Shown here in pieces: positions 1 to 64,000 of a stretch of 64,000 bases of DNA (position 1 is the stretch's first letter; the number at the start of each line of letters is the position of its first letter). The position numbers and the translations under genes are program-made. Source of the DNA: Nitrobacter sp. Nb-311A (GTDB taxonomy: Bacteria > Pseudomonadota > Alphaproteobacteria > Rhizobiales > Xanthobacteraceae). The stretch covers positions 62,001 through 126,000 of the forward strand of contig NZ_AAMY01000007.1 in assembly GCF_000152905.1 (NCBI RefSeq). Direction: 5' to 3'. The notes beneath the pieces are model-generated. The model saw only the letters and a list, made by a program, of their open reading frames with translations. It was not told the DNA's origin and ran no database searches.

Positions 1-822
1 CTTGTGGCGGCTGATGAGAATGAACTTGTTGGTCGACTTGTTGGAACGGGTCTTCTTGCCCTTGGTCGGCTTGCCCCACGGCGTCACCGGGTGACGGCCA
101 CCCGACGTCCGGCCTTCGCCGCCGCCATGCGGATGGTCGATCGGGTTCATGACCACGCCACGGTTGTGTGGACGGCGGCCCATCCAACGGGTGCGGCCCG
201 CCTTGCCGATCGAGGTATTCATGTGATCCGGATTCGATACCGCACCAATGGCGCCGCGGCAGCGGCCGTGCACCAGGCGCTGCTCGCCCGAATTCAGACG
301 CAGGATGACATAGTCCTGGTCGCGACCGACGATCTGAGCATAGGTGCCGGCGGAACGCGCAAGCTGACCGCCCTTGCCGATCTTCATCTCGACGTTGTGG
401 ACGATCGTGCCGACGGGCATGTTGCCGAGCGGCATGACATTGCCCGGCTTGACGTCAACATAATTTCCGGCCGCGACGGTATCGCCGACAGCCAGGCGCT
501 GCGGCGCCAGAATATAAGCCTGCTCACCGTCCTGATACTTGATCAGCGCGATGAACGCAGTGCGGTTCGGATCATACTCGAGTCGCTCGACGATCGCCGG
601 CACGTCCGTCTTGCCGCGCTTGAAATCGACGTTGCGATAAGCCTGCTTGTGGCCGCCGCCGCGAAAACGCACGGTCACGCGCCCGGTGTTATTGCGGCCG
701 CCCTTGCCGCGCTTGCCCTCGGTCAACGTCTTGACCGGCTTGCCCTTGTAGAGGGCCGAGCGATCGACCATTACCAACTGGCGTTGGCCCGGCGTCGTGG
801 GATTGTAAGTCTTGAGTGCCAT
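1..822 (-). CDS. rplB: 50S ribosomal protein L2 (3' end cut by window edge)
   Basis: L2 binds 23S rRNA near the peptidyl-transferase centre and is needed for subunit joining. The ATG at 822 gives M-A-L-K, and 274 codons are visible. The hallmark motif [12 protein letters not shown] near the C-terminus, which contains the conserved histidine, is present. The last visible residues are F-I-L-I-S-R-H-K, so only about three codons and the stop should lie outside the window. It follows rplW by 28 bases on the same strand, in the usual S10-operon order. The long open frame on the opposite strand is a high-GC shadow. Confidence 0.97.
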
Positions 823-850
823 AATCTATCGCCTTAAAGCCGTTTCCGCC

Positions 851-1147
851 TCAGAGACCAGTGGTGACGTCGATGCGATGGCCTTCTTCCAGGGTCACAA
901 CCGCGCGCTTGATGTCTGACTGTGAACCCAGACGCCCCCGGAAAACCTTCGTCTTGCCTTTACGTACCAGCGTGTTCACGCTCTTAACCTTGACGTCGAA
1001 CAGTTTTTCGATCGCTTCCTTGATCTGCGGCTTGGTCGCCTTGCGAGCCACCTTGAACACAACCTTGTTGTGCTCGGAGGCCATCGTCGCCTTTTCGGTA
1101 ATAACCGGAGCAACAATCACGTCGTAATGGTTCGCGCCGATTGTCAT
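851..1147 (-). CDS. rplW: 50S ribosomal protein L23
   Basis: L23 lines the polypeptide exit tunnel and forms the docking site for trigger factor and SRP. The 98-residue length is normal for bacterial L23. The typical opening ([12 protein letters not shown]) and the basic loop ([12 protein letters not shown]) that reaches into the tunnel are both visible. Its ATG overlaps the rplD stop codon by four bases (ATGA, 1144-1147), which indicates translational coupling inside the ribosomal operon. A shorter reading in another frame over the same DNA is not a gene. Confidence 0.97.
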
Positions 1148-1764
1148 TTGAAACGCGCCTCCAACGCATCAACCGCCGCCTTGGTCAACACCAGCTTCTG
1201 GCGGCGCAGAATGTCGTAGACGTTGATGCCCTGGATCGGCAGCACGTCGATGTTCGGAATGTTACGTGCAGCCGTTGCAAACCCGGCATGAACCTGCGCA
1301 CCATCGACGATCAGCGCACTGGTCAGACCAAGGCCAGAGAAGTGCCCCATCAGAGCCTTGGTCTTGGCCTCCTTCAATTCGACGCTGTCGATGACAATCA
1401 AACCGCCGTCCTTGGCCTTCGCCGATAGAGCATGGCGCAGCGCTAGCGCGCGCACCTTCTTGGGCAGGTCATGCGCATGGCTGCGAACGACTGGCCCGAA
1501 CGCACGGCCGCCGCCACGGAACTGGGGCGCGCGGGCCGAGCCGTGACGGGCGTTGCCGGTGCCTTTCTGCTTGAACAGCTTCTTGCCGGTACGCCAGATT
1601 TCCGCACGTCCCTTCGTCTTGCGCGTCCCGGCCTGACGCTTGGCGAGTTGCCAGTTCACGCAGCGCTGAATCAGGTCCTTGCGCGGCTCGAGCCCAAAGA
1701 TTCCGTCCGATAATTGAACCGAACCCGCAGCCTTACCTTCCAGGGTGGTAATGTTCAGTTCCAT
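1144..1764 (-). CDS. rplD: 50S ribosomal protein L4
   Basis: L4 is an early-assembly 23S rRNA-binding protein whose long loop lines the exit tunnel. I chose the ATG at 1764 ([10 protein letters not shown]), giving 206 residues. Longer readings would run back into rplC. The loop signature R-G-G-G-R-A-F-G-P preceded by G-S-A-R-A-P-Q-F is present. In enteric bacteria L4 also represses its own operon by attenuation; nothing in this sequence shows whether that holds here. One base separates it from rplC, and it overlaps rplW by four bases. Confidence 0.97.
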
Positions 1765-1765
1765 G

Positions 1766-2509
1766 TTATGCCCCCTCCTTCTCGGCCGGGACATCTGCCG
1801 TGACTTTGTCCTCATCCGCAGCCTGCGCGCCGCCTGCAACCTTGAACTTGCCTGGCTTCGGAGCTTCCTTGGGCAAGGGCTTCTTCACCGCGTCGCGCAC
1901 CGCGATCCAGCCGCCCTTGGAGCCCGGAACGGCTCCCTCGACCAGGATCAGGCCGCGCTCAACGTCGGTCTGCACCACGCGCAGGTTCAGCGTTGTGATG
2001 CGATCAACACCCATGTGGCCGGGCATCTTCTTGTTCTTGAAAGTCTTGCCTGGATCCTGACGGCCGCCAGTCGAGCCGATCGAACGATGCGAAATCGATA
2101 CACCGTGCGTGGCGCGCAGACCGCCGAAATTCCAGCGTTTCATGCCACCGGCGTAACCCTTACCCACCGAGGTTCCGGTGACATCGACGAACTGGCCGAC
2201 GACGAAATGGTCCGCCTGAATTTCCGCACCGACCGGAATCAGGGAATCCTGCGACACGCGAAATTCCGCGACCTTGCGCTTCGGCTCAACCTTGGCGACC
2301 GCGAATTGTCCGCGCTCCGCCTTGGGCATGTAGACCGTCTTGCGCGCGCCCGAGCCAAGCTGCAAAGCGACGTAGCCGTTTTTCTCACTGGTCCGGTGTC
2401 CCAGCACCTGACAATTGCTTAGCTTCAGCACGGTCACAGGGATGTGCTCGCCGGCCTCCGTGAAGACCCGCGTCATCCCGACCTTTTGTGCGATCACTCC
2501 GGAGCGCAT
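1766..2509 (-). CDS. rplC: 50S ribosomal protein L3
   Basis: L3 initiates 50S assembly and contacts the peptidyl-transferase centre. The start [14 protein letters not shown] and the central [18 protein letters not shown] loop are diagnostic. At 247 residues it is about 35 longer than E. coli L3. The extra length is a C-terminal Ala/Lys/Glu-rich tail ([13 protein letters not shown]), a feature I associate with rhizobial L3 proteins. It lies 103 bases downstream of rpsJ. Confidence 0.97.
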
Positions 2510-2612
2510 CGTCGTGCTTCCTGTTCTTTCTGTCCGCTAACGATCGGACTGTTCCCAAACTTCGTTCTGACTTTCCGCGTGTCCCGGTCCGAAAAAGCGG
2601 CGGGCCGCGGAG

Positions 2613-2921
2613 TCAGAGCTTGATCTCGACGTCGACGCCCGCGGCCAGATCAAGCTTCATCAAGGCATCGACTGTCTGAGGAGTTGGATCGACGATATCG
2701 AGAAGACGCTTGTGCGTCCGCATTTCGAACTGCTCACGGCTTTTCTTGTCGACGTGCGGCGAACGGTTGACCGTAAACTTCTCGATTCGCGTCGGCAGCG
2801 GGATTGGCCCACGGACCTGCGCGCCGGTGCGTTTCGCGGTGTTCACGATCTCGCGGGTCGACGTATCGAGAATCCGATGGTCGAACGCCTTGAGACGGAT
2901 GCGGATATTCTGGCCGTTCAT
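2613..2921 (-). CDS. rpsJ: 30S ribosomal protein S10 (NusE)
   Basis: S10 is a 30S head protein and, as NusE, partners NusB and NusG in antitermination and transcription-translation coupling. The full 102-residue family length is present, with typical [17 protein letters not shown] and F-E-M-R-T-H-K-R-L blocks. It opens the S10 section directly behind tuf, with about 100 bases between them. That spacer contains a palindromic repeat (2944-3013) rather than an obvious promoter, so read-through from the str genes is likely. Confidence 0.97.
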
Positions 2922-2943
2922 TGCCGTGTCTCTCTTTGAAAAG

Positions 2944-3013
2944 CGAATAGTGAGTAGTGAGTAGCGAATAGCGAAATAGAAGATCTTCTATTCGCCACTC
3001 GCTATTCGCAATT
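2944..3013. repeat. AT-rich palindromic repeat in the tuf-rpsJ spacer
   Basis: The spacer consists of reiterated GCGAATAG and GTGAGTAG units, followed by the reverse-complement units CTATTCGC and CCACTCGC. At the centre is a perfect 16-bp palindrome (2976-2991, ATAGAAGATCTTCTAT). In RNA this would fold into a long hairpin between two highly expressed genes. I recall similar GAATAGCGAGTAG-type intergenic repeats in other Bradyrhizobiaceae genomes. There is no T-tract on the operon strand, so it is not a classical terminator; mRNA processing or stability is a guess. Confidence 0.75.
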
Positions 3014-3022
3014 CTCTTGTTC

Positions 3023-4213
<1,191 letters not shown>

Positions 4214-4252
4214 TTGACTCTCCGTTCAGTCGTCGACTGTCGCCAGCGACAA

Positions 4253-6325
4253 TCAGGCAAACTTTTTCTGGACTTCCGCCGACACATTCGCCGGCGCTTC
4301 AGCATAATGATCGAACTGCATCGTAAAGGTCGCGCGCCCCTGACTCATCGAGCGCAGATTATTCACGTAGCCGAACATATTCATGAGCGGCACCATCGCA
4401 TTGATGACGTTGGCGTTGCCACGCATGTCCTGCCCCTGGATCTGGCCCCGCCGCGAGTTGAGATCGCCGATGACCGAGCCGGTATAGTCTTCCGGTGTCA
4501 CCACCTCGACCTTCATGATCGGCTCCAGCAGCACCGACTTGCCCTTTTGCAGCGCCTCGCGGAAGCAGGCGCGCGTCGCGATTTCGAATGCCAATGCCGA
4601 CGAGTCGACGTCATGGAATTTGCCGTCGATCAGCTGCACCTTGACATCGACAACAGGGAAGCCCGCGACCACGCCGGAACTGAGCACGCTCTCGATGCCC
4701 TTCTCCACGCCGGGAATGTATTCCTTGGGCACGGCGCCGCCGACGATCTTCGACTCGAACTCGTATCCTTTACCGGCTTCATTCGGTTCGACGATCAGCG
4801 TCACCGCGGCGAACTGACCGGTACCGCCGGTCTGCTTCTTGTGGGTGTAGCTGTGTTCGATACGCTTGGTGACCCGCTCGCGGAACGCCACCTGCGGGGC
4901 GCCTATGTTGGCATCGACCTTATAGGTGCGCTTGAGGATATCGACCTTGATGTCGAGATGGAGTTCGCCCATGCCCTTGAGAATGGTCTGGCCGGACTCC
5001 AGATCGGTCGAGACACGGAACGACGGATCTTCCGCCGCAAGCTTCGCCAGCGCGATACCGAGCTTTTCCTGATCGGCCTTGGACTTCGGCTCGATCGCGA
5101 TCTCGATGACGGGATCGGGGAATTCCATCTTTTCGAGGATCACCGGATGAGCGGGATCGCACAGCGTGTCGCCGGTGCGCGCTTCCTTGAGGCCGGCCAG
5201 CGCGACGATGTCGCCGGCATAGGCTTCCTTGATGTCCTCGCGATTGTTCGCATGCATCAGCAGCATCCGGCCGATGCGCTCTTTCTTCTCGCGTGTCGAG
5301 TTGACGACGCCGGTGCCGCTCTGAAGGATGCCGGAATAGATGCGGCAGAATGTGATGGTGCCGACGAACGGATCGTCCATGATCTTGAACGCCAGCAACG
5401 ACATTGGCTCCTTGTCGTCGGCGTGACGGACAACTTCGTTGCCTTTGTCGTCCACACCATTGATCGCGGGTACATCGAGCGGCGACGGCAGATAGGCGAC
5501 CACGGCATCGAGCAGCGGCTGCACGCCCTTGTTCTTGAAAGCCGTGCCGCACAGAACCGGATAGAAAGCGCCGGTCAGCACAGCCTTGCGGATCAGCTTC
5601 TTCAATGTGGCTTCGTCGGGCTCGGCGCCGTCGAGATAGGCGGCCATGGCATCGTCGTCGAGTTCGACAGCGGCCTCCACCAGCTTTTCGCGATATTCCT
5701 TCGCCTTGTCGACGAGGTCAGCCGGAATGTCGGCGACGTCATACATCGCACCGAGCGATTCGTTATTCCAGACCAGCGCCTTCATGCGAACGAGGTCGAC
5801 CATGCCCTTGAAGTTGCTTTCCGAGCCGATCGGAAGCTGCAGCGCGATCGGACGCGCGCCGAGACGGTCAACAATGTCAGCGAGACACTTGTAGAAGTCG
5901 GCGCCGGTTTTATCCATCTTGTTGCAGAAGACGATGCGCGGCACCTTGTACTTATCGCCCTGACGCCACACGGTTTCGGTCTGTGGCTCAACACCCTGAT
6001 TTGAGTCGAGCACGCATACGGCGCCGTCGAGCACACGCAAGGAACGCTCCACCTCGATGGTGAAGTCGACGTGGCCGGGGGTGTCGATGATGTTCAGGCG
6101 CTTGCCGTCCCAAAACGCGGTGGTCGCGGCCGAGGTAATGGTGATGCCGCGCTCCTGCTCCTGCGTCATCCAGTCCATCGTCGCGGCACCCTCGTGCACT
6201 TCGCCGATCTTGTGGCTCTTGCCGGTGTAATAAAGGATACGCTCGGTCGTGGTGGTCTTGCCGGCGTCGATATGCGCCATGATACCGAAATTACGGTAAT
6301 CCTCGATGGCATGTTGGCGGGGCAT
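4253..6325 (-). CDS. fusA: Translation elongation factor G
   Basis: EF-G is the GTPase that drives ribosomal translocation and, with RRF, recycling. It is complete at 690 residues. The motifs A-H-I-D-A-G-K-T-T (P-loop), R-G-I-T-I (switch I), D-T-P-G-H-V-D-F and N-K-M-D-K are present, as is the C-terminal G-Y-V-N-N-L-R-S block of domain V. It lies between rpsG (32-base gap) and tuf (39-base gap), which is the canonical str-operon position. It encodes the canonical EF-G form, not the LepA or TypA relatives. Confidence 0.98.
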
Positions 6326-6357
6326 GAAGCTGTCCTTAAATTCCTGTTATGTCGCCG

Positions 6358-6843
<486 letters not shown>

Positions 6844-7215
6844 TTACTTCGGACGCTTCGCGCCGTACTTCGAACGACGCTGCTTGCGGTTCTTGACGCC
6901 CTGCGTATCCAGGACGCCGCGGAGGATGTGGTAGCGCACGCCCGGCAAGTCCTTCACGCGGCCGCCGCGGATCATGACTACGGAATGTTCCTGAAGGTTG
7001 TGCCCCTCACCCGGAATATAACCGATGACCTCGAAGCCATTGGTCAGACGCACCTTAGCGACCTTGCGCAGCGCCGAATTGGGCTTCTTCGGAGTCGTGG
7101 TGTAAACACGCGTGCACACGCCGCGCTTTTGCGGCGACTGCTGCAACGCGGGCACCTTCTTGCGCGACTTCTGTATGACGCGCGGACTTGCGATCAGTTG
7201 GTTGATCGTCGGCAT
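6844..7215 (-). CDS. rpsL: 30S ribosomal protein S12
   Basis: S12 sits in the decoding centre and controls translational accuracy. It is full length at 123 residues. The loop [12 protein letters not shown] carries the lysine equivalent to E. coli K43, and the [10 protein letters not shown] segment carries the K88 equivalent, so the allele looks streptomycin-sensitive. It is the first gene of the str operon in this window, with a long (about 400 base) leader back to a candidate promoter at 7615-7643. Confidence 0.98.
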
Positions 7216-7614
7216 CGTTCGCCTTCACCCTTATATTTACGCGAAACCCCGATCGGCTTCGCACTTCGTCCGGAGCTACTGCCCACCCGCTTGCGATGCA
7301 TGAATCGCTTCACGCAAAACAAAAACCGCGCCGACCGTTCATTGCTGAACGGGAAGCGCTTCGACGCCACAGAGGACCGCGATCAACGTCAACCGGGATG
7401 AACCGGTCGGCTTCCACCGAGGTCATGCATCCGAAATCAATCTCGAGAGATCTCGCTCAAGAGAACGACTATCGTCCTGGCATTGCCTAGCTATTTCGGC
7501 AGCGTCTGAGCAGCATTCGTCGAGGTTGGTGCCCGTCTCTATCAATCACAGCAGATAGATAGGGTTTTCTGTTCCGACGTTGGCGTAGCTCACCGCCTGC
7601 CGTTAAGTGCGCGG

Positions 7615-7643
7615 GTTTTATCCACGGCGACTCGTCAAGTCAA
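7615..7643 (-). promoter_or_regulatory. Candidate sigma-70-type promoter of the str operon
   Basis: Read on the minus strand: TTGACT (7643-7638), a 17-base spacer, then TAAAAC (7620-7615). This is a close match to the housekeeping consensus at ideal spacing. It would start transcription near 7608 and leave a leader of about 390 nt before rpsL. No coding frame intervenes. It has been identified by eye only. Confidence 0.4.
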
Positions 7644-7788
7644 GGCTGAACCGCCACAACAGGAGCACTTCCAACGGTTTCGCACGACCCTCCCACCGCA
7701 CCCGGCTTCGGCAGCAACCGCCGGCGCATATTTTCCGTAAGCCATTATAAATAATATGTTTTCAGAGCGATGGACTTCACCCCTGTTA

Positions 7789-7826
7789 GAGCATTTTCGC
7801 TTCCGATTGAGTCAGAAGCGAAGCTC
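7789..7826. repeat. Short palindromic repeat, type II
   Basis: The unit GAGCATTTTCGCTTCCGATT continues into GAGTCAGAAGCGAAGCTC, forming an imperfect stem (GCTTC..GAAGC). The same unit recurs at 8133-8165, 53247-53280 (reverse orientation) and 62234-62268, always in intergenic DNA. It behaves like a REP element of this bacterial family. Confidence 0.75.
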
Positions 7827-8071
7827 CGGATTGTGGCTCCTGCCCGATTTTTCGCCGAGCCATATCCCCCGATCTTGCATCGAATCAAAACAGCGCCCTG
7901 CCCCTGCGAAGCTCCTGTCGATTTTTGACGGAGAGCCACCGGACATGGAACAGGGCTGAAATTCAGTCAGGGGCTGCAGTCTCGCAAACTGAACTGGTCG
8001 AGTCAGATGGTCGCTGACGGCGCGGATTCGCGGAGCCGGTGTTGTTCGCATGGGGGGATATAGTCGAATTA

Positions 8072-8165
8072 GCGCGTTTTTCGAGCGAAGTGGACACCGG
8101 CTCACATCAAGAGAACGCGTCAAATCAAACAAAGAGCCCACTTCTGATTCAGTCAGAAGCGGAAA
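8072..8165. repeat. Composite palindromic repeat, types I + II
   Basis: A type I unit (GTTTTTCGAGCGAAGTGGA, ACACCGG, then GAACGCGTCAAATCAAA; 8072-8126) is followed immediately by a type II unit (CTTCTGATTCAGTCAGAAGC, 8133-8165). The same I-then-II order is found in reverse orientation at 53247-53346. Type I cores also occur at 12291-12371, 34168-34225 and 34651-34706. The combination resembles the mosaic REP clusters (BIMEs) known from enteric bacteria. Confidence 0.75.
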
Positions 8166-8551
8166 GAATCCAGTCGTCGTTAGGGGGATGACCGCACGTC
8201 AGGCGAAGAAGACAAGTTGAACAGCTAAAAGCGCCGCTTCTCAATCACGTCGGCGCCGCGAACTCAACAGACGATGCAAGAGTCAGATGCAGGAATCAAA
8301 GGGATCAACAAACCCAGGCAGGCAACCGCGCCGTCTGCCGCTTCAAAATGATCAAAACGTTCCGGAGACGGCAAGCCCGCTGGTCATACCGAGCGAAGCG
8401 AGTGAAGGCCGGATGCCTGAGTGGGAGCTTGAGATGCAATAATATGAATCGCGACAACCTGCAGCGGGGCCAACGCTACGGCCTCCGCGGCAGAAAGCGA
8501 CGATGACATGTGAACCGCGATGGCGGCTCACACCATCTATTTGACTTTAGC

Positions 8552-8797
8552 TTAGTGGCCGTGACCGTGGCCGCTCTTCGCTTCCTTGTGCGCCAGCTCG
8601 CTCAGGAGCTTCTGCGCCAGCAAATCCTGACCTACCTGATCGACCGGAAACGTGGTGGCGTTACCCAGATGGCCAATGGTAGCACTCTTGGCGCCAAGCG
8701 ATCCCGATCCGGCATGGATCACCTTGCCATCCGTCGTGTATGAACCGTCGATCTGTTTACCCAGGGTTTCATCGTAAAAAGAGACGTGTCGCGGCAT
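8552..8797 (-). CDS. Small conserved hypothetical protein with His-rich tail
   Basis: This is an 81-residue protein of unknown function. I chose the ATG at 8797 (M-P-R-H-V-S-F-Y-D-E) because a strong GGAGG lies eight bases upstream; an in-frame ATG five codons earlier would include that site. The sequence is mostly polar with no signal peptide or membrane segment, and ends in G-H-G-H-G-H, a possible metal-binding tail. It lies 83 bases downstream of the Crp/Fnr gene on the same strand and could be cotranscribed with it. I recall similar short proteins in related rhizobia but know no function. Confidence 0.7.
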   Translation of the reverse strand: MPRHVSFYDETLGKQIDGSYTTDGKVIHAGSGSLGAKSATIGHLGNATTFPVDQVGQDLLAQKLLSELAHKEAKSGHGHGH

Positions 8798-8880
8798 CGG
8801 TGCCTCCTCCATTGTTGAATTTCTTTGTGTACCGATGGAAACAGCGACCGTATAGCCAACTAGTTTACATAGTGAGCATT

Positions 8881-9591
8881 TTATTTGGTGAACGAGCCAG
8901 GCAGTAATCTGTCGTACTCGCGCCGGACCGCGCGATAGCATTCGCAGGATGTGCGCTCCAACAGCTTGCGGTCCAGTATGGTAATGATGCCGCGGCTATA
9001 TGTGAGAACCTGCTGTTGCTGAAACTTTCTTAGCTCGGCGTTAACGGCCACGCGACTGACCACAAGCATCTCGGCCAGGAATTGTTGCGTGAGGCGAAGC
9101 TCGTCACCATCGACGCGATCGTGAGACTTCAACAGCCATCGTGCGCAGCGTTGGAGGAGCGTATGACTGGCGTTGCACGCAACGGACTGCATCACCTGCG
9201 CAAGGAACGCTCGTGAATAGGCGTTGAGCTTGCGCCGAAATACCGGCAGCCGCGCTTGCAACTCCTGAAACTCCCGAAACGAAATACGGATACTATCGCC
9301 GGACACCTGGACGACGGCGCGATGCATGGATTGATCGTCGCCCATGATCGCTCCAACGTTGATCATACCTTCCCGTCCCGTGGTCGACGTCTCGGCTGTC
9401 TTGTCGGTCTTGAGCGGGGCGAGGTTGGAGATGATCGCAGTTTCGGGAAAATACACATAATCGAATGGGCCGCGTGGTTCGTACAGCACGCAACCAAGCG
9501 GAAGTTTGACAAACTCAGACAGCTTCTGAATTTCGATCCATTCCGTGTCCGGTATGCTCGCCAGAAGGCTGTTCTTTGGTCTGTGCACCAT
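8881..9591 (-). CDS. Crp/Fnr-family transcriptional regulator
   Basis: 236 residues. The N-terminal half matches a cyclic-nucleotide-binding-like beta-roll (L-P-L-G-C-V-L-Y-E-P, then Y-F-P-E-T-A-I-I-S), and the C-terminal half matches a winged HTH (L-T-Q-Q-F-L-A-E-M-L-V-V-S-R-V-A-V, about residues 165-185). There is no N-terminal Cys cluster of the Fnr type, so an oxygen-sensing Fe-S centre is unlikely; the ligand cannot be read from sequence. The recognition helix lacks the usual Arg-Glu-x-x-x-Arg of Crp. An inverted repeat (9602-9634) sits just before the ATG and may be an autoregulatory operator. Confidence 0.85.
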   Translation of the reverse strand: MVHRPKNSLLASIPDTEWIEIQKLSEFVKLPLGCVLYEPRGPFDYVYFPETAIISNLAPLKTDKTAETSTTGREGMINVGAIMGDDQSMHRAVVQVSGDSIRISFREFQELQARLPVFRRKLNAYSRAFLAQVMQSVACNASHTLLQRCARWLLKSHDRVDGDELRLTQQFLAEMLVVSRVAVNAELRKFQQQQVLTYSRGIITILDRKLLERTSCECYRAVRREYDRLLPGSFTK

Positions 9592-9601
9592 TGTCTCACG
9601 A

Positions 9602-9634
9602 TCACCGGTTCTTGCGGCAAGTCAAAACCGGTGA
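9602..9634. promoter_or_regulatory. Inverted repeat upstream of the Crp/Fnr gene
   Basis: TCACCGGTT (9602-9610) and AACCGGTGA (9626-9634) are perfect 9-bp arms with a 15-base centre, ending 11 bases before the regulator's start codon. A second hairpin (TTTGGTT/AACCAAA, 9641-9662) follows. The position suits an autoregulatory operator, but arm-to-arm spacing is wider than a classical Crp site. An mRNA hairpin is equally possible. Confidence 0.4.
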
Positions 9635-9696
9635 CCGCAGTTTGGTTCTTTGTGTAACCAAAGGCAAGCCACGTCGGACTGACGGCCCCGAATACG

Positions 9697-9740
9697 GTAT
9701 CGCCTTTCGACTGCGCTCTCGAAGCGGCCGAAGGCGATAC
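9697..9740 (-). other. Hairpin after the GNAT gene
   Basis: GTATCGCCTT (9697-9706) and AAGGCGATAC (9731-9740) are perfect 10-bp arms directly downstream (minus strand) of the acyltransferase stop at 9746. There is no T-tract, so it is a weak terminator candidate or an mRNA 3'-end stabilising structure. Confidence 0.4.
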
Positions 9741-9745
9741 GCCGC

Positions 9746-10864
9746 TTATTTACTTGCTTTGGAACTGGCCTGCGCCGACCAACTCCGAACTCCGTCGCGA
9801 AGCCGACGGAGTTGCCCATAGCCCCGTTGGCGAATGCCTTCCAGCAAAAATGGCGGCGATCTACCGGGCCCAACATCGATCAGCAGATCGACCATCTTCC
9901 GGCGGCCCGCCCAGAGCTGAGCCATGAAGCTTCGCTCGTAAGAACAGGAATCGATGGCTCCGATCTCCGTTGAGGAGAACAGATCGTCCGTGATCCTGTC
10001 GATCAGCAGGACACCGGGTGAATACTTCGCGTAGTCATGATCGAACGCCGTTTTCCAGGTATAGGCCGTGGAGCCGCAATACATCAGCACCTGTGCGGCG
10101 ATGGCACGCCGATCAACACGAAGCAAAGCAACCGAAGCATTGCCACGTTCGGCAAGCGCGGCGATCACCTGCCGGGCGAAGGCGGCATCCGCGGACTTGC
10201 ATAACAACGCGGTGCCACGCGCTCCTTTCCAGCTTGCGGCTTCCAGCTTCAGAAACGTCTCGAACGCCTCTCTCGTATCTGAAGCGCGGAGGTTGACGAT
10301 ATCGACACTGCCTACGGCGGAGAGGCGGTTCCAATCCTGCCGCATCTTCTTCCGGGTCGAGCCTGACCGTTTCACACCGACATCACGAGTCGCGAAAGGC
10401 CGCGCATTCTCGGACAATCTGAGGTACGCGCAGCCTTGTTCCGTCAGCGCATCAACAAGCGTTTCGAAGCTCCGGGCCTCGGCATCGAACGACTTGAGGC
10501 TGATCACCTTGGGCAGCGAGCGACTGTTCCGGATCGCCGATAAAAAGCCCGGAATGACCTCGCGGACGAAAGCGGGATCCACGACAGGGCTTGAGAGAAA
10601 AGCGTAGTTGTAGGGCAGTGCTTCAAGCACCGCGGGCCACAGCCGAGAAATTCTGCGAACCTGAAAGGCCCATACGCCGACCAGCTTCTTGCGTCCGGTA
10701 CTGTCGTCCCACGCCAGCAGAACATGGATGCTCGCAAACCCGCTGTCATTTGCGACCTTCAGGGCAGCCGGATTCATGAACACGTTGGAAGATGCCCGCC
10801 GAACGAGATCGTCCCACGGCGCCGCAAAGTCCAGTGTTGGTGAACAAATGTTTACTGAAATCAT
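9746..10864 (-). CDS. GNAT-type acyltransferase, BioF2-like/CelD family
   Basis: 372 residues. The central portion (about 150-320), with R-K-K-M-R-Q-D-W-N-R, L-E-A-A-S-W-K-G and the Y-C-G-S-T-A-Y-T-W-K-T-A-F-D strand, matches the BioF2-like acetyltransferase domain found in CelD/FemAB-related proteins, often linked to cell-envelope or exopolysaccharide modification. I chose the ATG at 10864 (M-I-S-V-N-I) because GAGG lies six bases upstream; a TTG start 14 codons earlier is possible. It is divergent from an FAD oxidoreductase across about 170 bases, so the two may share regulation. The substrate is unknown. Confidence 0.75.
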   Translation of the reverse strand: MISVNICSPTLDFAAPWDDLVRRASSNVFMNPAALKVANDSGFASIHVLLAWDDSTGRKKLVGVWAFQVRRISRLWPAVLEALPYNYAFLSSPVVDPAFVREVIPGFLSAIRNSRSLPKVISLKSFDAEARSFETLVDALTEQGCAYLRLSENARPFATRDVGVKRSGSTRKKMRQDWNRLSAVGSVDIVNLRASDTREAFETFLKLEAASWKGARGTALLCKSADAAFARQVIAALAERGNASVALLRVDRRAIAAQVLMYCGSTAYTWKTAFDHDYAKYSPGVLLIDRITDDLFSSTEIGAIDSCSYERSFMAQLWAGRRKMVDLLIDVGPGRSPPFLLEGIRQRGYGQLRRLRDGVRSWSAQASSKASK

Positions 10865-11034
10865 CGGACGCCTCGGACCATCCTCGGCGATCCGCTCGGC
10901 CGGCAATACTGGTCTTCCCGCGTTGCTTTTCGGTTAAGTTTGCATCGCGACTGTCCGCCTAGGATCTTTTGATATCTTTCAAGATTTTTTTGCCTTTGCG
11001 GCGCAATGTACTCTCCCGGAACGAGGGCCGATCC

Positions 11035-12231
11035 ATGCGCTATACGGATGTTGCGATCGTTGGCGGCGGACTGGCCGGCTCGACCACCGCCGCAATGCTC
11101 GGCCGCGCGGGCATCTCCGCGATGATGATTGATCCGCATATGACGTATCCGCCCGACTTGCGCTGCGAGAAACTGGGCGGCACTCAACTTCCTCGACTAC
11201 GCAGGACCGGCCTCGAGGAAGAAATACTGCGGGCGACGACCCTCGACGGCGAGATATGGGAAGCCCGGTTCGGTTTCGTGGTGGCGAAAAAGCCAAGCGA
11301 CCAGCACGGCGTGATGTACGATACTCTTGTCAATGCGATGCGCGCGCAAATCCCGCCCAACGTCGAAATCGTATATGGGAAAGTCGTCGAGGTCGCCACG
11401 AGCGGTGAACGCCAGCGTCTGGTGCTGGCCGACGGAGAAACAATTTCCGCGCGCCTGATCGTGCTTGCGAACGGCCTCAGCGTCAGCCTGCGCCACCTGC
11501 TCGGCCTCAGGCGCCGCATCATCAGCGAATGTCATTCCGTGACGCTCGGCTTCAACGTCGTTCCGGTCGATCGACCGGCGTTTCCCTTCCCGGCTCTTAC
11601 ATATTGGTCGAAACGCTCCAGCGCGCGGATGGCCTATCTCACCTTGTTTCCAATCGGCAACACCATGCGCGCCAACATGATGGTTTATCGCCCGATCGAT
11701 GACATCTGGTTTCGCGAATTCCGCAACAATCCCGAAGCGGCGATGCGGGCGATCATGCCCGGCCTCGACCGTATGACAGGAGGCTTTCAGGTTAGCGGGC
11801 CGGTCAAGATCAGACCGGCGGATTTGTACGTCACGGAAAATCATCGGCAGGCCGGGGTCGTTCTCGTCGGCGACGCTTTCGCGACCTCGTGTCCGGCCGC
11901 AGGAACCGGCACCGACAAGGTATTCACCGACGTCGAACGGCTCTGCAATGTCCACGTTCCGCACTGGCTCTCGACCGAAGGCATGGATCGCGCCAAGATC
12001 GAGACCTTCTACGACGATCCCGTCAAGATGGAGTGTGACGCATGGTCGGCGGCGAAAGCCTGGCATCTTCGTTCGCTATCTATCGACAATGGTCCGACCT
12101 GGCGCGCACGCCGGTGGGCGCGCTTCCTCGGCCGTCTGGCCCTAGGCCTGACCAGACCGATGAGCAGATCCGGCGTGCAGCCATCCGGATCTCCGCCGCG
12201 CTCGGAATCGCATGAAAAGGAACTGGCGTAG
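11035..12231 (+). CDS. FAD-dependent oxidoreductase (UbiH/PHBH-like)
   Basis: 398 residues from the ATG at 11035, chosen for a GAGGG eight bases upstream; the frame stays open another 22 codons. The N-terminus V-A-I-V-G-G-G-L-A-G-S-T is a Rossmann GxGxxG dinucleotide-binding motif, and V-V-L-V-G-D-A-F near residue 280 is the second FAD motif (GD) of group-A flavin monooxygenases. It carries no signal peptide. It is divergent from the GNAT gene. The family hydroxylates aromatic or lipid substrates or reduces prenyl chains; the actual substrate cannot be inferred. Confidence 0.75.
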   Translation: MRYTDVAIVGGGLAGSTTAAMLGRAGISAMMIDPHMTYPPDLRCEKLGGTQLPRLRRTGLEEEILRATTLDGEIWEARFGFVVAKKPSDQHGVMYDTLVNAMRAQIPPNVEIVYGKVVEVATSGERQRLVLADGETISARLIVLANGLSVSLRHLLGLRRRIISECHSVTLGFNVVPVDRPAFPFPALTYWSKRSSARMAYLTLFPIGNTMRANMMVYRPIDDIWFREFRNNPEAAMRAIMPGLDRMTGGFQVSGPVKIRPADLYVTENHRQAGVVLVGDAFATSCPAAGTGTDKVFTDVERLCNVHVPHWLSTEGMDRAKIETFYDDPVKMECDAWSAAKAWHLRSLSIDNGPTWRARRWARFLGRLALGLTRPMSRSGVQPSGSPPRSESHEKELA

Positions 12232-12290
12232 GGAATCTTGGACCGGGTTAAAAGCCTTCACCGCATCACGAGAACGATGAAAGACTCTGG

Positions 12291-12371
12291 CTTTTGATTT
12301 GACGCGTTTTATTCACGCAAACCCGCGTCCATCCCTGGGTCAAGCCCGAGGACATGCTTCGCTCGAAAACG
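12291..12371. repeat. Palindromic repeat, type I variant (reverse orientation)
   Basis: Read on the minus strand it begins with GTTTTCGAGCGAAGCATGTC, carries an inserted module (TCGGGCTTGACCCAGGGATG) and ends in GAATAAAACGCGTCAAATC, matching the flanks of the type I repeat seen at 8072. It lies between the oxidoreductase and PilZ genes, which converge on it. Confidence 0.7.
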
Positions 12372-12406
12372 GAATAGTCGTCTCCTCGAGACAAGCCTGC
12401 AAAATT

Positions 12407-12661
12407 TCAGCGAATGAACCTGACGCCGAGCGTCCCCTCGCGTCGCCACACCACCTTGCACGGGCGCCCTTCTCTCGCGTCGCGCGAGAAGGCCAACCGG
12501 AAAACGCCTGGCGCAGCGGCGACATCATCGACCTTAATCTTGGCACCCGCAGCCGAGAGGTCGAGCACAACGCATGGCCTTGCGGCAAAACCACCGTCCA
12601 GAGTGATCCAGGCCGATTGCCGGACCGACTTGCGGGCTCCCCGTTTTCTTGCGGCGATCAT
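12407..12661 (-). CDS. PilZ-domain c-di-GMP-binding protein
   Basis: An 84-residue single-domain protein. Both c-di-GMP signatures are visible: the R-x-x-x-R motif (R10-K-S-V-R14) and D-L-S-A-A-G about 25 residues later, followed by the F-R-L-A-F and C-K-V-V-W-R strands of the PilZ barrel and a closing L-G-V-R-F-I-R. I chose the ATG at 12661 (M-I-A-A-R-K-R), just before the domain; the frame is open upstream without family resemblance. It probably acts as a c-di-GMP effector, perhaps of motility or envelope processes. A diguanylate cyclase is encoded at 45757. It is followed on the same strand by the str region, not by a partner gene. Confidence 0.75.
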   Translation of the reverse strand: MIAARKRGARKSVRQSAWITLDGGFAARPCVVLDLSAAGAKIKVDDVAAAPGVFRLAFSRDAREGRPCKVVWRREGTLGVRFIR

Positions 12662-12991
12662 CGTCCTGCACTCCCAGCACACGATCCACTTCTTGCGACC
12701 GGAACGACCCGCCTTCGCGACCGAAGCGGTGACACGAGTCCAAAGCCAAGCCCGACAGGAAAGCAACTCGGTCTGCGGCACATCTGCGCGGCACTATATC
12801 ATCTCGCCGCGGCGGAACGAAAAATGCTTGGCAGAAAAGCCGATTAGCTAAACTTGATATTAATTTTTCCTCACGTTGACCGTGTGAACTCTTTCCATCT
12901 CGGAAAACGGTGAGATTGCGCCAAGGGCTACCTCACGCGACACAAAAAAAGGCCGGCTTACGCCGGCCCTTTTCAACTGAGATCAGCCGTC
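12662..12991. other. Spacer between the PilZ gene and rpoC
   Basis: About 330 bases without a supported gene. The rpoC terminator (12944-12972) occupies the end next to rpoC. I see no strong promoter for the PilZ gene and no repeats. Confidence 0.5.
12944..12972 (-). terminator. Rho-independent terminator of rpoC
   Basis: On the minus strand GGCCGGC, a four-base loop and GCCGGCC (12968-12951) are followed by seven T (12950-12944), about 20 bases after the rpoC stop. This is a strong intrinsic terminator, so the rpoBC unit ends here and str transcription must restart. Confidence 0.85.
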
Positions 12992-15900
12992 CTACTCGGC
13001 AGGCGGAAGCGCCAGCGGTTCGGCCTCCGGCGCGGACGGCACGATCGTCGCCTGCTTCTCGCGCTCGTCGAGAATCAGCTTGTCACGCTTGACCGCAACT
13101 TCGCGGATCTTGGCCATCGACGCGCCGGTACCGGCCGGAATCAGTCGGCCAACGATGACGTTTTCCTTCAGACCTTCGAGCGGGTCCACCTTGCCGTTGA
13201 CGGCAGCCTCGGTGAGCACACGCGTGGTCTCCTGGAATGACGCCGCCGAGAAGAACGAACGGGTCTGCAGGCTGGCCTTGGTGATGCCGAGAAGAACCGG
13301 CGTTCCCGTGGCGATCTTCTTGCCTTCTTCCTGGGCCTTGAGGTTAAGCCTGTCGAACTCGATCTTGTCGATCTGTTCGCCCGAGATCATGTCGGTCTCG
13401 CCCTGATCGGTAATCTCGACCTTTTGCAGCATCTGACGGACAATCACCTCGATGTGCTTGTCGTTGATGAGCACGCCCTGCAAGCGATAGACTTCCTGAA
13501 TCTCATTGACCAGATAGGCAGCGAGTTCCTCGATGCCCTTGATCGCCAGAATGTCGTGCGGTGCGGGATTGCCATCGACGATGAAGTCGCCCTTCTCGAC
13601 GACGTCACCATCCTGCAGATGGATGTGCTTACCCTTCGGAATAAGATACTCGCGGGTCTCCTCGTCTTTGTCGACCGGCTCTATCGAGATGCGGCGCTTG
13701 TTCTTGTAATCGCGGCCGAACCGGATGGTGCCTGCGATTTCCGCGATGATCGCCGCGTCCTTCGGCTTGCGAGCCTCGAACAGTTCAGCCACTCGCGGCA
13801 GACCGCCGGTGATGTCGCGGGTCTTGGCGCTCTCGGTCGAGATACGAGCTAGGATGTCGCCGGGCTTCACCTTGGCGCCCACGTCGACCGACAGAATGGC
13901 GTCGACCGACAGCATGTAGCGGGCGTCGCCGCCGCGCGGGAGCTTCAGCACCTTTCCGTCCTTGCCCTTGATCACGATAGCCGGGCGAAGATCCGCGCCG
14001 CCGCGTGTGCCTCGCCAGTCGATGACGATGCGCTTGGCAATACCGGTAGACTCGTCGAGCGTCTCGGAGATCGACTGACCTTCGATCAGATCTTCGAATC
14101 CGATCGTACCCTCGAGTTCCGTCAGAACCGGCCGCGTATAAGGATCCCACTCGGCGATACGCTGGCCGCGCTTGACCATGTCACCTTCGTCAACGTGCAT
14201 GCGCGCGCCGTACTGGATGCGGTGGGTTGCGCGTTCAGTGCCGTCCGCATCGACCACGGCGACCACCATGTTGCGCACCATCGCAACCAGATGACCTTCG
14301 CCGTTTCTTGCGATCGCCCTGTTCCTGATCGTGATCTTGCCGTCGAAATTCGACTCGATCACCGACTGCTCGTTGATCTGCGCGGCACCTCCGATATGGA
14401 ACGTGCGCATCGTGAGCTGCGTACCGGGCTCGCCGATCGACTGCGCCGCGATGACGCCGACCGCCTCGCCGTGATTGACGGGCGTGCCGCGAGCCAGATC
14501 ACGGCCATAACACTTGCCGCAGATTCCGTTGACCAGTTCGCATGTCAGCGCCGAGCGGATCTTGACTTCCTGGATACCAGCCCGGGAGATCTGATCGACA
14601 TGGCTTTCTTCCATCAAGGTGTTGCGCTCGACCAGCACCTTGTTGCTCGCTGCATCACGGATATCATCGCAGGCCGTGCGGCCCAGGATGCGCGATCCCA
14701 GCGACGCCACCACCGTGCCGGCATCGACGATAGCGCGCATCTTGATGCCGAGCTTGGTGCCGCAGTCGTCCTGGGTGATGATGCAGTCCTGCGCGACGTC
14801 CACCAGACGGCGGGTCAAATAGCCCGAGTTCGCGGTCTTCAACGCAGTGTCGGCGAGACCCTTACGGGCGCCATGAGTGGAGTTGAAATATTCGAGAACC
14901 GACAGACCCTCCTTGAAGTTGGAGATGATCGGCGTCTCGATGATCTCGCCCGACGGCTTCGCCATCAGGCCGCGCATGCCGGCGAGCTGACGCATCTGGG
15001 CGGGCGAGCCGCGCGCGCCGGAATGCGCCATCATGTAGATCGAGTTGATCTGGGCCTCGACGCCCTTGCCGTCCTTCTTGGTCGAAGAAATTTCCTTCAT
15101 CATCTCCTTGGCGATTTCTTCCGTCGCCTTGGACCATGCGTCAACGACCTTGTTGTACTTCTCGCCATGCGTGATCAGGCCATCATTGTATTGCTGCTCG
15201 AAATCCTTCGCCAGCGTGCGCGTGGTATCGACGATCTTCCACTTCCCGTGCGGGACGACCATGTCATCCTTGCCGAAGGAGATGCCGGCCTTGAACGCAT
15301 TATAGAAGCCGAGCGCCATGATCCGGTCGCAGAAGATCACCGTCTCCTTCTGACCGCAGTGACGATAGACCTGATCGATCACGCCGGAGATTTCGCGTTT
15401 GGTCATCAGCTTGTTGATGACGTCGAAAGAAATCTTCGGCGACTTCGGCAGCACCTGGCCGAGCATGACGCGGCCGGCGGTGGTTTCGATCAGACGCTTG
15501 ATCGGCTCGCCATCCTCGCCGATGTGATCCCAGCGATATTTGATCCTGGTGTGAAGGTGGATGACGCCGGAATGCAGCGCATGCTCCAGCTCGGCCATAT
15601 CGCCGAACACCTTGCCCTCGCCAGGCAAGCCCTCACGCATGATCGACAGATAGTAAAGGCCGAGCACGATGTCCTGGCTGGGAACGATGATCGGCTGACC
15701 ATTCGCCGGGTGCAGGATGTTGTTGGTCGACATCATCAGCACGCGCGCCTCTAACTGCGCCTCGAGCGAAAGCGGAACGTGGACGGCCATCTGGTCGCCA
15801 TCGAAGTCGGCGTTGAAGGCAGCGCAAACCAGCGGATGAAGCTGAATCGCCTTGCCCTCGATCAGAACCGGCTCGAACGCCTGAATGCCGAGCCGATGTA

Positions 15901-17191
15901 GCGTCGGCGCCCGGTTCAGCAGCACCGGATGCTCACGAATGACCTCATCGAGAATATCCCAGACCTCGGGACGCTCTTTTTCGACGAGTTTCTTGGCCTG
16001 CTTCACGGTCGTGGACAGACCCTTGGCGTCGAGCCGCGAATAGATGAACGGCTTGAACAGCTCCAGCGCCATCTTCTTCGGCAAGCCGCACTGGTGCAGC
16101 TTCAGTTCGGGGCCGACGACGATGACCGAGCGGCCGGAATAATCGACACGCTTGCCGAGTAGATTTTGGCGGAAGCGTCCTTGCTTGCCCTTCAGCATGT
16201 CGGCGAGCGACTTCAGCGGGCGCTTGTTTGCGCCAGTGATGACGCGGCCGCGACGGCCATTGTCGAACAGCGCATCGACCGCTTCCTGAAGCATTCGCTT
16301 CTCGTTGCGGATGATGATGTCGGGCGCACGCAGCTCCATCAGCCGCTTCAGACGGTTGTTGCGGTTGATAACGCGGCGATACAGATCGTTCAGATCGGAA
16401 GTGGCGAAGCGGCCGCCGTCGAGCGGCACCAGTGGACGCAAGTCCGGCGGAATCACCGGCACCACGGTGAGAATCATCCACTCCGGCTTGTTACCGGAGA
16501 AGCGGAAGGCTTCGACGATCTTCAGGCGCTTGGCGAGCTTCTTGTGCCTGATATCGGATTCCGTCGCTTGCATCTCTGCGCGCAGTTCCGCCTCGAGCCG
16601 CTCGAGTTCGAGCCCCTTCAGCAACTCGCGGATCGCTTCGGCGCCAATCATGGCGGTGAAGCTGTCCTGGCCGTACTCGTCCTGGGCGCGAAGATATTCC
16701 TCTTCCGACAGCAACTGACGGTCCTTGAGCGCGGTGAGACCAGGCTCAAGAACGACGTAGTATTCAAAATAGAGAATGCGCTCGAGATCCTTCAGCGTCA
16801 TATCGAGCAAAAGGCCGATGCGGGAGGGCAGCGACTTCAGAAACCATATGTGAGCAACCGGCGCGGCCAGTTCGATATGTCCCATGCGCTCACGGCGCAC
16901 GCGTGACAGCGTCACCTCGACTGAGCACTTCTCGCAGATGATGCCCTTGTACTTCATCCGTTTGTACTTGCCGCACAGGCACTCGTAGTCCTTGATCGGC
17001 CCGAAGATGCGCGCGCAGAACAGGCCGTCACGCTCCGGCTTGAACGTGCGGTAGTTGATCGTCTCGGGCTTTTTGATCTCGCCGTAGGACCACGATAAAA
17101 TTTTCTCCGGCGACGCGATCGAAATCCGGATCTGGTCGAAGACCTGAGCCGGAGTCGTCGGATTGAATAAATTCATTATTTCTTGGTTCAT
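12992..17191 (-). CDS. rpoC: RNA polymerase beta' subunit
   Basis: The catalytic subunit of RNA polymerase, complete at 1399 residues as usual for this family. The N-terminal zinc site (C-L-C-G-K-Y ... C-E-K-C-S), the Mg-chelating [10 protein letters not shown] loop and the second zinc site ([13 protein letters not shown]) are visible. The start M-N-Q-E-I-M-N-L-F at 17191 lies 159 bases after rpoB. It ends at a strong terminator. Long open frames on the plus strand here are GC-driven shadows. Confidence 0.98.
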
Positions 17192-17350
17192 GGTCTTCTC
17201 CTCGACGGCCGCGTTCCGGATGCTGCGCGAGCCGCGACCCGGTGCCCTGCCGATTCGGAACCTAAACGGTCCGCGGAATTCGTTGCGGTTCCCGCGCGGC
17301 GACGCCTCATTGTGTGATGCGCCGCGCCAGGAACACGTGTTCTCAAAATG

Positions 17351-21493
<4,143 letters not shown>

Positions 21494-21594
21494 CGTGGCC
21501 TCTCATATCGTCGCCCGTTAAGGGCAAACCTTCCGAAGCGCGACTGGCATCGCCCCCGGGGTGAATCTTCGGAACGCTCTCAAGAGCGGAACGC

Positions 21595-21618
21595 AAATCA
21601 GGATTTTAATCCTGATTT
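21595..21618 (-). other. Near-perfect hairpin in the rpoB leader
   Basis: AAATCAGGATT and AATCCTGATTT form an 11-bp stem with a two-base centre, bordered on both sides by the heptamer GGAACGC. As duplex DNA it is an operator-like dyad; as RNA it is a stable stem about 100 nt before the rpoB start, suitable for RNase III processing. No function is established. Confidence 0.6.
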
Positions 21619-21651
21619 GGAACGCAGGGCTCGCAGAACGCAAAACAACGC

Positions 21652-21676
21652 GCGGGGTGCACTGGTTACACCCCGC
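21652..21676 (-). terminator. Possible rplL-rpoB attenuator hairpin
   Basis: GCGGGGTG (21652-21659) and CACCCCGC (21669-21676) form an 8-bp GC-rich stem with a 9-base loop. Minus-strand sequence after it reads GCGTTGTTTT, a weak U-tract. That would give partial termination before rpoB, as known in E. coli. Confidence 0.4.
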
Positions 21677-22163
21677 CCGTCAAAATCATATCCAAGCGGA
21701 CCGAAAAGCCCGAAATCGCTGCTCTCCTAACAGCTTATGTGGAAACGCCGCCGTTCCCGCATCCGCTGCGCTTTCGTGCTGCCGCCCCAATATGGGACGG
21801 CTTTCGTGGAGATTCGAGGGAAGGCTCCCCCGAATCCTCACACTTTCTTGTGTACAAATCGGCCAGAAACGAACCGGAATCTGTAGCCGATGAGCACCTA
21901 TTCAAATCGCCCTGTCGGTGACACCCGCCTCGGTGAACACCTGCCCGTCGTCGTTCCAGCCGAAGCGACCTACCCTTAACCTTACGGCCTCGGTGACGAG
22001 ACCCCGGATCGGGAACGCACGCCAGAGGTGTTGTCCCGCTCCTCTTAAGCCTTGTCATGCCAACCTCGCGGGCGCGGGTTGCGCCGGCGAGACTGATCCG
22101 GCCGCCCGCGCTTCGTTGAGGCGATCCGCGACTTCCGGCGCGCCCCATCAAAGCTGACCGCAG

Positions 22164-22544
22164 TTACTTGAGCTCAACCTTGCCGCCGGCCTTCTCGAGC
22201 TGGGCCTTGATCTTCTCGGCCTCGTCCTTGGCAACGCCCTCCTTGACCGGCTTGGGCGCGCCTTCGACCAAATCCTTGGCCTCCTTGAGGCCAAGCCCGG
22301 TGATGGCGCGGACTTCCTTGATGACTTCGATCTTCTTGTCACCTGCTGCCGCGAGCACGACGGTAAAATCGGTCTTCTCTTCCGCCGCAGCGGCAGCACC
22401 GCCGCCCGCTCCGGGCGCAGCAGCCACAGCCACGGCAGCGGCCGCCGACACGCCCCACTTCTCTTCGAGCAGCTTCGCCAGTTCGGCAGCCTCCAACACG
22501 GTCAACGCGGAGAGGTCATCAACAATCTTCTGCAGATCAGCCAT
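22164..22544 (-). CDS. rplL: 50S ribosomal protein L7/L12
   Basis: L7/L12 dimers form the flexible stalk that recruits translational GTPases. 126 residues from the ATG at 22544 (M-A-D-L-Q-K-I-V-D); a TTG one codon earlier is unlikely. The N-terminal dimerisation domain, an Ala/Gly-rich hinge (about 35-55) and the C-terminal F-T-V-V-L to [10 protein letters not shown] block are in order. It lies 54 bases downstream of rplJ, with which it is stoichiometrically coexpressed. Confidence 0.97.
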
Positions 22545-22598
22545 CAATATGTTCCTTCAACGTATTCGGTTCAAACCAGATTCGACTTGCGAAGGGCG

Positions 22599-23117
22599 TT
22601 ACGCCGCCTCGCCCTTTGAGGCATAGGCCTGGACAACGCGCGCGAGTTTGGCTGCGGGCGCCGTGGAGAGCTGAGCGATCTTGGTCGCCGGCGCCACCAG
22701 GAGGCCGACAAGCTTGCCGCGCAGTTCATCAAGGGACGGCAGTGCGGCCAGGGCCTTCACTCCGTCTATATCCAGAACGGTTTTTCCCATCGAACCGCCG
22801 AGGACGACGAAGTTTTCATTCGTCTTGGCGAATTCGACGGCAACCTTCGGCGCCGCTACCGGATCGCCGGAAGTTGCGATCACGGTCGGCCCCCTCAAAA
22901 GAGAGCCGATGGCAACGACGTCCGTGCCTTCAAGAGCGATCTTGGCGAGACGGTTCTTCGAGACCTTCACCGAGGCGCCCGCCTGCTTCATCTGCTTGCG
23001 CAGCGTCTGCATTTGAGCGACGGTGAGGCCGGAATAATGAGCAACGATCGCAACGCTCGTCGTCCTGAAAGTCTCGTTGAGCTGTTCGACCGCTTCCTTT
23101 TTTGCCGCTCGTTCCAC
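22599..23117 (-). CDS. rplJ: 50S ribosomal protein L10
   Basis: L10 anchors the L7/L12 stalk and autoregulates its own leader in many bacteria. I chose GTG at 23117 ([10 protein letters not shown]), giving the usual 172 residues; the frame is open upstream, but that extension resembles nothing. A GGAAAG lies about eight bases ahead. The conserved Y-S-G-L-T-V-A-Q-M and V-S-K-N-R-L-A-K segments and the Ala-rich C-terminal helix that binds L7/L12 dimers are visible. A long leader separates it from rplA. Confidence 0.95.
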
Positions 23118-23890
23118 AGCAAGCTCTTTCCGTTTGGCGCCTTTGCTGAAGGCAAGGACGCCGGGGTTGCACCCATCGTCCCGCCAGAAATCTGATCCCA
23201 AGACATCGGTCTCAAGACAGGCCGGGCGTGACGACATTCAGTAGCCTGCCCTCCCGGTCCGACGGCCTGACGGCCAAAGGGCACGGGGTGTCGAGGTTCG
23301 AACCCAATCTGCTGCCTTCCGCTTCCTGAAGCGAAAAGCGAAATCCGGTCTTCACCCATCTATGCAGGCATTGCGATTAAGCCCTTAAACAAACTTGCGT
23401 TTGCCGCAGGCGCCTACAGTCTCGGACAGGAAGGGATCAACAGCATCATCCCGGACGGAATGATCGGAGATCCCTGTTCGCTCCGCGTCCCAGCCAGATT
23501 GGCATCCCGCCCTCCCGAATCATCCGAACGGACATGCGGGATGCAAAGGTCTCCAATCTCGTTGGGTTTTTGGAGTGCGAACATGGACATGCGAGCGCAA
23601 ACCAGCACGTCCGGAGCGCGGTGTTTAACGAATCTTTGCTGCGTTGCCAAGTCCTAAATCATGCAATTTTCCGGCCAGATGGTGCCATGAACTCTGGACA
23701 ATAAGACAAGGCGGCGGCACCCCGGAGACGGCTGCGGATGCCGGCCCTCGCGATTCAGGAAAACCACGCAATGAATGGGCAGGCTGACGTAAAGCGATCG
23801 ATCCTGTCGTCCACCTGCCTGCTTTCCAAATAAAAAAGGCGGGTCCGGCACTCCGACCCCCGCCTTTATCTTATTACAGTCGTTCCGGCC
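23118..23890. other. rplA-rplJ spacer and L10 leader
   Basis: About 770 bases with no supported gene. It begins (minus strand) with the rplA terminator at 23832-23867; the rest is the presumed promoter and leader of rplJL. The L10 binding site expected in this leader was not identified by eye. One 78-codon open frame (23414-23650, minus) has no start site or family resemblance. Confidence 0.5.
23832..23867 (-). terminator. Rho-independent terminator after rplA
   Basis: Minus strand: AAAGGCGGG (23867-23859), an extended imperfect inner stem, CCCGCCTTT (23843-23835), then more T. It lies 24 bases after the rplA stop. It splits rplKA from rplJL. Confidence 0.8.
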
Positions 23891-24583
23891 TTAACCGAGC
23901 ACGGTCCCAGGCTCGACCTTGACGCCCGGCCCCATGGTCGAGGACACTGCGATGCGCTGGACGTAGGTGCCCTTGGCTCCGGCGGGCTTGGCCTTCGCCA
24001 CCGCGTCCGCCAATGCCTTGACGTTCTCGACCAGTTTCTCTTCCGAGAACGAAGCCTTGCCGATGCCGGCCTGCACGATGCCGGCCTTTTCGACACGGAA
24101 TTCGACCGATCCGCCCTTGGCGCCCTTCACGGCGCCGGCGACGTCCATCGTTACCGTGCCGATCTTCGGGTTGGGCATCATGCCGCGCGGGCCGAGCACC
24201 TTGCCGAGGCGTCCGACCAGCGGCATCATGTCCGGCGTGGCGATGCAACGATCGAATGCGATCGTGCCGCCCTGCACCGTCTCGACCAGATCTTCCGCGC
24301 CGACGACGTCGGCGCCTGCAGCCTTGGCTTCCTCGGCCTTGGCGCCGCGCGCGAACACGCCGACGCGCAGCGTGCGCCCGGTGCCGTTCGGCAGGGTAAC
24401 GACGCCACGCACCATCTGGTCGGCGTGACGCGGGTCGACGCCGAGATTCATCGCGATCTCGATCGTCTCGTCGAACTTCGACTTGGCGCGCTCCTTGATC
24501 AGCTTGATCGCCTCCGCTATCGGATAAAGTTTATTGCGATCAATGCCCTCACGGGATTTCTTCAAACGCTTTCCGGTTGCCAT
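23891..24583 (-). CDS. rplA: 50S ribosomal protein L1
   Basis: L1 forms the mobile stalk that releases deacylated tRNA from the E site and, in E. coli, represses the L11-L1 mRNA. 230 residues, complete. Characteristic stretches are [13 protein letters not shown], the [12 protein letters not shown] hinge and the closing [10 protein letters not shown]. It starts six bases after rplK and is followed by a strong terminator. Confidence 0.97.
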
Positions 24584-24589
24584 GGTTCG

Positions 24590-25018
24590 TTACTCCGCCA
24601 CCTGAAGGCCCATCGAGCGGGCAGAGCCCTCGACCATGCTCATGGCCGATTCGAGGGTGTCGCAATTAAGATCCTTCATCTTCTTCTCGGCGATCTCGCG
24701 CACCTGAGCCTTGGTCACCTTACCGGCGGAATCGCGGCCCGGAGTTTTGGAGCCGGATTGAACCTTCGCAGCCTGCTTGAGGAAATAGGACATCGGCGGA
24801 GTCTTCATCTCGAAGGTGAAGGACCGGTCGGCATAGATTGTGATCACGACCGGAATCGGCGTGTTCTTTTCTTCCTTCTGGGTCTGGGCGTTGAAGGCCT
24901 TGCAGAATTCCATAATGTTGAGACCGCGCTGACCAAGCGCGGGACCGATCGGTGGCGACGGGTTCGCCGCACCGGCCGGCACCTGCAATTTCAGATATCC
25001 GGTCACTTTCTTTGCCAT
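24590..25018 (-). CDS. rplK: 50S ribosomal protein L11
   Basis: L11 with its rRNA forms the GTPase-associated centre and is needed for RelA activation. 142 residues. The N-terminal [17 protein letters not shown] segment (thiostrepton/RelA region) and the C-terminal rRNA-binding block G-T-x-x-S-M equivalent (A-R-S-M-G-L) are visible. A GGAGTAAC lies just before the ATG. It is separated from nusG by 176 bases that carry a palindromic repeat. Confidence 0.97.
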
Positions 25019-25101
25019 TGGTTACTCCTGTTGGTGGTCACGGCTCGAGACGGCTGGCGACCGCCCTCACCTCCCACGGCTTTCCGCGGAAATCCCTTCC
25101 G

Positions 25102-25140
25102 CACGTCATGGCCGGGCTTATCCGGGCCATCCACGTCTTC
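25102..25140. repeat. Palindromic repeat of the 'MAGL-AIHVF' class
   Basis: The unit CGTCATGGCCGGGCTTATCC continues into GGGCCATCCACGTCTT; the ATGGCC..GGCCAT arms make an imperfect palindrome. I recall this as one of the commonest dispersed repeats in Bradyrhizobium-type genomes, where it is often mistranslated as M-A-G-L-x-x-A-I-H-V-F. Here it sits between rplK and nusG. Confidence 0.75.
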
Positions 25141-25194
25141 ACAACCGTTCCGCGCCCGAAGGCGTAGATGCCCGACGGAGTCGGGCACGGACGG

Positions 25195-25725
25195 CTAAAC
25201 CTTCTCAACCTGGCCGAACTCCAGTTCCACTGGCGTCGCGCGGCCGAAAATCGACACCGCAACCTTCACGCGTGAGCGCGCCTCGTCGATTTCCTCCACG
25301 ACCCCGGAGAACGACGCGAACGGGCCATCAGCAACGCGGACGTTCTCACCGATCTCGAAGGAGACCGACGCCTTGGGCCGCTCCACGCCTTCCTGCACCT
25401 GATGCATGATGCGCATGGCCTCGGCTTCCGAAATCGGCATCGGCTTGTTCTCGGCGCCGAGGAAGCCCGTGACTTTCGGAGTGTTCTTGATGAGATGGAA
25501 CGCCTCGTCGGTGAGGTTCATCTTCACCAGCACGTAACCCGGGAAGAACTTGCGCTCGGTATCGACCTTGCGGCCGCGCCGGACTTCCGTGACCTTCTCG
25601 GTCGGCACCAGCACCTGCTCGAAGAGATCCTCAAGGCCCCGCTGCTTGGCCTGCTCCCGGATCGATTCCGAGACCTTCTTTTCGAAGTTCGAATAGGCGT
25701 GGACGATATACCAGCGCATGCTCAT
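25195..25725 (-). CDS. nusG: Transcription termination/antitermination factor NusG
   Basis: NusG binds RNA polymerase to suppress pausing, assists Rho and links the polymerase to ribosomal S10. 176 residues. The N-terminal domain starts R-W-Y-I-V-H-A-Y-S-N-F-E-K-K and contains F-F-P-G-Y-V-L-V. The C-terminal KOW domain (V-R-V-A-D-G-P-F-A-S-F-S-G-V-V) is complete. It lies 30 bases after secE, the standard arrangement. Confidence 0.97.
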   Translation of the reverse strand: MSMRWYIVHAYSNFEKKVSESIREQAKQRGLEDLFEQVLVPTEKVTEVRRGRKVDTERKFFPGYVLVKMNLTDEAFHLIKNTPKVTGFLGAENKPMPISEAEAMRIMHQVQEGVERPKASVSFEIGENVRVADGPFASFSGVVEEIDEARSRVKVAVSIFGRATPVELEFGQVEKV

Positions 25726-25755
25726 TAGTTCAGTCCGTGCGCATCGTTCGCGATG

Positions 25756-25947
25756 TCAATGAAGACCAAGTACGAACGTGATGAAAACGCGAATAATCTG
25801 ATCCGTGAAAAAGAAGAAGATCGACGCCAGCGCCACCATTACGAACACCATGATTGTCGTAACCGTGGTTTCGCGACGCGACGGCCAACTGACCTTCGCG
25901 GTTTCCGTACGCACTTCCTGCAGGAATTTGAACGGGCTGAAAGCCAT
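25756..25947 (-). CDS. secE: Preprotein translocase subunit SecE
   Basis: SecE clamps SecY in the inner-membrane Sec channel. 63 residues, the short single-span form found outside enterics. The amphipathic F-L-Q-E-V-R-T-E-T-A-K-V-S-W-P-S motif with the conserved W-P precedes one transmembrane helix (about residues 30-55). A candidate promoter at 26063-26091 would serve secE-nusG. It lies downstream of trnW, as in many proteobacteria. Confidence 0.95.
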   Translation of the reverse strand: MAFSPFKFLQEVRTETAKVSWPSRRETTVTTIMVFVMVALASIFFFFTDQIIRVFITFVLGLH

Positions 25948-26062
25948 CGTTGATAATCCGCGTTCGTTTGTGCCGGTCTGGGTTTCGGATATTCGGACAG
26001 CCTCTCTCGCGCGCCCAACCCTCTATCTGAGGTTAGCCGCCCAACGGGCTCGACTGTCCGGG

Positions 26063-26091
26063 AATTCAGGGCCGCGTCGGATATCCGTCAA
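26063..26091 (-). promoter_or_regulatory. Candidate promoter for secE-nusG
   Basis: Minus strand: TTGACG (26091-26086), 17-base spacer, TGAATT (26068-26063). It starts transcription near 26056, about 110 nt before secE and after the trnW gene. The -35 is good and the -10 moderate. Confidence 0.35.
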
Positions 26092-26206
26092 ATCGGGCCG
26101 ACAGCAGGTGCCGCTATCTACTGCCGGCGGCTGAAAAGGTCAAGGGTGCGGCTTGGCAACCTGCCTGGCCCGGAGCGATTGCATGGCCGGGAGTCGAACG
26201 ACCGAC

Positions 26207-26282
26207 TGGCAGGAGTGGCAGGGCTCGAACCTGCGACCCCCGGTTTTGGAGACCGGTGCTCTACCAATTGAGCTACACTCCT
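26207..26282 (-). tRNA. trnW: tRNA-Trp (CCA anticodon)
   Basis: Minus strand cloverleaf: acceptor arms AGGAGTG/CACTCCT, D-arm AGCTCAATTGGTAGAGCA, anticodon loop CTCCAAA with CCA, and T-arm GCAGGTTCGAGCCCTGC. The discriminator G is followed by an encoded CCA (26209-26207). A small GC hairpin (26287-26306) precedes the 5' end. The trnW-secE-nusG order is the usual one. Confidence 0.97.
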
Positions 26283-26286
26283 GTGA

Positions 26287-26306
26287 GGCCTGCGTCGCCG
26301 CAGGCC
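26287..26306 (-). other. GC hairpin just upstream of trnW
   Basis: GGCCTGCG, a TCGC loop and CGCAGGCC give a perfect 8-bp stem five bases before the tRNA 5' end. It could be the old 3'-end structure of the lost upstream tuf gene or a processing signal; there is no T-tract. Confidence 0.45.
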
Positions 26307-26429
26307 CTGGCCGTTTCAAGCATGACGGGCGCCCTGATTGCAAGTGGCAAGCAATCCCGGACCGCGTGTTCCTGAGCAGCTGCCAGTTCTGGCCGTGGTT
26401 GACGGCGCGCGCTTCGCCCCCCGCCTTAT

Positions 26430-26513
26430 GTCGAGGAACTTTCGGGGCATCTCAACGCCGCTCACCGTCGTCTTCCGCATCCGGCGGAAGCCGACAATCT
26501 CGATTTCCTTGCC
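26430..26513 (-). pseudogene. Remnant of a second EF-Tu gene (domain 2 fragment)
   Basis: Aligned by hand to the intact tuf gene (3407-3490), about 69 of 84 bases agree without gaps. Translated on the minus strand it gives G-K-E-I-E-I-V-G and K-T-T-V-S-G-V-E-M, against G-E-E-I-E-I-V-G and K-T-T-V-T-G-V-E-M in EF-Tu; about 20 of 28 residues match. Protein identity is below DNA identity, as expected once selection is lost. Nothing else of the gene is recognisable: the 5' side ends before the IS element and the 3' side is unrelated sequence. Its position, tuf-trnW-secE-nusG, is the classical tufB locus. Confidence 0.85.
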
Positions 26514-26637
26514 AATGTCCGGATCGGTTTAGATGCGATCTAAAGTTAGGAGCTTGCGCGACGCGTTATTTGTCTCTGTATAGGCGTGCATACTCGGACA
26601 GGAATCGTAGCGTGGCGCCGGCCGACATTCTCGACTG

Positions 26638-27501
26638 TCAATCGGCTCGCAAATTTGACCCCGTATCGGCGTTCAATTTTGACCCCTTCGCGCGGCGTGG
26701 TTTGAGGGTAGCGCTCGACTCGTCGGAGCTGGCCGGGATTGCGGAGACGAGACGAGCGCGGGTGGCGTGATCGTCGTCGCGGCTTTTGAAGCGCCAGCTG
26801 TCGTTACCGGTTTCGACGATGTCGCAGTGGTGGGTCAACCGGTCGAGCAGCGCGGTGGTCATCTTGGCGTCGCCGAACACGCTGGGCCATTCGCCGAAGG
26901 CGAGATTGGTGGTGACGATGACGGAAGCACGCTCGTAGAGCCGGCTGACGAGATGGAACAGCAACTGGCCGCCGGATTGGGCAAAGGGCAGATATCCGAG
27001 TTCGTCGAGCACGATGAAGTCCATCCGGGTCAGATGTTCGGCAAGCCGGCCCTGACGTCCGTTACGGGTCTCGATCTCGAGGCGATTGACGAGGTCGACC
27101 ACGTTGTAGAAGCGACCGCGGGCGCCGGATCGGATGCAGCTTCTGGCGATTGCGATGGCCAGGTGGGTTTTGCCTGTGCCGGTGCCGCCGACGAGCACGA
27201 CGTTGCGCTGCTGGGCGATGAAGCCGCCGCCGGCGAGATCATTGACGAGCGTCTGATTGATCGGCGTGCCTTCGAACTGGAAGTCATCGAGATCCTTGGC
27301 CAATGGCAGCTTGGCGATGGTGAGCTGGTACTTGATCGACCGCGCCTGCTTCTCGTTGATCTCGGCGCTGAGCAGGTCGCCGACGATGTGCTGAGGTTCG
27401 TGCTGGCGCTTGACGGCCGTCGCCATGATCTCGTCGAAGGCAGCCCTCATTCCGTAGAGTTTGAGCTCACCCATGAGGTCGAAGATTTGGGTTCGTTCCA
27501 T
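26638..27501 (-). CDS. istB: IS21-family helper ATPase IstB
   Basis: 287 residues. An AAA+ ATPase of the DnaC type that activates the IstA transposase and selects target DNA. Walker [10 protein letters not shown] and Walker [10 protein letters not shown] are intact, followed by the I-V-T-T-N sensor. The ATG at 27501 shares a base with the istA stop (TGATG) and has GGAGG eight bases upstream, so translation is coupled. The C-terminus reads into the terminal repeat and stops within three bases of the element's end. Confidence 0.93.
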
Positions 27502-29000
27502 CAGATGGTCCTCCGGAGGTTGTCGTAACGGGCGCAATCGGCGATCGGCGCATGGCGGAGCGTCAGTGCCGCCGGCGTCATAATGTTGGCCGGTGCAGCG
27601 GGTTCGCGTTGGCGAGCCAGGATGTTGAGAACGACGTCAGCGGAATGAACGCCATGAGCGATCGCCTCGGCGCAGGCGGCTTCGACCGCCGACAAACCGT
27701 CCGTCAGCACCGCATTGAGGATGTCGACCATCTGTCGATTGCCGTCGTCGGTGCTGGCGAGCCTGCGCCGGATCCGTTCGATCGCGGCCGGCAACACCCA
27801 GTCCTTGAAGGGTGCGCCGTTACGTAAGGCCCCGGGTTTGCGCGCGAGCACCGGCACGTAGTGCCAGGGATTGTAGGTCGTCTCGCCGCGTCCGAACGAT
27901 CGCGGATGCTCCGCAACGATGCGCCCGTCCTGACGGATCACGATGCGATCGGCATAGGCTTGAACTTCGACCGGGCGCCCGACGGCGCTGGCAGCGACCG
28001 AGTATTTGTTGTTGTCGAAGCGCACCAGGCAGGTCTTCGAGACCGATGCCGGCACCGCGTGGAATCCGTCGAACCGGCCAGCATAGGGAACGAGCTTGGG
28101 CCGCTCGGCTTCGAACACCTCCCAGACCGTCTGTTCGGCCAGTTCTGGATGTCGGTGCGCCTTGGCGTAGGCGATGCACTTATCCAGAAGCCACGCGTTC
28201 AACTCGTCCAGGGTTTTGAACCGCAGCCGTGGCGTGAAGAACCGTTCCCGGACCAGCCCGACCTGGTTCTCGACCTGACCCTTCTCCCAGCCCGACGCCG
28301 GCGTGCAGGCGACCGGATCGATCAGATAGTGGCTGCACATCTGCAGGAAGCGGCGATTGTAGCGGCGATCCTTGCCGACGAAGATCGTCTCTACCGCCGT
28401 CTTCATGTTGTCGTAGATGCCGCGGCTGCAGGTACCCTTGAACAGTGCGAACGCCCGGTCGTGGGCGTCGAATACCATCTCCTGCGTCTCCCGCGGATAG
28501 GCCCGCACGAACAGCATGCGGCTGTGGCACAGCCGGACATGAGCGACCTTCACGATCGCCGTCACGCCGTTGAGGAGAACGATCTCATGGCTCCAGTCGA
28601 ACTGGTAGGCTTCGCCCGCCGCAAAGCTCAACGGAACATAGGCCGCCGCGGTCGATTGCCCGCGCTCCTTGCTCCAACGCCTGGCGTAACGCCGTACGGC
28701 ATCGTAGCCGCCGTCATAGCCGCGTCCGCGCAACTCTTCGAAGATCCGGATCAGCGTCAGCTGTTCGCGAGCCGATTTGGCCGCGTTCGCCGCCAGCAGT
28801 TCATCAAGCTCCGCCGCCCAACGCCCGAGTTTGGGGCGCGGCTGGATCGAACGCTCATACTCGAACAAGGTCTTGCCCGACCTCAGCACCTTCCGGACCG
28901 TGTTCCGCGACACCTTCAGGTCACGGGCGATCTCCTTGATCGTCTTGCCCTTGATGAAGTGTTCGCGCCGTATCCGCGCAATCGTCTCCACGATCAGCAT
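27501..29000 (-). CDS. istA: IS21-family transposase IstA
   Basis: 499 residues. An N-terminal HTH ([20 protein letters not shown]) is followed by an rve/DDE integrase core: Y-Q-F-D-W-S-H-E gives the first Asp, I-Y-D-N-M-K-T-A the second, and [10 protein letters not shown] the Glu. A C-terminal Mu-transposase-like domain contains the F-D-N-N-K-Y-S-V strand. No frameshift or stop is seen, so the element is probably functional. Confidence 0.93.
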
Positions 29001-29164
29001 CCCCGACCACCTGCTTCATGACAAAGCAGGCAGCGCAACAGCCAACCTGTAGGGGGTCAATTTTGGACGCCGATCCCCCGGCTTACGGGGTCAATTTTGC
29101 ATGCCGAATGACAGTTCTGATGATGTTGTTTTTTGTAGCCATAACGTCTCCCGTTGTGCGACAA

Positions 29165-29183
29165 TGATGCTCATAGAGCATCA
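29165..29183. promoter_or_regulatory. Perfect inverted repeat upstream of the RHH gene
   Basis: TGATGCTC and GAGCATCA flank a 3-base centre, ending 46 bases before the ribbon-helix-helix start. Dyads of this size are typical of autorepressor operators. The link to the RHH protein is an inference from position. Confidence 0.45.
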
Positions 29184-29229
29184 TCAACCTTTGCACGACG
29201 CAAGGGGCACAACGGGGTACATCCTCAAG

Positions 29230-29382
29230 ATGGTTAAAAAAGACGATCGACTAAACGTTCGAATTGATGAGTCGCTTCGCGCTGCATTGGAGCAAGCCGC
29301 TGCCGACGATCAAAGAACGCTGTCGTCGCTTGTCGCAAAAGTTTTATCAGAATGGGCGCGCAAGCGGGGCTATCTGAAATAG
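29230..29382 (+). CDS. Small ribbon-helix-helix (Arc/CopG-like) protein
   Basis: 50 residues from the ATG at 29230 (M-V-K-K-D-D-R). The R-L-N-V-R-I-D strand followed by two helices (S-L-R-A-A-L-E-Q-A-A and L-S-S-L-V-A-K-V-L-S-E-W) is the RHH DNA-binding fold. It most likely acts as a dimeric transcription factor, perhaps autoregulating through the dyad at 29165-29183. No toxin gene follows within 500 bases, so calling it an antitoxin is not supported. The DNA is clearly AT-richer than the ribosomal genes, in line with acquisition together with the adjacent IS element. The next gene is on the other strand. Confidence 0.65.
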   Translation: MVKKDDRLNVRIDESLRAALEQAAADDQRTLSSLVAKVLSEWARKRGYLK

Positions 29383-29526
29383 CTCCCACAGGCCACCTAC
29401 GGCTAACCCTTCCCGAAATTTCGGGGAGCGACGGAGAACGCGACGCAGGACGGTAATCGCGCTAGTGCGATGGCCAGTGCGGTCGCTTCAGCGGTATGGT
29501 TGATTGCCCGCGCGATCATGAAGGGC

Positions 29527-29552
29527 CATGTCTGCACAATTGTGCAGACATG
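29527..29552. repeat. Perfect 26-bp palindrome
   Basis: Each half is CATGTCTGCACAA read from its own strand, with no central spacer and no mismatch. It lies 13 bases past the stop of a small minus-strand frame. There is no T-tract, so a terminator is unlikely. A dyad-binding protein site or a recombination site are both possible. Confidence 0.7.
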
Positions 29553-29564
29553 TACGGCTAAAGC

Positions 29565-29663
29565 TTAGTGGAACATGATCCATACAAGCAAAATCACGCC
29601 GCGAGCAAAGATTTCGATTTCGCGTTTGGTGATCTCGGCGTCGCAGGAGAAACGAACACGCAT
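29565..29663 (-). CDS. Possible 32-residue membrane-associated small protein
   Basis: ATG at 29663 with AGGGA six to seven bases upstream; stop TAA at 29565. The peptide has a charged N-terminal half (M-R-V-R-F-S-C-D-A-E-I-T-K-R-E) and a hydrophobic C-terminal half (G-V-I-L-L-V-W-I-M-F-H), long enough for a partial membrane insertion. I cannot name a family with confidence. The good ribosome-binding site is the main argument for it, and its short length is the main argument against. Confidence 0.35.
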   Translation of the reverse strand: MRVRFSCDAEITKREIEIFARGVILLVWIMFH

Positions 29664-29764
29664 AGCAATCCCTTTCGGATCGCGCGCGTCCTACGCGGAT
29701 TGATTCGATAGCAGTACGGTACCTGAATCGCGGGAGCGGCGTAAGGCCCCTATGAGGCTTCTAG

Positions 29765-29788
29765 TTGTTGGGGTATTTGTTGGGGTAT
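29765..29788. repeat. Exact tandem duplication of a 12-mer
   Basis: TTGTTGGGGTAT occurs twice, head to tail without a gap. It lies in AT-rich DNA about 100 bases downstream (minus strand) of the beta-barrel gene. No function is visible. It might be a scar of an integration event. Confidence 0.6.
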
Positions 29789-29827
29789 CAGATTCTAGTA
29801 TGAGATATTTCAGATATTTAGATGACG

Positions 29828-29854
29828 AAAAGGCCGACATGAAACCGGCCTTTT
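29828..29854 (-). terminator. Terminator of the outer-membrane protein gene
   Basis: AAAAGGCCG and CGGCCTTTT form a 9-bp stem with a 9-base loop, about 35 bases past the gene's stop. T-tracts on both sides make it potentially bidirectional. Confidence 0.8.
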
Positions 29855-29888
29855 CATTCGACCCGTATCGGATGATCTACGGGCGATC

Positions 29889-30599
29889 TCAATAATGAGG
29901 GACCGGTGGTCCTCCCCAGCCGAAGCGATAGTTCACGCCGGCCTTGACGGTATGCTCGTCGTTGCGGAAGCTGGCTCCGACCACATCGGCTGGAGAACCC
30001 GCGCCGAACGTGGTTTTGCCGAAGTTGTAATACTGGTACTCCGCCTTGGCCGACCAGTTAGGTGCGAACATATATTCGAGACCCGCACCGACCGTGTAAC
30101 CGCTGTCCCGATTTCCGGTGGCTGTGAAAGCCTGCGGTACACCGGCCGCGTTGGTGACCCCTAGGGCGCCGTCCCTGAATGCATAGCCGCCCTTGGCATA
30201 TAGAAGCGTCGGTCCCCACACATAGCCGAGCCGACCGGTCACCGAGCCCAGACCGCTGTTGCCGCCGGTGACGACACTGCCGCCCGGAAAGGCCACGTCT
30301 CCTCTATAGTTGGCGAGCCAGCTATATTGGGCCTCGACGCCGAGTACCCACTGGTTCGCGAACTGGTAGTCGGCGCCGCCCTGCACGCCCCCGAGGAAGC
30401 GCCCGTCGCTGCCACCCAGGCCGCCGCCGAACGCGCCGCCGAGATGGCCGCCGACATAGAAGCCGGTCCAGTTATAGACGGCCTGCTGCGGCGGCGTATA
30501 GGTCGGCGCCTTGGTATAAGGCCGTGGCGGAAGGTCAGCCGCAAGTCCGGGTGCGGCGAAGGCTGCAACGGTCGCAGCCGCGAGCAAGAATTTCCTCAT
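29889..30599 (-). CDS. Outer-membrane beta-barrel protein (Omp25/31 type)
   Basis: 236 residues from the ATG at 30599, which has GAGGGG upstream. A clear Sec signal peptide (M-R-K-F-L-L-A-A-A-T-V-A-A-F to G-L-A-A) precedes a Pro-rich linker and then W-T-G-F-Y-V-G-G-H-L-G-G, the hallmark entry strand of rhizobial Omp25/31-like 8-strand barrels. Alternating G/aromatic strands follow, ending in V-K-A-G-V-N-Y-R-F. It is located in the outer membrane. Such proteins are usually abundant surface antigens in this family; no specific substrate is implied. Confidence 0.88.
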   Translation of the reverse strand: MRKFLLAAATVAAFAAPGLAADLPPRPYTKAPTYTPPQQAVYNWTGFYVGGHLGGAFGGGLGGSDGRFLGGVQGGADYQFANQWVLGVEAQYSWLANYRGDVAFPGGSVVTGGNSGLGSVTGRLGYVWGPTLLYAKGGYAFRDGALGVTNAAGVPQAFTATGNRDSGYTVGAGLEYMFAPNWSAKAEYQYYNFGKTTFGAGSPADVVGASFRNDEHTVKAGVNYRFGWGGPPVPHY

Positions 30600-30723
30600 G
30601 ATGGGATTCCCCTCTCGTTGGATTACCGCCATCCTTATTCACCATGGCTAAACAACGTGGCGCGAGTTTGATACCCCGGCACCAGAGCGGCGGCGACGGT
30701 TCCATACGACGCTATTCCTATGT

Positions 30724-30752
30724 AGGAACTGCCGCGCGGAAAAACAGTTCCT
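30724..30752. other. Inverted repeat between porin and lipoprotein genes
   Basis: AGGAACTG and CAGTTCCT are perfect 8-bp arms with a 13-base loop. The site lies past the lipoprotein gene's stop and upstream of the porin gene. It could be an mRNA 3' hairpin or an operator; there is no T-tract. Confidence 0.4.
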
Positions 30753-30854
30753 CACCTCAGCCGCGGTCGCCTACGGATTCGACCGGCCCAAGGCTCCACC
30801 CCAAAGGTGATCAGCTGACCGGAGGTCAAGAAGCACCAGCCCTACCCCGCGGGC

Positions 30855-31295
30855 TCAGCGCGTCAGTTTCTCGAGCTCCGGGAAGGGCGCGTAGCCCGCG
30901 CCCGCACAGATGTCATCAGCCTTCTCGATCATGCGATCGAGCCGCGCATCGACGTACACGACCGCGCGCTGCACACCCCCCCGATAGCTGCCGTCTATCT
31001 CGCGGGCGTTATAGCGCAGGCAACTCACATAACGCCGCCGGCCACCGACAGTGCGCTGAGCCGGCTCCGCTATCGCAGCGTCACGAATGCCGGCGGGGTT
31101 GTTGAGGTAGGTTCTGAGAAACGCGAGCAGTTGGGCGCGATAATCGACCGGAAACGGTTGATCGGCCACGCCACGATCATCGGTATAGACCAGGCCGCCC
31201 TGACCAGCACCCTGATCGCCGCTGTCGGTCACGCAGGCCGCGAGCGATGACGCCAGCACCGCGATCGCCAGGAATCTTGCAGATGCCCCCGACAT
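30855..31295 (-). CDS. Predicted lipoprotein, unknown function
   Basis: 146 residues. The N-terminus (F-L-A-I-A-V-L-A-S-S-L-A-A-C) ends in a good lipobox, S-L-A-A-C, so the mature protein should start at the Cys and be lipid-anchored, probably in the outer or inner membrane facing the periplasm. The mature part has a conserved-looking Y-V-S-C-L-R-Y-N-A-R segment and a second Cys near the end (D-D-I-C-A-G-A-G-Y). I recognise it as a type widespread in Bradyrhizobiaceae, without known function. No operon partner is evident. Confidence 0.75.
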   Translation of the reverse strand: MSGASARFLAIAVLASSLAACVTDSGDQGAGQGGLVYTDDRGVADQPFPVDYRAQLLAFLRTYLNNPAGIRDAAIAEPAQRTVGGRRRYVSCLRYNAREIDGSYRGGVQRAVVYVDARLDRMIEKADDICAGAGYAPFPELEKLTR

Positions 31296-31461
31296 CCGTC
31301 CGTCTTTCCAGTTTGTATTTCCCCAGAAAGCACTAAACCGTCCGCAACTGGAATCAAATTCGTATTTCGCTTATCGATGCAAAAGTTCAGGTTGCGGCGA
31401 ATCGAGGCTTACGGCAACCGGGGACGATCGCCGCAAGCCATGATCGCATCTCGTGATGGAA

Positions 31462-31668
31462 TTAGCCGTGCTTGTGGGGACGATGATGACGGACGTGCCG
31501 GTGAGCACGATGGTGATGACGCCCCATCTTGGCGTTGGCGTTCAGCGCTTTCGACTTGACGGTCGTCGTCTTGGCCACGGGGGCCTGGGCAGTGCGGGAA
31601 GTGCTGGCCATCGCGGGCGCAACAAACACCGAAGCAGCGAGCAGCGCGGCAGAAATCGTCTTGAACAT
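31462..31668 (-). CDS. Small secreted His-rich protein
   Basis: 68 residues. A signal peptide (M-F-K-T-I-S-A-A-L-L-A-A-S-V-F-V-A-P-A-M-A) is followed by a short Thr/Lys linker (K-T-T-T-V-K-S-K) and a terminal H-H-H-R-A-H-R-H-V-R-H-H-R-P-H-K-H run. The cluster of about twelve histidines suggests binding of nickel, copper or zinc in the periplasm, but no metal gene is adjacent, so this is inference. The gene stands alone. Confidence 0.7.
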   Translation of the reverse strand: MFKTISAALLAASVFVAPAMASTSRTAQAPVAKTTTVKSKALNANAKMGRHHHRAHRHVRHHRPHKHG

Positions 31669-31968
31669 TATCTGGTCTCCTTGGAGCGTGGATCGCCGAG
31701 GTCGCCGTCCGGGTGGCCGGGTTCTCCGATCAGGCCCCCATCATGAAACCGCGTCGCTGAACGTACGCTGAAGCGCAAAAGCGAACTGCGTTCACCTTGA
31801 TGAACAGCCGGTCATAAAACCAACCGGCGGAGCCCCCTGTCCTTTCCGCTAACCATGGGCTAACCGGGGCCTCGACACACGACCGCAAAGCGCGGTTAAG
31901 TGCCGCCTCGATAGTCGGCGCGACCGGAACAACACGCCGACGGCAGCCGCGGAAGCCTGCGAACCATC
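31669..31968. other. Divergent spacer upstream of nadK
   Basis: About 300 bases between the divergent His-rich protein gene and nadK. I see a weak hairpin (GCCGGT..ACCGGC near 31810) and no convincing promoter motif or coding frame. Confidence 0.4.
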
Positions 31969-32748
31969 ATGACCACACCCCCGTCTTATGACCGGATCGC
32001 CTTTGTCGCGAGCGCAAGTCCGGAAGCTCAGCAGGCGCTGACGGAGCTGGTGACGACCTATGGCAATCGCGATCCCGAGGATGCCGATGTGCTGGTTGCG
32101 CTCGGCGGTGACGGGCTGATGCTGCAAACGCTGCAGCGGAACATGCGGTCAGGAAAGCCGATCTACGGGATGCATCGCGGCACGGTTGGATTTCTGATGA
32201 ACGAATACAGCCGGCACGATCTTCAGGCGCGCCTGGCTGCCGCGACCGACACCGTTATCCATCCGCTGTTGATGCGCGCGACCGATACTCACGGCAGGAT
32301 TCATATTCATCATGCCATCAATGAAGTGTCGGTGTTTCGCCAGACTCACCAGGCCGCGCGGCTGCGCATCCTGATCGACGAGCGCGAACGCATGGCTGAA
32401 CTCATTGCCGACGGGGTAATGGTGGCCACGCCCGCCGGATCGACCGCCTACAACCTGTCGGCGCAGGGACCGATCCTGCCCATCAACGCGGCGCTGCTCG
32501 CTCTGACACCGATCAGTCCCTTCCGTCCGCGCCGCTGGCGCGGCGCGCTGTTGCCGGATGCGGCCGTCGTGACCATCGAGGTGCTTGAAGACGAAAAACG
32601 TCCCGTGGCCGCCGTCGCCGATCACGATGAGGCTCGCAACGTCCGCCGCGTCGAGATCTCGTCGGACAAAATGGTTTCAATGCGAATGCTGTTCGACCCG
32701 GGCCACAGCCTTGAGGAGCGAATCCTCAGAGAGCAGTTCGGATACTGA
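31969..32748 (+). CDS. nadK: NAD kinase
   Basis: Phosphorylates NAD+ to NADP+ in the cytoplasm. 259 residues. The catalytic G-G-D-G (46-49) sits in [12 protein letters not shown]. The A-I-N-E-V-S motif that contacts NAD and the [11 protein letters not shown] glycine-rich region follow in order. The start at 31969 gives the normal short alphaproteobacterial length. It stands alone, about 195 bases before a two-component pair. Confidence 0.95.
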
Positions 32749-32894
32749 ACCTTTCCTCCTCCCTATCCGGAGCGAGCCTTGAGCGCCGCGAGAGATCCGG
32801 AAGCGAATTGATCTTGCGTGCCCTCGCTGGCCCCGAACTTCGCTGCTGCCGTTTTCATCCTCTGCAAGGAAAGCAAAAGGAGCGGCAACCATTC

Positions 32895-32923
32895 GTTAAC
32901 GGCGACGGCATATAGTTAACGGC
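32895..32923. promoter_or_regulatory. Direct repeat of GTTAACGGC, 20-bp period
   Basis: GTTAACGGC occurs at 32895-32903 and 32915-32923, two helical turns apart, about 20 bases before the receiver gene. TTAAC is the half-site of CtrA boxes, but the spacing does not fit the usual TTAA-N7-TTAA. It looks like a regulator-binding site. Confidence 0.4.
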
Positions 32924-32943
32924 AGGTATACCGGGCCCGCTCC

Positions 32944-33489
32944 ATGTACGGCATCGACTTCAACAAGCTGCGGTTTCTCGTGTGCGATGACAACGCGCAC
33001 ATGCGCCGCATTCTGCGCACGCTGCTGCATTCATTCGGCGCGCGCGAGGTCTACGAGGCCGAGGATGGCGCCACCGCCCTCGAGATGTATACTCATTATG
33101 TCCCTGATATCGTCATCGTCGACTGGGCGATGCCGATCTTCGATGGCATCGAGCTGACGCAGATGATCCGCCAGCCCGACTCGAAGGGTAACCCGTTCGC
33201 CCCGATCATCATGCTGACCGGGCACTCGGAAAAGCGGCGCGTCACGGTCGCGCGCGATGCCGGCGTCACCGAATTCCTGGCGAAACCGATTTCAGCCAAG
33301 GGTCTCTATCAACGAATCCTGAACGTCGTGGTCTCGCCGCGCCCTTTCATCAAGACCAAAAATTATTTCGGTCCGGATCGGCGGCGCAATACCAGCAACG
33401 CCTATATCGGTCCCGAGCGTCGCGGCACCAGGGAGCCCGACGTTATCCAGCAGCCGTCACTGCTGGATAAGGCTCGAGCCCCGGGCTAG
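32944..33489 (+). CDS. CheY-like response regulator with GPDRR tail
   Basis: 181 residues. The receiver domain (about 8-130) has the acidic pair D15-D16, the phospho-acceptor D60 (V-I-V-D-W-A-M-P), T92 and K114, all canonical. The C-terminal 50 residues are not an output domain but carry F-G-P-D-R-R-R and I-G-P-E-R-R-G, a motif pair I associate with a class of alphaproteobacterial stand-alone receivers. It is followed after 11 bases by an Hpt gene, so the pair is likely one phosphorelay step. Confidence 0.85.
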   Translation: MYGIDFNKLRFLVCDDNAHMRRILRTLLHSFGAREVYEAEDGATALEMYTHYVPDIVIVDWAMPIFDGIELTQMIRQPDSKGNPFAPIIMLTGHSEKRRVTVARDAGVTEFLAKPISAKGLYQRILNVVVSPRPFIKTKNYFGPDRRRNTSNAYIGPERRGTREPDVIQQPSLLDKARAPG

Positions 33490-33500
33490 AAAGCGCGGCC

Positions 33501-34079
33501 ATGCAAAAGGAAGATTGTTCCGAACTGGCGATCCAGGCATTCGCCGACCATCACGTCATCACCCCGCCCAATCGGCTGCGCAACGCGGTTCGGCTCGTCG
33601 ACGAAAAGAATGTCGAGGATCCGATCGCGCGCGCCGAAAAGGCGCTGGCGGGCCTTTCCGACGAATTCTCCAAATGGATGGCGATCGAGCGGGACCGCCT
33701 TGTCGTGGCCCACGCAGCCATTCTCAAGAACGGATTCACTCCAGCCACGCGCGACGAACTGTTTCGGGCCGCGCACGATATCAAGGGCGACGCCGCAACC
33801 TTCGGATATCCCTTCGCCGCCGCCGGCGCCGAAAGCCTCTGCCGCATCATCGAACATGCTCCAGCTCTCGACCGCGTGCCTGCTGAACTGATCGCCTATC
33901 ATATCAACGCGATCCAGGCTATCGTGCGCGAGCACGCCACCCCCGGCACCGAGGCCATGGCAATGGAGATCAACCGGAAACTGCGTCTCGTTGCCGACGA
34001 ATATCTCGCCACAGTCAACCGTGACCGTCCCGAACACCTCGAAGCCGTTCTCGCGCCGAGCATTGCGCCCACAGAATAG
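33501..34079 (+). CDS. Hpt-domain phosphotransfer protein
   Basis: 192 residues. The motif R-A-A-H92-D-I-K-G-D-A-A-T-F-G is the Hpt signature, with H92 the phosphorylated residue. Helical sequence lies on both sides, as expected for a four-helix bundle. No kinase domain is present. It is 11 bases downstream of the receiver gene, so phosphate transfer between the two is the simplest hypothesis; the sensor kinase must be elsewhere. A palindromic repeat follows the stop codon. Confidence 0.85.
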   Translation: MQKEDCSELAIQAFADHHVITPPNRLRNAVRLVDEKNVEDPIARAEKALAGLSDEFSKWMAIERDRLVVAHAAILKNGFTPATRDELFRAAHDIKGDAATFGYPFAAAGAESLCRIIEHAPALDRVPAELIAYHINAIQAIVREHATPGTEAMAMEINRKLRLVADEYLATVNRDRPEHLEAVLAPSIAPTE

Positions 34080-34167
34080 CGCCCAATCGTTCCTGCGAAC
34101 GGCTGAGGATTGTCGTCCCGGAGCTTTTGATCGTCAGGCTTTCCGCCGGCAAACCACCCTTCTCAGA

Positions 34168-34260
34168 AAGCGTTTTGAACGCAGGGGAAGCCGGTTCGCG
34201 CGAACAAAACCCGTCACACCAAAAGACGTCCTTCATCGCTTCCGTGAAGCGGTGAAGGAT
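34168..34260 (+). repeat. Palindromic repeat copy A (type I plus hairpin module)
   Basis: It contains AAAGCGTTTTGAACGCAGGG, AAGCCGGTTCGCGCGAACAA and CACCAAAAG, matching the type I repeat. An adjoining hairpin module CCTTCATCGCTTCCGTGAAG plus CGGTGAAGG follows (34230-34258). It lies in the convergent spacer between the Hpt and DUF2336 genes. The same composite recurs, inverted, inside DUF2336 (34611-34706). Confidence 0.75.
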
Positions 34261-34285
34261 TTTCGTCTTCGCGCGCGTGAACGAG

Positions 34286-35950
34286 TTACGCCGCCGCAAG
34301 AAGATCGCTGAGCAGCGGCTCGCGATAGGCTCGCGGTGAATCTTTGGGTTTTTCAAAGCTCTGTGCAAGAGACGCAAACGCGTAAGACGCCGGCTCGTCA
34401 AACCTCGGTTCGACGCGCTCCGGTTCATAAGACGCCACGGCGCAAGGTTCAACTTCGCAAGGCTCCATTTCGTAAAACTCAGCTTCGTAAGGCTCAGCTT
34501 CGTAAGACAAAGCCTCACAAGACCATGCGTCATCAAGCTCAGTTTCATCCCCCTCGCATTCGTCGGGTTGGGTCCGGAACGCCAGGCGGTCTAGAAACCG
34601 CGGCCTGGCGTCCTTCACCGCTTCACGGAAACGGTGAAGGAGCCCAGCACTTTGGTTCGACGCGCTTTGTTGCCACGATCCGGTTTCCGCTTCGCTCGAA
34701 AATGCTATTGCGGGCCAAGGTTCGCAGAACTCGTCGCGGAACTCGGGTTCATAAAACTCCGGCTCGCAAACCGGCACTTCGTCCGCTTCGTCATACGCCG
34801 GCTCCCTGGCGACCTCCGCTACCAGCTCGTCACAAAATACACGCGCTTCCTCGCGCGCCGATTCCGTCGCGAACCGCCGCAACAAGATCAGCAGAGGCTC
34901 TGACACCTCATCGGGCGCCGTTTCGCACATCGTCAGCACACGTTCGACCATGCGCCGGCGCAACCGCGCCGCACCGCCGACGGTTTCGACAAAGCCGATC
35001 TCGTCGCGCGCTTCCAGCGCGGCGCGGAACGCAGGGAACGTAACTTCTGGCAGCCCGGCCCGCGTCAGCAGCGCAGGCAAGCTCGCGCCGCCGCGATCAT
35101 GAACCAGCGCAACGACGCGGCTTAAAGGCAGGCCGGACAATTCCGCCAGGGCATGGTCGAACAGCTCCGTATTGCCCGACAGCAGCGCGCGCAAAATCAA
35201 CCCGGCGGTGAGCTGTCCGGTGGCGCGCAGATGCGCGACCAGGCTGTGCATGTCGTCGTCCCGCGCGCGGGCTGCAATGTGAACGATAGAGCGATCGCGC
35301 GCCTCGCTGATCGTGCGATCGGCGCAGTCGACATTGAGCCAGTTGCGGGAAACAACGAACCGCGCCAGCGTATCGGACAGTTTTCCGATCAGCGCGAGCC
35401 GCGTGGCCGCGGGCAGATCGTCGAGCGCCAGCATCGATTCCCGGATCGCCGCGAGATGGCCATGCCGCTCGACGATTCGGTCCCATGACATCGGCGCGAT
35501 ACTTGCGCCCGGATTTTTCATCAGTTCGAGTGCCGCCGTTGCGAAGCCAACCTCGGCGATGGCTGCGCAGACCGACACCGGCACGTGAACCCGGCGTGCG
35601 ACGGCGCACTGCACCTCACGGCTACCGGTCGCGACGATGTCGACGAGGTCCGCGTCGATCAAAAGCGGCGAATATTCGAGAACGGGAACAGCAACGGATG
35701 GCTGATCAACCGACAGCGCCCGGACGATGGCCGCCGGCGCGTTCACGCTGCGCGCGAAAACGTTCGCCATCGCCTGCCGAACCAGCGGCGACGGGTCGTC
35801 GAGTTGCATCAGGAGAGCACCCTCGGCGGCGGCGCGATCGTCATCGGACAGATCAGATATGAGCCAGGCTCTAGCCAGGGCTCGCGTCGCTTCGGCCCGC
35901 TCGCCTGCGGGAGCGGTTCGTACCCAGCTTAAGAATTGCCGAACGATCAT
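34286..35950 (-). CDS. DUF2336-family protein with expanded C-terminus
   Basis: 554 residues. The N-terminal about 370 residues are a helical, HEAT-like DUF2336 region (L-M-Q-L-D-D-P-S-P-L-V-R-Q-A-M-A; R-R-R-M-V-E-R-V-L-T), an uncharacterised alphaproteobacterial family. The C-terminal part looks built from added material. One stretch (about 416-447, including L-L-H-R-F-R-E-A-V-K-D) is encoded by a palindromic repeat element, and another (477-511) by seven pentapeptides related to S-Y-E-A-E. Acidic and Tyr-rich composition suggests this tail is disordered. It is convergent with the Hpt gene. Function unknown. Confidence 0.75.
   Translation of the reverse strand: MIVRQFLSWVRTAPAGERAEATRALARAWLISDLSDDDRAAAEGALLMQLDDPSPLVRQAMANVFARSVNAPAAIVRALSVDQPSVAVPVLEYSPLLIDADLVDIVATGSREVQCAVARRVHVPVSVCAAIAEVGFATAALELMKNPGASIAPMSWDRIVERHGHLAAIRESMLALDDLPAATRLALIGKLSDTLARFVVSRNWLNVDCADRTISEARDRSIVHIAARARDDDMHSLVAHLRATGQLTAGLILRALLSGNTELFDHALAELSGLPLSRVVALVHDRGGASLPALLTRAGLPEVTFPAFRAALEARDEIGFVETVGGAARLRRRMVERVLTMCETAPDEVSEPLLILLRRFATESAREEARVFCDELVAEVAREPAYDEADEVPVCEPEFYEPEFRDEFCEPWPAIAFSSEAETGSWQQSASNQSAGLLHRFREAVKDARPRFLDRLAFRTQPDECEGDETELDDAWSCEALSYEAEPYEAEFYEMEPCEVEPCAVASYEPERVEPRFDEPASYAFASLAQSFEKPKDSPRAYREPLLSDLLAAA
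34418..34522 (-). repeat. 15-bp tandem repeat coding for a pentapeptide
   Basis: Seven consecutive 15-bp units (plus-strand form near CGTAAGGCTCAGCTT) encode S-C-E-A-L, S-Y-E-A-E, P-Y-E-A-E, F-Y-E-M-E, P-C-E-V-E, P-C-A-V-A and S-Y-E-P-E in DUF2336. The central units are nearly identical in DNA, so recent slippage expansion is likely. Confidence 0.85.
34611..34706 (-). repeat. Palindromic repeat copy B inside a coding sequence
   Basis: On the minus strand it reads GCATTTTCGAGCGAAGCGGA, AACCGGATCG, GCGCGTCGAACCAAAG and then the hairpin module CCTTCACCGTTTCCGTGAAG. This is the type I repeat plus the module of copy A. It is wholly within the DUF2336 reading frame and contributes about 32 codons without a stop. 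Confidence 0.75.
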
Positions 35951-36221
35951 GGTGTTTCCGGCTTACGCACCGACATCGCGAGACGATGTCGGTCACGGAA
36001 AATAAACCATGACGCTTAACAAAGGGTTCACCATAACCGTTTGCGTTCGTTGATACTTCGTTAATGGGAGGGGCGGCCTTCAGTCTCAATCGCATCGAGC
36101 GGAGAATCCGCAGCGCATTGATGGAAACCCCATCATTCAATTGATCGCGCTCCGCGCTTCACAGCATCGCGGCACAAATCTTGACGCAGTTGTCCCCCGG
36201 ATTCCCCACAAGCGTGGCGCC

Positions 36222-37154
36222 CTACCCGCTATAAGTGCCGCTGCGGTCGCTGAACAGATCGAACGGCTGAGGTGCGGCGGAATCGGATGAGGTCTGCGCC
36301 GCGGTGGACGGCGCGCCCCACAGTTCCTGAACGACTGGAGACACCGGCTGAGTACGCTCGCCGACCTGAAACAGCGAACGAAACGTCGGCCGGCTTGGCG
36401 CGACCGAGGAAGGTGCGACACCATGCATGTCAGGCAGACGCGACAGGTACGCTGCATGGTCAGATGAGGTCGAGAACGGCGTCTCGGACGTCATGGCCAT
36501 ACGGGTCGCGGGCGAATTGGCGGCGACCGCGTAGCGCCGGTCCAGATCCGCGTAGACTTCCGACACGCTGCGCGCGCGGCCGTCGCGATCATAAAAGATC
36601 GGACGGTTGGCGGCGGCCGCGTTCGGAAACAGCCGCGCGCCGGGCGCTTGCGGATTGTTCTCGACATTCGCGATCAGCTTCGCGGCTCCGCTGACACCCA
36701 TGAAGTGCGCCATGTAAAGTTCGCTGTCGGTCGGACGACGGCCTATCAGGCCGGTGAGCTTGAAGCTATTGGATTGCGTCAGCACGCCAGCCATGGCCGA
36801 CGCGATCGCCGGGTCGTCACGTAGCTTGAGAATGGCGGCGCGGGTCGCTGGATCGGCAACGGAATAAACGCCGGATGGCGATTTGGCGATCGCGTCGGCA
36901 TAGCCGTTGAAGCCGAGCGCGGGCCCCGCCTCCTTCACCGTGCCGAGCCAGGTCTGCTCGATGAACTGATAAAGGCCCTTGGCGGACGACGTGCCGGCAG
37001 CGGCATGAGGATTGAAATTGGATTCCATCTTGGCGGTCGCGAGCAGATATTCGAAGCTCGCTCCCGTGGCCTCGGCTGCCCGCTTGATGGCGGTGGTTAT
37101 TCCGCCGAAAATTCCGCTCAGTCCGGAAGCGGCATTGGCGGCATCGACGCTCAT
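36222..37154 (-). CDS. Lytic transglycosylase-like (SLT domain) protein
   Basis: 310 residues from the ATG at 37154, with GGAG close upstream. The region F-E-Y-L-L-A-T-A-K-M-E-S-N-F-N-P-H-A (about 35-52) is the SLT family signature, with the catalytic Glu in M-E-S. G-L-Y-Q-F-I-E-Q-T-W follows. There is no obvious Sec signal, which is usual for flagellum-associated muramidases of this group. The rest is low-complexity Ser/Pro-rich sequence. It likely cleaves peptidoglycan locally, possibly for an envelope-spanning machine. No flagellar gene is present in this window. Confidence 0.8.
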   Translation of the reverse strand: MSVDAANAASGLSGIFGGITTAIKRAAEATGASFEYLLATAKMESNFNPHAAAGTSSAKGLYQFIEQTWLGTVKEAGPALGFNGYADAIAKSPSGVYSVADPATRAAILKLRDDPAIASAMAGVLTQSNSFKLTGLIGRRPTDSELYMAHFMGVSGAAKLIANVENNPQAPGARLFPNAAAANRPIFYDRDGRARSVSEVYADLDRRYAVAANSPATRMAMTSETPFSTSSDHAAYLSRLPDMHGVAPSSVAPSRPTFRSLFQVGERTQPVSPVVQELWGAPSTAAQTSSDSAAPQPFDLFSDRSGTYSG

Positions 37155-37307
37155 CTTGATCTCCGCTCCGAGAATCCCGCTATGCGCCTTCGGGCACGTT
37201 ATCGGCATTTCCGCCGTCTATTCCGACGTTTCCGGACGGCTATTCTCCCGGATCGCAAGGTGGAAGATTATGGTTAACAGGGTCTTAACGGAGACAGCCA
37301 GAAGGCG

Positions 37308-37745
37308 TCAGGCTTTCGCGCCATAAACATCGGCCGGATCGAACAGCCTGTGGGCATCCACAAGCGTAAGGCGCATTTTGTTGCCCTCGCCTTTTGTCAC
37401 TGCCCGATAGAAACACGAGCGCCGTCCCGTATGGCAGGCGGCGCCTTGCTGTTCGACCTTGATCCAGACCGCATCCTGATCGCAGTCCGTTCGCATCTCG
37501 AGCACCCGCTGGACCTGACCCGAACTCTCACCTTTTCGCCATAACGCCTTGCGCGAACGGCTGTAATACCAGGCATCTCCGGTTTCAATGGTCCGCCGCA
37601 GCGCCTCTTCGTTCATATGCGCGACCATTAAAACGTCGCCGGTCTTGGCATCCGTTGCGACGCAGCTCACCAGACCGGACGCATCGAAACGGGGCTGGAA
37701 CACCAGCCCCTCCTCGGTTTCGGATGAAGGTTTTGATCCAGACAC
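37308..37745 (-). CDS. hisI: Phosphoribosyl-AMP cyclohydrolase
   Basis: Third step of histidine synthesis, opening the adenine ring of PR-AMP. 145 residues, single-domain form without HisE. The motifs W-Y-Y-S-R-S-R, the Mg site D-C-D-Q-D-A and the zinc ligands [10 protein letters not shown] are present. The start is GTG (37745) with AAGGGA six bases upstream. It lies 38 bases downstream of folE on the same strand, so cotranscription is probable; related genera show the same pair. Confidence 0.95.
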
Positions 37746-37783
37746 AGGAAATCCCTTCGGAATATCGTCGAGGGATTAAGCGT

Positions 37784-38482
37784 CTACGGTCGCACCATAG
37801 ACAGGAAACGCGCCTGCTCCGCGGGATTGTCGCGGAATACACCTGTGAACCGGCTCGTGAATGTCATCGCACCATGCTTGGCGACGCCGCGCACCGACAT
37901 ACAGGTATGCTCCGCCTCGATCATCACGGCGACGCCCCGCGGTTTAAGCACCTCGTCGACGGCCGCGGCGATCTGCGCGGTCATGTGCTCCTGGGTCTGG
38001 AGCCGCCGGGCGAAGATGTCGGTCAGGCGGGCCAGTTTGGACAGGCCGACCACCCGTTCGACCGGCGTGTAGGCGATATGTGCCTTGCCATAGAACGGCA
38101 TCATGTGGTGCTCGCACTGCGACGTGAACTCGATGTCCCGGACCAGTACGAAATCGTCATAGCCCGCGGTTTCACCGAAGGTCCGGTTCAACACCTCGGC
38201 CGGACACTGATGATAGCCCTGATAGATCTCGTCATACGACTCGATCACCCGGCGCGGCGTATCGAGGAGCCCCTCGCGTTCAGGATTTTCACCGATATAG
38301 GACAGCAACGTTCGGACCGCGTCTTCCGCTTCATGCCGCGACGGGCGCTGCCGGTTCGGCTGAACCGCCGCCAGAAACTCAGATGGATCCAGCTGGGCGG
38401 GAGAGAACCCGGCAGGTTTGGCGCTATTGGATTTGACGTCAGAAGGTTTGCTGCCGCGCAGCTGCTTGATCAAAGCGTCCAT
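37784..38482 (-). CDS. folE: GTP cyclohydrolase I
   Basis: Makes dihydroneopterin triphosphate from GTP, the first step to tetrahydrofolate. 232 residues from the ATG at 38482, which has GGAG five bases upstream; a GTG two codons earlier is less likely. The zinc Cys in [13 protein letters not shown] and the catalytic H-T-C-M-S-V-R-G region are intact. The N-terminal 45 residues are a variable extension. It precedes hisI and is divergent from the IscU-like gene. Confidence 0.95.
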
Positions 38483-38717
38483 CTTCACTCCGTTCGACCG
38501 GCCTCGCGTGAGACCGGAGTGTCACCGGGCAGACGGGGCAGCATTTTACGCCACCGGACGCCTGAGTCCCTTGAAATTTAACATTGCAACGTCCGAATCG
38601 AACTTCAATCCGGGTGCGACGGAAAATCGCCGGATTGCGTTTCCCGGCAATAGATACATATATAGACTTCGAGGTTCCCGCCGCCAAGGGCGTCGCTCCG
38701 CCTCTTCAGCGAATTCA

Positions 38718-39185
38718 ATGTCGAAACCTATGCTGGACGACGTTTACAACAACCGTATCATCGAACTGGCCGGCAATATTCCGCGCCTGGGCCGGCTTCC
38801 GGCGCCAGACGCCAGCGCCACCGCTCATTCGAAGCTGTGCGGATCCACCGTCAAAATCGACCTCAAGATGAACGGCTCCACTGTCACCGACTTTGCGCAC
38901 GACGTGAAGGCCTGCGCGCTCGGCCAGGCATCGTCCTCGATCATGGCGCGCCACGTGGTTGGCTCGACCGCCGGCGAACTCCGTGAGTTGCGCGAGATCG
39001 TTCGCAGGATGCTGAAGGAGAACGGCGCGCCGCCCAAAGGAAAATGGGCCGACATCGCGCTGCTCGAACCGGTGCGCGATTACAAGGCGCGTCACGCCTC
39101 CACCATGCTGACCTTCGATGCGGTCGTCGATGCCATTGGTCAGATCGAGGCCAAATCGGCCGCGCTGACTACCGCGCAAAGCTGA
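38718..39185 (+). CDS. IscU/NifU-N-like Fe-S scaffold protein
   Basis: 155 residues from the ATG at 38718 (M-S-K-P-M-L-D-D-V-Y-N-N-R). The fold signature is clear: C41-G-S-T-V and C66-A-L-G-Q-A-S-S-S match the first two cluster-ligating Cys of IscU. At the position of the third Cys the sequence is R-H-A-S-T-M-L, so that ligand is replaced by Ala. The protein may therefore bind a cluster only weakly or with a partner. No isc or suf genes adjoin. It is divergent from folE across about 235 bases. Confidence 0.82.
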   Translation: MSKPMLDDVYNNRIIELAGNIPRLGRLPAPDASATAHSKLCGSTVKIDLKMNGSTVTDFAHDVKACALGQASSSIMARHVVGSTAGELRELREIVRRMLKENGAPPKGKWADIALLEPVRDYKARHASTMLTFDAVVDAIGQIEAKSAALTTAQS

Positions 39186-39248
39186 TCACGCCCCGGTTTT
39201 CCGCCAGAGCGTTTTTCGAGCAGAACATGCGGAAAGACTCGAATGCCG

Positions 39249-40166
39249 CTATTGACCCAGAGCCGGAGCGGCGGTGGTCGCCACAGCGTGGCCGGAAGCT
39301 TCGGCTGTCTTGGTTGGCTGGCCGGTCATCGTCGCCGTAGCGGGCGCATTCGCTATGCCAGGAAAGCGGTCCTGTACCGGCTTTGTGACGAGATCGGCGA
39401 CTGGAGTCTCGGCGTCCCCTCCACCCGGCAGCACATCCGCGACGCGGTCTGTCGTCACCAGATTGGTGGAGCGCAATTCCGCTGGCGACAATTCATGAAG
39501 AGCTTCCCAGGGAGGAATGCTAAGGGCCAAATGCAGCAGATCGCCGGACCCGCCCATCTCGAAGGTGTACTTGGCGAGCCGACCGATGTCGCGTTCGACG
39601 ATCATCAAATCCTCGGCAGTGTAGCTCGCGGCCTTGGCGTTGTCCGCGCGGTCGCCCATCCAGATCTGATGTACGCGCACATGCGCACGCTCAGGCACAT
39701 AGCGGGTTTTTCCCGACAATAGCACGAACACGCACATCGACTCGCAATTGGCTTCGGGCAGCACGGCTGCGCGATTGCCGGTCGTCGTCTTGACGGCGAC
39801 GCTGGTCCCAACCGTGGTGCGCACGCCGAGTTCTCGCCAGCGCCGCCCGAGCGCGATGGCGTCGTTGACTGAGCCGCCACCGGAGTCCAGCACGACCGTC
39901 ACACCGGTAAGATCGCGTCCGGCTGCGAAGTCGTTAAAGGCTTTCGGAGTTTCACCCGTGACGAGGCCAACGGCGCTGATCCAGCTCCCACAGTGCGGCT
40001 CACAAGCGATCCAGGAGAATCGCATCGGCTGCTTACGTGCCTCGAGGTTTGCCTTGGCTGGACCCTGTTCCTCAAAAGCAACCGCGAAGCCTGAAAACAC
40101 GAGACAAAAAGCTGCAGCGCACAGAAGCGTCTGTCCGTAGAAGCCAGATGATCTCGCGAACCTCAA
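39249..40166 (-). CDS. Periplasmic ClpP-fold protein (COG3904-like)
   Basis: 305 residues. The likely start is TTG at 40166, with GGAAGGA upstream, the only site before a good signal peptide (T-L-L-C-A-A-A-F-C-L-V-F-S-G-F-A-V-A). The middle resembles the ClpP/crotonase fold: V-V-L-D-S-G-G-G-S-V-N-D-A, then C-E-S-M-C-V-F-V-L-L-S-G and V-R-V-H-Q-I. The Ser and His of the ClpP catalytic pair are thus conserved in place. The C-terminus is Ala/Thr-rich and probably flexible. Proteolytic activity is plausible but not shown. Similar proteins are common in Bradyrhizobiaceae. Confidence 0.75.
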   Translation of the reverse strand: MRFARSSGFYGQTLLCAAAFCLVFSGFAVAFEEQGPAKANLEARKQPMRFSWIACEPHCGSWISAVGLVTGETPKAFNDFAAGRDLTGVTVVLDSGGGSVNDAIALGRRWRELGVRTTVGTSVAVKTTTGNRAAVLPEANCESMCVFVLLSGKTRYVPERAHVRVHQIWMGDRADNAKAASYTAEDLMIVERDIGRLAKYTFEMGGSGDLLHLALSIPPWEALHELSPAELRSTNLVTTDRVADVLPGGGDAETPVADLVTKPVQDRFPGIANAPATATMTGQPTKTAEASGHAVATTAAPALGQ

Positions 40167-40411
40167 TTCGGTTCCTTCCCTAGCCGATGTTCCTAATCTT
40201 ACGCAGCTTAAACAATGCGGCCCGATCGCATGACAATACGATGAACCCGTTAGCAGGAAAACTAGCCGCGAGACTTGTCAGCGTCCATTAGAACCTTTGC
40301 TGCGACCGGCGAGAGGATGCGATATTCTACCGCTTGTGGCGCGATTGCAGCGTCGTCTGGTTCCCCGAGGGAACATCGCGGATCATCCATATCTGAAGAG
40401 GCCCCGCCTTC

Positions 40412-40756
40412 ATGAAGCCGATACTGCAAAGTTCCAGGTTCTGTCGGGCTTGTTCAAGTGCCGTTTTACGGCTGCCCCGAAATCTCGGGCGAGCGTTGAT
40501 CTGGATCTACCGCCATACGCTATCGCCGCTGGTGGGTTTCAACTGCCGGCACCTGCCAACCTGCTCGGCCTATGGCGATGAAGCCATCGAGCGTTTCGGG
40601 CTTTGGGGTGGCGGCTGGATGACGTTGGCGCGGCTCCTACGCTGCCAACCCTGGGGAACGTCCGGTATCGATAATGTTCCCGTAGCGAAGCCATCCTGCG
40701 CGACCTGGTACCGGCCGTGGCGTTATGGCCGCTGGCGCGGCGTAAATGCCCCGTGA
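40412..40756 (+). CDS. yidD: Membrane protein insertion efficiency factor YidD
   Basis: 114 residues. YidD assists YidC-dependent membrane insertion. The family core is complete: A-L-I-W-I-Y-R-H-T-L-S-P, then C-R-H-L-P-T-C-S-A-Y-G-D-E-A-I, then R-L-L-R-C-Q-P-W-G. The N-terminal amphipathic helix holds it to the inner membrane. It is away from rpmH-rnpA-yidC, its partners in many bacteria; in this family it is commonly near folE/iscU-like genes. Confidence 0.92.
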   Translation: MKPILQSSRFCRACSSAVLRLPRNLGRALIWIYRHTLSPLVGFNCRHLPTCSAYGDEAIERFGLWGGGWMTLARLLRCQPWGTSGIDNVPVAKPSCATWYRPWRYGRWRGVNAP

Positions 40757-40831
40757 GAAGATTTCGAACGAGGGGCGGCTCTTACGTCGAACAATTAAAG
40801 ACTACAGCCTGGTCCATCGGATAAAGAAGCT

Positions 40832-41878
40832 CTAACGGGCGAGGACTTCGATTTCGCCGTCGACGCCGTTGAAGACCTCGAAGCCTCGCTCGAAAACCTT
40901 GCCTTCGTTCTTGGCGATGACGCGATATTCACCTTCGGCCAGTATCACGCGGGGAAATGCTCCGATCGATTCCTTGATGACGTCACCCCCAGGCGTTAAC
41001 ACTGACCATGCAGTATTGGCCAGTGCCTCACCGCCCTTGTCGCTGACGAGTTTAAGGGTGATGACCGCGGCGCGATGGGAGATCGTCACGTCGGTCAGTT
41101 TCCCAGCCTGCACGCGAATGTCCGATCGTACGACAGAGTTCGCGTCGCCATAGTTGGAGACGATGTAGTAGGTACCCTCCGGCAAGAGCATAATGTCGCC
41201 CCCAGAGACATTAGGCAGAAGCGGCGCGCGCTCGGTGCCCTCGAACTGGCTGCCTTTGTAGATGCTGAAGGAAATCTGGTTGGGCGGAATCATCGATGCG
41301 CCGACTCGACCCTCGATCTTCAATCCGCCCGCCGGTAACACGAAGGACTCGCGGTCAGTGTCAGGTTTGAGTGTCACAAGCCGCGCGGCGCTGACCAGCC
41401 CCAGCGAAACATGCACGACATAACCGCCCGGAGGGAGCGCGATGCTGGGAGTTGCATCATGGTTTTCTCGCACCAGCTTGAAGGCGCCGGTCTGGTCGGG
41501 CCGATCGGAATACACTCGCCAGACCAGGCCGCTGTTGATGACCGGCAAATCCTTGCCGTAGCGCGCGGTCAACGACAGAACTGCCTGCGGGGGAGCCGCG
41601 ACGACGGGTGACGCCGTCAGCGGCACAGCGGCGGCCGGTGCCTGAGTCAGCGGCGCCGGCAGATTTGGCACAGATGCCGGACCGGAGGACGGCGCGAGGC
41701 TGATTGCGGGTCCCGACGGTGCTTCCGGAACGGGTGCTGGCGGGACCGGCGGCGGACGTTCGCCAAACAATTGCGCCGAGGCGGCCAATGGAAACATCGC
41801 GAGGAGCGTGACGACCGACACGAGCAGAGGCCACGAGTGCCCGCCTGAACTCCATCGATGATTTCCCCCGAAGATCAT
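40832..41878 (-). CDS. Exported protein, unknown function, beta-rich
   Basis: 348 residues from the ATG at 41878. A hydrophobic signal segment (L-L-V-S-V-V-T-L-L-A-M-F-P-L-A-A-S-A) precedes a long Pro/Ala-rich linker (about 40-110). The rest shows repeated beta-strand modules with L-P-x-G-x-Y (A-L-P-P-G-G-Y-V-V-H; L-L-P-E-G-T-Y-Y-I; L-A-E-G-E-Y-R-V-I), resembling carboxypeptidase-regulatory-like or invasin-type beta-sandwiches. It is likely periplasmic. It is divergent from the patatin gene. I cannot assign a function. Confidence 0.72.
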   Translation of the reverse strand: MIFGGNHRWSSGGHSWPLLVSVVTLLAMFPLAASAQLFGERPPPVPPAPVPEAPSGPAISLAPSSGPASVPNLPAPLTQAPAAAVPLTASPVVAAPPQAVLSLTARYGKDLPVINSGLVWRVYSDRPDQTGAFKLVRENHDATPSIALPPGGYVVHVSLGLVSAARLVTLKPDTDRESFVLPAGGLKIEGRVGASMIPPNQISFSIYKGSQFEGTERAPLLPNVSGGDIMLLPEGTYYIVSNYGDANSVVRSDIRVQAGKLTDVTISHRAAVITLKLVSDKGGEALANTAWSVLTPGGDVIKESIGAFPRVILAEGEYRVIAKNEGKVFERGFEVFNGVDGEIEVLAR

Positions 41879-42101
41879 GGCGCCGGTTCTTTCCGTAAAA
41901 CACGGCAAATTCAAGCCTCGGGACTTGCTCAAATTTGCATCCTGCTGTGGAAGGCTTAAAAACTGGCCCGTCGGGTTGAAACGAAGCTATCCGGTGATAA
42001 TTTCTGCCGGGCGAAGCAACATCCGCCAAGTCAACCTGTCTCGCGCTCACCGTGTCCGCCGGAAGCGCGGTAACCGATGCCGGCATTCGGAGAATCCTAT
42101 T

Positions 42102-43154
42102 GTGCTGGATGGTTTGAAAGGTCGCGACCAGAACGGGTCGAACGGCCAAAAAGTAGGATTGGATAGTGTCAAGCGGCCTGTGATCGGGTTGGCTCTGGGC
42201 GGCGGGGCCGCGCGCGGCTTCGCTCATATCGGCATTCTCCGCTCCCTGATCGCGCACGGCATCGAGCCCGATATCGTGGTGGGTACATCGATCGGAGCGG
42301 TGGTTGGGGGTGCCTATGCCGCGGGTCGTCTTGACACTTTGGAGGAGTGGGCGCGCAGCCTGCAGCCGCGGAGTCTTTTCAGTTATCTAGACATCCGGTT
42401 GAACGGCTCCGGACTGATCGGCGGCACCAGGCTCACCGCGCAGCTCGAGGCCTCGCTCGGTCAGACCCAGATTGAAGAACTGCCGCTGAAGTTCGCGAGC
42501 GTCGCGACGGAAGTCCGCACCGGCCACGAAATCTGGCTTACGCACGGGCGGCTGGTCGACGCCATGCGTGCGTCTTACGCACTTCCGGGTATCTTTGCGC
42601 CGATGCTGATTGGCGACCGCTGGCTGGTCGATGGCGCGCTTGTCAACCCGGTGCCTGTCTCCACTGCCCGCGCGCTCGGCGCCGAGGTCGTGATTGCGGC
42701 CAACCTCTCTAATGACATATTCGGTCGCAGCACCACGATATTCTCTCATGGTACGCAGAACAACGACGTGCAGGAGGAGGCCGTCGAACCCCCACCGCGC
42801 AAACTTGGCCTCGGCAAGTTCTTTTCGTTCGAGCGGACGGTCAAGCGCGAAATCTTCGCTAGCGGCAGTCGCCCGGGCATTGTGTCGGTCATGACCGACG
42901 CATTCAATATCATGCAGGACCGAATCACGCGCGCGCGGCTCGCCGGCGATCCACCGGACCTATTGATCTCGCCCAGAGTCGGGCAGATTGGCTGGTTCGA
43001 CTTCCACCGCGCCAACGATCTGATCGCAAACGGCACACGGGCTGCGGATCGAGCGATCGAAGCAATTGTGGAAGCGATCGACGTTCTCGCGCCGCCGGAA
43101 TCGGCGCCGGACATGGCCGGCGGGGCGGACCCTGAAAGCGGAAACGATCCTTAA
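42102..43154 (+). CDS. Patatin-like phospholipase (RssA type)
   Basis: 350 residues from GTG at 42102, with CGGAG nine bases upstream; an earlier start would run into the divergent neighbour. The oxyanion loop G-G-G-A-A-R-G (33-39), nucleophile elbow G-T-S63-I-G and the catalytic D177-G-A are all in place, so it should be an active Ser-Asp hydrolase. No signal peptide is present; this group is usually cytoplasmic or membrane-associated and acts on acyl lipids. It is followed closely by a convergent CBS gene. Confidence 0.88.
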   Translation: MLDGLKGRDQNGSNGQKVGLDSVKRPVIGLALGGGAARGFAHIGILRSLIAHGIEPDIVVGTSIGAVVGGAYAAGRLDTLEEWARSLQPRSLFSYLDIRLNGSGLIGGTRLTAQLEASLGQTQIEELPLKFASVATEVRTGHEIWLTHGRLVDAMRASYALPGIFAPMLIGDRWLVDGALVNPVPVSTARALGAEVVIAANLSNDIFGRSTTIFSHGTQNNDVQEEAVEPPPRKLGLGKFFSFERTVKREIFASGSRPGIVSVMTDAFNIMQDRITRARLAGDPPDLLISPRVGQIGWFDFHRANDLIANGTRAADRAIEAIVEAIDVLAPPESAPDMAGGADPESGNDP

Positions 43155-43166
43155 TGCGCCAGGCGC

Positions 43167-43595
43167 TCAGGCTGTTTTGATGTAGTCGCGCAGCGCCTCC
43201 TGCTCGGCTTCATATTCCTGAACACGCAGCTTGACGACATCCCCGATCGAGACCAGGCCCACCAGCTTGCCCTCCTCCACTACCGGCAGATGCCTGAACT
43301 TTTCCGCCGTCATGACTTCCATGAGGTGAGCGACCGTATCCGACAGACGGCAACTGACCACCTTGCGGCTCATGGCGGCGCTGACCGGCTCATCGAGTGC
43401 AGCTGCGCCGCGTTTATCGAGCGCATGGACGATGTCCCGTTCGGACAGAATGCCATCGATGCGCGTATCGCTCAGGACAAGCACAGAACCGATCTGCCGT
43501 TCCGACAAGATCTTCACCGCCGCCGAAAGCTTTACGTCGGGCTCGACGCTTGCGACTTGAGGACCCTTGGCGCTGAGGATGGCACGTACTGTCAT
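43167..43595 (-). CDS. CBS-domain-pair protein
   Basis: 142 residues made almost entirely of two CBS domains. The first is around V-K-I-L-S-E-R-Q-I-G-S-V-L-V-L and D-G-I-L-S-E-R-D-I-V-H, the second around M-T-A-E-K-F-R-H-L-P-V-V and G-L-V-S-I-G-D-V-V-K. CBS pairs bind adenosyl nucleotides and act as energy or redox sensors. No effector domain is attached, so it must work in trans. It stands between patatin and rhomboid genes with no evident operon. Confidence 0.9.
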   Translation of the reverse strand: MTVRAILSAKGPQVASVEPDVKLSAAVKILSERQIGSVLVLSDTRIDGILSERDIVHALDKRGAAALDEPVSAAMSRKVVSCRLSDTVAHLMEVMTAEKFRHLPVVEEGKLVGLVSIGDVVKLRVQEYEAEQEALRDYIKTA

Positions 43596-43731
43596 TGTCG
43601 CTTCCCTCGGAGGGGATCGCGCGGGATCACTTTGCGCGATCCTTGCCTTTAGCGTTCAAGCGACAGTCAAACGTCCAACTTCGCCTGACCGGGCGATGAT
43701 GAATGAAATCAGCCTGCATCGCAAGCAATTG

Positions 43732-44526
43732 TTAGAGATGATCCGCGTCGGACGACGCATTCTCGGCGTCACGCGGCGCGCGAGGCACCGGATCGAACAA
43801 TGAAAACAATAGAAGGCCGGCCATAAAGCCGCCCATGTGAGCCTGCCACGCAACACTGCCGGGCTCGGCGCCGATTGCGACCGATCCCATGCCGAAAATG
43901 ATGTTGATACCGAACCAGATTGCGAGAAACGCCAGCACGCGGGGATTTTGCAGGGCGCGCGTCAATGACAGCGCAGGCACCTGCGCGGCGGCGTCGGCAT
44001 CGCCGCGGCCGAAGGATAGGAAACTGCCCTGCTGGAAAGCGAAACGGATCGCCGCAGCCATTGCGCCCGATACCGATGCCGACGCACCGATCATCGGCGC
44101 AATATTGTGCTCGTGGGTCACAAGATGTGCGATCGCGCCGGCAATGGCGGCGACCGCCATGAAAAGAAAAAACCTGACGGCGCCGAAACGGCGCGCCACC
44201 GCGCTACCGAAAGGTAGCAACCATAAAACATTGAAGCCAATGTGGCTGAGGTTGGCGTGCAGCAGCGAATAGGTCACGAAGGTCCAGACCTTGGCGCCGC
44301 TTCCTCCGGGAAACGCCGTCGCCAGAAGGCTCGGATCGTAACGCTTCGGAATGAAGCCGAACGCCTCCAGAATCCAGTATTCCAGATCGGGCGGCATCGC
44401 CGACCACACGACATGAACAATCGCGAGAAGACCGATATAGGCGGTCAACGGCCCCGGCAGGGTCAGGATCGGTTCACGCCGCGGTTCCGGTGGAAGTTCC
44501 GACGAAGGGTCTGAGGGAGAGTCCAA
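43732..44526 (-). CDS. Rhomboid-family intramembrane serine protease
   Basis: 264 residues. Six hydrophobic spans are visible. The nucleophile motif G-A-S149-A and the catalytic His in W-Q-A-H-M-G-G-F-M-A-G are present. S-H-I-G-F-N-V-L-W matches the conserved H..N region of span 2, so the enzyme looks active. The first codon appears to be TTG (44526), with a weak CAGG upstream. The N-terminus is Pro/Glu-rich and cytoplasmic. Substrate unknown. Confidence 0.87.
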   Translation of the reverse strand: MDSPSDPSSELPPEPRREPILTLPGPLTAYIGLLAIVHVVWSAMPPDLEYWILEAFGFIPKRYDPSLLATAFPGGSGAKVWTFVTYSLLHANLSHIGFNVLWLLPFGSAVARRFGAVRFFLFMAVAAIAGAIAHLVTHEHNIAPMIGASASVSGAMAAAIRFAFQQGSFLSFGRGDADAAAQVPALSLTRALQNPRVLAFLAIWFGINIIFGMGSVAIGAEPGSVAWQAHMGGFMAGLLLFSLFDPVPRAPRDAENASSDADHL

Positions 44527-44745
44527 GGATTGTGACCTGGCGGCTCAAGCGGGTGATAGGCTGCAATGAGTTGCATAAGGGGACTGTGCAAACAAAGATT
44601 CAATCCAGCTAATGAGAAACCGTCAAAATGGCGGCGCCCAGACGACCCTTCCCTGGTCCGCATATCGCGCGACATTCTCGACAACACGACGCTTTCGAGC
44701 AGGCATCAAAACACAGTCGAGTGAAGAGCGTGTAGAGTGGGTACG

Positions 44746-45141
44746 TTACTCGCTCTGCCGCCTGCGTAACACCCACCATTTCAGTCCTTTGTAAAAAAGC
44801 ACCATTGCAGTCAGCGCCGCCGCGCCCTTCAGGAACCAGGCAAGCATCTCCTGAGGACTTCGAGCGCCGTGATCTCTTTCCCTTTCCGGTGAGACCTCGC
44901 TCTTATCGGCTGAAACCTCGCTCTTTTCAGCCGAGACCTCGCTCACCCGAACGACGGATCCATCACGAAGAGAACCAGCCGTATCCTTGATCAGGAGAGC
45001 CAATCGGAATTGGTCTTCTTTAGCACGCGTTCCGGTGCTCCAGAGATCATTGGATTGAGCAGGAATACAGGCCGATTGAAGGCCAGCCACAAGGCCGAAA
45101 ACGGCCATCCAGAACCGCAAGACTCTTCCCCTCTGTTGCAT
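44746..45141 (-). CDS. Hypothetical membrane protein with heptapeptide repeat
   Basis: 131 residues if the ATG at 45141 is used; the frame is open for another 134 codons upstream, so the start is uncertain. A hydrophobic N-terminal segment (F-W-M-A-V-F-G-L-V-A-G-L-Q-S-A) resembles a signal anchor. Then come three tandem heptads (S-E-V-S-A-E-K, S-E-V-S-A-D-K, S-E-V-S-P-E-R) and a C-terminal transmembrane helix with a positive end (W-W-V-L-R-R-R). I recognise no family. Confidence 0.45.
   Translation of the reverse strand: MQQRGRVLRFWMAVFGLVAGLQSACIPAQSNDLWSTGTRAKEDQFRLALLIKDTAGSLRDGSVVRVSEVSAEKSEVSADKSEVSPERERDHGARSPQEMLAWFLKGAAALTAMVLFYKGLKWWVLRRRQSE
44881..44943 (-). repeat. 21-bp tandem repeat (three units) in a coding frame
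   Basis: Three adjacent 21-bp units centred on the plus-strand phrase ACCTCGCTCTT encode S-E-V-S-x-x-K/R. The units differ at a few positions only. The in-frame period supports the reading frame and suggests expansion by slippage. Confidence 0.8.
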
Positions 45142-45756
45142 CCAGCGTTTGCCCCTGCCATCCTCGAGTACAGGATAGATCGCCGAACTGGGCTCTATCC
45201 CGTCCCGTACCACCACATTTCGACCGGCCGTCGATGCCGGATGATTACCGACTAATACCTCAATCCTGCTCTCGCTGTCGATGTGGGCGACGGCCCGCAT
45301 AGCCGCAAAACTCAAAAGGAGGACCTTCCGGCGAAGCTCGCAGCGATGCGGCAGCGTTCTACCCCGGCCGCCAGCTTCTCGCGAACGCACGGCCAGTACG
45401 GAGCTATCGAACGAGGAATGGGGCCAAGGCAGATGGGTTCGACTTGATCGAGCGGTTCTACAATCGTTCCGGCGGCGCTCGGCGATCGGATGCGTCAGCC
45501 CGGTTAAGGCCGACCGGGCTCGTTTAATTTGGCTGGCCACCAAAACCGGCGGCAGCTCCCGATAGGCTCACGTCGATATTACCTCCAAAGCTAATCGAAA
45601 TCGTTTAGCTTCTGATCGTTAAGCTTTGCGGGCGGGCCGTCCAGCGCGGGATGCTTATCCGCACAAAGGGCACCCGTGGATGGAGCAGTTAAGTTAAAAT
45701 GTCGACGTTAGCCGGTACAGATTTTTAAATGTTCATGTCATAGCGCCTAACCTATT

Positions 45757-46551
45757 ATGAAGGCTTGGTCTTTCTCGAAATCATTAGGACTCTCGACACA
45801 GAGTTGGACCAGGGTAATCCTGCTGACAATCGCAGGAACGCTCTGCTGCATTGCGCTGGCCTTTGTGATTGACAGCTATTCCTTCGTGGAAGGCAGGTGG
45901 CGGCTGGGACCTAGTCCCAAAGATGATGTGATTATTCCCCTGCTGATCGCGCCGCCGTTTTTCCTCTACCTTCTCAGCAAATTGCGCCAGCTCGCCATCG
46001 CACACGAGCAGCTGATGGTCATTGCCTCCACCGACGGCCTGACGTCCTGTTTCAACCGCGCCGCATTCACGACCCTGGTCGACGCCTATCTCGACCGGGT
46101 GGACCGGCAGGAAAAGGGCGGCGAGGGCGCACTGCTGGTCATGGACGTCGATCACTTCAAAAACGTCAATGACAATTTCGGTCACGACATGGGCGACGAG
46201 GCCCTCAAACTGATCGCTCAAAGCATCAAATCGACGCTGCGCGAAGTAGACCTTGTCGGTCGCATGGGGGGCGAGGAGTTTAGCGTGTTCCTTCCAGGCA
46301 TTGCTCCGGACCGGGTCGTCATGGTTGCCGAGCGTATCCGGGAAACCGTGAAGGCAGTGAATTTTTGTCCCCAGGGGATCCCCTGCAATCTATCGATCAG
46401 TATCGGTGGAGCGACCTACGTCCGCACGGCCTCGTTCTCCGAGCTATATAAGCTCGCCGATAAACTGCTTTACGATGCCAAGCGGCAAGGACGAGATCGA
46501 GTTGAACTTTGTCAACTGGGCAGCGGTCCTCCGCTTGCAGCCGCGCACTGA
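45757..46551 (+). CDS. Diguanylate cyclase (GGDEF) with membrane anchor
   Basis: 264 residues. Two membrane spans (about 19-39 and 58-75) lead into a GGDEF domain. The active site is G-G-E-E-F (171-175), and an inhibitory I-site R162-E-V-D165 lies five residues upstream, so it should make c-di-GMP and be product-inhibited. D-G-L-T-S-C-F-N-R and D-V-D-H-F-K-N-V-N-D complete the family pattern. No EAL domain. No sensory domain beyond the short periplasmic loop. The window's PilZ protein (12407) is a possible effector. Confidence 0.92.
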   Translation: MKAWSFSKSLGLSTQSWTRVILLTIAGTLCCIALAFVIDSYSFVEGRWRLGPSPKDDVIIPLLIAPPFFLYLLSKLRQLAIAHEQLMVIASTDGLTSCFNRAAFTTLVDAYLDRVDRQEKGGEGALLVMDVDHFKNVNDNFGHDMGDEALKLIAQSIKSTLREVDLVGRMGGEEFSVFLPGIAPDRVVMVAERIRETVKAVNFCPQGIPCNLSISIGGATYVRTASFSELYKLADKLLYDAKRQGRDRVELCQLGSGPPLAAAH

Positions 46552-46942
46552 ACAAATCCGGCCCAGTATGGAACGGTGTTGGTGCGATCGAGCGTATCGA
46601 AGCTGATTAATCCGCGCTCTCGCCCACACGCCCCGCGGCCGAATTCCGTGTCTTCGCGATTGTAGTTATCTCGCCACCACGCGCCGGCGCAGACGCCAGC
46701 GACGCTGCTCGACGCCTGACCGCAATCGGCCGCCTGAAATGGTTGAGACACACAAGTTACCGATGTCTTAAAGGACATGGTGAATTTAACGTTAACGGCA
46801 CAATTGCAGGGGGCGCATGAGTCAAAAGCCGCCTCCGGCATGGACGCTGCAACACCGCTCCTGCACAACAGCAAAAGGCTGAGGTTGCCTTGAAGTAGGA
46901 CAAATTTGTCCGGTTCGAGCCCTCGGCGAGGACGGTTGCCTC
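46552..46942. other. Spacer upstream of the PAS gene
   Basis: About 390 bases with no supported gene. The noteworthy element is the perfect dyad at 46898-46911. TTTAACGTTAAC near 46785 is another symmetrical AT-rich motif. No strong promoter was seen. Confidence 0.45.
46898..46911. promoter_or_regulatory. Perfect 14-bp palindrome before the PAS gene
   Basis: GGACAAATTTGTCC, its own reverse complement, lies 31 bases before the start codon at 46943. Its place and symmetry suit an operator for a dimeric regulator. No regulator gene is adjacent. Confidence 0.4.
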
Positions 46943-47500
46943 ATGAAACATCCATCGAATCGGGCATTCTTTGCGTACTGGGACAAGAAACGCGACGGCG
47001 AACGCGCCCCGGACCGGCGCGTGATCGAACCCAGTGCAGTTCGCCAGCTGCTCGGGGACATCTTCGTGCTCTCCTATGAGCCAAATCGCGGCTATCCGTT
47101 CCGTGTTGCCGGAACCCGGGTCAGCGCCCTGCTCGACCGCGATCTCAAGGGAGAGAACTTTGCAGCACTGTTCGCGGCCGCAAGCCGCAACGACATCACC
47201 GACATACTGGGCATCGTATCCGAAGAATTAGTGGTCGCAGTCGCTGGCTTGACCGCCACCGAGCGAAACGGATCGCTCGCATACTTCGAACTGCTGCTCC
47301 TGCCCTTCAACAATCGCGCGCACTCGCCAACCAGCCTGACCGGACTGCTCGCGCCGATGCAGCACAGCCGGCAGCCAGTGGCAAACTTCACCCTCGCTTC
47401 GTGGCGCTATCTGAATCCTCCACCACAGCGCTTCGTCCCGCGCGCGCTGAAGAAGCTCGCAATCGCCCGCGGCTTCATGGTCTACGAAGGATTGCGCTAG
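46943..47500 (+). CDS. PAS_5-family protein
   Basis: 185 residues. The opening F-A-Y-W-D-K-K-R-D-G-E-R-A-P-D-R-R and the L-L-G-D-I-F-V-L and F-R-V-A-G-T-R-V block are typical of the PAS_5 (formerly DUF1488-neighbour type) single-domain proteins common in alphaproteobacteria. No kinase, cyclase or HTH output domain is fused. Function unknown; a sensory or cell-envelope role is often guessed. A weak stem (ACGCC..GGCGT, 47564-47578) followed by TTTT may terminate it. Confidence 0.78.
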   Translation: MKHPSNRAFFAYWDKKRDGERAPDRRVIEPSAVRQLLGDIFVLSYEPNRGYPFRVAGTRVSALLDRDLKGENFAALFAAASRNDITDILGIVSEELVVAVAGLTATERNGSLAYFELLLLPFNNRAHSPTSLTGLLAPMQHSRQPVANFTLASWRYLNPPPQRFVPRALKKLAIARGFMVYEGLR

Positions 47501-47701
47501 ATCCCTTTCAGTAGAAGATGAATTTATTTCATGATGTATCTGATTAAGTTGGCTTTCATCACGACGCCTGCCCGGCGTTTTGCTTTCACGCGCCTCTGAA
47601 CGAGCTGAGCCATTTGCCAGATCTGAGCTATATCCCGGGATGGACAAATCAACATAATCTGTAAAAACTCCGCGGTAACCGTTCGCCCCTAACATTTCCG
47701 C

Positions 47702-48544
47702 GTGTCAAATACTCCTACCATTCTCGTCGTCGACTCCGGCCTCGGCGGTCTCACCGTGCTGCGGAAGATTGTCGACGCCCTCCCCGCCGCACGATACGTC
47801 TATGTCGCCGACGACGCCTTCTTTCCCTATGGCCGCCTCAGCGAAGAAGAAATCATCGCCCGCGTAGTTCCGCTGGTCGGAGAGTTGATCGGCGCCCACG
47901 CCCCGGACATCGTTGTGATCGCCTGCAACACGATGTCAGTCTCCGTGCTGGGACCGTTGCGCGCCGCCTATTCCATACCGTTCGTCGGCACGGTTCCGGC
48001 AATCAAGCCGGCGTGCGCGGCATCGAAGACCAAGCGCGTCTCTGTGCTCGGTACGCGAGCGACCGTGCAGCGCGAATATACCCAGGCATTGATCCGGGAC
48101 CACGCGCAGGCCTGCACCGTGACGCTGGTCGGCGCGGCGAGCCTCGCTTCGCTGGCGGAGGACGCCCTGCGCGGCAAGACGGTCAGCGACGCCGATATCC
48201 TGAGCGAGATCGCGCCCTGCTTCGTTTCGGCCGTTGACGGCGGAGATCTGCGCACCGACGCCGTCGTGCTCGCCTGCACGCACTATCCGCTGCTGCTCGA
48301 TCGACTGCTCAAGCTCGCGCCATGGCCGGTGTCCTGGATCGACCCCGCGCCCGCGATTGCCCGGCGCGTCGTCGATCTGCTCGGATCAGGCGGTGGCGGC
48401 GACCGCGAAGCCCCGCCCGAAATGATCTTCACCTCGGGTCGGCCCCACGGGCTGACAGATGCACTCGCGCCATTCTTCGGCGGACCCGTCCCAGCCCTAT
48501 CCGTGCATCATCAAGCAATGCCAGAACCGGCGGCAAACCGTTGA
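47702..48544 (+). CDS. murI: Glutamate racemase
   Basis: Provides D-glutamate for peptidoglycan. 280 residues. D-S-G-L-G-G-L-T-V-L opens the protein; the two catalytic cysteines are C75 (I-A-C-N-T) and C192 (L-A-C-T-H-Y-P), both preserved. The start is GTG at 47702 without a clear ribosome-binding site. Alternatives downstream would remove the DSG motif, so I keep it. It is followed by rpsD after a 350-base leader. Confidence 0.95.
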   Translation: MSNTPTILVVDSGLGGLTVLRKIVDALPAARYVYVADDAFFPYGRLSEEEIIARVVPLVGELIGAHAPDIVVIACNTMSVSVLGPLRAAYSIPFVGTVPAIKPACAASKTKRVSVLGTRATVQREYTQALIRDHAQACTVTLVGAASLASLAEDALRGKTVSDADILSEIAPCFVSAVDGGDLRTDAVVLACTHYPLLLDRLLKLAPWPVSWIDPAPAIARRVVDLLGSGGGGDREAPPEMIFTSGRPHGLTDALAPFFGGPVPALSVHHQAMPEPAANR

Positions 48545-48897
48545 ATGTGCATGATTTCACATCGGATCGGGCCGCGGACCATCGGCGCCAAGTAACAGAT
48601 TCTCGCAGCGTCAGCGTTCTGGCGTCCCGACCTGGTCTGCGGGCGAAAACCGGCTTCGCCATGGTTTGACAGGAACGCAGTTTGTCCCTAGAAAACGCCT
48701 GCGCGCGGGCCGGTTTCGGCCCGCGTTGCGTTTCGCGACCCGTGGTCCTGCCCGTCAAGCTTGCGGACCGGACCTGTCGGCGGCGGATTTGTCATGATCC
48801 CGAAAAGCGGCCTTCCGGTTTTCATCATGTCCAGATCATCCGCATAGGAGGGCGCGTTTCCTCGATCCACCGACTTAACTTTTGACAAGAGGACGCG
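48545..48897. other. rpsD leader and promoter region
   Basis: About 350 bases between murI and rpsD. A strong promoter candidate at 48666-48694 leaves a leader of roughly 195 nt. No gene is visible. S4 autoregulates its own mRNA in some bacteria; whether this leader folds that way was not tested. Confidence 0.5.
48666..48694 (+). promoter_or_regulatory. Strong sigma-70-type promoter for rpsD
   Basis: TTGACA (48666-48671), 17-base spacer, TAGAAA (48689-48694). The -35 box is a perfect consensus and spacing is ideal. Predicted start near 48701. Confidence 0.55.
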
Positions 48898-49515
48898 ATG
48901 ACTAAGCGCAATGAGGCGAAGTACAAGATCGATCGCCGTATGGGCCAGAATATCTGGGGCCGCCCGAAGAGCCCGGTCAACAAACGCGAATACGGCCCCG
49001 GCCAGCACGGCCAACGCCGCAAGGGCAAGCTCTCCGATTTCGGAACCCAGCTCCGCGCCAAGCAGAAACTCAAAGGCTATTACGGCAATATTTCCGAGCG
49101 CCAGTTCTATGCGATTTACGTCGAAGCGACCCGCATGAAAGGCGATTCGGGCGAGAACCTGATCGGATTGCTCGAGCGCCGTCTCGACACCGTGGTCTAT
49201 CGCGCCAAGTTTGTGCCGACCATGTTCGCCGCGCGCCAATTCATCAACCACGGCCACGTCAAGGTGAACGGCCGCAGAGTCAATATTCCGAGCTACAAGC
49301 TAAAGGTCGGCGATACCGTCGAGGTGAAGGATGCATCGAAACAGCTCGCGCTGGTGCTGGAAGCCAACCAACTTGCAGAACGCGACGTGCCCGATTTCAT
49401 CGACGCAGACCACAACAAGCAGAGCGCGAAGTTCATTCGCATTCCACAGCTTGCGGACGTTCCTTTCGCGGTGCAGATGGAGCCTCATCTGATCGTCGAA
49501 TTCTATTCGCGCTGA
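48898..49515 (+). CDS. rpsD: 30S ribosomal protein S4
   Basis: S4 nucleates 30S assembly and shapes the mRNA entry channel. 205 residues. [14 protein letters not shown] opens the protein. The S4 RNA-binding domain ([11 protein letters not shown] to [15 protein letters not shown]) is intact. GAGG precedes the ATG. It lacks the N-terminal zinc Cys cluster of some S4 forms. It is a solitary gene here with its own promoter and terminator, unlike the alpha-operon position in enterics. Confidence 0.97.
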
Positions 49516-49535
49516 TCCGGACCATCCCGATTCGA

Positions 49536-49564
49536 AAAAGCCCCGGTCGCCCGGGGCTTTTTTT
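49536..49564 (+). terminator. Terminator of rpsD (bidirectional)
   Basis: AAAGCCCCGG, TCGC loop, CCGGGGCTTT followed by more T: a 10-bp GC-rich stem with T-tracts on either strand. It serves rpsD and probably also the convergent PepSY gene ending at 49586. Confidence 0.9.
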
Positions 49565-49585
49565 ATGCGACGCGAACCATTTGAA

Positions 49586-49849
49586 TCAGTCGCTGTCCGG
49601 TTCGCTTTTGGTGATTTCCCCACTCTTCGGATCAACGTGAAGATCATAACGGACGCCGTTGAGATCGGCTTCCAGCTCCCAATAGCCATCGTCCGCTTCG
49701 ACTTTGCTGAAGTTTGTGTATCCCTTCCCGGTCAGCTTCTGAATGACCTGATCCGCGGGTATCCAATCGGTCCCCGGTTGGTCAGCATGAGCAAGGCCGG
49801 AAGCTGCCAAGACCCACGCTGTCGCCACTGCTGCAAATCGCATTTTCAT
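49586..49849 (-). CDS. Small periplasmic PepSY-domain protein
   Basis: 87 residues from the ATG at 49849 (M-K-M-R-F-A-A-V), which has GGAG about eight bases upstream. A signal peptide ends at A-H-A-D. The rest matches a single PepSY-like domain: V-I-Q-K-L-T-G-K-G-Y-T-N-F-S-K-V, G-Y-W-E-L-E-A, then Y-D-L-H-V-D-P-K-S-G-E-I. PepSY domains are thought to inhibit proteases or act as binding modules; the target is unknown. It is convergent with rpsD. Confidence 0.82.
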   Translation of the reverse strand: MKMRFAAVATAWVLAASGLAHADQPGTDWIPADQVIQKLTGKGYTNFSKVEADDGYWELEADLNGVRYDLHVDPKSGEITKSEPDSD

Positions 49850-50145
49850 CCCAGGATCTCCTTGAACAAAGGGAACTGGCTCTCCCATGAACCGCCGCCC
49901 GTTGTGAAGGTTCCTCGGGACACGCAACGCATGATCAGCGTCGATCACGGTTAGCTGCGGGGTCCAGCGCCGCATCAACGGCAGCAAAGCGGGAAGACCG
50001 GTGGGAATGGCGTGGAAAGGCTATCGATGCCAATCACGCCGCTGCCGGGTGGAATTCATCTGCTACGTGATAAATGGCGTCAACGCTCAACGTCCTGATA
50101 TCGGCGACGTGACGCTCCCGTCGCGCCGGACCGATGACGCCGCAA

Positions 50146-50484
50146 TCAGGCCGATGCCGGTGCGCTGAAGGTGATGCCCTTGTCGGAGAACAGTTTCTGC
50201 AACTCGCCAGCCTGGAACATTTCACGGACGATATCGCAGCCGCCGACGAACTCACCCTTGACGTATAATTGCGGGATCGTGGGCCAGTTCGAGTAGGTCT
50301 TGATACCGTCGCGCAGTTCAGGAGATTCAAGGACGTTCAAACCCTTGTAGCCCACGCCGACGTGGTCGAGAATCTGAACCACCTGCCCCGAAAAACCGCA
50401 CTGAGGAAATTGCGGCGTGCCCTTCATAAACAGCACGACGTCATTCGACTTCAGTTCGTTCTCAATGGTTTCCTTAATGCTCAT
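50146..50484 (-). CDS. grxD: Monothiol glutaredoxin (Grx4/GrxD type)
   Basis: 112 residues. The active-site C-G-F-S in F-P-Q-C-G-F-S-G marks the monothiol class, which carries [2Fe-2S] clusters with glutathione and pairs with BolA. W-P-T-I-P-Q-L-Y and G-G-C-D-I-V glutathione-binding motifs are present. I chose the ATG at 50484 (AAGGA seven bases upstream) over a GTG two codons earlier. BolA lies 2.5 kb away on the same strand, separated by the inverted egtBD pair. Confidence 0.95.
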   Translation of the reverse strand: MSIKETIENELKSNDVVLFMKGTPQFPQCGFSGQVVQILDHVGVGYKGLNVLESPELRDGIKTYSNWPTIPQLYVKGEFVGGCDIVREMFQAGELQKLFSDKGITFSAPASA

Positions 50485-50724
50485 CGTCACATCCTTTAGC
50501 CGCGCGTTAAAACAAGCCGCGAACAGCCCGTCGCGACTTGCGGTATATATAGTCCGAAACCTTCGTGTAACAAATAAATTGGCGGGGAACGCCCCGACCT
50601 CCGGGAAGTCTTCAGCTGCGCGGCATCGGACCCCCGTCGCGCCTCTGATTCCATCCCGCGCGAACGGATTGTTCCACGGAACCCATTCTCCGCGACAACG
50701 TTCCTCTCCAAACTGGAGAGTTCT

Positions 50725-51972
50725 GTGGCGAATCCTTTATCTGTCGCCGGGGCGGCCCCCCGTTTCTCACGGTTATCGACTTCGGGAGCGCTGGCCGATC
50801 ACGTCGCGGAAGCATTTCTAGCGGTCCGGGATGAGACCGAGCGGCGCGCGAAGCCGCTGACGCCGGAAGACCAGATGGTGCAGTCGATGCCGGATGCCAG
50901 CCCGACGAAATGGCATCGCGCGCATACAACCTGGTTCTGGGAACAATTCCTGCTTGCCGAACACAGTCCCGGCTATGTCCGGTTTCACCCTGATTACGCC
51001 TTCCTGTTCAATTCGTATTATGTCAGCGCCGGCCCGCGTCATGCGCGCGCGGCGCGGGGCCATCTGACCCGCCCCGGCGCAGAAGAGATTACCGCCTATC
51101 GCCGGCATGTCGACGCCGCGGTCGTCAGATTTTTCAACGACACCGATGACAACGTCCTGGCGGGGCTGATGCCGCTGATTGAAGCGGGCCTCAATCATGA
51201 ACAACAGCATCAAGAGCTGATGCTGACGGACATTCTGCACGCCTTTGCCCAAAATCCGATGGCGCCGGCTTATGACGCGTCGTGGTCGTTCCCTGCCCCA
51301 CGCGCCGGCAGCGGATGGACTAGCCTGATTGAGGGCATCCACACCGTTGGATACCAGGGCGCCAGCTTTCATTTCGACAATGAAAAGCCTGCCCACCGCG
51401 TCCTGGTCGGGCCGGTAAAACTCGGACGCGGCCTCGTCACCAATGCCGACTGGCTCTCTTTCATGGACGATGGCGGCTATCGCACCGCGGCGCTATGGCT
51501 GATGGACGGCTTTGCGGCGGCGACCAACGAGGCGTGGGAGGCCCCAGGCTACTGGCGCAAGACGGACGATGGCTGGCAGGTCATGACGTTGGGCGGATTG
51601 CGGCCGATCGATCCAAACGCACCGGTCTGCCACGTGAGCTATTACGAGGCCGATGCATTCGCGCGCTGGAGCGGCAAGCATTTGCCAACCGAGATGGAAT
51701 GGGAAGTCGCGGCACGGGCCGGACAGCTCAACGATGCGTTCGGCACGGTCTGGCAGTGGACGCGAAGCGCTTACGCGCCTTATCCGGGATATCGCGCAAG
51801 CCAAGGCGCGCTCGGGGAATACAACGGCAAGTTCATGGTCAACCAGTTCGTTCTCCGCGGCTCATCGCTGGCGACGCCGGAACGGCATAGCCGTGTCAGC
51901 TACCGGAACTTTTTTTATCCGCATCAACGTTGGCAATTCACCGGTCTGCGGCTTGCAGACTACAGCCTCTGA
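50725..51972 (+). CDS. egtB: Ergothioneine synthase EgtB-type sulfoxide synthase
   Basis: 415 residues. An iron enzyme joining trimethylhistidine to a thiol (gamma-Glu-Cys or Cys) to build ergothioneine. The N-terminal DinB-like domain holds the iron triad motif H-E-Q-Q-H-Q-E (about 155-161), with a partner His in W-H-R-A-H-T-T-W. The C-terminal FGE-sulfatase-like domain contains P-V-C-H-V-S-Y-Y-E-A-D-A-F-A-R-W and ends in T-G-L-R-L-A. The start is GTG with GGAGAG upstream. It is followed by egtD after 43 bases. Confidence 0.93.
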   Translation: MANPLSVAGAAPRFSRLSTSGALADHVAEAFLAVRDETERRAKPLTPEDQMVQSMPDASPTKWHRAHTTWFWEQFLLAEHSPGYVRFHPDYAFLFNSYYVSAGPRHARAARGHLTRPGAEEITAYRRHVDAAVVRFFNDTDDNVLAGLMPLIEAGLNHEQQHQELMLTDILHAFAQNPMAPAYDASWSFPAPRAGSGWTSLIEGIHTVGYQGASFHFDNEKPAHRVLVGPVKLGRGLVTNADWLSFMDDGGYRTAALWLMDGFAAATNEAWEAPGYWRKTDDGWQVMTLGGLRPIDPNAPVCHVSYYEADAFARWSGKHLPTEMEWEVAARAGQLNDAFGTVWQWTRSAYAPYPGYRASQGALGEYNGKFMVNQFVLRGSSLATPERHSRVSYRNFFYPHQRWQFTGLRLADYSL

Positions 51973-52015
51973 TTGCTATCAGCTCAAATGCGTCGCGACT
52001 CGCAGGGAGATTATC

Positions 52016-52981
52016 ATGAACCCGCATGCTACCGCTTTGTCCGCGCCTCGTGGATCCGATGGAAGCGTGCGGTCATTCGCCCATGATGCGATCGCAGGAT
52101 TGACTCATCATCCAAAACAACTTCCGCCAAAGTATTTTTACGATTCAGCAGGCTCTGAACTGTTCGAGCAGATCACGCGGCTTCCCGAATATTATCCTAC
52201 CCGCACCGAACTCGGCATTCTGCGCGACCAGTCCGCTCAAATTGCTTCGATCATTCCCGCACATGCGGTACTTGTGGAGTTCGGAGCCGGCGCTCCTACA
52301 AAAGCGCGGTTGCTGCTGACCGCGCGTGAATTTGCCGCCTATGTGCCAGTGGACATTTCGGGCGATTTTCTCAACGCGCAGGCCGACGGCTTGCGAAAAG
52401 ACTTTCCTCATCTCGAAATCCATCCGGTGACGACGGACTTTACCGCGCCATTCCTTCTGCCCGATCAGGTCCGCGCCATGCCGAAAGTCGGCTTCTTCCC
52501 CGGATCGACGCTGGGCAATTTCGAGCCGCACGAAGCCAGCCGCTTCCTGCGTGGAGCGCGCGATATACTGGGTGAAGGCGCGCACATGCTGATCGGTGTC
52601 GATCTCGAGAAGAAGGAACGGAGGATGTACGAAGCCTATAACGATGCTGCTGGCGTCACCGCGCGCTTCAACCTGAACATTCTGGCTCGCGTCAACCGCG
52701 AGCTCGGTGGAAATTTCGACCTATCCGCGTTCGCCCATCGCGCGATCTACAATCGGGATCGCCACAGGATCGAGATGTATCTCGTCAGCAAAAAGCCGCA
52801 GACGGCCCGCTTGCAGGGCCGCAGCTTCTTCTTTCGCACCGGCGAAAGCATCCATACCGAAAGCAGCTACAAATATAGCATCGACCGTTTCAACGCCCTG
52901 GCAAAAGGTTCTGGTTGGACGCCAATAGCGGCGTGGACCGACCCGGAGCAGATGTTCTCGGTTCACGCGCTGGTGTGCTGA
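52016..52981 (+). CDS. egtD: Histidine N-alpha-methyltransferase EgtD
   Basis: 321 residues from the ATG at 52016, with AGGGAGA upstream; the frame is open farther back inside egtB but without similarity. Makes hercynine from histidine and three SAM. P-K-Y-F-Y-D-S-A-G-S-E-L-F-E-Q-I and E-Y-Y-P-T-R-T-E open the family domain. V-E-F-G-A-G and G-S-T-L-G-N-F mark the SAM pocket. With egtB this forms the minimal two-gene ergothioneine set; EgtE function may be spontaneous or elsewhere. Convergent with bolA, six bases apart. Confidence 0.94.
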   Translation: MNPHATALSAPRGSDGSVRSFAHDAIAGLTHHPKQLPPKYFYDSAGSELFEQITRLPEYYPTRTELGILRDQSAQIASIIPAHAVLVEFGAGAPTKARLLLTAREFAAYVPVDISGDFLNAQADGLRKDFPHLEIHPVTTDFTAPFLLPDQVRAMPKVGFFPGSTLGNFEPHEASRFLRGARDILGEGAHMLIGVDLEKKERRMYEAYNDAAGVTARFNLNILARVNRELGGNFDLSAFAHRAIYNRDRHRIEMYLVSKKPQTARLQGRSFFFRTGESIHTESSYKYSIDRFNALAKGSGWTPIAAWTDPEQMFSVHALVC

Positions 52982-52987
52982 GGGCAG

Positions 52988-53221
52988 CTACTCCGGCACG
53001 CCGGTCTGCAACGCCAATGCGTGCAACACCCCGCCCATCTGGCCTTTCAGGGATTGATAGACGAGTTGATGCTGCTGCACGCGGGACTTGCCGCGAAACG
53101 ACTCGGAAATCACTGTCGCCGAATAGTGGTTACCGTCGCCCGCGAGATCCTGGATTGTCACCTGGGCGTCCGGAATCGCCTCCTTGATCATCGATTCAAT
53201 ATCGCGCGCTTCCATCGCCAT
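52988..53221 (-). CDS. bolA: BolA-family protein
   Basis: 77 residues from the ATG at 53221, which has GGGAG eight bases upstream. The class II KH-like fold is clear: D-A-Q-V-T-I-Q-D-L-A-G-D-G-N-H-Y, then F-R-G-K-S-R-V-Q-Q-H-Q-L-V-Y and M-G-G-V-L-H-A-L. The conserved His (R-V-Q-Q-H) that can ligate a cluster with monothiol glutaredoxin is present. It lies downstream of purL, as in relatives. Confidence 0.93.
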   Translation of the reverse strand: MAMEARDIESMIKEAIPDAQVTIQDLAGDGNHYSATVISESFRGKSRVQQHQLVYQSLKGQMGGVLHALALQTGVPE

Positions 53222-53246
53222 CAAAGTGTCTCCCAAATCCGGCTCG

Positions 53247-53346
53247 GAGCCTCTCCGCTCCTGATGGAGTCAGAGGCGGGCTCCATGGTTCTTGATCTGA
53301 CGCGTCTTCTTCACGCGAACTGATATCTACGTCGCTGGAAAACGCT
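53247..53346. repeat. Composite palindromic repeat, types I + II (reverse)
   Basis: Read on the minus strand: AGCGTTTTCCAGCGACGTAG, TTCGCGTGAAGAAGACGCGT, then GACTCCATCAGGAGCGG. Same order as the copy at 8072-8165. It fills much of the purL-bolA spacer and may act on the 3' end of the pur transcript. Confidence 0.7.
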
Positions 53347-53518
53347 ATGGCCTCGAATAATGCACTGGAATCCACGCAACGACGGTTCAACTTAACGTGG
53401 CTGCCTCGTCACGTCACGTAGATCGATCCTATACCCGCACGAACTTCCGATCCGCAAGAGCAAGGAACCCGGCAGGCCGCACCGGTTTGCGGCAAGCGCT
53501 GCGTACCGTGCGCCGCGA

Positions 53519-55729
53519 TCACCCTTTTCCCGTCATATAGTCCGGCAGCCAGCTTTCAAAACCATGCTGCAAGGTTTTGACGTTGACGGCGCGCTCGCCG
53601 GCGATAGCGACCTCCTGGCCACCGGTCAGCCCGATCTGAATGCAGGGCACCTCAACCGCCTTGAGCTTGGTAAAAACGCTCAACAGATCCCGCTCGTGAA
53701 CGGTCACGATATAGCGCGCCTGATCCTCGCCGAACCACCACGCATGCGGCACGATCGCTGCCGGAGCGGCGTCGAGTGCGGCGCCGATGCCGCTCGCCAT
53801 CGCCATTTCCGCCAGCGCGACAAGAAGTCCGCCGTCGGAAACGTCATGAACCGCCGTGGCCGTTCCGGCATGGATCATGCCGCGCACTACATCGCCATTG
53901 CGCTTTTCCGCGGCGAGGTCGACCGGCGGCGGCGCCCCCTCCTCGCGTCCGCAAATGTCGCGCAAGTAAACTGACTGACCGAGCCAGCCTTGTGTGTCGC
54001 CGATCAGCAGGATCGGATGCCCCTCGGCCTTGAAGGCAAGCGAGGCCGACTTCGTGAAGTCATCGAGCAGGCCGACGCCGCCGATCGAGGGGGTCGGCAG
54101 AATGCCTCGGCCGTTGGTCTCGTTGTAAAGTGAAACGTTGCCGGACACGACCGGGAAGTCCAGCGCGGCGCAGGCCGCCGCGATGCCCTTCAGGCAGCCG
54201 ACGAACTGGCCCATATTCTCGGGACGTTCCGGATTGCCGAAGTTCAGGTTGTCGGTAATCGCAAGCGGACGGCCGCCAACGGCGGTGATGTTGCGCCAGG
54301 CTTCCGCGACCGCCTGCTTGCCGCCTTCAAACGGATCAGCCTCGCAATAGCGCGGCGTCACATCGACCGTAAGCGCGAGCCCCTTCGGCCCTTCCTCCAC
54401 CCGCACCACCGCCGCATCGCCGCCGGGCCGCTGCACGGTGTTGCCGCCGATGACATGGTCGTACTGCTCCCAGACCCATCGCTTCGAGCACAGTTCGGGG
54501 GTTGCGATCAGCCTTTCCAGCGCATCAACCACCGGCAAAGGCGGCGCAACGTCGCGCGCCTGAACGACGGGCAGCTGTGGCGAGGGCACATGCGGCCGAT
54601 CATACAAAGGCGCTTCCGATTCAAGCTCCTTGATCGGCAGGTCGGCCATCACATCACCGCCGTGCCTGACGACGAAGCGCCTGCTCGGCGTGGTGGTGCC
54701 GACGATGGCGAAATCGAGCCCCCATTTCCTGAAGATCGCCTCCGCTTCCTTTTCCTTTTCGGGCTTGAGCACCATGAGCATGCGCTCCTGGCTTTCGGAG
54801 AGCATCATCTCGTAAGCGCTCATGCCTTGTTCGCGCGTCGGTACGCTGTCGAGATCGAGATCGACGCCGAGATCGCCCTTGGCGCCCATCTCGACCGCCG
54901 AACAGGTCAGCCCCGCCGCGCCCATGTCCTGGATCGCGACGACGCAGCCCTTCGCCATGATCTCGAGACAGGCTTCCAGCAGCAGCTTTTCGGCGAAGGG
55001 ATCGCCGACCTGAACGGTCGGACGCTTCTCCTCGCTGTCGTCGTCGAATTCGGCGGACGCCATGGTCGCGCCGTGGATGCCGTCGCGGCCGGTCTTGGAG
55101 CCCAGATAGACGATCGGCATGTTCACGCCAGACGCCGCCGCGTAGAAGATCTTGTCGGCGTCGGCGAGCCCGACCGCCATGGCGTTGACGAGGATGTTGC
55201 CGTCATAGCGGGTGTGGAAACGCACCTGTCCGCCGACAGTCGGCACCCCGAACGAGTTACCATAGCCGCCGACGCCGGCGACGACGCCCGACACCAGATG
55301 CCGCGTCCTGGGATGCGACGGATCGCCGAAGCTCAGCGCGTTGAGGCAGGCGATCGGGCGGGCGCCCATGGTGAAGACATCGCGGAGGATGCCGCCGACA
55401 CCGGTGGTCGCGCCCTGATAGGGCTCGATGTAGCTCGGATGGTTGTGGCTCTCCATCTTGAACACCACCGCCTGCCCGTCGCCGATGTCGATGACGCCGG
55501 CGTTCTCGCCCGGCCCCTGAATGACCCATGGCGCTTTCGTCGGCAGCCCGCGCAAATGGATGCGCGAGGACTTGTACGAGCAGTGCTCGTTCCACATCGC
55601 CGAGAAGATGCCGAGTTCGGTGAATGTCGGCGTCCGGCCGAGCAGCTTCAGAATGCGCTCATACTCATCCGGCTTGAGGCCGTGCGAGGCGACGAGTTCG
55701 GAAGTGATCGGGGGTTCGTTGCGGATCAT
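53519..55729 (-). CDS. purL: Phosphoribosylformylglycinamidine synthase, PurL subunit
   Basis: Fourth step of purine synthesis, ATP-dependent amidation of FGAR. 736 residues, the small PurL that works with PurQ and Pur[12 protein letters not shown] and [10 protein letters not shown] are signature motifs, and G-A-A-G-L-T-C-S marks the second half. The ATG at 55729 overlaps the upstream DUF6998 stop by four bases (ATGA); a TTG five codons earlier is less likely. It is followed by a repeat cluster and bolA. Confidence 0.96.
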
Positions 55730-56193
55730 TGCGCTTTCGGCCAAACTTTTTCAGCGATTGAGACAAATTGCGAGATAGCCATAGATCGTCTTTCATTCCG
55801 CGCCCGGCTTCCGGGCGTATCCAGACGTTCAATGATTCTGGGGCGATCCGCTTGCCAGATCTCCAATGTCTCCAAAGTTGCTTTATCCGGCAAAACGAGA
55901 AGGACCGCATCGAATTGGCCATCCACGATCTTAGGGACACGACCTCGTCGACGATCATTCGAAGAAACCGTACGTCCTTTAATTTGGTAGCGTTCGCGAC
56001 AACCACCTACGTCACGGAAGGCATCAAACGCCGGGGTTCTCGCCATTTCGAGAGTCAGACCGAGCTTCTCTGCCGCTTCGTATTCAGCAACTTCTCCGGT
56101 GACTCCGAGAGGCTTCTTCGTCAAATGATAGTATTCACGAGCGATTCGTTTGGCTTCTTTCAAAAGGAAGCCAACTCGCTCCTGATCATTCAC
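55726..56193 (-). CDS. DUF6998-type protein inserted in the purine operon
   Basis: 155 residues, start GTG (56193) with GGAG eight bases ahead. It shares GTGA with the purQ stop and ATGA with the purL start, so all three are translationally linked. The sequence has [15 protein letters not shown], then F-D-A-F-R-D-V and Y-Q-I-K-G-R-T, then F-D-A-V-L-L-V-L. I recognise this as the DUF6998 pattern. The E..D..Q-x-K arrangement resembles a PD-(D/E)xK nuclease fold, which is inference. Its DNA is clearly AT-richer (42-55% GC in sampled 60-base blocks) than purQ (75% in one block), suggesting acquisition. No role in purine synthesis is known. Confidence 0.85.
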
Positions 56194-56891
56194 GCCGCCC
56201 GCTCCAGATGCGCCACGAGTCCGGCGAACAGGCCGCGCCCGTCGGTGCAGCCCATGATGTCTTCGACGTGATTTTCCGGATGCGGCATCATGCCGAGCAC
56301 GTTGCCGCGCTCATTGACGATGCCGGCGATCGACTGCGCCGCGCCGTTAATGTTGTGGGTGTCGCCGATCTCGCCGGATGGCGAGCAATAACGATAAAGA
56401 ACGCGGCCCTCGCCTTCCAGACGGCGGATGGTGTCCGCGTCGGCGGCATAGTTGCCCTCGCCATGAGCGACCGGCACGCGGATCACCTGCCCGGCATTAT
56501 AGCCGCGCGTGAACGGCGTGTCCGAGCGTTCGACCCGCAGATGCACGTCATGGCAGATGAATTTCAGCCCCGCGTTGCGCATCAGGATTCCGGGCAACAA
56601 CCCGGACTCGCAGAGAATCTGAAACCCGTTGCAGACGCCGAGCACAAGACCGCCATCCGACGCGAAGGCGCGCACCGCGTCCATCACCGGCGCGCGCGCG
56701 GCGATGGCGCCGCAGCGCAGGTAATCGCCGTAGGAAAAGCCGCCCGGCGCCACGACGAGATCGGTGCCCTCGGGCAACGAGGTTTCCGCGTGCCAGACCA
56801 TGGCGGGCTCGCGCCCGCATACGAGCCGCAATGCGCGCGCCATGTCGCGCTCGCGATTGATGCCGGGAAAAACGAGGATGGCGGACTTCAT
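56190..56891 (-). CDS. purQ: FGAM synthase glutaminase subunit PurQ
   Basis: Supplies ammonia from glutamine to PurL. 233 residues, class I glutamine amidotransferase. The nucleophile C87 is in [20 protein letters not shown] is the family's opening loop, and H-P-E in M-M-P-H-P-E-N supplies the His/Glu of the triad. It lies 12 bases after purS and overlaps the next gene by four bases. Confidence 0.96.
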
Positions 56892-56903
56892 GTCGTGCGT
56901 CGC

Positions 56904-57143
56904 CTAGCCCAGAACCTCGACGCGATAATTCTCGATCACGGTGTTCGCCAGCAGCTTATCGGCGGCGGCCTTGAGCGCGGTCTCCGCCATCGTCCTGTCG
57001 CCGTCGAGTTCGATATCGAACACCTTGCCCTGGCGCACGCTGGCGATGCCCTCGATACCCAGCGACTTCAGCGCCCCCTCGATGGCCTTGCCCTGCGGAT
57101 CGAGAACGCCGGTTTTCAACGTAACAGTGACGCGTGCCTTCAT
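56904..57143 (-). CDS. purS: FGAM synthase subunit PurS
   Basis: 79 residues. A small dimeric protein that bridges PurL and PurQ and channels ammonia. The complete family domain is visible, from V-T-V-T-L-K-T-G-V-L-D-P-Q-G to L-G-I-E-G-I-A-S-V-R-Q-G-K and N-T-V-I-E-N-Y. It lies 40 bases downstream of purC. Presence of PurS fits the small PurL. Confidence 0.96.
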   Translation of the reverse strand: MKARVTVTLKTGVLDPQGKAIEGALKSLGIEGIASVRQGKVFDIELDGDRTMAETALKAAADKLLANTVIENYRVEVLG

Positions 57144-57183
57144 ATCCAGCTTCTATCTTTTCCGTCTTCGCAAGACAGCGAAA

Positions 57184-57951
57184 CTAACCCTTCACCAGCA
57201 CCGGACCAGCGCCGATCGGCCGTTCGTTCTCCATCAGAATGCCGAGCCGCTTCGCAACTTCGGTATAAGCTTCCAGGAGCCCGCCGAGATCGCGACGGAA
57301 GCGATCCTTGTCGAGTTTCTCGTTCGACTTCATATCCCACAACCGGCACGAGTCGGGAGATATTTCATCGGCGACGACGATTCTCATCATTTCATTCTCG
57401 AACAGCCTGCCGCATTCCATCTTGAAATCGACCAGCCGGATGCCGATGCCAAGAAACAGCCCGGTCAGGAAATCGTTGACGCGGATCGCCAGCGCCATGA
57501 TGTCGTCGATCTCCTGCGGCGTCGCCCAGCCGAAGGCCGTGACGTGCTCTTCGGACACCATGGGATCGTTGAGCTGGTCGTTCTTGTAATAGAATTCGAT
57601 GATGGAGCGCGGTAGCTGAGTGCCTTCCTCGATACCGAGCCGCTGCGACAGCGAACCCGCCGCGACGTTGCGGATCACGACTTCCAGCGGCACGATCTCG
57701 ACCTCGCGGATCAACTGTTCGCGCATATTGAGTCGCCGGATGAAATGCGTCGGCACCCCGATGTCGTTGAGGTGCTGGAACAGGTACTCCGAAATCCGGT
57801 TGTTGAGGACGCCCTTGCCCTCGATCACCTGATGCTTCTTGGCATTGAACGCAGTCGCGTCATCCTTGAAGTGTTGAATCAGGGTGCCCGGCTCCGGTCC
57901 TTCGTAAAGCACCTTGGCCTTGCCTTCGTAAATGCGACGCCGACGGCTCAT
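57184..57951 (-). CDS. purC: SAICAR synthetase
   Basis: Joins CAIR and aspartate in purine synthesis. 255 residues from the ATG at 57951 ([13 protein letters not shown]). An ATG ten codons earlier is in frame; neither has a strong ribosome-binding site, so the start is moderately sure. Signature segments are [23 protein letters not shown] and D-F-K-M-E-C-G-R. It is first in the purC-purS-purQ-x-purL run. Confidence 0.94.
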
Positions 57952-58284
57952 TGGGATGTACCGTGTGTTGTTGAAATCCATGAAGTTGATGTGCTCCGAG
58001 CGCTTGATGTGACCGTGGCGGAGCTGCCGCGAAGACCAGGAACCCTGAACAAGAAAAGGAAACAGAACAAGAACCCAAGCCTGTCCGCAACGTAGCCGAT
58101 TGAGTCACCCCGCACAATCAATGCCGGCCGTCAGAGGCGAAGTTTTACCCGCTCCTGCGACCTTGCGCCTGTTGTTCCCGGATAGGTCCTTTCCTATCTA
58201 GGATGTAACTTAGGAACTCCAACCGGTCGCGGCAACGCGGCCGGTCGGCAGTTTCTCGCAACAACCGAAAACCGGACCCAGGCC
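57952..58284. other. Divergent region between purC and the DUF1476 gene
   Basis: About 330 bases. On the plus side there is a promoter candidate (58172-58200) overlapped by a small dyad. On the minus side, purC's promoter was not identified. The stretch 58045-58075 is A-rich on the plus strand. No gene is seen. Confidence 0.45.
58172..58200 (+). promoter_or_regulatory. Candidate promoter for the DUF1476 gene
   Basis: TTGTTC (58172-58177), 17-base spacer, TATCTA (58195-58200). The dyad GATAGG..CCTATC (58181-58198) covers the spacer and -10, which would suit a repressor. Leader about 78 nt. Confidence 0.4.
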
Positions 58285-58608
58285 ATGAACTCATTCGAAA
58301 AGCGTCAAGAAGGTTTTGAGAAGAAATTCGCGCTCGACGAGGAACACAAATTCAAGGCCTTTGCCCGCCGGAACAAACTGTTGGGCCTGTGGGTCGCGGA
58401 GAAGCTCGGAATCACCGGCGACGCCGCCAATGCCTATGCCCAGGAGGTCGTCGCCGCCGACTTCGAACAGCCGGGTGACGACGACGTGCTTCAGAAAGTG
58501 ATGCGCGACCTCACCGCCAAGAATGTCGCACTCACCGAGCAGCAGGTCCGCGCGCAGATGGATATGTTGTTGGCGGAGGCCGTAGCCCAGGTGAAGGCGG
58601 GGACGTAA
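58285..58608 (+). CDS. F1-ATPase zeta subunit (DUF1476)
   Basis: 107 residues. Begins M-N-S-F-E-K-R-Q-E-G-F-E-K-K-F-A with a basic/acidic helix, then K-A-F-A-R-R-N-K-L-L-G-L-W-V-A-E. This is the DUF1476 family, shown in Paracoccus to be the zeta inhibitor of the F1Fo-ATPase; the N-terminal helix acts as the inhibitory plug there. In rhizobial relatives inhibition is reported to be weaker. No ATP synthase genes are near. It has its own candidate promoter. Confidence 0.92.
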   Translation: MNSFEKRQEGFEKKFALDEEHKFKAFARRNKLLGLWVAEKLGITGDAANAYAQEVVAADFEQPGDDDVLQKVMRDLTAKNVALTEQQVRAQMDMLLAEAVAQVKAGT

Positions 58609-58639
58609 GCTCTCCCGCCTCCCTCATTTTTTCCAACAA

Positions 58640-58672
58640 AATTTGCCCGCGCCGGTTTTGCGCCGGGCGCGG
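58640..58672 (-). terminator. Probable terminator of cynS
   Basis: Minus strand: CCGCGCC (58672-58666), inner GC-rich part, GGCGCGG (58653-58647), then CAAATTTTG. The stem is strong and the T-tract short. Confidence 0.45.
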
Positions 58673-58750
58673 ATCATACAGGGGCGATTCGCGACGCGTT
58701 GCCCCTGCTTTTCTTCGTGGTGACCAAGCCGGTAGCGCGGAGCCGTGCTC

Positions 58751-59251
58751 TCACGCCTTCTCGAGCTGATGCTCCAGCTGGCTCCCTGTCGTCGTCCCGG
58801 AAGGACCGGCATACTTGAACGGCAGGAATTTGCCGCACATGCCGATCTTGACACGATCGCCCTTCGGACTGGCCACGCGCGAAAGCTCCAGGTCGAAGTC
58901 GATCGCCGACATGATGCCATCGCCAAACTGTTCCTCGATCAGCACTTTCAGCGCCGGTCCGTTGATCATCACCAGTTCGTACAGGCGGTAGATCAAGGGA
59001 TCGGACGGCGGCATCGGCACGCCCGCGCCACGCACGGGCACCTCGGTGAGCATCGCGATTTCCTCCTTGGAGAGGCCGAACAGCTTTCCGGCGATCGCCG
59101 CCTGCGGCTTGGTCAGCCTCATGTGGCCGAGCAGCGCGCTGACGATCAAAATCTCGGAATAACCGCCGATCTCGGCTGCGATGTAGGACCAGCTCCATTC
59201 CTTCTCGCGCTTGACGTCGAGAATCTTTTCGGTGAGGTCGGATCGCTTCAT
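58751..59251 (-). CDS. cynS: Cyanate hydratase (cyanase)
   Basis: Converts cyanate and bicarbonate to ammonia and CO2. 166 residues. The N-terminal helical domain is followed by the catalytic C-terminal domain. R89 and E92 in I-Y-R-L-Y-E and S115 in I-M-S-A-I-D-F-D match the E. coli R96/E99/S122 spacing. Start: two adjacent ATGs; I use the second (59251), six bases after GGAG. No carbonic anhydrase or transporter adjoins. In nitrifiers cyanase can supply ammonia for cross-feeding, which suits a Nitrobacter-like host. Confidence 0.94.
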   Translation of the reverse strand: MKRSDLTEKILDVKREKEWSWSYIAAEIGGYSEILIVSALLGHMRLTKPQAAIAGKLFGLSKEEIAMLTEVPVRGAGVPMPPSDPLIYRLYELVMINGPALKVLIEEQFGDGIMSAIDFDLELSRVASPKGDRVKIGMCGKFLPFKYAGPSGTTTGSQLEHQLEKA

Positions 59252-59487
59252 CATCGTCTCCCGTCTGACATGAAAGGGGCCTGGGACAATCCTTTGCAAT
59301 GCCCGTGCCACGAACGCGAAGGCGCTCCGGACAGCCGCTTGACATGAGAACCCAGTGCGGACGGCGAGCGATTGATCGGAATTTGCGCAATGAATGCCAC
59401 TTATGAAGGCACCCGTCATAGCGTGCAGTTCCGCGAGGCGGGAGGTTACTCCCTCATGCTCTTGCTCACGCGGCACCTCTCCCGCCC

Positions 59488-60711
59488 TCACCCGCCTTCG
59501 CGTGAAACCGGACGAACCCCCTTCGCCATCCTTCCCGCCAGCCCATCCAGCGTACCCGCCAGATCGGCCTCCACCGCCGCCGCCTCGATATCCACCACGC
59601 GATAGCCGCGTTCGGCCAGCCACGCCCCTCGCGCGGCGCGGTCTTTTGCGATGGCATCGCTCTCGTTCGCGTTCACCAGTTCGATCGCGATGCGCTGCAC
59701 GAACGACACGAAATCCGGGATGTGCCGCCCGACCGGGGTCTGACGCTTGAACTGGCCGGCAAAGCGGCGATCGCGCGTCAGCGCTTGCCACAGGATACGC
59801 TCGGCATCGGTGGGATTTCGCCTGAGCAGCCGCGCCAGCCCGCGCACCGTGCTGCTGCTGTCCACGGAAGCCCCTCCCGGCCCCTGCTCGGCCAGCAGCG
59901 CCCGCAGCCGCGTCGCCTGCGCGCCGTCGAGGACGCCGCCCTTGGCCGGTCCCTTGCGCCCTTCCGCGATCGCCATCACCACGCCGTGCAGCGTGTGCAT
60001 GTCCTGCTTGGTCGGCTCCATGCGGGTGAAGATGTTGCGCAGATTGACCAGCATGGTGTCGCGCTTTTCCGGCGGGCGGAGGAATTCGACCTTGTCGAGT
60101 TCGCTGACGAGATTGTCGAAGAACGCCTGCATCTGATGTTGCGAGGCCCGCTCCGAGCGCTCCGGCATCGCGAACGGCAATTCGCCCCGCGTCACCAGCT
60201 TGAACCATTCGTAACCCATCAGCAGCACGGCCTGCGCCAGGTTGAGCGAGGCGAAACCGGGATTGACGGGATAGGTGATGATGCGGTCGGCCATCGCCAC
60301 CTCCTCGTTCAACAGGCCGGCGCGCTCGCGGCCGAACAGGATGCCGACATGACCCCCGGCCGCGATCTGCGCCGTCGCCTCGACCGCCGCCGCTTCCGGG
60401 GCCACCACGGGCTTGGCCTGATCGTGGGCGCGCGCGGTGGTCGCAAACAGCAGCGTACAGTCGGCGACCGCCTCGGCCACGGTGTCAAACAGTTCGACGC
60501 GCGAGAGGATGTGGTCGGCGCCCGCCGCCGCGCGCTGCGCCGCGATGTTGGGCCAACCGTCGCGCGGATTGACGATGCGCAGCCGCGTCAGGGCGAAATT
60601 GCCCATGGCGCGCGCCGCCATGCCGATGTTCTCGCCGAGCTGCGGCTCGATCAGAATCACGGTGGGGCCGACGACGTCGATGCCGGTTTTCGTCCTGTCG
60701 GTGCCGGACAT
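59488..60711 (-). CDS. trmJ: TrmJ-type RNA methyltransferase fused to a DUF559 domain
   Basis: 407 residues. Residues about 12-255 are a SpoU/TrmJ methyltransferase: V-I-L-I-E-P-Q-L-G-E-N-I-G-M-A-A-R-A-M, G-I-L-F-G-R-E-R-A-G-L and N-L-A-Q-A-V motifs form the knotted SAM site; TrmJ 2'-O-methylates tRNA position 32. Residues about 292-395 are a second domain, A-R-L-L-R-R-N-P-T-D-A-E-R-I-L-W then H-I-P-D-F-V-S-F and I-A-I-E-L-V, matching DUF559/Vsr-like endonuclease folds. The usual D-G-G-Q-H after I-E-L is V-N-A-N-E here, so catalysis is doubtful. SD GAGG before ATG. Confidence 0.85.
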   Translation of the reverse strand: MSGTDRTKTGIDVVGPTVILIEPQLGENIGMAARAMGNFALTRLRIVNPRDGWPNIAAQRAAAGADHILSRVELFDTVAEAVADCTLLFATTARAHDQAKPVVAPEAAAVEATAQIAAGGHVGILFGRERAGLLNEEVAMADRIITYPVNPGFASLNLAQAVLLMGYEWFKLVTRGELPFAMPERSERASQHQMQAFFDNLVSELDKVEFLRPPEKRDTMLVNLRNIFTRMEPTKQDMHTLHGVVMAIAEGRKGPAKGGVLDGAQATRLRALLAEQGPGGASVDSSSTVRGLARLLRRNPTDAERILWQALTRDRRFAGQFKRQTPVGRHIPDFVSFVQRIAIELVNANESDAIAKDRAARGAWLAERGYRVVDIEAAAVEADLAGTLDGLAGRMAKGVRPVSREGG

Positions 60712-61015
60712 CTGCCTCGTCTTTCAATTCAAGCTGAGAGTCTGGTTCAAGGGCGCTGCTGCCCAGGTCTTCGATCGCGCCTTTATCACTTTTTCTCAAG
60801 TCAAATAATGAGCTTATGAAGTCAGCTTGAATTTCCGGCGGAAGATGAGGATTGCTCGCCAAAATATGGAGATGGACTTGCCGGCGAAGGGCCGGAATGT
60901 CTGGAAATCAGCGCCGTCATGCGGCCGGCTCGGCTTCCGCCTGCGCCGTCGCGATGTTATAGCCCGGGCCATCTCCTTCCGAAGCGCAGCTATTTCCGAA
61001 AAGGCCCGATCCCCC
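60712..61015. other. Divergent spacer between trmJ and icd
   Basis: About 300 bases. The icd frame is open through part of it, but the protein there has no family resemblance. I saw no strong promoter by eye. No repeat. Confidence 0.4.
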
Positions 61016-62233
61016 ATGGCAAAAATCAAGGTGACCAATCCCGTCGTCGATCTCGACGGCGACGAGATGACCCGGATCATCTGGAAATACATCAAGGACA
61101 AGCTCATTCATCCGTTCCTGGATATCGAGCTGATGTATTTCGACCTGGGGATGGAGTTTCGCGACGAGACCGACGATCGGATCACGGTCGAGGCCGCCAA
61201 CGCCATCAAGAAGGTCGGCGTCGGCGTGAAGTGCGCCACCATCACCCCGGACGAGGCCCGGGTGAAGGAATTCGGCCTCAAGCATATGTGGAAGTCGCCG
61301 AACGGCACCATCCGCAATATCCTTGGCGGCGTGATCTTCCGCGAGCCGATCATTTGCAAGAACGTGCCCCGCCTCGTCCCGGGCTGGACCAAGCCGATCA
61401 TCATCGGCCGCCACGCCTACGGCGACCAGTACCGCGCCACCGACATCAGGTTCCCGGGCAAGGGAACGCTGAGCATGAAGTTCGTCGGCGAGGACGGGAC
61501 GGTAATCGAGCGCGAGGTATTCAAGACGCCCGGCCCCGGAGTCGCGATGGAAATGTATAATCTCGACGATTCCATCGTCGATTTCGCGCGCGCCTCGTTC
61601 AATTACGGCCTGCTGCGCGGCTACCCGGTCTACCTCTCCACCAAGAACACTATCCTCAAGGTCTATGACGGCCGCTTCAAGGATATCTTCCAGGATATCT
61701 ACGACCGGGAGTTCAAGACACAGTTCGAGGCCCGCAAGCTGACCTATGAGCATCGTCTGATCGACGATATGGTGGCCTCGGCGCTGAAATGGTCCGGCGG
61801 CTATGTCTGGGCCTGCAAGAACTACGACGGCGACGTGCAGTCGGACACGGTGGCGCAAGGCTACGGCTCGCTCGGCCTGATGACCTCGGTGCTGCTGACG
61901 CCGGACGGCCAGACCGTCGAGGCGGAAGCCGCCCATGGCACCGTGACGCGGCACTATCGCGAGCATCAGAAGGGCAAGGAAACGTCAACGAATTCGATCG
62001 CCTCTATCTTCGCCTGGACCCGCGGCCTGTCGCATCGCGCCAAGCTCGACGACAATGAGGCGCTGGCGAATTTCGCGACCACGCTGGAGAAGGTCTGCGT
62101 CGACACCGTCGAGGCCGGCTTTATGACCAAGGACCTCGCGCTTCTGGTCGGCCCCGACCAGCGCTGGCTCTCGACCACCGGCTTCCTCGACAAGGTGGCC
62201 GACAACCTGACCAAGGCGATGGCGGTGGCTTAA
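61016..62233 (+). CDS. icd: NADP-dependent isocitrate dehydrogenase
   Basis: TCA-cycle enzyme making 2-oxoglutarate and NADPH. 405 residues from the ATG at 61016 ([20 protein letters not shown]), the eukaryote-like dimeric type usual in rhizobia. K-S-P-N-G-T-I-R-N (substrate), the Mg-binding D-D-M-V-A and the nucleotide loop [10 protein letters not shown] are visible. An upstream in-frame ATG at 60827 is rejected because its extension is not conserved-looking. It converges on alaS across a palindromic repeat. Confidence 0.97.
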
Positions 62234-62268
62234 AGCATTTCGCTTCCGATTGAATCAGGAGCGGAGCT
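62234..62268. repeat. Palindromic repeat, type II
   Basis: AGCATTTCGCTTCCGATTGA continuing to ATCAGGAGCGGAGCTTG immediately follows the icd stop codon, in the 70-base convergent gap to alaS. It is a likely 3'-end structure for both transcripts. Confidence 0.7.
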
Positions 62269-62303
62269 TGAGATTGTTGTTCTGACTTGTATTCGCAGAC
62301 CGG

Positions 62304-64000
62304 TTACGCGCCCATCGCCGCGGCGATAGCGTCGAGCGCCGCGCTCGCCTTTGCCCCATCGGGACCGCCGGCCTGCGCCATGTCCGGCTTGCCGCCGCCG
62401 CCCTTGCCGCCAAGCACCTCGGATGCCTTGCGCACAAGATCGACCGCCGAGAAGCGGGTTACCAGATCGGGGGTCACGCCGACGACGACGCTGGCCTTGC
62501 CGTCGCCGCTGGTCGCGACCAGCGCGACGACGCCCGAGCCGAGTTGCTTCTTGCCCTGATCCGCGAGGCTCTTGAGATCCTTGATCTCGATGCCTTCGAC
62601 CGAACGCGCCATCAGCTTGATGCCGCCGACATCGCGCACGCCCGTCGCCGCACCGGAGGATGCGCTCGCGGCCCCTCCTCCCATGGCGAGCTTCTTGCGG
62701 GCCTCTGATAATTCGCGCTCGAGCTTCTTGCGCTCCTCCACCAGCGCCGCGATCCGCGCCGGCATGTCGTCGAGCGAGGTACGTAGCTCGCCAGCCGCTG
62801 TCTTCGCCAGCTGGATGGCGTCGTTGGCGTGATGGCGCGCTCGATGCCCGGTGAGCGCCTCGATCCGGCGCACGCCGGACGCCACCGCGCTTTCGCTGAT
62901 CACCGAGATCAGGCCGATATCGCCGGTGCGCTTCACATGAGTGCCGCCGCAGAGTTCAACCGACCAGCCGAGCGCATTGCTCGGCGCGCCCTGCCGTCCC
63001 GCGCCGCCCATGGACACCACGCGCACCTCGTCGCCGTACTTCTCGCCGAACAGCGCCCGCGCGCCCGCCTCGCGCGCGTCGTCAACCGCCATCAGCCGCG
63101 TCGTCACCTCGCCGTTCTCCAGCACGACATCATTGGCGATGTCCTCGATCCGGCGCAGTTCGTCGCCGCTGATCGGCTTGTTGTGGGCGAAATCGAAGCG
63201 TAGTCGCTCGGGCGCGACCAGCGAGCCGCGCTGCGCGATGTGATCGCCGAGCACCTGCCGCAGCGCCTCGTGCAGCAGATGGGTCGCGGAATGGTTGGCG
63301 CGGATTGCCGCGCGGCGGTCGTGATCGACCTCCAGCGCCAGCGCCATACCGGGCGCAAGAACGCCCTGCTCAACGATGCCGAGATGCACGAACAGATCGC
63401 CCGCTTTCTTCTGCGTGTCGGTGACACGAAAGCACACGCCATCAGCAGTGAGAGCGCCGGTGTCGCCGACCTGGCCACCGGATTCCCCATAGAACGGCGT
63501 CTGGTTCAGAACGATGGCCCCGCTCTCGCCGGCTTTGAGAATGTCGGTTTCCTTGCCATCCTGCACGAGCGCAACGACGACGCCTTCGGCACTCTCGGTC
63601 TCATAACCGAGAAACTCGGTGGCGCCGAGTTTCTCGCGTAATGGAAACCAGATCGACTCGGCCGCAGCCTCGCCCGAACCCGACCAGGACGCCCGCGCCT
63701 TGGCCTTCTGCTGCTCCATCGCGTCGGTGAACGACGCCAGATCCACGCCGATGCCGCGCGCGCGCAGCGCGTCCTGGGTAAGATCGAGCGGAAAGCCGTA
63801 GGTATCGTACAGCGTGAACGCGGTCTCGCCGTCGAACATGTCGCCCTTCTTCAGCGACGCACTCTTCTCATCCAGAATGGAGAGCCCGCGATCCAGCGTC
63901 TTGCGGAAACGCGTTTCCTCAAGCCGCAACGTTTCTTCGATCAGCGACCGCGCGCGCTGCAATTCGGGATAGGCCTCGCCCATCTCGCGCACCAGCACAC
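62304..64000 (-). CDS. alaS: Alanyl-tRNA synthetase (5' part outside window)
   Basis: Charges tRNA-Ala. About 565 residues are visible, covering the end of the aminoacylation domain, the editing domain and the C-terminal dimerisation (DHHA1) domain. The editing zinc motifs H-S-A-T-H-L-L-H and C-G-G-T-H are intact. The C-terminal domain ends in [18 protein letters not shown], then A-M-G-A. The catalytic N-terminus and start codon are beyond position 64000. Confidence 0.97.

What the first reader, a model, noticed from the sequence alone, without database searches (positions are those of the whole stretch)
34611..34706. A dispersed palindromic repeat has been captured in frame inside a DUF2336 gene
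The minus-strand DNA of the DUF2336 C-terminus contains the full family repeat (GCATTTTCGAGCGAAG, AACCGGATCG, GCGCGTCGAACCAAAG plus a hairpin module). The same composite lies outside genes at 34168-34260, 450 bp away in inverted orientation. Inside the gene it adds about 32 codons, including L-L-H-R-F-R-E-A-V-K-D, without a stop. This resembles Rickettsia palindromic elements, which generate new protein segments. Such protein-coding REPs are not something I know to be described for this family.
Basis: partly seen in the sequence, partly recalled or inferred. Interest (0 to 1): 0.66.

Follow-up and report, generated by a model that had tools for sequence, protein, structure and literature searches.

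The report
In-frame palindromic repeat in Nitrobacter genes
A 102-base-pair hairpin-forming repeat that is scattered through Nitrobacter genomes has inserted itself, in reading frame, into a bacterial gene (and independently into at least two others), adding a stretch of about 34 amino acids to each protein, much as was described before in Rickettsia.

Summary
Confirmed and sharpened. Window 34608-34709 (minus strand), inside the DUF2336 gene 34286-35950, is a copy of a dispersed two-hairpin repeat (75 bits; 41 DNA match rows in this genome, self included). The genus is Nitrobacter. Of nine genus members, four that form one clade carry the segment; two sisters show the empty site and three deeper ones lack it; 25 readable outgroup orthologues end without it. 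The net difference is 102 bp. So it is a gained insertion, not ancestral protein.

It is not unique. The element also lies in frame in a PepSY_TM protein (one genome; a 93-95% identical orthologue is empty) and in a conserved hypothetical protein (two genomes; seven lack it), and near the N-terminus of an SLT transglycosylase, where translation is uncertain. All use the one of six frames that is open in the consensus.

Most likely it is a non-autonomous mobile palindrome, mostly intergenic; the rare in-gene survivors are in the open frame and in tolerant regions. The insert evolves like its surroundings (pooled pN/pS 0.44); no function is shown. The phenomenon is known (RPEs, intragenic REPs); I found no description of this family.

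The parts
34286..35950 (-). DUF2336-family protein gene, 554 aa, that carries the captured repeat in its C-terminal tail
   Evidence: Open frame; Pfam DUF2336 residues 86-344, E 1.3e-72; NCBIfam SpbR model 256 bits, below its cut-off of 400
34608..34709 (-). Captured element: 102 bp, 34 codons, in the one open frame of the repeat consensus; residues about 415-448
   Evidence: HMM hit 34708-34610, model 3-101 of 103, E 2e-22, ends extrapolated by one or two bases; net difference of 102 nt against the empty sites of G001 and G002
34611..34641 (-). Second hairpin of the element (HRF-REAVKD palindrome); 94% complementary to the neighbour copy
   Evidence: Inverted repeat I5; fold of the copy -40.4 kcal/mol
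34169..34262 (+). Second copy of the element, intergenic, between the convergent DUF2336 and Hpt-domain genes; present in G006, absent in G007 and G008
   Evidence: HMM hit E 1.1e-17; alignment of the intergenic region
8074..8166 (+). Further copy of the element, not in a recognised gene
   Evidence: HMM hit E 2.1e-13; the only ORF of 100 aa or more that overlaps is a 109-aa one on the opposite strand
12253..12376 (-). Further copy, longer form with about 25 extra bases
   Evidence: HMM hit E 8.1e-20; overlaps the start of a 182-aa opposite-strand ORF that was not examined
53251..53349 (-). Further copy of the element
   Evidence: HMM hit E 2e-14; gene context not examined

Best explanation
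The segment is a non-autonomous mobile palindromic element of 102 bp that inserted once, in frame, into the variable, low-complexity C-terminal tail of a DUF2336 gene in the common ancestor of four Nitrobacter genomes, and has stayed in frame since. It works as follows. The element is a multiple of three long and has one frame without stops (IAFSSEVESGSREENASNQ-KARVFHRFREAVKDS). When it lands in a gene in that one of six orientations and phases, and at a place where 34 extra residues do no harm, the gene survives; other landings in genes are lost, so most copies are intergenic. Shown: the insertion, its polarity, its length, the open frame, and repetition inside two other genes. Inferred: that the segment is translated, transposition as single-stranded DNA by an enzyme acting in trans, and near-neutral persistence of the captured peptide under weak constraint.
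For: Presence in G000, G006, G007, G008 and absence in G001, G002, G005, G003, G004. The carriers form one clade (bipartition support 100), with six outgroup genomes placing the root among non-carriers. 102-nt net difference. Two more internal captures: a PepSY_TM protein in G008, residues 183-216, with G007 (95% and 93% identical on the two sides) and G000 empty, the Pfam match 15-435 spanning the insert; and a conserved hypothetical in G001 (34 codons more than G005) and G002 (35 codons), lacking in the other seven genomes in the alignment. All enter the same frame after the second base of a codon. Consensus: one of six frames open. The 7 internal in-gene copies are all open, their indels being 12 bp (G006) and 3 bp (G002); of 50 other full-length copies 26 are open and 19 have net indels not divisible by three. 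Pooled pN/pS of the insert is 0.44 in DUF2336 (p 0.023) and 0.52 with the second gene (p 0.017).
Against: No expression or protein data. The excess of synonymous changes is weak and rests on small numbers (Sd 14.5, Nd 21.5 in two pairs), and the method ignores transition bias. The flanking tail evolves about as fast, so no constraint specific to the insert is shown. Codon usage of the insert is atypical (-0.14 bits per codon against +0.20 in the core), but the tail after it is low too (+0.01), so this is no proof of foreign origin. The empty site in DUF2336 with both flanks is readable in only two genomes; three others also lack neighbouring tail. Only 4 of 60 DNA-selected loci (3 events, one of them uncertain) lie in a coding frame, so capture is rarer than reported for Rickettsia. 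No mobilising enzyme was found.
Confidence: 0.93

Rival explanations
1. The segment is ancestral protein sequence, and the intergenic repeats only resemble it or derive from it.
For: The element has a long open frame, and four genomes share the segment.
Against: Five of nine genus members lack it, and 25 readable outgroup proteins are 377-451 aa long and end without it. The same unit sits in two unrelated proteins with empty sites in close relatives, so the gene is the recipient.
Confidence: 0.02
2. The captured peptide has been adopted for a function, for example as a short helix in the tail.
For: Kept open while the core of the gene diverged to dS 0.21-0.53 between carriers; pooled pN/pS below 1; helix predicted at residues 430-447, at very low confidence.
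Against: Insert dN/dS (0.14-0.70 over six pairs) overlaps that of the flanking tail (0.22-0.91); G006 deleted four codons; the model has pLDDT under 50 from residue 358 to 547.
Confidence: 0.12
3. The in-gene copy matters as DNA or RNA (mRNA hairpin, pausing, stability) rather than as peptide.
For: The window copy still folds at -40.4 kcal/mol, near the 47 other full copies (mean -41.8, sd 5.0).
Against: The other five of the six copies in the two older captures fold more weakly than that mean (-24.4 to -37.8; one within one sd), while the frame is kept in all; the recent PepSY copy is strong (-51.8). This looks like decay, not kept structure.
Confidence: 0.08

Closest known systems
Rickettsia palindromic elements (RPE)
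   Same: Short (105-146 or about 150 bp) palindromic repeat in genes and between genes, with an open frame, fused in frame in unrelated proteins (passages of PMC10969869, and PMC2229807).
   Different: Different bacterial order, and no sequence comparison with RPE families was made. The review puts nearly half of RPEs in genes; here 4 of 60 DNA-selected loci. RPEs are listed with 12-bp terminal inverted repeats; here the ends are not inverted repeats.
Intragenic GTAG/CGTC REPs (PMC3733652)
   Same: REPs inside genes of several species, many coding 20-30 residues; CGTC REPs are typical of alphaproteobacteria and lack a dedicated transposase.
   Different: Those units are 20-40 bp; CGTC stems are 8-9 bp with loops of 4-5 bp in most families. 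This element is 102 bp with a first stem of 8 bp closing a long loop and a second hairpin of about 18 bp. Their consensus figure was not available to me. Nitrobacter is not named in that text.
Coxiella QMITE1/QMITE2 (PMC5896051)
   Same: Some copies sit in frame in the middle or at the end of genes (passages).
   Different: QMITE1 is 300-400 bp; different lineage; the in-frame mid-gene examples named are in annotated hypothetical proteins.
Br-REP1 and Br-REP2 of Bradyrhizobium (PMC5082802)
   Same: Palindromic repeats in the same bacterial family (recalled), in 3' regions between genes (passages).
   Different: The printed consensus sequences bear no evident resemblance to this element by eye; described in intergenic regions.

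Membership tests
Rickettsia palindromic element-like (protein-coding palindromic element) | Dispersed palindromic repeat found both between and inside genes | tested here: met
   41 match rows in G000, 58 and 64 in G007 and G008 including secondary ones; three capture events, one uncertain, among 60 DNA-selected loci
Rickettsia palindromic element-like (protein-coding palindromic element) | Inserted in frame in unrelated, otherwise conserved proteins, with orthologues lacking it | tested here: met
   DUF2336, PepSY_TM and a conserved hypothetical, each with orthologues that lack it
Rickettsia palindromic element-like (protein-coding palindromic element) | Sequence homology to an RPE family | not tested
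   No RPE sequences were fetched; Rfam has no match at the repeat at gathering scores
RAYT-associated REP (GTAG type) | A RAYT (Y1) transposase gene in the genome, flanked by the repeats | tested here: not met
   PF01797: two partial matches in G000 (model 60-121 and 1-37), none in the other eight genomes; flanks of the two were not examined
Classical MITE | Terminal inverted repeats and target-site duplication | tested here: not met
   Ends TATAGCG and GACTC are not inverted repeats, and no duplication over 1 bp at the two cleanest junctions, PepSY and SLT
IS200/IS605-like non-autonomous element | No TIR, no TSD, subterminal hairpins, fixed short target, HUH Y1 enzyme in trans | tested here: inconclusive
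   First three fit; right flank is mostly TAG (T 37, A 31, G 36 of 45 copies), suggesting a loose target; no enzyme found apart from partial matches. The defining list is recalled.

The most novel reading that the evidence does not exclude
Free-living nitrite oxidisers carry a mobile 102-bp palindrome whose length and single open frame make it a recurring source of a ready-made 34-residue protein segment; captured copies lose their hairpins but keep the frame and in some lineages become part of working proteins.
Probability: 0.2. Interest if true: 0.7.

Novelty: new member of a known kind. Interest (0 to 1): 0.5.

Why it matters
It gives clean before-and-after pairs (filled and empty orthologues in one genus) for a mobile repeat turning into coding sequence in a free-living bacterium. 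In-frame palindromes are best known from Rickettsia with its reduced genome (recalled). The PepSY_TM case, an apparently recent insert in the middle of a membrane-protein family domain with an orthologue 93-95% identical that lacks it, makes the tolerance of such inserts directly testable.

Tried and rejected
Rejected: ancestral protein (orthologues lack it); Rfam RNA family (no match); RAYT-driven REP. Orphan ORF with the element at residue 12 in G002 (L122): apart from itself, matches were to element copies, so no test. Long frames in which the element only extends an ORF upstream of the likely start (by eye: an S49 peptidase, an RND pump, TonB receptors, a FolD-like gene) or that look antisense or non-coding were not counted; these names are by eye, without a family search. 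Of the 60 DNA-selected loci, some others had an ORF through the element with coding-like codons on one side only (for example L007, L197, L202); not counted. Joined-flank test for genes broken by the element: six hits in six loci besides L178, none convincing by eye (L177 lies between a methyltransferase-like and a TatA-like gene). The SLT transglycosylase insert (G007, G008; G000 empty, 102 bp) is real, but the start codon may lie downstream of it, so it is not counted as internal. Chance: a 102-bp repeat with one of six frames open is not remarkable by itself; one further frame is interrupted only by stops at its two ends. Structure prediction was shallow (4 sequences, mean pLDDT 46) and decides nothing. 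A G007 upstream copy aligned against G008 gave no homologous site.

My peptide-based searches favour the open frame, so the frame argument rests on the DNA-selected loci, which hold three events, all in the open frame.

Full report
WHAT IS THERE. On the minus strand the window carries a 554-aa gene, 34286-35950, with Pfam domain DUF2336 at residues 86-344. Its codons for residues about 415-448, window 34608-34709, are a copy of a dispersed repeat. A profile made from 18 other full copies of the same genome scores it 75.3 bits, E 2e-22, and finds four more copies in the window: 34169-34262 (+), 12253-12376 (-), 53251-53349 (-), 8074-8166 (+). In the whole genome (4.1 Mb, 44 contigs) BLAST with this stretch gave 41 match rows, self included and one copy split in two; 40 of 166 first-look candidates were scored, so this is a lower bound.

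THE ELEMENT. The consensus, taken with its flanks as 106 nt, runs C-TATAGCG ... GACTC-TAG. It folds into two hairpins: an 8-bp stem (GCGTTTTC/GAAAACGC) with a long loop that pairs within itself, and a second hairpin of about 18 bp; -50.5 kcal/mol. Only one of its six frames has no stop codon; it reads IAFSSEVESGSREENASNQKARVFHRFREAVKDS. Rfam has no match to it. With a 35-residue peptide as query, translated matches at E <= 0.01 number 102, 60, 105, 7, 28, 53, 60, 137 and 105 in the nine genomes G000 to G008 of the genus (in G000, G002, G007 and G008 only 150 candidates were scored). Outside the genus, 12 of 59 other family genomes had any at E <= 1e-5, at most 10 each.

WHICH ORGANISM. A named search found contigs of the same lengths as those of G006, G002 and G001 under the titles Nitrobacter vulgaris Ab1, Nitrobacter sp. 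62-23 (MAG) and Nitrobacter sp. 62-13 (MAG), so the genus is Nitrobacter. That G007 (3,402,093 bases in one contig) is N. winogradskyi Nb-255 is recalled from its size.

TEST OF INSERTION IN DUF2336. All nine genomes have the orthologue. The segment is present in G000, G006, G007 and G008 and absent in G001, G002, G003, G004 and G005. G001 and G002 keep both flanks (CEP-MSD-RPRF), and the net difference is 111 - 9 = 102 nt; G006 has lost a further 12 nt inside the element (in one search my pattern started too early for G006, G001 and G002, so for these I count from the last EP). G003, G004 and G005 lack part of the neighbouring tail too. A codon tree of 371 codons with six outgroup genomes puts the four carriers in one clade (support 100) and the root among non-carriers. 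Of 41 family genomes searched, 28 outside the genus gave an orthologue at E <= 1e-60 and 11 gave none. Of these 28, three could not be read to a proper end (one broken at once, one without a stop in the piece held, one with a frame-broken tail); the other 25 are 377 to 451 aa long and their printed tails show no element. So the segment was gained once, in the ancestor of four genomes. The tail in which it sits is itself a genus-specific, repetitive, fast-changing extension.

OTHER CAPTURES. (1) PepSY_TM protein of G008 (L114/L143): insert at residues 183-216. G007, 95% and 93% identical on the two sides, and G000 read straight across; the other six genus members have no match at E <= 1e-30. 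The Pfam match runs from 15 to 435, over the insert. (2) Conserved hypothetical (L120/L129; open frame of 424 codons, which includes a stretch before the probable start; no Pfam or NCBIfam hit): the insert is at about residues 250-284 of G002 (35 codons more than G005) and is 34 codons in G001; the other seven genomes lack it in the alignment. (3) SLT/SPOR transglycosylase: G007 and G008 have 102 bp more than G000 just before the signal-peptide-like region; whether it is translated is open, because the start may lie after it. All four sites enter the same frame, after the second base of a codon.

HOW OFTEN. Sixty loci chosen by DNA similarity alone (the 30 of 41 rows that were given loci; the 30 best rows that were given loci) were checked for a coding frame running through the element. 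Four qualify: DUF2336, PepSY_TM and two orthologous SLT loci, that is three events, all in the open frame. By a one-in-six expectation three of three has probability 0.005 (my arithmetic), but the number is small and the SLT case is uncertain (its 11 codons before the element score as non-coding). The hypothetical protein was found by the peptide search and is not in this count. Of eleven further peptide-matched stretches with long open frames, ten of G000 and one of G062, none was a clear internal capture.

DOES IT EVOLVE AS PROTEIN. Over the six pairs of carriers dN/dS of the insert is 0.14 to 0.70, of the core 0.18 to 0.24, of the tail before it 0.30 to 0.91 and after it 0.22 to 0.57. Pooled over the two DUF2336 pairs that share no branch (G000-G006, G007-G008), 14.5 synonymous and 21.5 nonsynonymous changes give pN/pS 0.44 (p 0.023); with the hypothetical protein 0.52 (p 0.017). 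Of 50 other full-length copies (some of them orthologues of each other) 26 are still open and 19 have net indels not divisible by three, whereas the seven internal in-gene copies (four DUF2336, two hypothetical, one PepSY) are all open, with indels of 12 bp (G006) and 3 bp (G002) only. The hairpins fade in most copies of the older captures: -40.4, -28.2 (91 nt), -35.5, -37.8, -32.2 and -24.4 kcal/mol against a mean of -41.8 (sd 5.0, n 47) elsewhere, while the PepSY copy has -51.8. The copies thus look kept as coding sequence under weak constraint, like their surroundings. A specific use is not shown. Codon usage of the insert is poor (-0.14) but so is the tail after it (0.01). The structure model is too poor to help.

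HOW IT MOVES. At the two cleanest junctions there is no duplication longer than one base. The ends are not inverted repeats. In 45 full copies the base on the left is mostly C (30) and the three on the right mostly TAG (T 37, A 31, G 36), while the empty sites read by me show TGG, CGG, CAG or CCG, and TGT there; this suggests a loose target preference (inference). Hairpins near the ends with neither TIR nor TSD recall IS200/IS605-type single-strand transposition (recalled), but Y1 transposase domains were found only as two partial matches in G000 and not in the other eight genomes. The mobiliser is unknown.

WHAT IS KNOWN. In-frame palindromic elements are known from Rickettsia: the review PMC10969869 (passages) puts nearly half of the RPEs in genomic ORFs, and one carrier enzyme (guanylate kinase) was active with changed substrate affinity (PMC2229807, passages; the original papers by Ogata and others are cited there, not read). 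A survey of REPs found intragenic ones in several species (PMC3733652, passages and one section). Coxiella MITEs give in-frame cases (PMC5896051, passages). The 2024 review says that a similar mechanism in other prokaryotes is conceivable. I found no description of this family: a search by five sequence pieces returned no paper, and the listings of word searches showed none on Nitrobacter repeats of this kind (Br-REP1/2 in PMC5082802, abstract and passages, differ). The library holds open-licence papers only, and most listed papers were seen as listings.

VERDICT. The observation and the main interpretation hold. It is a new member of a known kind: an RPE-like, protein-coding palindromic element, in a different order of alphaproteobacteria (order recalled), rarer in genes than reported for Rickettsia, with clean before-and-after evidence.

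Noticed in passing
L112 and L115 (G008 and G007), upstream of the SLT transglycosylase: The element sits just before a signal-peptide-like stretch and contains an in-frame GTG (in VKDS); it may supply the start codon of the enzyme in these two genomes.
   Followed up: partly
window 34286-34810, tail of the DUF2336 gene: The whole C-terminal tail is a genus-specific, repetitive EP/YEAEP-rich extension of very variable length (proteins of 453 to 565 aa in nine genomes), ending in a conserved LLSDLLAAA or a close variant.
   Followed up: partly
L061 (G000:C28:15982-16164) and L062 (G000:C4:5168-5278): Two partial Y1 transposase matches, only in the window's genome among nine; they could be remains of a mobiliser.
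   Followed up: no
L010, L029, L198, L206; window 12253-12376: A longer form of the element has about 25-27 extra bases, after its first 21 or so, which may form an additional small hairpin.
   Followed up: no
L122 (G002:C94:49765-50244): Orphan 160-aa ORF beginning MSNVVAFRTSG with the element in frame from residue 12; no orthologue in the genus, so it cannot be tested.
   Followed up: partly
window 7795-7839 and 62238-62282: Another short palindromic repeat, 82% alike, resembling an alternative second hairpin of the family.
   Followed up: no
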